Positions 1 to 20,324 of a DNA stretch of 20,324 nucleotides are shown here, piece after piece (position 1 is the first letter of the stretch; each line of letters begins with the position of its first letter). Position numbers and translations under genes: made by a program. The DNA lies in the IMG/VR virus record IMGVR_UViG_3300030328_001871, positions 1 through 20,324 of that record; one strand, written 5' to 3'. The DNA is from a virus. The notes under the pieces are model-generated. The model did not search any database. It worked only from the letters and a program-made list of their open reading frames with translations, and was not told the DNA's origin.

Positions 1-254
1 GACTTGGTATGACGAGGTGGCATGTTCACGATTAGGCGTTTGGTCTTGCCTTTGGCTACGTCTTCTAGCTTTTTGGCAAACAATCTATGGTGCTCGCCCT
101 CGATAAAGCCGTCCCATACATTTTTTACATAGGCTATGAAATCTTTTTTCGATTCTTTGCTGGTGTCTAGCTGATCAATACGATTTTTGATCATTACCAT
201 CTCTTTTAGAGCCTCATCTGATACGTGCTCTAGTTTTTTGTTTTTGTCGGACAT
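1..254 (-). CDS. terL: Terminase large subunit, N-terminal fragment
   Basis: This is the first 84 codons of a leftward gene that runs off the left edge. Near the edge the translation reads KRLIVNMPPRHTK followed by an incomplete Ser codon. That is the characteristic Walker A region (xMPPRHxKS) of phage terminase large subunits, the ATPase/nuclease motor that packages DNA into procapsids. The residues before it (about 55-70, FIEGEHHRLFAKKLEDV) fit the segment that precedes the ATPase core in this family. The chosen ATG (254-252) has GGAGAGAA about 12 nt upstream, a rather long spacing. An in-frame ATG at 293-291 would add 13 residues and has only a weak AGG upstream, so the start is uncertain. 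No other packaging gene is adjacent. The rightward small-gene block lies directly upstream, and the terS candidate is about 7 kb away on the same strand. Confidence 0.85.
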   Translation of the reverse strand, partial: MSDKNKKLEHVSDEALKEMVMIKNRIDQLDTSKESKKDFIAYVKNVWDGFIEGEHHRLFAKKLEDVAKGKTKRLIVNMPPRHTK

Positions 255-280
255 CTCAAAATGTTTCTCTCCATGTGAAA

Positions 281-303
281 TATGGTACCTCATTATGGTA
301 CCT
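281..303. repeat. Two direct copies of TATGGTACCT upstream of terL
   Basis: TATGGTACCT occurs at 281-290 and again at 294-303, a 13-bp period. Each copy contains the palindrome GGTACC. The pair sits 10-30 bp upstream of the terL Shine-Dalgarno site, so an operator for terL is possible. If terL starts at the upstream ATG (293-291) the first copy would be coding. The repeats are seen; the function is inferred. Confidence 0.5.
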
Positions 304-480
304 AATTAAAGCAAGGGGGGGTGAAATGGTTTTGGGGGTAATTATATTTGTTGATAGTTATTTATATACTCCGCGAAATTTTGCCACGCCGTTATATGTG
401 GGGGTGGGGCTGCCTGGTTTATGATCTGGAAAAAACGCCTGGCGTTTCAATAGAGACCCAATAAAATACCTGATCAATTA
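304..480. other. Non-coding divergent region with G-runs
   Basis: I see no credible gene between the terL start and 566. The segment holds runs of 7 G (about 317-323), 5 G (about 337-341) and GGGGGTGGGG (about 400-410) on the + strand, separated by AT-rich DNA. It also carries a 15-bp palindrome at 433-447. G-run clusters beside a terminase gene could belong to a packaging or replication signal, but nothing here proves that. Confidence 0.4.
427..447 (-). terminator. Palindrome AAACGCC-T-GGCGTTT, possible leftward terminator
   Basis: Positions 433-447 read AAACGCCTGGCGTTT, a perfect 7-bp inverted repeat around one base. Read leftward it gives a 6-bp stem with a CAG loop followed by an extended T tract (complement of A430-A435), which resembles a small intrinsic terminator. 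It would stop leftward transcripts arriving antisense to the small-gene block before terL. As DNA it could equally be a protein-binding palindrome. Confidence 0.35.
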
Positions 481-491
481 ATTAATTTAAT

Positions 492-522
492 TTGTCTATA
501 AGTGTATAAATAGTGTTATAAT
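492..522 (+). promoter_or_regulatory. Rightward promoter with extended -10
   Basis: TATAAT lies at 517-522 and is preceded by TG at 514-515, an extended -10. A weak -35-like TTGTCT lies at 492-497 with a long 19-bp spacer. The stretch from AAGTGT (500-505) through the -10 closely matches the same stretch at the second rightward promoter (2591-2614), which supports both being real and possibly co-regulated. It drives the operon starting at 566. Confidence 0.7.
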
Positions 523-541
523 TAGTTATTATTATTTAATA

Positions 542-556
542 GGCGAAAGCCAGGAG
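542..556 (+). promoter_or_regulatory. GGC-GAAA-GCC mini-hairpin next to the Shine-Dalgarno
   Basis: GGCGAAAGCC at 542-551 can fold into a three-base-pair stem capped by a GNRA-type GAAA loop. It abuts the Shine-Dalgarno AGGAG (552-556), which is 9 nt from the ATG at 566. Such a short stem is only marginally stable, so the structure is tentative. Confidence 0.3.
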
Positions 557-565
557 AACTTAATT

Positions 566-754
566 ATGGGAACTAAAATGAAAAATGATAAATTAGACAT
601 GATTGCTAGTTTATTTGAAGGTGAAACATTATCTAACTTTGATATATGTTGTGAAAATTTAGAATTTAGAAATATGGTTATTGAAAATTCTCATTTACCT
701 ACATTAGATATTGTTTCTAAATTAGTTGACTATGCTAATGAGAATTTAATATGA
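566..754 (+). CDS. Small protein of unknown function, 62 aa
   Basis: First gene of the left small-gene operon, directly behind the promoter at 492-522. The start is set by AGGAG at 552-556, 9 nt upstream. The protein is mixed and mildly acidic with three Cys-free helical-looking stretches and a CC pair near residues 28-29. No signal peptide or membrane segment is visible and I do not recognise a family. Its TGA stop overlaps the ATG of the next gene (ATGA, 751-754), which implies translational coupling. Confidence 0.65.
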   Translation: MGTKMKNDKLDMIASLFEGETLSNFDICCENLEFRNMVIENSHLPTLDIVSKLVDYANENLI

Positions 755-906
755 ATAACTTTAGCATTAGTATAAATAAGCAAGGCAGTTTTTTAGAACT
801 GTCTTGCATACATAAAGGTTTAAAGATTAGCAAAGTTTATCATGGATATACTATGTCTGATGCAATTAAACTATTTCAAGAATACTTAAATGATGGGTTT
901 AAGTAA
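751..906 (+). CDS. Small protein with YHGYT motif, 51 aa
   Basis: Short ORF that begins at the ATGA overlap with the preceding gene. The second half reads KVYHGYTMSDAIKLFQEYL, a pattern of an aromatic-x-GY(T/S) turn followed by an amphipathic helix with A, F and L spacing. I recall that pattern from small conserved phage proteins of unknown role. It has no membrane segment. A hairpin with a short T run lies immediately after its stop (916-936). Coupling and the motif argue that it is real despite its length. Confidence 0.65.
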   Translation: MNNFSISINKQGSFLELSCIHKGLKISKVYHGYTMSDAIKLFQEYLNDGFK

Positions 907-915
907 TATTAATCA

Positions 916-936
916 GGGGGAGCAATCCCCTATTTT
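916..936 (+). terminator. GGGGA-GCAA-TCCCC hairpin followed by T-rich tail
   Basis: A perfect 5-bp GC-rich stem (917-921 with 926-930) carries a GCAA tetraloop of the GNRA class and is followed by TATTTTT. It looks like a weak intrinsic terminator or attenuator between the second and third genes, which would set a lower expression level for the genes beyond it. It might instead be an RNA stability or processing hairpin. Confidence 0.5.
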
Positions 937-938
937 TA

Positions 939-956
939 GATCAGGAATTGCTGATC
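939..956 (+). promoter_or_regulatory. GATCAG-GAATTG-CTGATC hairpin before a ribosome site
   Basis: A perfect 6-bp inverted repeat (939-944 with 951-956) with a 6-nt loop sits directly against the AGGGAGAAC ribosome-binding site of the gene at 972. Together with the preceding hairpin it forms a tandem pair in a 65-nt gap. The fold is seen; a role in processing or translation control is inference. Confidence 0.4.
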
Positions 957-971
957 AGGGAGAACTAAAAA

Positions 972-1130
972 ATGAAAGATATATTTGAATATCACAAAAA
1001 GCAAATAAAAAAACAAAATAAAAAATATCCTTTGATGGAGTATTTTTTATCTAACAAACCAATAGAAGAATGTTCTAAAGAATGCCAAGAGCAAGTAAAG
1101 AGCATTAGAAAAAATAAAAGGGAGAACTAA
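972..1130 (+). CDS. Small lysine-rich protein, 52 aa
   Basis: ATG at 972 follows the ribosome site AGGGAGAAC (957-965) at a good distance. The product is strongly basic: the first 19 residues contain eight Lys and the C-terminus is rich in Lys/Arg. It has two Cys (ECSKEC) spaced by three residues near position 34-38, possibly a metal or disulfide pair. No family recognised. Its tail (KREN) is encoded by the ribosome-binding site of the next gene, which begins 3 nt after its stop. Confidence 0.55.
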   Translation: MKDIFEYHKKQIKKQNKKYPLMEYFLSNKPIEECSKECQEQVKSIRKNKREN

Positions 1131-1133
1131 ACA

Positions 1134-1403
1134 ATGAGTAAATCATATCCAATATGGAACAATATCACGGCCTGTATTTATAAGGCTAGTAAATCTTATG
1201 GAGTAAGAGAAAGGGGAGAAGTAGAAGTTAGGATCGGGACAAGTGGCTCTAACTCTCACCACTTCTTAAATCATAGAACGACTCATAAAGTCCTGGAGAA
1301 CGGCGACAGAGAATACAGGTTTTATGTTGATGATGTATTAATCAAAAGAGCTTTATTACCGAAAGGCACTAAAGAAATTAAATCATTGGGGGTAAAGATA
1401 TGA
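1134..1403 (+). CDS. Conserved-looking small phage protein, 89 aa
   Basis: Starts 3 nt after the previous stop, with GGGAGAAC as ribosome site. The protein opens with SKSYPIWNNITACIYKASKS, contains a polar SNSHHFLNHRTTH stretch at about 39-51 rich in His, and ends in a beta-rich YRFYVDDVLIKRALL segment. The arrangement seems familiar from small phage proteins with no assigned role, but I cannot name a family. The His cluster could bind metal. It overlaps the next gene by ATGA (1400-1403). Confidence 0.65.
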   Translation: MSKSYPIWNNITACIYKASKSYGVRERGEVEVRIGTSGSNSHHFLNHRTTHKVLENGDREYRFYVDDVLIKRALLPKGTKEIKSLGVKI

Positions 1404-1636
1404 GTATTAAATATTTTTGTGATGTAACAGGCCAAGAGCTTGATCTGGATTACTGTTTACATGAGAATGATAAATTAGAATCCAAACACGCTACTATTTT
1501 CACAAATGGAGTTATTCAAAGAGTTGGATACGGTGGAGTATTTGACGTTGATTTTGATGTCTATTGTAAAGAAGAAGCATTAAAGAAATTTCCTGAACTC
1601 CAGGAAGAAGACTTTAATGCTGAGATCTGGGGGTAA
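1400..1636 (+). CDS. Acidic small protein of unknown function, 78 aa
   Basis: Coupled to the gene before it by a 4-nt overlap and preceded by GGGGG inside that gene's end. The N-terminus IKYFCDVTGQEL looks like the start of a small beta-fold with single Cys residues at about 7, 19 and 56, too scattered for a convincing zinc site. The overall charge is clearly acidic, with Asp/Glu concentrated in the last third. No family recognised. Confidence 0.6.
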   Translation: MSIKYFCDVTGQELDLDYCLHENDKLESKHATIFTNGVIQRVGYGGVFDVDFDVYCKEEALKKFPELQEEDFNAEIWG

Positions 1637-1639
1637 AAT

Positions 1640-1918
1640 ATGAGTATGTCAAAAGAAGCATTAAAAGAACTCTATCTTGATAGAGTTGAGGACCATGAGT
1701 TTTCTTTTAAGATTGAGTTAGCCGTAGGAACTTTTGAAGCCTACGGTCATTGGTCTGATGACGGAGAGATTGACTATGATTTTTTCATTAACCAAGAGCT
1801 AGTAGACGGAGGCCGTTATAAAAATGAACTTTGGAAAGACTGCTATGACTATGAATGGGATTTATTAATCTACGATATTTTAGAATGTCGTTATGCAAAT
1901 ACACCATGGAGTAAATAA
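1640..1918 (+). CDS. Acidic aromatic-rich small protein, 92 aa
   Basis: ATG at 1640 lies 3 nt after the preceding stop, with a GGGGG ribosome site overlapping the upstream gene's end. The product is very rich in Asp/Glu, Tyr and Trp (for example YGHWSDDGEIDYDFF at about 35-49, and YDYEWDLLIYDILE near the C-terminus). An acidic DNA-mimic-like role is conceivable from the charge alone, but there is no further evidence. No family recognised. Confidence 0.6.
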   Translation: MSMSKEALKELYLDRVEDHEFSFKIELAVGTFEAYGHWSDDGEIDYDFFINQELVDGGRYKNELWKDCYDYEWDLLIYDILECRYANTPWSK

Positions 1919-1920
1919 CT

Positions 1921-2130
1921 ATGATAGAAAAAAGCTATAAGCAAGAGCTTATTGATCGGGGAATCTCTGAAACAAGAGCCGAAGATCTGGCAAAAGCTGT
2001 TGATGACTTACACATGGCACTAGCCAAGTGTGATCTGGAAAACAGAAAGAAGTTTAATTTGAACAGGTCAGTTTCTGATCTGGTCAATGACTTCGGCCGC
2101 GTTGAGTGGTTGGCTAGTGATTTTAAGTAG
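1921..2130 (+). CDS. Small helical protein, 69 aa, last gene of left operon
   Basis: Begins 2 nt after the previous stop. It is predicted mostly helical: YKQELIDRGISETRAEDLAKAVDDLHMALA forms two amphipathic stretches and may be a small helical bundle. No motif identifies a function. The structured RNA and terminator at 2141-2236 follow within 11 nt, so this gene closes the first rightward operon. Confidence 0.6.
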   Translation: MIEKSYKQELIDRGISETRAEDLAKAVDDLHMALAKCDLENRKKFNLNRSVSDLVNDFGRVEWLASDFK

Positions 2131-2140
2131 ACAATCTGTT

Positions 2141-2208
2141 ACCGAAGTTGTATTATTCGGTCATCTATATATCTATAGATGTTAAGTTCTCCAAACTTAA
2201 ATACAACT
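2141..2208 (+). ncRNA. Highly structured RNA element, possible pseudoknot or three-way junction
   Basis: Between the last gene and its terminator almost every base can pair. Elements seen are: ACCGAA (2141-2146) with TTCGGT (2156-2161), loop 2147-2155; an 8-bp hairpin CATCTATA/TATAGATG (2162-2169 with 2174-2181, loop TATC); a 7-bp hairpin TTAAGTT/AACTTAA (2182-2188 with 2194-2200, loop CTCCA); and a long-range pairing of AGTTGTATT (2146-2154, the first hairpin's loop) with AATACAACT (2200-2208). The long-range helix either makes a pseudoknot with the first hairpin or replaces it with a three-way junction enclosing the two inner hairpins. The element abuts an intrinsic terminator, so it is the 3' end of the left operon transcript and might also be released as a small RNA. 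Pairings are seen; function is inferred. Confidence 0.55.
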
Positions 2209-2236
2209 AAAGGGAGCTGAAATGCTCCCTTTTTTT
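2209..2236 (+). terminator. Strong intrinsic terminator
   Basis: AAAGGGAGC (2209-2217) pairs perfectly with GCTCCCTTT (2224-2232) around the loop TGAAAT, and the stem runs into a tract of seven T ending at 2236. This is a textbook Rho-independent terminator for the left rightward operon and sits directly against the structured RNA element. Confidence 0.9.
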
Positions 2237-2280
2237 ATGCCTGGAGTTTAGATCCTGAAACTATTTTATCTACGAGGAGG

Positions 2281-2461
2281 AACGCACATTTCATATCGAA
2301 CGCAAAAGGTCGCAAAATCTTATAAGAACGCAGTAGGTCGCACATTTTTTAGAACGCAACGGATCGCAAATTTTATTTAGAACGCAAAGGGTCGCAAGTT
2401 TGGGATCTTGATTAACTCTCGTGCTTATTTTGATCAAAAAAAAATGCGAAAGGTCGCAAAA
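2281..2461. repeat. Iteron-like direct repeat array, consensus GAACGCAAAGGGTCGCAAA
   Basis: Four near-identical copies start at 2298, 2326, 2352 and 2380 (spacing 28, 26 and 28 bp). A fifth partly degenerate copy lies at 2445-2461 and a half copy (AACGCA) at 2281-2286. In each of the four full copies two CGCA words are exactly 10 bp apart, one helical turn, so a protein would contact both on one face of the DNA. AT-rich DNA and a 12-bp palindrome TTTTGATCAAAA (2428-2439) lie inside the array. The design resembles iterons of replication origins or a multi-site operator. Intervals of about 8 bp are far too short for CRISPR spacers. No gene is credible here. Confidence 0.75.
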
Positions 2462-2491
2462 TCCGAGCATTTTATACTTCAAAAGTTTTTG

Positions 2492-2519
2492 GTCTTGGGT
2501 GGGCGAGGTGGATCAAGAC
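2492..2519 (+). other. GTCTTG/CAAGAC inverted repeat with G-rich loop
   Basis: GTCTTG (2492-2497) and CAAGAC (2514-2519) flank a 16-base G-rich segment (GGTGGGCGAGGTGGAT) with four closely spaced G-runs of two or three. The loop could form a two-tier G-quadruplex. It lies between the iteron array and the second rightward promoter. Confidence 0.35.
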
Positions 2520-2536
2520 AATAAAATAGTGTTTAT

Positions 2537-2614
2537 GAAGTGTTTGTTTTATCTGTGCTTATCATTAAGAAGTGTTATTGTTTGTTGAAGAAGTGTCTAA
2601 AATAATGCTATAAT
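2537..2614 (+). promoter_or_regulatory. Second rightward promoter with three GAAGTGT repeats
   Basis: TATAAT at 2609-2614 has TG at 2606-2607 (extended -10) and a -35-like TTGAAG at 2585-2590 with an 18-bp spacer. GAAGTGT occurs at 2537-2543, 2569-2575 and 2590-2596. The intervals of 32 and 21 bp are close to three and two helical turns, so the copies face the same side. Sequence from AAGTGT to the -10 matches the promoter at 492-522. It should drive the operon starting at 2647. A regulator binding GAAGTGT is inferred. Confidence 0.7.
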
Positions 2615-2646
2615 TACCTTGTATCACATTAAATAGGAGAACTAAT

Positions 2647-3117
2647 ATGGCACGAAGATTATTAAAACATATACCAAACAATGAACAAGGTAAAAAGTTC
2701 ATATCTGAATTAAGAAATTATGTAGATAGAGATATTGTTAAGGTAGTTAAATGTAGGGGTAGAGGTAAAAGAAAATTTACTTATACAAACAAACAAGGTA
2801 AAAAGATTACTGCTTATCATAAAGACTTAACCAACAAACAAGCAGAAAAATTTGCAGTTTATTTTGAGTTTGATAATCAAGCAGATTATGAATACAAATA
2901 TTATAGAGCAGATAGCAGACTTAAATCTTTAGAAAAAACATTACAGTTTTTATTTCAAAAAACTGATCTAATAAATATCATTAATCAAATTCAACAAGAC
3001 ATAGATGACATTCGTTTTCTATCACATAAATATAATGATTTAGTAAATTTAAAATCTAGCACTTGGGAAATTAAACAAGGATTAGAAACTTTATTAGAAA
3101 TTAAGGGGGAAAAATGA
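2647..3117 (+). CDS. Basic protein of unknown function, 156 aa
   Basis: First and longest gene of the second small-gene operon, with AGGAGAAC 6-13 nt upstream of the ATG. The first 65 residues are strongly basic, including CRGRGKRKF at about 37-45 and a TNKQGKKIT stretch, which suggests nucleic acid binding. The C-terminal half (about 85-150) is a helical, probably coiled-coil region with many Leu/Ile and Gln. A basic head plus coiled coil fits a small DNA- or RNA-binding dimer, but this is inference and no family is recognised. It overlaps the next gene by ATGA. Confidence 0.7.
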   Translation: MARRLLKHIPNNEQGKKFISELRNYVDRDIVKVVKCRGRGKRKFTYTNKQGKKITAYHKDLTNKQAEKFAVYFEFDNQADYEYKYYRADSRLKSLEKTLQFLFQKTDLINIINQIQQDIDDIRFLSHKYNDLVNLKSSTWEIKQGLETLLEIKGEK

Positions 3118-3497
3118 AAGATAAAAAAATACCAAAAGAATTAAAAATGATTAAGGGCGATACATGGAATGAGTATATCGCTGATTTATCTATACCAAAA
3201 GAATGGGTAAATGTTTCTTATGGTAATGACGCATTACCTAGTTTTATGACAGAAGAAAATCATTACAAAGCATATCATGTATGGGTTGATAGTTGGTGTG
3301 AAAAAGAAAGAGCATTAAATTCAAAAGATATATGGGGATATGAGGACAAACTTGCAGATAGGTTTGAAGTATCTCTATGCTATGGATCAGAAGAAAATGC
3401 TCTATTCATGTCAAATAACTTTGATGAAGTTGTTGAATGGATTAATAAAAATCCTAAAACAAAAGAACAAATAGAACTAACCAAAAAATATATTTAA
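3114..3497 (+). CDS. Protein of unknown function with IPKEWVNVSYGNDALPSF segment, 127 aa
   Basis: Starts inside the 3' end of the previous gene (4-nt overlap) behind an AAGGGGG ribosome site. Residues about 26-44 (IPKEWVNVSYGNDALPSF) recall a segment found in several phage proteins of unknown function (x-P-x-x-W-x-x-x-SYxND-x-x-PSF). The middle contains VWVDSW and the end an acidic helix (NNFDEVVEWINKN). No catalytic motif seen. The next gene begins 10 nt downstream behind another copy of the repeated AAGGGGGAAAAATGA junction. Confidence 0.65.
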   Translation: MKDKKIPKELKMIKGDTWNEYIADLSIPKEWVNVSYGNDALPSFMTEENHYKAYHVWVDSWCEKERALNSKDIWGYEDKLADRFEVSLCYGSEENALFMSNNFDEVVEWINKNPKTKEQIELTKKYI

Positions 3498-3506
3498 GGG
3501 GGAAAA

Positions 3507-3794
3507 ATGAATATAGATAAATTACAAATAGGAGATAGACTTCAGTTTGCAAAAAATACTTTTGCTTGTGTTAGTAAAGAAGAAGTTGATATATCTTCTC
3601 TTACAGGAACAGTTGAAAATTTTAGTAATTCTTTAGATGGAAAACATATATGGATTAAATTAGACATACCACATGAAGAATTTAAAGGCGAAGAATGGGG
3701 TAATTGTGTTCAATTTAATTTAGATGTTAATTCAAGTGGTGGAACATCTTTTGAATACTTACAAAAAGCAAAATTAATTAAGGGGGAAAAATGA
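3507..3794 (+). CDS. Beta-rich small protein of unknown function, 95 aa
   Basis: ATG at 3507 sits 5 nt after GGGGG in the recurrent junction sequence. The opening MNIDKLQIGDRLQFAKNTFACVSKEEVD reads like a small beta-barrel domain (x-I-G-D-R-x-x-F), followed by TGTVENF and WIKLDIPHEEF strands. I cannot assign it to a family. The C-terminus LIKGEK is encoded by the junction repeat that also supplies the ribosome site of the next gene. Confidence 0.6.
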   Translation: MNIDKLQIGDRLQFAKNTFACVSKEEVDISSLTGTVENFSNSLDGKHIWIKLDIPHEEFKGEEWGNCVQFNLDVNSSGGTSFEYLQKAKLIKGEK

Positions 3795-4009
3795 GTAAAC
3801 CAAAATATAAAATTAGATACAGAGATAATATGACAACATATCTTATTGACATGGTTTTTAATTCAATAGAACAAGCAGAATACTATATTGAATGTGATCT
3901 TGGCGATAGTAGTCTATATGAGGTTGAAACTACTAACCACGATATAGAAACTGAAGAAGATCCTAAACAATTTTATAACTTATTAAAGGGGGAAAATAAA
4001 AATGGGTAA
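3791..4009 (+). CDS. Acidic small protein of unknown function, 72 aa
   Basis: Overlaps the preceding gene by ATGA and uses the same AAGGGGG ribosome site seen before two other genes nearby. The body reads YKIRYRDNMTTYLIDMVFNSIEQAEYYIE, alternating beta and helix, followed by an acidic tail. An N-terminal strand followed by SIEQAEYYIE resembles small phage beta-alpha proteins, but no specific family is recognised. It overlaps the following gene by 8 nt. Confidence 0.6.
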   Translation: MSKPKYKIRYRDNMTTYLIDMVFNSIEQAEYYIECDLGDSSLYEVETTNHDIETEEDPKQFYNLLKGENKNG

Positions 4010-4412
4010 TAGAGCAGTAATAACAATAAAAGAAGATAACACGCCACAAGAAGATTGGCAGTCGCTATATCTTCATTGGAATGGTGGGCGAGATTCAGTA
4101 GAGCCTTTACTCCATGTGGCTAAATTGTATGGGGTTAGGTGTCAAGATGATCCAAGTTATGCGATCGCAAGACTATCGCAGATCATGGGAAATTATATCG
4201 GTGGAACACTATCTCTTGGGGTAGGCACTTATAAACAGCTTGATACTGATAACTTTGATAACGGAGTTTATGTCGTTGAAAATTGGGAGATAGTTGATAG
4301 AGAGTTTGCTCCAGGACACGAACAAAGAGAATATAACTTCAACGATATGGTCGCAGAAATCAGAAGTAAGAATGACCAAGTCTTTGGTTATGAGGAGAAA
4401 GCAAATGGATAG
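4002..4412 (+). CDS. MGNRAVIT-type conserved protein of unknown function, 136 aa
   Basis: The protein begins MGNRAVITIKED and contains LHWNGGRDSV (about 24-33), NYIGGTLSLGVGTY (64-77) and DTDNFDNGVYVVENWEIV (81-98). I recognise this as a recurrent phage and bacterial family with no assigned function, defined by the N-terminal NRAVI, the HWNGG turn and the NGxYxxENWxI stretch. The length fits. Base use is less AT-rich than in the neighbouring genes (for example GCGATCGC near 4160), which hints at separate acquisition. The ribosome site AAGGGGG is 12-18 nt upstream. It overlaps the next gene by 8 nt. Confidence 0.75.
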   Translation: MGNRAVITIKEDNTPQEDWQSLYLHWNGGRDSVEPLLHVAKLYGVRCQDDPSYAIARLSQIMGNYIGGTLSLGVGTYKQLDTDNFDNGVYVVENWEIVDREFAPGHEQREYNFNDMVAEIRSKNDQVFGYEEKANG

Positions 4413-4635
4413 AGAAAAATTAATTGAAGAATGCCATGAATTACTTAGTCATGGTCGTTGGTATTTCCAAAAAGATTTCGTTGAAATTATATGGAATGAT
4501 GACATGGACTGTTGGATATATTTAGATTTCAACACCATGAAATTTGAAACAGCAGATAGAGGTAAACAACATTGGTTATTAAAAAAATTATCAACACAAA
4601 CTATGAAAGAGGAGTATGCAAATGCCAATAACTAA
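4405..4635 (+). CDS. Small protein of unknown function, 76 aa
   Basis: I place the start at the ATG at 4405, because GAGGAGAA stands 5-12 nt upstream. An open frame extends further left but only antiparallel in phase to the preceding gene. The product reads MDREKLIEECHELLSHGRWYFQKDFVEIIWNDDMDCWIYLDFN: a helix followed by a strand-rich aromatic segment. A three-strand sheet with W and Y residues is likely; no family recognised. It overlaps the next gene by 14 nt. Confidence 0.6.
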   Translation: MDREKLIEECHELLSHGRWYFQKDFVEIIWNDDMDCWIYLDFNTMKFETADRGKQHWLLKKLSTQTMKEEYANANN

Positions 4636-4816
4636 ACAGATGTTAAAAGAATGGTGTGAAACCTATGAAGAAGCTATTGAAACTTTAGATTATCTAGCTA
4701 ATAGAAGTGTTGGAACAGCTAAAGAAGAAATAAGAGAAAGTCTTGAAGATTTTTTTATTGATAATGGATTAATGAGTGAAGAAGAATTTAGAAAAAAGAT
4801 AGGGGAGAAAGAATAA
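4622..4816 (+). CDS. Acidic helical small protein, 64 aa
   Basis: Two in-frame ATGs exist at 4616 and 4622. The ribosome site AGAGGAG (4608-4614) is almost touching the first and 7 nt from the second, so 4622 is chosen. The product is helical and acidic (EWCETYEEAIETLDYLANRS then EEIRESLEDFFIDNGLMSEEEF). It ends in GEKE, encoded by the junction repeat GAGAAAGAATAATG. No family recognised. Confidence 0.6.
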   Translation: MPITKQMLKEWCETYEEAIETLDYLANRSVGTAKEEIRESLEDFFIDNGLMSEEEFRKKIGEKE

Positions 4817-5073
4817 TGAGTAAAGTAAATTATTTTAAATCAGATAAGATATTTCATAATTTGTTTTTAGATAATCTTGAAACTGTCATAGACACACACC
4901 CAAAATTATCAGAAGAACAAAAAGAAAAATTAATAAAACCATTTTATGAGTTTTATGAGTTCCCTAAATATATGCACAAAAAAACAGATGATGTGCTTAT
5001 GCCTGTTTTTAAGACAGTATGGAGTAAAGGATATACTGTAAGCGAAATTAAACCTTTAAAGGAGAAAGAATAA
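4816..5073 (+). CDS. Small protein of unknown function, 85 aa
   Basis: Starts at the TAATG junction with the previous gene behind GGGGAGAAAG. The protein is rich in Lys, Phe and Tyr with a central KLSEEQKEKLIKPFYEFYEFPKYMHKK stretch that could fold as two helices. No motif is diagnostic. The C-terminal KEKE and following TAATG repeat the upstream junction, so this gene and its neighbours share the same boundary sequence. Confidence 0.6.
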   Translation: MSKVNYFKSDKIFHNLFLDNLETVIDTHPKLSEEQKEKLIKPFYEFYEFPKYMHKKTDDVLMPVFKTVWSKGYTVSEIKPLKEKE

Positions 5074-5252
5074 TGCTAATTGAAATTAAAAAAACTACTG
5101 TAAATTGTGCAAATGTAGAAGTTAAAGACCTTAAAGAATTAGATAGTCTTTATTCTGAGGGAACAATAGATGAAATAGTATCTGATTATGTCTCTAAAAT
5201 AAAATATGAATACTATTCAAATGGTAAGAAAATTAAAACAAATGAAATATAA
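5073..5252 (+). CDS. Small protein of unknown function, 59 aa
   Basis: ATG at 5073 overlaps the preceding TAA by one base and follows AAGGAGAAAG by a suitable distance. The product reads MLIEIKKTTVNCANVEVKDLKELDSLYSEGTIDEIVSDYV, a strand followed by acidic helices, then a Lys-rich tail. There is no membrane segment or recognised motif. It is kept because it fills an otherwise empty 190-bp gap and has a good ribosome site and operon-like spacing. Confidence 0.6.
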   Translation: MLIEIKKTTVNCANVEVKDLKELDSLYSEGTIDEIVSDYVSKIKYEYYSNGKKIKTNEI

Positions 5253-5264
5253 AGGAGAAAGAAA

Positions 5265-5594
5265 ATGATTAGCATTGAGGATCTTGAATCTTGGGTAGAA
5301 AAATTTGATAGCGAAGCAGAAATAGATTTGCTACTTGATTTGCTCAATAACAAAATAAAAATTGAATGTATGCTTGATAGCATAGTCGCATACGCACAAC
5401 AAGACTATGAAAACGCAAAATACTTTCGCAAAGAAATGTATCGCAAAAACCAAAAACCATATTGCCTGGAGTGTAAGTCTTTGAATGTGGCTACACATGA
5501 TCAAAGTGGTAGTCCAATAACAGACTTCGCAGATCGGAATGGTTTTTGTTTTAACTGTAATGACTTTGCACAAATAAAGGGGGTGGCAGAATGA
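5265..5594 (+). CDS. Zinc-ribbon small protein, 109 aa
   Basis: The N-terminal half (residues 1-60) is acidic and helical. The C-terminal half carries CLEC (C67, C70) and CFNC (C95, C98), 24 residues apart, a four-cysteine zinc-ribbon arrangement likely to bind zinc and perhaps nucleic acid. The start ATG at 5265 follows AAAGGAGAAAG. From here to 7255 the genes use CGC for Arg more than the earlier, AGA-biased genes do. It overlaps the next ORF by ATGA. The function beyond metal binding is unknown. Confidence 0.7.
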   Translation: MISIEDLESWVEKFDSEAEIDLLLDLLNNKIKIECMLDSIVAYAQQDYENAKYFRKEMYRKNQKPYCLECKSLNVATHDQSGSPITDFADRNGFCFNCNDFAQIKGVAE

Positions 5595-5746
5595 TAAAAC
5601 CAAATAACCTGGAGTGGCGAATCAAACTAGCAGAACGAGAGCTAGAGGTCGCAAAAGAAAACTTAAACCAAATACAACAACATCTATTTCTACTTAAAGC
5701 AGAAAAAGATCAACAAAAGGAGAGAAAAAATGTCAACAAACTATGA
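5591..5746 (+). CDS. Coiled-coil small protein, 51 aa
   Basis: Short ORF coupled by ATGA to the zinc-ribbon gene, whose end supplies a GGGGGTGG ribosome site. Residues about 8-45 (starting EWRIKLAERELEVAKENLNQI) form a continuous amphipathic helix with heptad-like Leu/Ile spacing, so a coiled-coil dimer is probable. It overlaps the next gene by 17 nt. No family recognised. Confidence 0.55.
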   Translation: MIKPNNLEWRIKLAERELEVAKENLNQIQQHLFLLKAEKDQQKERKNVNKL

Positions 5747-6068
5747 ACCATTAAAAGAACTATCTTATAAAAAGATGAAAAGGGTATGCACAGATATTGA
5801 ATTTGTGAAGAATGAACACTCATGCAACAAATGGGGAGAGATCATACACAAAGACGGAAATTGGCTACACTTTTACGAAGTCAATAACAAAGTGTGTGGC
5901 TTTACTAGGTATGGCCAGAATGATGTTGAGGATATGATCGCACACATACAATTTAAAATGGGTGTGCCTATCTATGATGAGTATAGTGATGAATACTATG
6001 AACTATGGCTCAGTAATTTAACAGAAGAAGAACGCAAAGAAGTTGAGGAGGATATGTTAGATGAGTAA
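5730..6068 (+). CDS. Protein of unknown function, 112 aa
   Basis: ATG at 5730 follows AAGGAGAGAAAA, a good ribosome site. The protein has an N-terminal helical part, a central strand-rich HKDGNWLHFYEVNNKVCGFTRYG segment with aromatic residues, and a strongly acidic C-terminus (EEERKEVEEDMLDE). No catalytic signature is visible. It overlaps the following gene by 8 nt. Confidence 0.6.
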   Translation: MSTNYEPLKELSYKKMKRVCTDIEFVKNEHSCNKWGEIIHKDGNWLHFYEVNNKVCGFTRYGQNDVEDMIAHIQFKMGVPIYDEYSDEYYELWLSNLTEEERKEVEEDMLDE

Positions 6069-6237
6069 AACTTATGAAGTAATAGTTGATGTGGTTGAGA
6101 GCCATAAATTAACTATAAAAGCCAAAACAAAAGATCAAGCTGAAGAATTAGCTGAAATTAATGAATGTGATGGAGAGCCACACTATACAGAAGTCAACAT
6201 AATATCAACAAAGGAGCTGAACAATGACACAGTATAA
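6061..6237 (+). CDS. Small beta-alpha protein, 58 aa
   Basis: ATG at 6061 overlaps the upstream gene and follows GAGGAGGA by about 7 nt. The sequence MSKTYEVIVDVVESHKLTIKAKTKDQAEELAEI has the pattern of a short strand pair followed by a helix that starts at KDQAEELAE. That pattern is common to small phage beta-beta-alpha proteins (for example sequences of the x-Y-x-V-x-V...I-x-A-x-T-x-x-x-A class). Its role is unknown. It overlaps the next gene by 14 nt. Confidence 0.65.
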   Translation: MSKTYEVIVDVVESHKLTIKAKTKDQAEELAEINECDGEPHYTEVNIISTKELNNDTV

Positions 6238-6523
6238 AGATAAAGTAGATCAACAACGCAAACTCATTCGCCTGGAGGAATGGAGAAAAGGTATCAAGAT
6301 GCTACTGCACGAACGCAAAAGCAAAGACAAGCCTTGGAAAACTCAAATCATATACAAAGATGATAGCGAACTTATCCAATGGTCTAATACTAACCATGAA
6401 CAAAAGATTCCAAGTCCTCACACGACAGAAGATCTAATAGACATGATGCAAGTTGAAGAACATGAACAACAAAGAAAACTATTTGATAAAAAAAGGAGAG
6501 AGAATGAACTACAAAATATCTAA
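6224..6523 (+). CDS. Charged helical protein of unknown function, 99 aa
   Basis: ATG at 6224 follows AAGGAGCTGA. The product is highly charged, with a basic amphipathic N-terminal third (DQQRKLIRLEEWRKGIKMLLHERKS) and a mixed C-terminal helix (EEHEQQRKLFDKKRREN). It is probably a helical nucleic acid or protein-binding factor, from composition only. It overlaps the next gene by 20 nt. Confidence 0.6.
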   Translation: MTQYKDKVDQQRKLIRLEEWRKGIKMLLHERKSKDKPWKTQIIYKDDSELIQWSNTNHEQKIPSPHTTEDLIDMMQVEEHEQQRKLFDKKRRENELQNI

Positions 6524-6737
6524 AGATGTTCCTATCGTAAGCGACAGGAAAAAATACAGGAACGCATTTACCCAAGCACTCAACAGCTTACAGGTCGGAG
6601 ACGCAATAACAGGTCTTACTAAAAAAGAGGCTTACAAATACCGAATGAATTTCTATACCAAGAACTTTAAAGAACGCAAGTTCTGTTTCTGGAGAGATCC
6701 TATCAGTAAAAAATACACAGTTCAGAGGACAGCATAA
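6504..6737 (+). CDS. Small basic phage protein, 77 aa
   Basis: I choose ATG 6504 because AAGGAGAGAG stands immediately upstream. An in-frame upstream ATG at 6453 lies inside the previous gene and has no ribosome site. The protein reads MNYKISKDVPIVSDRKKYRNAF, then LQVGDAIT and KEAYKYRMNFYTKNFKERKFCFWRD. The VGD turn followed by a helix and basic strands is a pattern I recall from small phage proteins of unknown role, possibly DNA or RNA binding. The next gene starts at its stop (TAATG). Confidence 0.65.
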   Translation: MNYKISKDVPIVSDRKKYRNAFTQALNSLQVGDAITGLTKKEAYKYRMNFYTKNFKERKFCFWRDPISKKYTVQRTA

Positions 6738-6862
6738 TGGATAGAGAAGAATTTTTTGAATGGTTAGATAAATGTAAGTGTGATTATGTTTATGAGAAAG
6801 ATGATTATGGAGAAATTAATATTACTTTTTATCCTAAAGAAGAAACTGAGGAGCAAGACTAA
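6737..6862 (+). CDS. Acidic small protein, 41 aa
   Basis: Starts at the TAATG junction. The product MDREEFFEWLDKCKCDYVYEKDDYGEINITFYPKEETEEQD is very acidic, with a helix followed by two strands and a Cys-Lys-Cys pair at 13-15. A helix-strand pattern with a DDYGEINITFY hairpin recurs in small phage proteins, though no name can be given. It ends at another TAATG, coupled to a 23-residue peptide. Confidence 0.55.
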   Translation: MDREEFFEWLDKCKCDYVYEKDDYGEINITFYPKEETEEQD

Positions 6863-6933
6863 TGGACATGAGTTTATTCGCAGTCGTAGGTATAGTGCTA
6901 CTCATGGTCTATGCCATGTTCCAGGAGATGTAA
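6862..6933 (+). CDS. Single-span membrane microprotein, 23 aa
   Basis: ATG at 6862 overlaps the upstream TAA, follows GAGGAG by about 9 nt, and its own TAA overlaps the ATG at 6933. The peptide is MDMSLFAVVGIVLLMVYAMF followed by QEM, with residues about 4-20 forming one hydrophobic membrane helix. Tight coupling on both sides and a proper ribosome site argue that it is translated. The length is below what most gene finders report. The role is unknown; small phage membrane peptides often modulate a host membrane protein. Confidence 0.5.
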   Translation: MDMSLFAVVGIVLLMVYAMFQEM

Positions 6934-7070
6934 TGGCTAATTATAAATATATTGTATGGGTGGGTGGTTGTGATGACTACTACACTTCATACAGAAAAGC
7001 TAAACAAGATTACGATAAATGGATTGAGCAAGGATATGATGATGTTCATTTAGAAAAGGTATCTGAATGA
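6933..7070 (+). CDS. Small conserved phage protein with VWVGGCDDYYT, 45 aa
   Basis: ATG 6933 follows AGGAG (6923-6927) by 5 nt. An in-frame ATG at 6780 would run through two real genes and is rejected. The product begins MANYKYIVWVGGCDDYYTSY and continues with AKQDYDKWIEQGYDDVHLE. This strand, DDYY turn, helix and YDDVxxE strand pattern is one I recall as common in small proteins of marine phages, with no assigned function. It overlaps the next gene by ATGA. Confidence 0.7.
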   Translation: MANYKYIVWVGGCDDYYTSYRKAKQDYDKWIEQGYDDVHLEKVSE

Positions 7071-7255
7071 CATTTGAAAAAGGTTTATCAGAATTGCAAA
7101 AGCTAGTGCAAGAATTAGAACGCAACGACATATCACTTGAACAATCAGTAGAAAACTTTGAGAAAGGTATCAAGGTCGCAAAATATTGTGAACGCAAGTT
7201 AAAGGACGCAGAAGATAAAGTTAAGGCTATTCTGGATCAGACTGATCCTCAATAG
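7067..7255 (+). CDS. xseB: Exodeoxyribonuclease VII small subunit-like protein
   Basis: The 62-residue product matches the XseB family: TFEKGLSELQKLVQELERNDISLEQSVENFEKGIKVAKYC and then a charged KLKDAEDKV helix. The usual family pattern is F-x-x-x-x-x-x-L-x-x-x-V-x-x-L-E followed by (L/I)SLE-x-S-(L/V)-x-x-F-E-x-G and a Y-C-x-x-x-L helix. XseB is the helical small subunit that binds several-to-one to XseA to form exonuclease VII, which degrades single-stranded DNA. No XseA is in this window, so the protein would have to act with a host XseA or alone. It is the last gene of the operon and its final 29 bp overlap the 3' end of terS on the other strand. Confidence 0.85.
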   Translation: MTFEKGLSELQKLVQELERNDISLEQSVENFEKGIKVAKYCERKLKDAEDKVKAILDQTDPQ

Positions 7256-7715
7256 TCTTATCATCTTTAACTTCCTCAGCCGTGCCAAGTATGATCTGAT
7301 TCTGCAAGACTAACTCTTGCAATCTATTTTCTAACTGCTCTCTGCTCATGTTATCTATCTTGTGTATCTTCAGCTCCTTTCTATCCACCATAAGCCCTGC
7401 AAGTTTAGCCCTCGCAATTTCTGCCGTGACCGCAGGCCCATAACTCCCATCTGCTAAAGACACATCTCTTATCTCTGCTAACTTATTCGCTATGCCCTCA
7501 AAAGTAATTTCATTCTTCTTCCTTTGAATAGCTTTCAAATCTCTGATCTTTTCTTGCACGTGTTCATAGCCTGGCTCACTCAATAACCTAGTCGCAGCAA
7601 CTCCAGGATTCTCATAGCCTGCAAGATGAGCACACTTCGTTTGGTTGTAATCCTGATACACCATGAGATCAATAAATTTCTCCTGTTTCTTTGTTATTTT
7701 TTTCTTTCCTGCCAT
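7227..7715 (-). CDS. terS: Terminase small subunit
   Basis: The 162-residue product starts MAGKKKITKKQEKFIDLMV, followed by an HTH-type segment (about residues 9-45, NQTKCAHLAGYENPGVAATRLL). The C-terminal DNMSREQLENRLQELV helix is also typical. This pattern of Lys-rich start, x-x-x-QE-x-F, A-x-x-AGY and a late M-S-x-E-x-L helix fits phage terminase small subunits, which recognise the packaging site and stimulate TerL. The ATG at 7715 is 2 nt after the upstream ORF's stop, so it is likely coupled, with only a weak ribosome site. Its 3' end overlaps xseB in a convergent arrangement without a visible terminator. TerL is not adjacent but about 7 kb further left. Confidence 0.75.
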   Translation of the reverse strand: MAGKKKITKKQEKFIDLMVYQDYNQTKCAHLAGYENPGVAATRLLSEPGYEHVQEKIRDLKAIQRKKNEITFEGIANKLAEIRDVSLADGSYGPAVTAEIARAKLAGLMVDRKELKIHKIDNMSREQLENRLQELVLQNQIILGTAEEVKDDKTIEDQSDPE

Positions 7716-7717
7716 GT

Positions 7718-8140
7718 CTAAATTCTCACTATATTTCTCTTAGAGAAACCTATCTCTCCTAAGTAAAGGTGTATGTTAATACACACCTTTCTATAGTTCT
7801 CTATAGAGATGCACATACGCACAACTGCACATACCTGTAGGAATGGGGGTTTCAAGCGTGCCTGTGCGTATGTGCAGGCATGTGCAACTGCACAACTGCA
7901 CAACCACCTAAACCCTGTAAGAATGCGTGATACAGAGGGGGGTGTGCAATCGGGCTTTTCTGCATTGCACAGCCGTTTTTGTATAATTTTTGCACAATCG
8001 TCTTTGCGTTTCTTTGTATCCACTCTCTCTCCTTTGTGTCTTTTTTTACCAAATATTTTCTCAAAACTTTCATTAAATTTATCACGATCTTTTGTGCGAT
8101 CACGACTGCCTTTTCCACCATGCCACTCAGTCATTTTCAT
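7718..8140 (-). CDS. Small basic protein with GGKGSRDR motif and repeat-derived tail
   Basis: The first 50 residues, starting MKMTEWHGGKGSRDRTKDRD and continuing KFNESFEKIFGKKRHKG, resemble a small phage protein type I recall with the signature GGKG-x-x-R-x-x-D...F-x-x-x-(Y/F)-x-x-IFGKK. That part is very likely real. The frame then stays open for another 90 codons through the TGCACA-rich cluster (7810-7996). It encodes a Cys- and aromatic-rich, low-confidence tail with no recognisable motif, and ends 2 nt before terS. The tail may be an accident of the repeat cluster or a genuine extension. Start 8140 is chosen for the GAGG 9 nt upstream. It overlaps the upstream 38-codon gene by 14 nt. Confidence 0.55.
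   Translation of the reverse strand: MKMTEWHGGKGSRDRTKDRDKFNESFEKIFGKKRHKGERVDTKKRKDDCAKIIQKRLCNAEKPDCTPPSVSRILTGFRWLCSCAVAHACTYAQARLKPPFLQVCAVVRMCISIENYRKVCINIHLYLGEIGFSKRNIVRI
7810..7996. repeat. Cluster of TGCACA/TGTGCA motifs with 14-bp inverted repeat
   Basis: Nine exact TGCACA or TGTGCA hexamers lie in 187 bp: 7810, 7826, 7871, 7881, 7889, 7897, 7943, 7966 and 7991 (starts). TGCACATACGCACA (7810-7823) is the perfect reverse complement of 7863-7876. AACTGCAC is tandemly repeated at 7886-7893 and 7894-7901. TGTGCAAT (7943-7950) mirrors ATTGCACA (7964-7971). 7859-7880 can form its own hairpin. The cluster begins about 95 bp upstream of the terS start. It could be a packaging (cos/pac) site, a replication origin or a multi-copy operator. 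The motif clustering is seen; the role is inferred. Confidence 0.7.
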
Positions 8141-8243
8141 TTTGCCATGCCTCTATTTGTTCTAGTAATGTTTCAGGATCTACAAGCTCGTTTCTGCTTT
8201 CGCATTCTTCTAAATAATCTTTGATCATTTGTAGTATGTTCAT
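8127..8243 (-). CDS. Very small acidic protein, 38 aa
   Basis: Short ORF whose ATG (8243-8241) overlaps the stop of the C5 methyltransferase by ATGA, with GGAGATAG just upstream. The product is acidic and helical, starting MNILQMIKDYLEECESRNEL and ending EQIEAWQNEND. The coupling to the methyltransferase and to the next ORF is typical of an operon member. No function can be assigned. Confidence 0.5.
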   Translation of the reverse strand: MNILQMIKDYLEECESRNELVDPETLLEQIEAWQNEND

Positions 8244-10189
8244 TCTATCTCCATGTTTTGCAAGATATGTTTAATCACTTCTATAGTCCAGCCGTTCCCG
8301 AGCATGGCATAGCGTCTTGTATTTGACACATGATTCGTGTAGTCGTCCGGGACTGTCTGCAAACGTTCGCATTCTAGGGGTGTCAGCTTACGCCAGGTAA
8401 GATCTTCTTGTTGCACCCCTGTTGCATGAAATGTGCCTTGCCTTTCAAAGTTTGCTCTTGATGATTTGTAATACTGCGACTTAATTGTTTGTGATTTATC
8501 AGGTAAGTTTTTAATACTTATCTCATGATCTTTATTAAGACTAGGTGTGACTGTTCCGACCTTGCCGTCTTTTCTTGGCTCTAATTTCTTTGCTCTGAAA
8601 GGTGTATGATCTTTACCTGTTTGTTGCCTTACCTTTTTACGCATTGCTTTAGCCTCATCTGTTCTTACTTCTCTGTAAGAGTTCACCACCAAGCTATCTT
8701 TACTTACTGTTGAAACAGCGTTTGACTTTTGATCTTTACGCAGTTCTAACATTTGTTCTGGCTTTGTTTGTTTCCAATCAACATGCTTGCCGTCTTTGTC
8801 TTTTGATCTAGCTCGTAAAGCACCACCAACAACTACCTTCGGCTCACGATTACCACCTTGACAAGTGTTTACTGTAGGCGACTTACCATCTGGACTATAG
8901 ACTCGTTTGAGTATGTCATGTCCGTTGATGTCCACTGCAACGCCTACTTGTTTGGGTTTAGTTTCTATCATTTGTTCTTTGTTTGATGCAGTAAGCGTAG
9001 GGGATTTACCTTGATCACTGTAAACTCTTTGTGTGCTTTCATACACACCATCTCTGTATTCAAACTCCATGATCTGTTTATCAAACTTATCTGTTGTGAT
9101 ACCAAGTATTTCTTTTAACTGAGGCCAATGCTCCTCTGAAGGTATAGAAAAGAAATCACTACCTAGCTTTCTAAAGTAATGCTCAACTGTAGAATACTTA
9201 TCGTTCAGCTCCTTTGCTATTTCTTTTTTGTTCTTACCACACTTAGCATAGTGATCTAAGATACATGTTTGTAGTCCAGGTATATCAACCTCATGCTTTC
9301 TAACCTTTACTTCTTCTACATTCATACCTACTTTAATAGGTTTGTTTGTAAGCACTTTAGGTATGTTATTTGTGCCACCACCACCATTTCCTATACCATT
9401 CAACGTAGGAGATTTACCTTTTGTATCATATAAACCACCACCATAATGATTACCTTTTTCATTAGCTAGTTTGATAGGTTTCTGTGGAACTAAGGTCATA
9501 CCATTATTGCCTGCACCTTTATACATAGTCGCTGTCATACACAAAGACTTTTCATCTTCATTTTTGTAGTGCCTTTGATTTCTTTCAGTATCTTTTACAG
9601 GGCGTTCATCTGTTTCAGTTTCCAATATATCTCTCAACACTATACCTCTATCTTCTGGCTGTTTGATTCCAGGTATGTTAGTCCAATAGTATCTTTGCCT
9701 TGACTGTGCACTTAGTAGCGAACTATTTATAAAATGAGGATTGATCGTGACATTACCAAGTATGTCTTTAAACTCAGGTGCAACATCATCTGCTTCATAA
9801 CACTCTGATACTTGTTGGGTTATGATCTCTAAAAACTCTTTCTTCATTCTGACATTCTCTAATAAGAAATACTTTGGCTTGATCGCTTTGAGTAAGCGTA
9901 TGAACTCAAAGAACAATGCTGACCTAGGATCGTCAAAAGCCAACTGCTTACCTGCAAAACTAAATCCTTGACATGGACTGCCTGCAAGCATGAGGTCTAC
10001 ATCTTTATAATCTTTCGGATCTAAATTACATATATCGCCCACTTGTTCTATGTCTGGGTAGTTTGCTGCACTAACTTGCATAGCATACTTATCTATCTCA
10101 CTTGCGTAATACTTCTCTACAGGTATACCAAGCTGATCGAGTGCGATACGCCCACAACTCATGCCGTCAAATAAACTTAATACTTTCAT
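8240..10189 (-). CDS. DNA (cytosine-5-) methyltransferase with repetitive target-recognition region
   Basis: Transfers a methyl group from SAM to C5 of cytosine in DNA. Motif I SLFDGMSCGRIAL (5-17), the catalytic loop GSPCQGFS (70-77, nucleophile C73), ENV (111-113), QSRQR (162-166) and the terminal RKLTPLECERLQTVPDDYT with MLGNGWTIEVI (about 600-639) are all present, so the enzyme looks intact. At 649 residues it is much longer than a typical 330-450. The extra residues (about 205-590) hold some seven copies of a degenerate x-D-x-K-S-x-T-(L/V) motif, including GKSPTLNG, GKSPTLTA and GKSPTVNT. Between copies two and three is an HTH-like segment (about 297-385, NKKEIAKELNDKYSTVEHYFR). ATGA overlap with the upstream methyltransferase and an AGGGAGAAAC ribosome site support the start. 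A multispecific or modular target domain is inferred. Confidence 0.93.
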   Translation of the reverse strand: MKVLSLFDGMSCGRIALDQLGIPVEKYYASEIDKYAMQVSAANYPDIEQVGDICNLDPKDYKDVDLMLAGSPCQGFSFAGKQLAFDDPRSALFFEFIRLLKAIKPKYFLLENVRMKKEFLEIITQQVSECYEADDVAPEFKDILGNVTINPHFINSSLLSAQSRQRYYWTNIPGIKQPEDRGIVLRDILETETDERPVKDTERNQRHYKNEDEKSLCMTATMYKGAGNNGMTLVPQKPIKLANEKGNHYGGGLYDTKGKSPTLNGIGNGGGGTNNIPKVLTNKPIKVGMNVEEVKVRKHEVDIPGLQTCILDHYAKCGKNKKEIAKELNDKYSTVEHYFRKLGSDFFSIPSEEHWPQLKEILGITTDKFDKQIMEFEYRDGVYESTQRVYSDQGKSPTLTASNKEQMIETKPKQVGVAVDINGHDILKRVYSPDGKSPTVNTCQGGNREPKVVVGGALRARSKDKDGKHVDWKQTKPEQMLELRKDQKSNAVSTVSKDSLVVNSYREVRTDEAKAMRKKVRQQTGKDHTPFRAKKLEPRKDGKVGTVTPSLNKDHEISIKNLPDKSQTIKSQYYKSSRANFERQGTFHATGVQQEDLTWRKLTPLECERLQTVPDDYTNHVSNTRRYAMLGNGWTIEVIKHILQNMEIE

Positions 10190-11049
10190 TGTTTCTCCCT
10201 GATTATATTTATATTTGTAAACACATTTGTCAATCTCTTAACTGCTATCTCTATGTAATCATCACTGAGCTCACATAAAACTGTGTCTCTAGCATGAGCA
10301 TTTGATACCTCTGCTGTTGTGCCACTACCACCAAAAGGATCTAACACTGTTCCGCCTTCAGGACAACCAGCTAATACGCATGGCTCAATTAAGTCTGAAG
10401 GAAAGGTTGCAAAGTGAGCTTCGGCAAAAGGCTTTGTTGTGACAGTCCATACAGATCTTTTGTTTCTTTTTTCATAAGCACCCATGTTTTTAAAGCCACC
10501 CCTTACATCAAATCCATCTACGCCTTCAACTGACTTGCCTACATTCTTTGCACTGTTAGGCTTACCTCTTTCTCCTTTGGAGTTGACTGTCACTGATTCT
10601 TCTTTAATAGCTTCATTATCAAAGTAATACTTAGGGCTTTTACTAAATAAAAATATATACTCATGTGCTTTAGTGCATCTATCTTTAACACTCTCTGGCA
10701 TAGGATTAGGTTTATGCCAAATAATATCTTGTCTTAGTATCCAACCATCGTCTTGCATAGCAAAGGCCACACGCCAAGGTATGCCAAGTAAATGTTTTTC
10801 ATTTCCATAACTATCGCCTATGTTCAACCATACTGTGCCATCATCACGAAGGACACGCTTTACTTCTTTGAATACATTAACCAGGTTATCTACAAATTCT
10901 TTAGGAGTTTCTTCTAAACCAAGCTGTCTTTCAACACCATAATCTCTTAGTGCAAAGTATGGTGGACTTGTTATACAAGTATTTATGCTTTGATCTTCTA
11001 GCTGTTTTAATGAATCAAGACAATCTCCTGCGTATATATCTATTCTCAT
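10186..11049 (-). CDS. Adenine-N6 or cytosine-N4 DNA methyltransferase, beta class
   Basis: A 287-residue SAM-dependent enzyme that methylates an exocyclic amino group in DNA. TSPPY (27-31, motif IV) comes before the target-recognition region, and DPFGGSGTT (237-245, motif I) lies near the C-terminus, the beta-class order. Ser-Pro-Pro-Tyr is more usual for N4-cytosine enzymes but also occurs in N6-adenine enzymes, so the base is uncertain. The segments WHKPNPMPESV (111-121) and AHFATFPSDLIEP (211-223) are standard for the family. AAGGAGAGAG precedes the ATG. It is flanked by ATGA overlaps with the small membrane protein and the C5 enzyme. The pair probably protects phage DNA from host restriction. 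Confidence 0.92.
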   Translation of the reverse strand: MRIDIYAGDCLDSLKQLEDQSINTCITSPPYFALRDYGVERQLGLEETPKEFVDNLVNVFKEVKRVLRDDGTVWLNIGDSYGNEKHLLGIPWRVAFAMQDDGWILRQDIIWHKPNPMPESVKDRCTKAHEYIFLFSKSPKYYFDNEAIKEESVTVNSKGERGKPNSAKNVGKSVEGVDGFDVRGGFKNMGAYEKRNKRSVWTVTTKPFAEAHFATFPSDLIEPCVLAGCPEGGTVLDPFGGSGTTAEVSNAHARDTVLCELSDDYIEIAVKRLTNVFTNINIIREKQ

Positions 11050-11258
11050 TCTCTCTCCTTGTAATAAACTCTTACCATATACTTTCTCACAACTGCTACC
11101 AAAGTAAACACTGATACTTGTATTACAGATGTAGCTACAAGACTAACATCAAGATAGCTACACAACCTAAGCAAACCATAGCTGATCGGAAACGACATAA
11201 GCAATCCAATACCAACATCATTGACTGCTTCTTCCATAGAGTCTTTGTCAATCTTCAT
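11046..11258 (-). CDS. Small two-helix membrane protein, 70 aa
   Basis: Acidic N-terminus (MKIDKDSMEEAVNDVG) followed by two hydrophobic spans, about residues 16-34 and 38-57, and a basic RKYMVRVYYKERE tail. The EA...N...G start and the FTLVAVVRKYMVR end recall a small phage membrane protein family of the DUF7220 type, whose function is unknown. The assignment is from memory of the pattern and moderate. It is embedded in the leftward operon: it overlaps the primase end by 11 nt and the methyltransferase start by ATGA. Confidence 0.65.
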   Translation of the reverse strand: MKIDKDSMEEAVNDVGIGLLMSFPISYGLLRLCSYLDVSLVATSVIQVSVFTLVAVVRKYMVRVYYKERE

Positions 11259-13254
11259 CCCACGGCCTTTTCATTTCATTGTCTGCTAAGTAATACCATG
11301 TGTTCTTGCCTGGAACATTGTGACTCTTGACTCTCTCGCCTAGATACTTTTGCACATAGCTAACTGCATAACGAGCAGCCCTTTCGCCTGATGCTAGTTC
11401 GTTTTCTTTGAGTGCTTGTCTTGCTAATAGTTCTAGTTCTTTTCTTGAGTAGAACTTTTGTTTGCTCATAGCTGATGCCACCACTCTTGCAATCTCTACT
11501 TCATCTGGACTGTCTTGTGCATCTACCACCTTAAAGTATCCTCTTTCAAAATCAAAGTATGCTAAGTGTTGTTCAGGCTCTCTTGCATTACGAGCTTCAT
11601 AGAATAAAGTTATGTTTGGTTTTTTACCTGACAGCTTGACACCTGAATCCATCCAACCTGCAAAGGCACTACCACCTCTAGCTGACATGAACGACAGGTC
11701 ATCTGCTCTTTCTTTTCCTGTGTGATGAGCAATGATGACTGCTACTTTATATAGTTCAATAAGTTTATCTATCCTTGACAGCATCTCATGTATCTCAGAG
11801 TTAGAGTTTTCTTCTCCACTAAAAAAGTTAATGATAGGATCAATCATAACCAAGTCAGGCTTATGATATTCAATACTCTCTGCGATAGCATCTATGTCGC
11901 TGTCCCTCATTAAGTTCTTTCTTAATCTGCCTGATGCTATGAGGTTTGACTTGCCTATGTTGTATAGCTCTGGATCATGATGAAAAGGTTGGTAATACAT
12001 TTCTATTCTTTTCTTTAAGAACTCATGAATGATCTCTGCTTGTAGCCACATAACCTTGAGTGGTCTTGAGAAAGACCTACCCATAAACTCTGTGCCTGTC
12101 GTAGCTGCTGCTGCGAAAGCACCTAACCAATGCGACTTACCTATCTTTGGTTTACCAAGCAATAATACTCTTGACTGTTCAAATACAAAAGCATCTCCCC
12201 AATACTGCTCAATCCTGTCTGAATCCATAGCATCCCAGAAAGGATCATTAAAAGGCCTAAGTCCTAGTGGATCACTGTCAACTGCGTTTTCTTTCTTTGC
12301 TTGCTCAATAGGATCTTCTTGATCCATGATTTCTTTTAAGTCATCTGTTAATTGTATCTGCCACTGACTTGTATTCCATTTTTGAATACCACTCTCATCA
12401 CTAGGATTTCTTTTTAGGTGTCCTGTGCATATACTTTGGGTTGTGTTTAAGACTTCTTGGACACTCATAGGTGGAGTATTAGTTTGATTCCAGTCCAATG
12501 CTTTGATAACAACTTCTCTCATACCCCAACCCTCTAGTATCCATTTGCCTACTAGCCTGGCGAGAGTATCATTACGCATTCCTGTTTGAACACCATCTGT
12601 TGTTAGTGGTGTCTTGCTGTCTGTGTTGATCTTACCTGTGTTGTTATAGTCATAGATAACATTCATGTCTTGACTTGTTAGTGTTGGTAAGTCATCAAGC
12701 GAATCTAATACAGCTCCATCAACTACTTCAAACTTATAATTGAAAGAAGGGCTGACCATAACATAACCACCCTCTCCTCTTATATCTAGTTTACCTGTAG
12801 TGTTTCTAATCTTTAGATCATCATTGATTGCATAGAAATAATGATAGCCACCTCTAGGTGTTTTTTGTTTTAGTATTGTTCTTGTTATTTCTCCTGACTC
12901 ACAAAACTCACAGGCTTCTTGTGTGTCAGCATCAAGCACCACAAATGTTATGCCTGTGATAGCGGCCCAATTACATTCCGGGTATTGTAGATACCATTGC
13001 TTTACTTCATTAAGTGTAGGTTGTTTCTTTGTGTAGTCAGCCCACTTAACTCTTGGTGTTTTTGACCAACGCTTTTGTAAAACAATATCATCTTCAAATG
13101 GATGTCTGCTTTTAAAGTATTCTGGAATAATGTCTGTGGTAGATCCACATGGTATTAAGTGAAAGAAGTTTTCATGATATGAGATGAGCATATCTTTTCG
13201 TTCATCATTTTGAATGTCTTGACCGACAAAATTTGGTTTTATTTCTATTGGCAT
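11248..13254 (-). CDS. Primase-polymerase fused to RecA-fold helicase
   Basis: Replication protein with two domains. The N-terminal prim-pol part carries LDAD (about 107-110, metal-binding), TPRGGYHYFY (132-141) and DIRGEGGYVMVSPS (157-170), the three conserved blocks of bifunctional DNA primase/polymerase domains. The C-terminal RecA-like ATPase has LLLGKPKIGKS (Walker A, about 365-374), DLVMIDP (Walker B, about 467-473) and IAHHTGK (508-514), as in RepA/DnaB-like hexameric helicases. It would prime and unwind DNA at the phage origin. I take the ATG at 13254, which overlaps the HTH gene's stop by 10 nt. A TTG at 13284 gives ten more residues but lacks a placed ribosome site. It is the largest gene and the second of the leftward operon. 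Confidence 0.88.
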   Translation of the reverse strand: MPIEIKPNFVGQDIQNDERKDMLISYHENFFHLIPCGSTTDIIPEYFKSRHPFEDDIVLQKRWSKTPRVKWADYTKKQPTLNEVKQWYLQYPECNWAAITGITFVVLDADTQEACEFCESGEITRTILKQKTPRGGYHYFYAINDDLKIRNTTGKLDIRGEGGYVMVSPSFNYKFEVVDGAVLDSLDDLPTLTSQDMNVIYDYNNTGKINTDSKTPLTTDGVQTGMRNDTLARLVGKWILEGWGMREVVIKALDWNQTNTPPMSVQEVLNTTQSICTGHLKRNPSDESGIQKWNTSQWQIQLTDDLKEIMDQEDPIEQAKKENAVDSDPLGLRPFNDPFWDAMDSDRIEQYWGDAFVFEQSRVLLLGKPKIGKSHWLGAFAAAATTGTEFMGRSFSRPLKVMWLQAEIIHEFLKKRIEMYYQPFHHDPELYNIGKSNLIASGRLRKNLMRDSDIDAIAESIEYHKPDLVMIDPIINFFSGEENSNSEIHEMLSRIDKLIELYKVAVIIAHHTGKERADDLSFMSARGGSAFAGWMDSGVKLSGKKPNITLFYEARNAREPEQHLAYFDFERGYFKVVDAQDSPDEVEIARVVASAMSKQKFYSRKELELLARQALKENELASGERAARYAVSYVQKYLGERVKSHNVPGKNTWYYLADNEMKRPWDED

Positions 13255-13442
13255 TCGTCTACTGATCCATAAATGTTTTCCCAACCTAAAGCATAGCCTG
13301 TCATCTTGATTAATTTTTTAGCTTGATTAACTGAGGGTTGTCTATTGCCATATCTCCAGGACTTAATAGTATCAACTGATACTCCCAAATCTTTTGCTAG
13401 GTTTTCTTCACCTCGTTTTTTTATATAGTCTTTAAGTTCCAT
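13245..13442 (-). CDS. HTH transcriptional regulator, XRE/Cro-like, 65 aa
   Basis: Residues about 12-37 read EENLAKDLGVSVDTIKSWRYGNRQPS, a helix-turn-helix of the Cro/XRE type (A-K-x-L-G-V-S-x-x-T-I-x-x-W...G-x-R-x-P). The protein is short, so it has the DNA-binding domain and little else. AGGAG is 5-6 nt upstream of the ATG. It opens the leftward replication/modification operon and faces the rightward recombination operon across 200 bp, so it probably represses one or both. The spaced inverted repeat at 13460-13532 is a plausible binding site. Confidence 0.8.
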   Translation of the reverse strand: MELKDYIKKRGEENLAKDLGVSVDTIKSWRYGNRQPSVNQAKKLIKMTGYALGWENIYGSVDECQ

Positions 13443-13459
13443 AGTTCTCCTAAATAGAA

Positions 13460-13532
13460 TGGTGTGGGCTTATTAAATACGCTAGGGGGGTAGAGTATTT
13501 TTATATATTAATAGAGGGTTTCACCCACACCA
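13460..13532. promoter_or_regulatory. Spaced inverted repeat TGGTGTGGG/CCCACACCA, candidate operator
   Basis: TGGTGTGGG at 13460-13468 is the exact reverse complement of CCCACACCA at 13524-13532, 64 bp between like positions. Between them lie AAATAC/GTATTT (13475-13480 with 13495-13500), a run of six G and AT-rich DNA that may contain the leftward promoter. This layout fits paired operator half-sites able to form a repression loop for the adjacent HTH protein. The repeat is seen; the operator role is inferred. Confidence 0.5.
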
Positions 13533-13587
13533 AATATGATAATAATTCACTATATACAATAAGTAAAGTTTTTTTTTTACAAAACTA

Positions 13588-13615
13588 TTGACAATGTATT
13601 TGATAGGAGTAATAT
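13588..13615 (+). promoter_or_regulatory. Rightward sigma-70-type promoter
   Basis: TTGACA at 13588-13593, a perfect -35 box, is followed after 16 bp by TAATAT at 13610-13615 as -10. Transcription would start near 13622 and run into the gene at 13644, whose ribosome site AAGGAG is at about 13631-13636. A poly-T run upstream (about 13569-13578) adds AT-rich context. It drives the recombination operon. Confidence 0.75.
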
Positions 13616-13643
13616 AAACAGTGTATTTAAAAAGGAGCAACTT

Positions 13644-14087
13644 ATGAAAGATTATTCAAAACTTACTCTGCCACAACTTTTGGTAGAAAAGAAAAAGAAT
13701 CTAGCAAAGCAAACTGAATTAAAAGAACAAAGTTCTTTGCTTGACTTTGCGATTACTGCACATCCTGAGGTGCATGGACAAGTCAATCGACTTTCTAATT
13801 CAGGTGGATCTACTCGGGTTCAACTTAACGGTATCATACCAAAAGACTTACGAGTGCAATATAAAGTTACTAGATCATGGGATCAAAACTTTTTATCACA
13901 AGTAAAACAAGACATACCTGAAAACTTATTTCCTTTTAAAACTAAATATGTTGAGGACTCTGCACTATCTAAAATGATAGAGCAAAACTATCCTGATGTA
14001 TTTGATAAGTTTCAAGAGGGTTTACAAACCAAAATTAACGAAAGGCCTTATGTGTCTTTTGTTGATCCATTAAAGGGGACACAATAA
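13644..14087 (+). CDS. Conserved-looking phage protein ahead of Sak4, 147 aa
   Basis: First gene of the recombination operon. The N-terminal 25 residues form a charged helix (KLTLPQLLVEKKKNLAKQTEL). The second half reads ENLFPFKTKYVEDSALSKMIEQNYPDVFDKFQEGLQTKINERPYV. This 'FPF-K-x-x-(Y/F)-x-x-D' then 'P-x-x-(F/Y)' then 'T-K...P-x-V-x-(F/V)' pattern recalls an unnamed phage family found upstream of RecA-like ATPases. The location suggests a part in recombination or replication, which is inference. The next gene begins at its TAATG end. Confidence 0.65.
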   Translation: MKDYSKLTLPQLLVEKKKNLAKQTELKEQSSLLDFAITAHPEVHGQVNRLSNSGGSTRVQLNGIIPKDLRVQYKVTRSWDQNFLSQVKQDIPENLFPFKTKYVEDSALSKMIEQNYPDVFDKFQEGLQTKINERPYVSFVDPLKGTQ

Positions 14088-14287
14088 TGAACATACATTA
14101 CAGTGCAGTCATAATGCAAATTAAAGATACGATTAAAAGAGAAGTAGCACCTGGATTACATCCTAGTTGGGTTAATAAAATATTAACCATAATAGATGAT
14201 GTAGAAACAGTTGCAGATGAAATGACTTCTCAAGGTTTTGTATCCATGAATGATATGGAGGTAGACAACAATGAGTCTATTAAATGA
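14087..14287 (+). CDS. Small acidic protein of unknown function, 66 aa
   Basis: Coupled through TAATG to the gene before it and overlapping Sak4 by 17 nt. The product has an amphipathic N-terminal part (YSAVIMQIKDTIKREVAPGL), a PSWVNKILTIIDDVE helix and an acidic end. No motif is diagnostic. The last codons carry the GGAGG ribosome site used for Sak4. Confidence 0.6.
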   Translation: MNIHYSAVIMQIKDTIKREVAPGLHPSWVNKILTIIDDVETVADEMTSQGFVSMNDMEVDNNESIK

Positions 14288-15038
14288 AGTGACCACAGGA
14301 ATACAAATCCCTGCGATCAAGATAAACGTATCAGGAACTGACGGCATCGGTAAAACTACCTTTGCCAGTCAAGCACCCAAGCCTATCTTTATTAAGACAG
14401 AAGCTGGGACTAACTATGTAGACACATCATCTTTTCCATTATGTGAAAGCTACGATGACATAGTTAATCAGATCAGAACTTTGCATGATGAAAAGCATGA
14501 ATACAAAACCGTAGTCTTTGATACAACAGATTGGGCTGAGAAGTTAGTGCAACAAAAAGTTTGTATGAATCACTCAATTAAATCTATTGAATCACTTGGT
14601 TATGGTAAAGGTTTTACAGAGTCTGCTGAATTGTTTGGCAGATTACTACGCATGTTTGATGCTCTACAGAAAAAGAAAATGCACGTCATTTTACTTTCTC
14701 ATGTAGGCATTAGAACTTTCAATGATCCAGAGCGAGAGCCTTATGATCGTTGGGAAATGTCCACACATAAAAAAGTATCAGCAATGATTCGTGAATGGGT
14801 GGACTTTAACTTGTTTGCAAACTACGAGGTATCAACTCGTACAAGTGGACAGGGTTTCAAGGAAACAACCAGGGCAGTGTCTTATGGCAAGCGTAAGTTG
14901 TTTCATAAATATACCGCAGCATTTGATGCTAAGAGTCGAGTTGATCTTGGGGTAGCACCTTTGGATCTTGATTGGACAGCTTTCATGACTGCATTTAAAC
15001 AATCTTTAAAATCTAAACAAGGAGAAAAAAATGTCTGA
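14271..15038 (+). CDS. Sak4-like RecA-fold ATPase, single-strand annealing recombinase
   Basis: The 255-residue protein has the Walker A loop SGTDGIGKTT (21-30), Walker B KTVVFDT (79-85) and a sensor-like HVILLSH (138-144), the layout of phage Sak4/AAA_24 ATPases. These RecA-like single-domain proteins assist single-strand annealing and normally work with a phage SSB. Here the next gene is a DUF669-like putative SSB overlapping by 8 nt, which fits well. The ATG has GGAGG about 10 nt upstream. It probably acts with the helicase and nuclease downstream in recombination or repair of phage DNA. Confidence 0.82.
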   Translation: MSLLNEVTTGIQIPAIKINVSGTDGIGKTTFASQAPKPIFIKTEAGTNYVDTSSFPLCESYDDIVNQIRTLHDEKHEYKTVVFDTTDWAEKLVQQKVCMNHSIKSIESLGYGKGFTESAELFGRLLRMFDALQKKKMHVILLSHVGIRTFNDPEREPYDRWEMSTHKKVSAMIREWVDFNLFANYEVSTRTSGQGFKETTRAVSYGKRKLFHKYTAAFDAKSRVDLGVAPLDLDWTAFMTAFKQSLKSKQGEKNV

Positions 15039-15525
15039 TTTTGAAATTAACTTAACGGAAGTTGAGGAAAGCGGATCGTTTGATCTGTTGCCAGTCGGAG
15101 ACTATGAGTTTGTAGCATCAGGCTGGGAGAATAAAACCAGTGGTAAGGGAGATAAGTATTTATCTGTTACCTTTGATGTTACTGGGCCTACACATGCTGG
15201 TCGTAAGATATGGGAAACCTTTATGCTTGAAGGAGCAGGGTTGAATGTGTCTGTAGCCAGGTTGCGAGATTGGAGAAGATCTATGGGGATGGATCCTGAT
15301 GTCGAAGCTTTTGGTATAGAACAGCTTGAAGGTATGTTGAACGTACCCTTAACTGCCAAGGTCAATGTTGAAGTTGGTAAAGATAAAGGGGACGGAACGA
15401 AGTGGGATGACAAGAATAAAATTGCAAAATTTATTCCAAGCACTACTACTAGTGCGTCAGCTCCTTCGCCTAGTTCTAATACAGAATCTACATCTGATGA
15501 TGATGATTTTGATTGGGACAAATAA
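15031..15525 (+). CDS. DUF669-like putative ssDNA-binding protein, 164 aa
   Basis: The core (residues about 20-120) reads GDYEFVASGWENKTSGKGDKYL, then TFDVTGPTHAGRKIWETFML and GMLNVPLTAKVNV, matching the DUF669 pattern of G-x-Y-x-(F/V)...K-x-T-x-x-G-x-x-x-(Y/L)-L-x-(L/V)-x-(F/L)-x-(V/I)...G-R-K-(I/V)...L-x-x-x-(V/L). The C-terminus is a Ser/Thr-rich linker ending in acidic DDDDFDWDK, like the acidic tail SSBs use to recruit partners. It follows Sak4 with an 8-nt overlap and an AAGGAG ribosome site. It likely coats single-stranded DNA for recombination; that role is inference from family and context. Confidence 0.78.
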   Translation: MSDFEINLTEVEESGSFDLLPVGDYEFVASGWENKTSGKGDKYLSVTFDVTGPTHAGRKIWETFMLEGAGLNVSVARLRDWRRSMGMDPDVEAFGIEQLEGMLNVPLTAKVNVEVGKDKGDGTKWDDKNKIAKFIPSTTTSASAPSPSSNTESTSDDDDFDWDK

Positions 15526-15551
15526 TTTATTTACAGGAGAGAGTAAATAAA
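15526..15551 (+). promoter_or_regulatory. AT hairpin displaying AGGAGAGA in its loop
   Basis: TTTATTTAC (15526-15534) pairs perfectly with GTAAATAAA (15543-15551) around the loop AGGAGAGA. It starts on the base after the SSB stop codon. The loop looks like a ribosome site, but no ORF begins at the right distance. It may be an mRNA end or processing signal. Confidence 0.4.
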
Positions 15552-15561
15552 TAAATCGGGT

Positions 15562-15617
15562 GAGTAGCTTTATACCTCTTAGTTACATTATAAAGCTACT
15601 CCTCGCACCTAGAGGTA
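15562..15617 (+). ncRNA. Thirteen-bp hairpin with loop complementary to downstream sequence
   Basis: GAGTAGCTTTATA (15562-15574) pairs perfectly with 15589-15601, with a 14-nt loop. The loop begins CCTCT (15575-15579), which is complementary to AGAGG at 15611-15615, so an H-type pseudoknot is possible. Extending that pairing by two bases (to 15573 and 15617) would require opening the stem end. No T tract follows, so it is not a standard terminator. It lies in the only non-coding gap of the recombination operon, between the SSB and the next gene. Confidence 0.5.
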
Positions 15618-15648
15618 GTATAACCCTAAACTAATTTTTGGAGAAATT

Positions 15649-15843
15649 ATGAATATAGATAAGAGAGAGGCTAGAGCCTTAATAAAATCAATGACATCTT
15701 TAATAAACTCTTTAGATCAAAACTTTGACAGTTTGCCTACTGATCTAAATGATAAAGTAAAAGAAGCTAAAATGTTATTGTTGAATGTAGATACGAGAGC
15801 GGATCGACATAGAAAAATTTATAGAATACTTGGATTAAATTGA
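15649..15843 (+). CDS. Small basic helical protein, 64 aa
   Basis: First gene after the structured gap, with TTGGAGAAAT ahead of its ATG. The product is helical and basic (KREARALIKSMTSLINSL, then DKVKEAKMLLLNV and RADRHRKIYRI). No motif identifies a function. Its TGA overlaps the TTG start of the helicase (TTGA, 15840-15843), which suggests coupling to it. Confidence 0.6.
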   Translation: MNIDKREARALIKSMTSLINSLDQNFDSLPTDLNDKVKEAKMLLLNVDTRADRHRKIYRILGLN

Positions 15844-17510
15844 AACTACGCTACTACCAAAGAGATGCAATAGATTCTCTGCACAAGTGGTTTAACACTA
15901 GACCAGCAGAGGATCATGCTTTAATTGCATTGCCTACAGCAGCAGGTAAAACTATTATCTTTTCACATTTTATTAAAGAGATATTTGCTAAAGATCCTAC
16001 TGCTAGGTTTCTTGTCCTGGCACACAGAAAAGAATTGGTAGAGCAAGCAGAAACAAAACTAAAAACAGTATGGCCTGAAGCACCTGTTGGCGTGTTAGCG
16101 GCAGGCATGAAACGCTTTGAGATAGATTCACAAATACTTATAGCCAGTCGTGATACTTTGGCATCGCCCAAAAGATTAGAGGCTGTAGGTAGTTTTGATT
16201 ACATGATTATAGATGAGGCACATAATGTGCCACCAAGTTCACACACTAGATACAAAAAAATTATAACTACTTTGTCTGATAGAAAGCCTATGCGTGTTAT
16301 GGGTTGTACTGCAACGCCATATCGTATGGGACAAGGTTATATTTATGGCAAGCGTAAAGATCATTTCTTCAAGGGCTTGGCTTATTCAGTATCAATACCT
16401 GAACTGATCCGTAATGGTTTCTTATCCAGGCTATCTGCTTATGCTGTAAATGATAACGCTGTCATTGATGCAGGAGCTGTAGCACTAAAGTTTAAGAACG
16501 GAGACTTCAAAGAGAGTGAGCTAGAAAAAATAGCTATGGTGGATGATACGATCTTACAAGTTATAAATGATTGGATTGACAACGCCTACACCAAAGGCAG
16601 AACAGCTACAGTATTTTTTTGTGTATCAGTGCTACACGCAGAGAAGATGACTCAGTGCCTAAAAAACTATGGGATTATGGCTGAGTGTGTGACAGGTGAA
16701 ACTCCAAAAGAAAAACGAGAAGACATACTAGAAAAATTTAATAACGGTTTGATCCATGCTATATGTAATGTAGGTGTATTGACTGAGGGTTGGGACGCTC
16801 CAAGAGCAGACTGCATAGCTTTACTCAGACCAACACAAAGCGTTGGCTTGTTTGTGCAAATGTGTGGTAGAGGTATGAGACTGCATGACGATAAAGAAAA
16901 CTGTTTGCTACTAGACTATGGAGAGAATGTAGCTAGGCATGGCTGTCTTGATGAGGTGCAACCAGATCGTACAGCACCGGGCAGATACCATCCTAAGATA
17001 TGTGCTAGTTGTAATGCGATCAACATACCGTCTGCTAGAAAATGTGTGGAGTGTGGACAAGAGTTTGAGGGATTTAAAAAGTTTCAAGAACTACAAACCA
17101 AAAAAGAAAAAAAGGTTGCTAGAAGAACTAAAGCAGAAAGGCAAGCTGTCTTATCTGATGAGAGAAAGAAAGCCAAACCAAGATACAAACCTGTCACTGA
17201 CATCTATGCAACCGTAACCAAATCCATGAACGGCAGTGAGTATTGTCAAGTGATCTTTACAGTTAAGGATGAGTTCTTTCCAAAGAAGATGCCCTTGATG
17301 TTCGGACATCCTAAGGCACACCACATGGCTGTTCGTAGATGGAAGAAGATAGCAGAGAAGTGGGGTGCTCCTGAGCAACCCTGGATGGCTGCTGAATTAA
17401 TTAATAGTGGTGCCTTTGAAAACATATCAGAGATTGTCTTACAAAAGCAGGGCAAGTATGAGAATGTCATAGGGATCAAAACAAAACAAAACAAGGAGAT
17501 AATGTTGTGA
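15840..17510 (+). CDS. Superfamily 2 DEAD/DEAH-box helicase with zinc finger, 556 aa
   Basis: An ATP-driven DNA helicase of the type II restriction helicase/RecG-like class. Motifs in order are LPTAAGKT (31-38), AHRKELVEQA (61-70), DEAH (125-128), CTATPYR (156-162), LTEGWDAP (314-321) and QMCGRGMR (340-347). A four-cysteine zinc site (C388, C391, C402, C405) comes next, followed by a basic C-terminal region. The start is TTG, overlapping the preceding stop by four bases, with no ATG further in that fits better. Such helicases recur in phage replication-recombination modules and would unwind intermediates made by Sak4, SSB and the nuclease. It ends in a GTGA overlap with the next gene. Confidence 0.92.
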   Translation: MKLRYYQRDAIDSLHKWFNTRPAEDHALIALPTAAGKTIIFSHFIKEIFAKDPTARFLVLAHRKELVEQAETKLKTVWPEAPVGVLAAGMKRFEIDSQILIASRDTLASPKRLEAVGSFDYMIIDEAHNVPPSSHTRYKKIITTLSDRKPMRVMGCTATPYRMGQGYIYGKRKDHFFKGLAYSVSIPELIRNGFLSRLSAYAVNDNAVIDAGAVALKFKNGDFKESELEKIAMVDDTILQVINDWIDNAYTKGRTATVFFCVSVLHAEKMTQCLKNYGIMAECVTGETPKEKREDILEKFNNGLIHAICNVGVLTEGWDAPRADCIALLRPTQSVGLFVQMCGRGMRLHDDKENCLLLDYGENVARHGCLDEVQPDRTAPGRYHPKICASCNAINIPSARKCVECGQEFEGFKKFQELQTKKEKKVARRTKAERQAVLSDERKKAKPRYKPVTDIYATVTKSMNGSEYCQVIFTVKDEFFPKKMPLMFGHPKAHHMAVRRWKKIAEKWGAPEQPWMAAELINSGAFENISEIVLQKQGKYENVIGIKTKQNKEIML

Positions 17511-17779
17511 TTGATGCTAACGATATAAGAAAAGCAAGAGAGATTATTTCAGAAGAAATAAAATCTTATACAGAACTAGGATTAGGACTTCATGGTGTTG
17601 CTGTGTATTTAGGAAAAAAATATAACGGAAATCCTGATGCAATAAAAAAATTAGCAAGTGGCAAACTTAAAAGCACAAAAAAATCTGTAGAAGTAGCAGA
17701 AAAAATATTGGAGAAACAAATTGATTCTGATTGGTTGCAAATGCAAGAAAATATATTGGAGAAACAAAATGAAAACTAG
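17507..17779 (+). CDS. Small basic protein of unknown function, GTG start, 90 aa
   Basis: Starts GTG at 17507 in a GTGA overlap with the helicase, with AAGGAG about 13 nt upstream. The protein has a helical N-terminus (DANDIRKAREIISEEIKSY) and a basic middle (YNGNPDAIKKLASGKLKSTKKS) resembling a winged-helix or HTH-like fold. An acidic Gln-rich tail follows. No family recognised. The location suggests a helicase accessory role. It overlaps the next ORF by 11 nt. Confidence 0.6.
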   Translation: MIDANDIRKAREIISEEIKSYTELGLGLHGVAVYLGKKYNGNPDAIKKLASGKLKSTKKSVEVAEKILEKQIDSDWLQMQENILEKQNEN

Positions 17780-17921
17780 AACACTTACAGGCATAGAGCA
17801 TATTAAAAAATGCACTTCACAAGGAACAGGTGGGCGAGGCCGTAGAATTAAAATTTCTACATCTCACATGAACAAATCAAAAAAAAGGTCATACAAAGCA
17901 TATAAAGGACAAGGCAGGTAA
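17769..17921 (+). CDS. Very basic small protein, 50 aa
   Basis: I choose ATG 17769 because TTGGAGAAAC lies just upstream. A longer in-frame start at 17721 lies inside the previous gene without a ribosome site. The product begins MKTRTLTGIEHIKKCTSQG, contains TGGRGRRIK, and ends SHMNKSKKRSYKAYKGQGR. Nearly a third of residues are Arg or Lys. A KK(R/K)S(Y/F)K-x-Y-(K/R)GQG ending is one I recall from small proteins of phage replication modules. It could bind nucleic acid. Three bases separate its stop from the next ATG. Confidence 0.65.
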   Translation: MKTRTLTGIEHIKKCTSQGTGGRGRRIKISTSHMNKSKKRSYKAYKGQGR

Positions 17922-17924
17922 ATA

Positions 17925-19004
17925 ATGACAATCAATCATCTACTTGATGAAGTAGAAATAAAAAACAAACAACCACGAAGATTTTATTTGGGCATCAGTG
18001 GTATCGGTAATCCTAATCAAAGGCTCCTTTGGATGCGATACCGCTGGCTCATGCCTGATGAATGGGAGCCAAGAGTTCTTAGGTTGCTAGACTTAGGTAA
18101 TGTAGTAGAAGATCACTTGATCGAAAAGCTACGCAAGATACCAGGTGCAACTATCTACGATGTGCAAAAGGACGGCAGACAGTTTGAAACCAAAGCATTC
18201 GGTGGCCATTTGAAAGGACACATAGACGGTGTGGCTAAGAACTTACCTGGACTCAAACCAAACAAGCCATACTTACTAGAGTTCAAGACAGCTAACGACA
18301 ATCGTTTTAACAAGCTAGAAAAACTAGGTAGCTATTGTAATTGGTCAGAAGAGTATGACGCACAGATTCATTTGTATATGGGCTTGTTTAAATTAGATCA
18401 CTGCATAGCTATTGTTTATAACAAGAACAACTCTGCTCTATACACAGAGATCATAGACTTTGATTACTTAAAGTTTGAAATGTTTATGGACAAAGCTGAG
18501 AACATATTGAAGACCAAGACACCACCAGAGAATAACATACCACTGACTGACTATAGAATACGTAGCTATATGTCAAAGAAACAACAGGCCGCATATCTTG
18601 GTAGATCTTTGCCTGAAAAACTACACTGTAGGTCTTGTCGTTTTTCTAATCCAGATATTGAAACAGGCGAGTGGATTTGTTCCACGCAGAACAAAGTGAT
18701 AAGCAAGGAAAAACAAATCACAGGTTGTGCAAACCACAACTACATACCTGAACTAATACCAGCTAAAGTATTACAAGTTGATGATACCTTTGTAGTCTAT
18801 GAGAAAGATGATTTTAGGTTTGTTAATGTAGCCAAAGACAAACAATCTACAGGAGATAATTTTTATTCTAGCAAGGAGCTGATAGAGATTGTCAACAGCA
18901 ACTTTCCAAAAGAACTGATCGTTCAGTGTGAGAATGTTAAAAAACTTTTGAACGGAACAATATCTAGTATAAGACCTTGGGTTGAAACAGGCGTGCCTTT
19001 CTAA
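17925..19004 (+). CDS. PD-(D/E)XK nuclease with four-cysteine cluster, 359 aa
   Basis: A RecB/Cas4-type nuclease. E62 lies in LGNVVEDHLIE (57-67), D101 in GHIDG (98-102), E119 and K121 in LLEFKTA (117-123), and Q147 in QIHLYMG (147-153): the full PD-(D/E)XK set. C235, C238, C252 and C268 follow the core and could hold a zinc or iron-sulfur cluster. In Cas4/AddB the cluster is split between both ends, so this version differs. The residues after about 275 form an extra unassigned domain. It is the last gene of the recombination operon and its TAA overlaps the neighbouring convergent stop. It would resect or trim DNA ends for annealing. Confidence 0.85.
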   Translation: MTINHLLDEVEIKNKQPRRFYLGISGIGNPNQRLLWMRYRWLMPDEWEPRVLRLLDLGNVVEDHLIEKLRKIPGATIYDVQKDGRQFETKAFGGHLKGHIDGVAKNLPGLKPNKPYLLEFKTANDNRFNKLEKLGSYCNWSEEYDAQIHLYMGLFKLDHCIAIVYNKNNSALYTEIIDFDYLKFEMFMDKAENILKTKTPPENNIPLTDYRIRSYMSKKQQAAYLGRSLPEKLHCRSCRFSNPDIETGEWICSTQNKVISKEKQITGCANHNYIPELIPAKVLQVDDTFVVYEKDDFRFVNVAKDKQSTGDNFYSSKELIEIVNSNFPKELIVQCENVKKLLNGTISSIRPWVETGVPF

Positions 19005-19330
19005 GCTTTAGCTTTACTTATAACCATAATCTCAATACCTGGATACAAAGCCTCAACAAGTTTCTTTTTTAATCTAAACATAGGAGTCTGCATACCCTTG
19101 GTATCTTCTATGATCTCATCGCCATTGATGTTCTTATATTTAAAGTCAGCCTTGTAAAGACATACTTTCTTGTCATTGACTACACATGGGAAAGGTGGGT
19201 GTACTTCTATGTCAGAGATTAGGCCTTGTTCTTCTAGTTCTTTAAGATGATTGTATCTAGCTGCCTCAAGTTTGCTATCAAAGGTATAGCCATCTAGTCT
19301 TACTTTTTTTGCTCCGTATTTGTTATACAA
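19001..19330 (-). CDS. DUF1064-type putative nuclease, 109 aa
   Basis: The sequence NKYGAKKVRLDGYTFDSKLEA (3-23), EVHPPFPC, YKADFKY (59-65) and IIEDTKGMQTPMFRLKKKLVEA (73-94) matches the phage DUF1064 family, predicted PD-(D/E)XK endonucleases. E22, D62, D76 and K78 occupy the expected catalytic positions, so it appears active. The start is TTG (19330-19328) with a near-perfect AGGAGG 8 nt upstream, inside the tail of the preceding gene. Its stop overlaps the rightward nuclease's stop within CTAA (19001-19004). A role in replication-intermediate cleavage is inferred. Confidence 0.8.
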   Translation of the reverse strand: MYNKYGAKKVRLDGYTFDSKLEAARYNHLKELEEQGLISDIEVHPPFPCVVNDKKVCLYKADFKYKNINGDEIIEDTKGMQTPMFRLKKKLVEALYPGIEIMVISKAKA

Positions 19331-19331
19331 G

Positions 19332-20324
19332 TTAGGTGCCTCCTGTAAGTTTTTTCTCTTCCTCTTCTCTTAGAACTTGAGCTGCTCTTGATCTATCTAT
19401 TTGTAATGGATTTATAAAAGCACCTTCAAGATCTTGTCTCAGTCTTTGTTCAGCGACAGGGAAGACAGCTGGATTAATTTCTGATCCTTTCATACGTGCT
19501 TCTCTTAACAAGTCTGTGCTTACTGTAATTGGTTTAAATATTCCTCTCATAACCATTTCATAGTTAGCAACCTTAGCATCTTTTAGTTTTTCTTTTATCT
19601 GTTGTTCAGACATTCCTAATGCTCTTGCATCTTCTATTGCAGTGTATAAATCTCTTAAGGCTCTAAATCTATTTTCATTTTGTCCCATATATCCTTGCAA
19701 TAATTGTTCTGATGTTTTGGGATCATTACTTCTAAGTAATCTATTAAAAGTATTAGTTGCATCTCTTATAGCATCGTTAGCTTCAAAGCCTCTGTATCGC
19801 AATGATCTATCTACTTGTGGTTTAACTACTTTTAATCCAGTAAAGGCCTGCATTAAAGTTTCTTCTACGTCTATAACATTACCCATTCTATCTGTTATTT
19901 TATCTTCGCCTTTTTTATTGGTGCTACCAAATACAGCACGTGGAAAGTTTTTAGATACCATCTCTGGTGGCGATATTCCAAGTGCTCCTTTACCAGTTAT
20001 ATCAGGTTGTATTCTAAACGGTGTGACAGTTGGCAAAACTTGATCTGAAATATAATACATACCTTTAGCAACTTTATCTCCTGCGGTATCTGATACTCCC
20101 CATATTTTTTTACCTGTAGGAGTTTCTCCTCTCGTAGCATCAAGAAAAGCTTGAGCAGAAAATGCTGGTTCTACAAAGGGTTGGAACATTTCTTGTACAG
20201 CTCCACCCATTCCATCTAATAATATTTTTTGTAACTTTTCTTCATCACGATTACCGTTAGCCACTTCTTGCATTACTCTTGTTACAGGTCTTTTAAGATA
20301 GTCGTATGGGTTCATGTAACTAAA
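19332..20324 (-). CDS. C-terminal part of a large phage virion-associated protein
   Basis: The frame is open to the right edge with no stop upstream of the internal ATG at 20315, so the start shown by an ATG there is not trustworthy and the gene likely extends beyond the window. Residues such as EPAFSAQAFLDATRGETPTGKKIW, DTAGDKVAKGMYYISDQVLPTVTPF recall the C-terminal segment of very large phage virion proteins (polyvalent-type), where a similar 'F-x-x-x-A-x-x-D...G-R-x-x-x-G-x-x-I' then 'D-x-x-G-x-K' stretch occurs. That identification is moderate. The C-terminal third is helical and charged. Its end carries the AGGAGG site of the DUF1064 gene. Confidence 0.6.
   Translation of the reverse strand, partial: FSYMNPYDYLKRPVTRVMQEVANGNRDEEKLQKILLDGMGGAVQEMFQPFVEPAFSAQAFLDATRGETPTGKKIWGVSDTAGDKVAKGMYYISDQVLPTVTPFRIQPDITGKGALGISPPEMVSKNFPRAVFGSTNKKGEDKITDRMGNVIDVEETLMQAFTGLKVVKPQVDRSLRYRGFEANDAIRDATNTFNRLLRSNDPKTSEQLLQGYMGQNENRFRALRDLYTAIEDARALGMSEQQIKEKLKDAKVANYEMVMRGIFKPITVSTDLLREARMKGSEINPAVFPVAEQRLRQDLEGAFINPLQIDRSRAAQVLREEEEKKLTGGT

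Follow-up and report, generated by a model that had tools for sequence, protein, structure and literature searches.

A putative small RNA gene of uncultured phages predicted to pair with Shine-Dalgarno sites of the phages' own genes

Introduction

The ant gene is repressed by antisense RNAs, sar in phage P22 and c4 in phages P1 and P7, which pair with it at its translation start or close by; in c4, the complementary sequences are thought to sit in loops (PMC12197685). Two trans-acting phage small RNAs (sRNAs), VpdS of phage VP882 and PreS of phage lambda, are about 50-90 nt long and act via Hfq; VpdS affects both phage and host mRNAs (PMC12197685). In Caulobacter, the SisA-D RNAs of the alphaR8 family repress many mRNAs through an anti-Shine-Dalgarno (anti-SD) 10-mer (PMC12559287).

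Here we analyze a structured element in the IMG/VR virus record IMGVR_UViG_3300030328_001871 (20.3 kb), whose positions 1 to 20,324 constitute the window considered throughout. The gene content of the window is of the phage type and includes a primase/helicase-like gene, a helicase and an HTH regulator. With a probability of roughly two in three, we interpret the element as a gene in its own right for a regulatory RNA some 75 nt in length, which sequence comparison predicts to act as an anti-SD repressor of the phage's own genes.

Like sar and c4, this RNA would be a phage sRNA that blocks translation of phage mRNAs at or near the ribosome-binding site (RBS); whereas sar and c4 have one target, ant, the predicted target here is an RBS sequence common to several separate genes. 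The Rfam covariance model of the C4 antisense RNA was not matched at its gathering score. With SisA-D the candidate shares a short anti-SD motif and a 3' terminator, but SisA-D are chromosomal and present a single-stranded UUUCCUCCCU. This core 10-mer of the alphaR8 (SisA/MmgR) family is absent from the phage-encoded candidate, whose seed is UUAAGUUCUCC and lies within a hairpin. VpdS and PreS, likened here by description, are trans-acting phage-encoded sRNAs of similar size; both are known from experiments, whereas the candidate is predicted from sequence and its predicted targets are the phage's own translation starts.

Results

Distribution of the element among related phages

Scans by neighbouring gene and by DNA patterns located the folded element in eight further IMG/VR contigs (G001-G008), which together with the window form a comparison set of nine. 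One of them (G006) starts within the element, and alignment column counts are based on eight sequences, the window and its closest relative, G001, among them. An additional relative, L063, has the operon leader and stops short of the element. The gene upstream of the element differs between contigs: four of the nine (the window, G001, G002 and G003) share the window's 69-aa gene, G005 and G008 have a homologue of the window's 89-aa gene at this place, and G004 and G007 have a gene beginning 'MEYKSDKERAE...'. Pattern matches in L005, L007, L014, L066 and L067 were discarded as chance, judged by their context. In cultured phages, matches to the element were confined to the terminator and its flank; in species genomes, the exact core pattern was absent; and a MAG contig labelled Bacteroidota contained one distant homologue of a neighbouring gene and no convincing sRNA match.

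The 89-aa protein (gene 1134-1403; SYPIWNxITACIYKxxKSYGVRERGEVEVRIGTS...) has no Pfam match and is strongly conserved across many uncultured phages. Its closest carriers among cultured phages, at 37-43% identity, are pelagiphages, a match that does not identify the host.

A promoter-like region with a two-allele palindrome

A sigma70-like promoter sequence was found at 2128-2156 on the plus strand, with a -35 box TAGACA (2128-2133) that overlaps the stop codon of the upstream gene, a 17-nt spacer and a -10 box TATTAT (2151-2156). It has 10 of 12 consensus matches, a level frequent by chance: a scan of the AT-rich window for such promoters gave 9 hits against 10.4 expected. In contigs with another upstream gene, the corresponding sequence is TTGCAA-17-TATCAT, and similarity across the differing upstream genes extends from the -35 box (TAGACA or TTGCAA) through to the terminator. 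From this conservation despite a changed upstream gene, rather than from the consensus scan, which alone is insufficient, we infer that the element has its own promoter. The layout, TAGACA/TTGCAA-17-TATTAT/TATCAT followed by a compact downstream unit, is that of a putative sigma70-type promoter and a short transcription unit. By sequence and conservation, the parts of an independent unit are present: a promoter, a short non-coding body and an intrinsic terminator.

The -10 box is surrounded by the palindrome ACCGAA-N9-TTCGGT (2141-2161, without strand assignment), which corresponds to the first of three perfect hairpin stems (6, 8 and 7 bp) in the original prediction, all of which we recovered (at 2141-2161, 2162-2181 and 2182-2200). 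The palindrome occurs as two symmetric alleles with no intermediates, ACCGAA/TTCGGT in five of the eight aligned sequences and AGCCAA/TTGGCT in three, and each allele occurs in both upstream-gene contexts. Exact copies with a 9-base gap number one per contig that holds the whole element. Paired changes of this kind would count as RNA covariation, yet they are equally expected of an operator with two specificities; a palindrome in a promoter can thus mimic RNA covariation. Because the predicted RNA start (around 2163) falls beyond the palindrome, it is more likely a DNA operator than an RNA hairpin, and the first hairpin and its loop, originally taken as parts of the RNA, would lie in the promoter, upstream of the transcript.

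The phage's own HTH repressor (13442) is unlikely to be the regulator that binds this palindrome: a second copy was found neither close to the repressor gene nor at any other site, and the sequence of the repressor does not follow the two alleles. In the leader of the repressor gene (about 13450-13540), a distant inverted repeat, GGTGTGGGT...GCCCACACC, reads GGTGTGAGTTAA...TTAACTCACACC in G002 and G006, that is, with paired changes; the repeat could reflect either structure in the leader or a pair of operators.

The predicted small RNA body

The predicted sRNA is about 73-75 nt long (2163-2235, plus strand), starts at A2163, 7 nt past the -10 box, and is found in the window and the eight further IMG/VR contigs. 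It consists, in order, of hairpin A, hairpin B, a short linker and a terminator. Hairpin A (2162-2181, plus strand) has an 8-bp stem, CATCTATA-TATC-TATAGATG, and is invariant in all eight aligned sequences. Hairpin B (2182-2200, plus strand; TTAAGTT-CTCCA-AACTTAA), the seed hairpin, has a 7-bp stem and a CUCCA loop; in the RNA, UUAAGUU-CUCCA-AACUUAA, a single closing base varies (U-A or U-G) and the rest is invariant in the eight sequences. Since both hairpins are almost invariant, they offer no covariation for testing. The intrinsic terminator (2209-2237, plus strand), with a 9-bp stem at 2209-2232 and a T tail, would serve both the sRNA and the upstream operon. Its stem is maintained in relatives, while the loop and some stem letters differ. 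The strong adjoining terminator of the original prediction is present.

The full 110-nt region folds with -31.5 kcal/mol, compared with -15.1 +/- 2.8 kcal/mol for dinucleotide-shuffled sequences (z -5.78; 0 of 200 shuffles as good), in agreement with the originally proposed excess of structure. For the sRNA alone, the fold energy is -22.4 kcal/mol (z -5.27). An Rfam search returned no family at the gathering threshold, the best sub-threshold hit being PsrR1 (18.1 bits against 42 needed), and a search for tRNA or tmRNA found none.

We consider it very improbable that the locus is simply an operon terminator with adjacent AT-rich hairpins that have no separate RNA function. The strong terminator and the restriction of cultured-phage matches to the terminator part would fit such a locus. 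Against it, hairpins A and B, roughly 39 nt together, differ at a single base across the aligned relatives, in contrast to the variable flanks and terminator loop, and the fold without the terminator (z -3.5) still surpasses all 200 shuffles.

Past the sRNA terminator and ahead of the next promoter lie five 21-nt direct repeats (2279-2463; AACGCA-N4-GTCGCAAA-like, with spacings of 28, 26, 28 and 62), and a similar array occurs in L073 and L074. These repeats are possibly replication-origin iterons or a regulator array.

The long-range helix is largely lost in relatives

The 8-9-base complementarity between the first loop and sequence past the third hairpin, the basis of the originally proposed pseudoknot or three-way junction, does exist in the window: the loop GTTGTATT (2147-2154) is complementary to AATACAAC (2200-2207). 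The complete 8-bp helix is found only in the window and G001. In the other six aligned sequences, its outer pairs are broken or gapped, positions being unpaired in 4-5 of the eight sequences, and for six of the eight the predicted fold consists of three separate hairpins and the terminator. The five inner pairs are retained throughout and fall on GTATC in the -10 region; the sole double change, in this inner core, is U-A to C-G, which sets the window and G001 apart from the remaining six sequences and probably reflects a single event. Covariation of the long-range helix in homologues, as called for by the original prediction, thus largely fails, and we rejected the view that the conserved fold is a pseudoknot or three-way junction. 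All the helices described originally as one structured unit are present in the window, but the unit with its full long-range helix is limited to the window and G001.

Some points favour the original model: read-through transcripts of the operon would include both hairpin 1 and the helix, the three-way junction is the lowest-energy fold of the window and G001, and paired double changes occur twice in hairpin 1 and once in the inner core. It is nevertheless quite unlikely that the operon ends in an RNA whose hairpin 1 and loop-to-downstream helix build a pseudoknot, or a three-way junction that switches, beside the terminator, given that the outer pairs are gone in most relatives, six of eight sequences fold without the helix, the loop and core overlap the -10 box and are constrained regardless, and the unit persists without the upstream gene. 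The small RNA suggested originally is supported, as neither a pseudoknot nor mainly a product released from the operon, in view of the promoter-like sequence and the survival of the unit when the upstream gene changes. For an exonuclease-blocking 3' end, no evidence was found.

The seed hairpin is complementary to ribosome-binding sites

The main functional clue, absent from the original prediction, is the complementarity of the third hairpin, hairpin B, to SD sequences of the phage. Hairpin B offers an 11-nt perfect complement of GGAGAACUUAA, the SD region of the gene that opens the left operon: the segment TTAAGTTCTCC (2182-2192; UUAAGUUCUCC in the RNA, the seed) is the exact reverse complement of GGAGAACTTAA (553-563, plus strand), the predicted target ahead of gene 566-754, in a leader conserved in relatives. 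Within the same operon, seed complementarity predicts GGAGAACTAAA as a target at 959-969 and again at 1121-1131 (both plus strand), preceding gene 972-1130 and the 89-aa gene (1134-1403), respectively; homologues of the latter in sRNA-negative phages have different SDs. A further predicted target, GGAGAACTAAT (2636-2646, plus strand), precedes gene 2647-3117, the first of the next operon, whose homologues in the sRNA-less contig ends L075 and L076 have the SD GGGGTAATT/GAGGTAATT. On the minus strand, the HTH repressor gene (13245-13442) has a predicted target, GGAGAACTATG (13440-13450), at its start. A possible, weaker target, GGAGCAACTT (13634-13643, plus strand), precedes gene 13644-14087 and would pair with a one-base bulge (duplex -17.6 kcal/mol). 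A type I toxin-antitoxin system is not favoured, since the RNA is predicted to act on several unrelated genes rather than on a single toxin.

Throughout the nine contigs, GGAGAACT is an RBS just before an ATG, except for the sRNA itself and two intragenic sites in G001, and it stands ahead of many unrelated proteins. Its contexts are non-homologous: a GGCG..AGCC leader, an internal leader past a GGGGGAG..CCCCC hairpin, the promoter leader at 2636, the repressor leader and a G001-specific gene.

Two of these leaders have features of their own. Small first genes that differ among relatives stand behind the conserved promoter and leader at about 520-566 (AATAGGCG..AGCC.GGAGAACTTAAT.ATG), as if the genes in this place had been exchanged. 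At 914-932 and at equivalent sites in G001-G008, a terminator-like hairpin, GGGGGAGCAATCCCC, followed by ATTTTT, stands, in the relatives, just ahead of internal GGAGAACTAAA genes and is perhaps an internal attenuator. Some leaders could compete with the sRNA through their own folding.

The complementarity exceeds chance expectation

Among 3000 shuffled sRNA bodies, an 11-nt match arose in 26, and complementarity of at least 8 nt to eight start regions in 2. When CUCC was fixed and its flank permuted, the observed number of strong duplexes was reached in 7 of 1000 permutations; with CUCC kept, the odds per contig ranged from 0.006 to 0.054. As an sRNA-less control, we used 27 contigs with a relative of the 89-aa gene, most of them fragments. 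GGAGAACT accounts for 25 of 213 GGAG-type starts in sRNA-bearing contigs and for none of 183 in the related sRNA-less phages, and complements of at least 9 nt for 14 of 213 and 0 of 206, respectively, counts that overstate independence because the phages are close relatives that share leaders as modules and the sRNA-negative contigs are mostly fragments. Complementarity to translation starts goes beyond chance, with moderate odds per contig and a strong contrast between the groups. Divergent sRNAs were sought via relatives of four neighbouring genes, and no relative with matched changes in seed and SD was found.

The between-group contrast also bears on the possibility that the same sRNA gene mainly targets host mRNAs or a host sRNA, with the match to phage SDs a by-product of generic SD-like sequence. 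Host-acting phage sRNAs such as PreS and AgvB are known (PMC12197685), and an anti-SD seed is able to hit many mRNAs, as with SisA (PMC12559287). We regard this possibility as unlikely, because GGAGAACT is specific to phages that carry the sRNA and the phage's own leaders provide the longest matches.

Discussion

Our preferred reading is a stand-alone sRNA gene whose predicted product would repress a set of the phage's own early genes. The RNA most likely represents a new phage sRNA family, judged from the comparisons above, of a functional kind already known, and its predicted set of own targets is unusually clear. Because the tip of the seed hairpin matches their ribosome-binding sites, translation of several of the phage's own genes is probably switched off.

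We propose that RNA polymerase would start at the sigma70-type promoter (2128-2156), with the palindrome (2141-2161) allowing a regulator to control it. The CUCC in the loop of hairpin B, as the complementarity suggests, would touch the GGAG of the SD sites; the 5' arm of the hairpin would then open and switch partner, and the duplex would grow to 8-11 bp over GGAGAACTNAA. Ribosome entry would be blocked on several phage transcripts: within the left operon, at its first gene and at internal genes; beyond it, on the following operon, the repressor gene and perhaps the gene divergent from the latter. As the left operon, which ends at the sRNA, is among the predicted targets, the arrangement would provide feedback.

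A broader hypothesis, which we find possible but rather doubtful, is that a group-wide extended SD marks unrelated, exchangeable early genes, and that one sRNA under a two-allele operator silences them all. The self-targeting sRNA, if real, would be a compact, testable case of post-transcriptional self-control of early genes, in an environmental phage group that keeps the leader and its ribosome-binding site even as the first operon gene changes. It would suggest that newly acquired small genes become controlled by landing behind a target-bearing leader.

What the first reader, a model, noticed from the sequence alone, without database searches (positions are those of the whole stretch)
7067..7255. 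Orphan exonuclease VII small subunit in a phage operon
Seen: a 62-residue protein with the full XseB pattern at the end of the small-gene operon and no XseA-like gene in the window. Established: XseB has no known activity alone and works bound to XseA. Inference: it may bind the host XseA to boost, redirect or block exonuclease VII during infection, or serve a new partner.
Basis: partly seen in the sequence, partly recalled or inferred. Interest (0 to 1): 0.6.

Follow-up and report, generated by a model that had tools for sequence, protein, structure and literature searches.

The report
Lone exonuclease VII subunit in phages
A group of uncultured phages all carry the helper part of a bacterial DNA-cutting enzyme but not the cutting part, so they probably plug their own helper into the enzyme of the cell they infect.

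Summary
Window 7067-7255 (+) encodes a genuine 62-residue XseB: Pfam PF02609 E 5.5e-17, NCBIfam xseB equivalog over its cut-off, and a confident model (pLDDT 94) whose 13 best solved-structure matches are all XseB chains. It is not a chance feature of one contig. It lies tail to tail with the terminase small subunit gene in 77 of 80 terS loci fetched without reference to xseB. The 3 misses are contigs that end within 97 bases. It is under purifying selection (dN/dS 0.03-0.36). No XseA was found in 60 records of this clade. Two of these, about 57 and 74 kb, have differently placed ends and together close the gene map. The one annotated phage XseB that I read, in a Gordonia phage, follows its own XseA. 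So this is a true orphan subunit and a core gene of an uncultured phage clade, with no paper found. Most likely it loads onto host XseA and forms hybrid exonuclease VII, keeping XseA fully 'dressed' (XseA without XseB is reported to be toxic). Whether that preserves, restrains or poisons the enzyme cannot be told from sequence. The host is unknown. New variant of a known kind.

The parts
7067..7255 (+). xseB, exonuclease VII small subunit homologue, 62 aa, last gene of the rightward small-gene cluster
7227..7715 (-). terS, terminase small subunit, convergent with xseB; the fixed neighbour across the clade
   Evidence: phrog_51 E 2e-8; beside xseB in 84 of 84 loci
7227..7255 (.). 29-base overlap of the 3' ends of xseB and terS, holding a near-palindrome GATCAG(A/T)CTGATC
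6504..6737 (+). conserved small gene upstream of xseB, 77 aa, unknown family
   Evidence: found in 77 of 84 xseB loci (query 6519-6737, 5 residues short of the ATG); no Pfam match
6224..6523 (+). conserved small gene upstream of xseB, 99 aa, unknown family
   Evidence: found in 65 of 84 xseB loci; no Pfam match
11248..13284 (-). primase-polymerase/AAA helicase (context: phage replication)
   Evidence: Prim-Pol, PriCT_1, AAA_25
14271..15038 (+). Sak4-like ssDNA annealing protein (context: phage recombination)
   Evidence: phrog_124 E 8.8e-40
15031..15525 (+). DUF669 / SSB-like protein (context)
15840..17510 (+). DNA helicase (context)
   Evidence: phrog_16 E 2.8e-91
17925..19004 (+). Cas4-domain exonuclease (context)
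   Evidence: phrog_1990 E 7.6e-57

Best explanation
The gene makes a real exonuclease VII small subunit that acts in trans on the host's large subunit. SHOWN: it has the XseB family sequence and predicted fold, is conserved under purifying selection in a fixed place, and no XseA was found in its phages. INFERRED: made with the other small genes of the cluster, it coats the long helical arm of host XseA (about six XseB per XseA in E. coli, recalled), replacing or topping up host XseB and giving hybrid exonuclease VII. Preferred direction of effect: it keeps host XseA fully dressed, so the enzyme stays in its gated, non-toxic state and single-stranded DNA of the phage recombination module (Sak4, SSB-like, Cas4-like exonuclease) is not wasted. 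Confidence is about 0.65 that it binds host XseA, and about 0.55, given binding, that the hybrid is functional or restrained rather than poisoned. The score below is for the first two claims together with no commitment beyond that preference.
For: Family membership. Model pLDDT 94.2; the 13 best Foldseek hits are XseB chains of 8txr and 1vp7, E 0.002-0.043, then E 1.4. The core held constant in cellular XseB is kept: of 24 positions where at least 85% of 61 cellular sequences share a residue class, the phage majority agrees at 20; of 22 positions with one residue in at least 70%, at 15. Core gene: 77 of 80 terS loci. dN/dS 0.03-0.36 in the 68 of 105 pairs that passed the filter. No XseA: 0 of 23, 0 of 31 virus records, 0 of 6 further clade records, best E 0.87 with own profiles on four contigs. 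Literature passages: XseA without XseB is toxic and an excess of XseA lowers activity (PMC11077951; PMC9765227); removing ExoVII improves recombination by phage Red proteins (PMC3434165).
Against: No binding was shown. Several near-invariant cellular positions are changed in the phage clade: E11 (60 of 61 cells; 17 of 43 phages), G20 (53 of 61; at most 1 of 43), E33 and E49. XseA contacts could therefore be altered; I had no coordinates to map them. The stem of the phage branch is long, 0.84 changes per column. The host is unknown, so it is unknown whether it has XseA at all. Expression time and level are unknown.
Confidence: 0.5

Rival explanations
1. Dominant-negative inhibitor: phage XseB binds host XseA in place of host XseB but gives an inactive or blocked complex, shielding phage single-stranded DNA ends, in the role that Gam plays against RecBCD (Gam recalled).
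For: Binding core kept while near-invariant positions E11, G20, E33, E49 are changed across the clade. The phage has a recombination module that should make ssDNA, and ExoVII lowers recombination efficiency in E. coli (PMC3434165).
Against: An inhibitor need not keep most of the consensus. Reported biochemistry has activity falling when XseA is in excess over XseB (PMC11077951 passages), so XseB promotes activity.
Confidence: 0.27
2. It has a different partner, a phage protein without XseA similarity or another host protein, and uses the XseB hairpin as a coiled-coil adaptor.
For: Two neighbouring small genes of unknown family travel with it (77 of 84 and 65 of 84 loci). In E. coli the xseA deletion is worse for persisters than the double deletion, which the authors take to suggest an effect of XseB without XseA (PMC11077951).
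Against: The only protein fixed immediately beside it is TerS, on the other strand, and in distant loci about 1 kb separates the small genes from xseB. XseB-specific residues would not need to persist with a new partner.
Confidence: 0.15
3. The phage does carry a very diverged or split XseA that profile searches miss.
For: Most clade contigs are fragments.
Against: Contigs of 73.9 and 56.6 kb with differently placed ends close the gene map; the second holds TerL, portal and major head protein. Neither has a PF02601 match at E up to 1, nor one better than E 0.87 with own XseA profiles without filters. The same PF02601 search found the XseA of Gordonia phage Bantam at 4.5e-69.
Confidence: 0.05
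4. Passenger gene or host contamination without function in the phage.
For: Two GenBank 'phage' records with XseB look like bacterial DNA, with xseA beside xseB.
Against: Fixed place beside terS in 84 of 84 loci, one branch in the tree, dN/dS well below 1.
Confidence: 0.03

Closest known systems
Bacterial exonuclease VII small subunit XseB (E. coli 8txr; Bordetella pertussis 1vp7)
   Same: Sequence family, length of the helical hairpin, predicted fold
   Different: Phage gene, no xseA partner found in the genome, short tails, clade-specific K5, G6, K36, Y40, K44 and loss of G20
Gordonia phage Bantam genes 47/48 (exonuclease VII large and small subunit)
   Same: Phage-encoded XseB
   Different: There XseB is encoded directly behind its own XseA; about 32% identity to the window protein
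Phage-encoded ribosomal protein bS21 (PMC9723584, start of abstract seen) and T4 gp31 co-chaperonin (recalled)
   Same: A lone small subunit of a host machine carried by a phage without the rest of the machine
   Different: Different machine; function of XseB here not tested
Lambda Gam and other phage inhibitors of host nucleases (recalled)
   Same: Possible purpose: control of a host DNA-degrading enzyme
   Different: Gam is not a homologue of a subunit of its target

Membership tests
XseB (exonuclease VII small subunit) | Sequence profile over the curated cut-off | tested here: met
   PF02609 62 vs 24 bits; TIGR01280 71.1 vs 35, NF002140 73.9 vs 71
XseB (exonuclease VII small subunit) | Two-helix hairpin fold of solved XseB | tested here: met
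   pLDDT 94.2, helices 3-18 and 24-59; TMq 0.84-0.89 for nine of the 13 XseB chains and 0.68-0.80 for four; no Foldseek hit at E <= 0.001, which a chain of 62 residues hardly reaches
XseB (exonuclease VII small subunit) | Most conserved residues of cellular XseB kept | tested here: inconclusive
   15 of 22 and 20 of 24 positions agree; cellular set from Desulfobacterota and Bacillota only, best-scoring loci
XseB (exonuclease VII small subunit) | Binds XseA and is needed for exonuclease VII activity | not testable with these tools
   No complex prediction with a host XseA, and no host known
Exonuclease VII of phages (Gordonia type) | xseA and xseB together in the genome | tested here: not met
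   XseA in 0 of 60 clade records; Bantam positive

The most novel reading that the evidence does not exclude
XseA and XseB behave as a toxin and its antidote, and the phage carries the antidote alone. When infection upsets the balance (many XseB are needed per XseA), undressed XseA would damage DNA and kill the cell or the phage; the phage supplies XseB to stop this. That would make orphan XseB a counter-defence gene and exonuclease VII a hidden abortive-infection device.
Probability: 0.17. Interest if true: 0.75.

Novelty: new variant of a known kind. Interest (0 to 1): 0.52.

Why it matters
What XseB does for XseA in the cell is poorly understood. A phage clade that kept XseB alone, in one place, shows that supplying this subunit by itself is worth a gene to a virus, and gives a natural tool to separate XseB function from XseA. 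It also marks exonuclease VII as a likely point of conflict between phages and bacteria.

Tried and rejected
Host from the nearest bacterial XseB: the one genome-contig scan returned only 3 loci at 40-43% identity, two Desulfobacterales MAGs and one Bacillota MAG, so no host claim. The TerS relatives in cultured phages are distant: Pelagibacter phages HTVC027P and HTVC023P, and phage DSL-LC04 listed with a gammaproteobacterial host. HTVC027P and DSL-LC04 have no XseB match, and HTVC023P only one below the cut-off (E 0.002), so on this evidence they are not xseB-bearing members of the clade. HTVC027P gp28, which sits where xseB would be, is unrelated.

Direct circularity: neither the 73.9 nor the 56.6 kb contig has exact end repeats. 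A first impression that G001 simply wraps round was wrong: the repeat is 2.4 kb at 87% identity. Comparing the two contigs settled the map. G001 may be a join of two related strains.

Second orphan lineage: a scan with 10 cellular XseB gave 10 loci, 9 of this clade (terS beside). The tenth, L277, has a bacterial-type Sua5 neighbour and is probably host DNA or a boundary. The scan patterns are strict, so other orphan lineages are not excluded.

Retron link: no held paper has ExoVII, retron and msDNA together; PMC8989520 only cites the XseA toxicity paper in its references. Papers flagged for 'exonuclease VII' in phages (PMC5478533, PMC4205034) concern exonuclease VIII. The tRNA and Rfam searches of the window were empty.

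Full report
OBSERVATION. The 62-codon ORF at 7067-7255 (+) is as described. It is a true member of the XseB family by two curated libraries (PF02609, 62 bits against a cut-off of 24; TIGR01280, 71.1 against 35, and NF002140, 73.9 against 71) and by sequence against solved structures (E. coli XseB in 8txr, E 1.4e-10; 1vp7, E 6.5e-8; next chain E 0.2). PHROGs, a library of phage families, has no match. A model from 20 phage sequences has mean pLDDT 94.2, with helices 3-18 and 24-59. Its 13 best Foldseek matches are all XseB chains of 8txr and 1vp7 (E 0.002 to 0.043), then E jumps to 1.4. No match passes E 0.001, which a chain this short hardly reaches. So the resemblance is not that of a generic helical hairpin.

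PLACE. xseB is the last gene of a rightward run of small genes. Its 3' end overlaps by 29 bases the leftward gene 7227-7715, a terminase small subunit (phrog_51, E 2e-8). Beyond lie two DNA methyltransferases, a primase-polymerase/helicase and, divergently, a recombination module: Sak4-like protein, SSB-like DUF669 protein, helicase, Cas4-like exonuclease.

IS IT A CORE GENE? I fetched loci by terS, without reference to xseB: 126 relatives were found and the best 80 kept. An XseB profile found xseB at the 3' end of terS in 77 of 80. The three misses (L053, L087, L090) have 2, 97 and 5 bases of contig left. Searches by XseB gave 22 loci, then 75 loci down to 45% identity, then 10 with a cellular alignment, 9 of them in this clade. 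All 84 clade loci examined together had terS beside xseB (L277, the tenth, was left out). Among 15 different sequences, codons 1-52 (outside the terS overlap), dN/dS was 0.03-0.36 in the 68 of 105 pairs that passed the filter (synonymous difference under 0.6 per site and at least 6 differences). The gene is maintained by selection.

IS IT AN ORPHAN? PF02601 (XseA) at E up to 1 matched 0 of 23 records, 0 of 31 further virus records and 0 of 7 more, of which 6 belong to the clade: 0 of 60 clade records in all. Clade contigs listed but not given to these searches are under about 7 kb. Positive controls: Gordonia phage Bantam (4.5e-69) and three bacterial MAGs. Most records are fragments, so the long ones matter: 73.9 kb (G001, about 95% identical to the window over long stretches), 56.6 kb (G004, about 92%), 48.0, 31.8, 29.0, 26.5, 26.4 kb. 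G004 bases 602-31,200 align to G001 24.7-61.2 kb, and G004 31,200-56,500 to G001 0-25.4 kb. Each contig therefore spans the place where the other one ends, and the gene map closes. G004 has terminase large subunit, portal and major head protein. Profiles built from four XseA sequences, run without filters on the six frames of four contigs, gave nothing better than E 0.87, while the profile of the three bacterial ones found the Gordonia phage XseA at 3e-58. Caveats: neither contig has exact end repeats, and G001 holds a 2.4 kb repeat at 87% identity and may join two strains.

OTHER PHAGES. Among 50,697 phage records the window XseB matched 14 and a distant clade member 23. The annotated ones are Gordonia phages; in Bantam, which I read, xseB directly follows its own xseA. 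Two of the unannotated records hold xseA beside xseB, and in one the next ORF looks like a polyprenyl synthase (motif recalled). These look like bacterial DNA. The other unannotated records were not examined.

RELATION TO CELLULAR XseB. In a tree of 43 phage and 61 cellular sequences, the phage sequences are one side of a branch (support 100/99, stem 0.84 changes per column). This rests on 60 columns and on cellular sequences from two phyla only, so the source lineage is open. Of 24 positions where at least 85% of cellular sequences share a residue class, the phage majority agrees at 20. Of 22 positions with one residue in at least 70%, it agrees at 15. Agreeing positions include F3-E4, F31-E32-G34, the hydrophobic heptads and C41. 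Disagreeing ones are A6G, E11Q, G20 lost, L28V, E33Q, L37I, E49T. K5, G6, K36, Y40 and K44 are invariant in 43 of 43 phage sequences. The protein thus looks like a working XseB with a clade-specific surface.

MECHANISM. Shown: family, predicted fold, fixed place, selection, no XseA found. Inferred: binding to host XseA. From recall, E. coli exonuclease VII is XseA4 XseB24, with XseB coating long helical arms. From passages read: XseA without XseB is toxic and an excess of XseA reduces activity (PMC11077951; PMC9765227, both citing earlier work), and removing ExoVII helps recombination with phage Red proteins (PMC3434165). A phage that makes ssDNA by its own recombination module could gain by keeping host XseA dressed and gated (preferred), by poisoning it (rival), or by another use of the hairpin (rival). 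Sequence alone does not choose between the first two. The changed near-invariant residues favour poisoning somewhat; the kept consensus and the precedent of other lone host subunits in phages (bS21, PMC9723584, start of abstract seen) favour a functional hybrid.

NOVELTY. Searches for phage-encoded orphan XseB in the held papers found none (the library lacks most subscription journals). Phage XseB with XseA is annotated in a Gordonia phage record. Hence a new variant of a known kind.

Noticed in passing
window 7227-7255: The overlapping 3' ends of xseB and terS share a near-palindrome, GATCAG(A/T)CTGATC, in 9 of 10 loci compared, so both proteins end in similar peptides (DQTDPQ and DQSDPE). 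It may be a structural or regulatory element between converging transcripts.
   Followed up: partly
window 8240-10189: Large C5 DNA methyltransferase (649 aa) with a long repetitive insert between its catalytic parts; among near relatives its best match varies from 50 to 99% identity while neighbours are more even, as if exchanged often.
   Followed up: no
window 6862-6935: A 23-residue hydrophobic peptide gene just upstream of xseB is 91-100% identical in 8 of 22 related loci; possible small membrane protein.
   Followed up: no
L188 (OR846610.1), L201 (MT835471.1): Two GenBank records filed as phage hold xseA beside xseB, in one with a following polyprenyl synthase-like ORF: apparently bacterial contamination of phage collections.
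   Followed up: partly
L277 2962-3216: A virus-labelled 8.4 kb contig has a bacterial-type xseB beside a split Sua5 gene and a Cpn10-like gene, with no XseA; host boundary or a second orphan case.
   Followed up: partly
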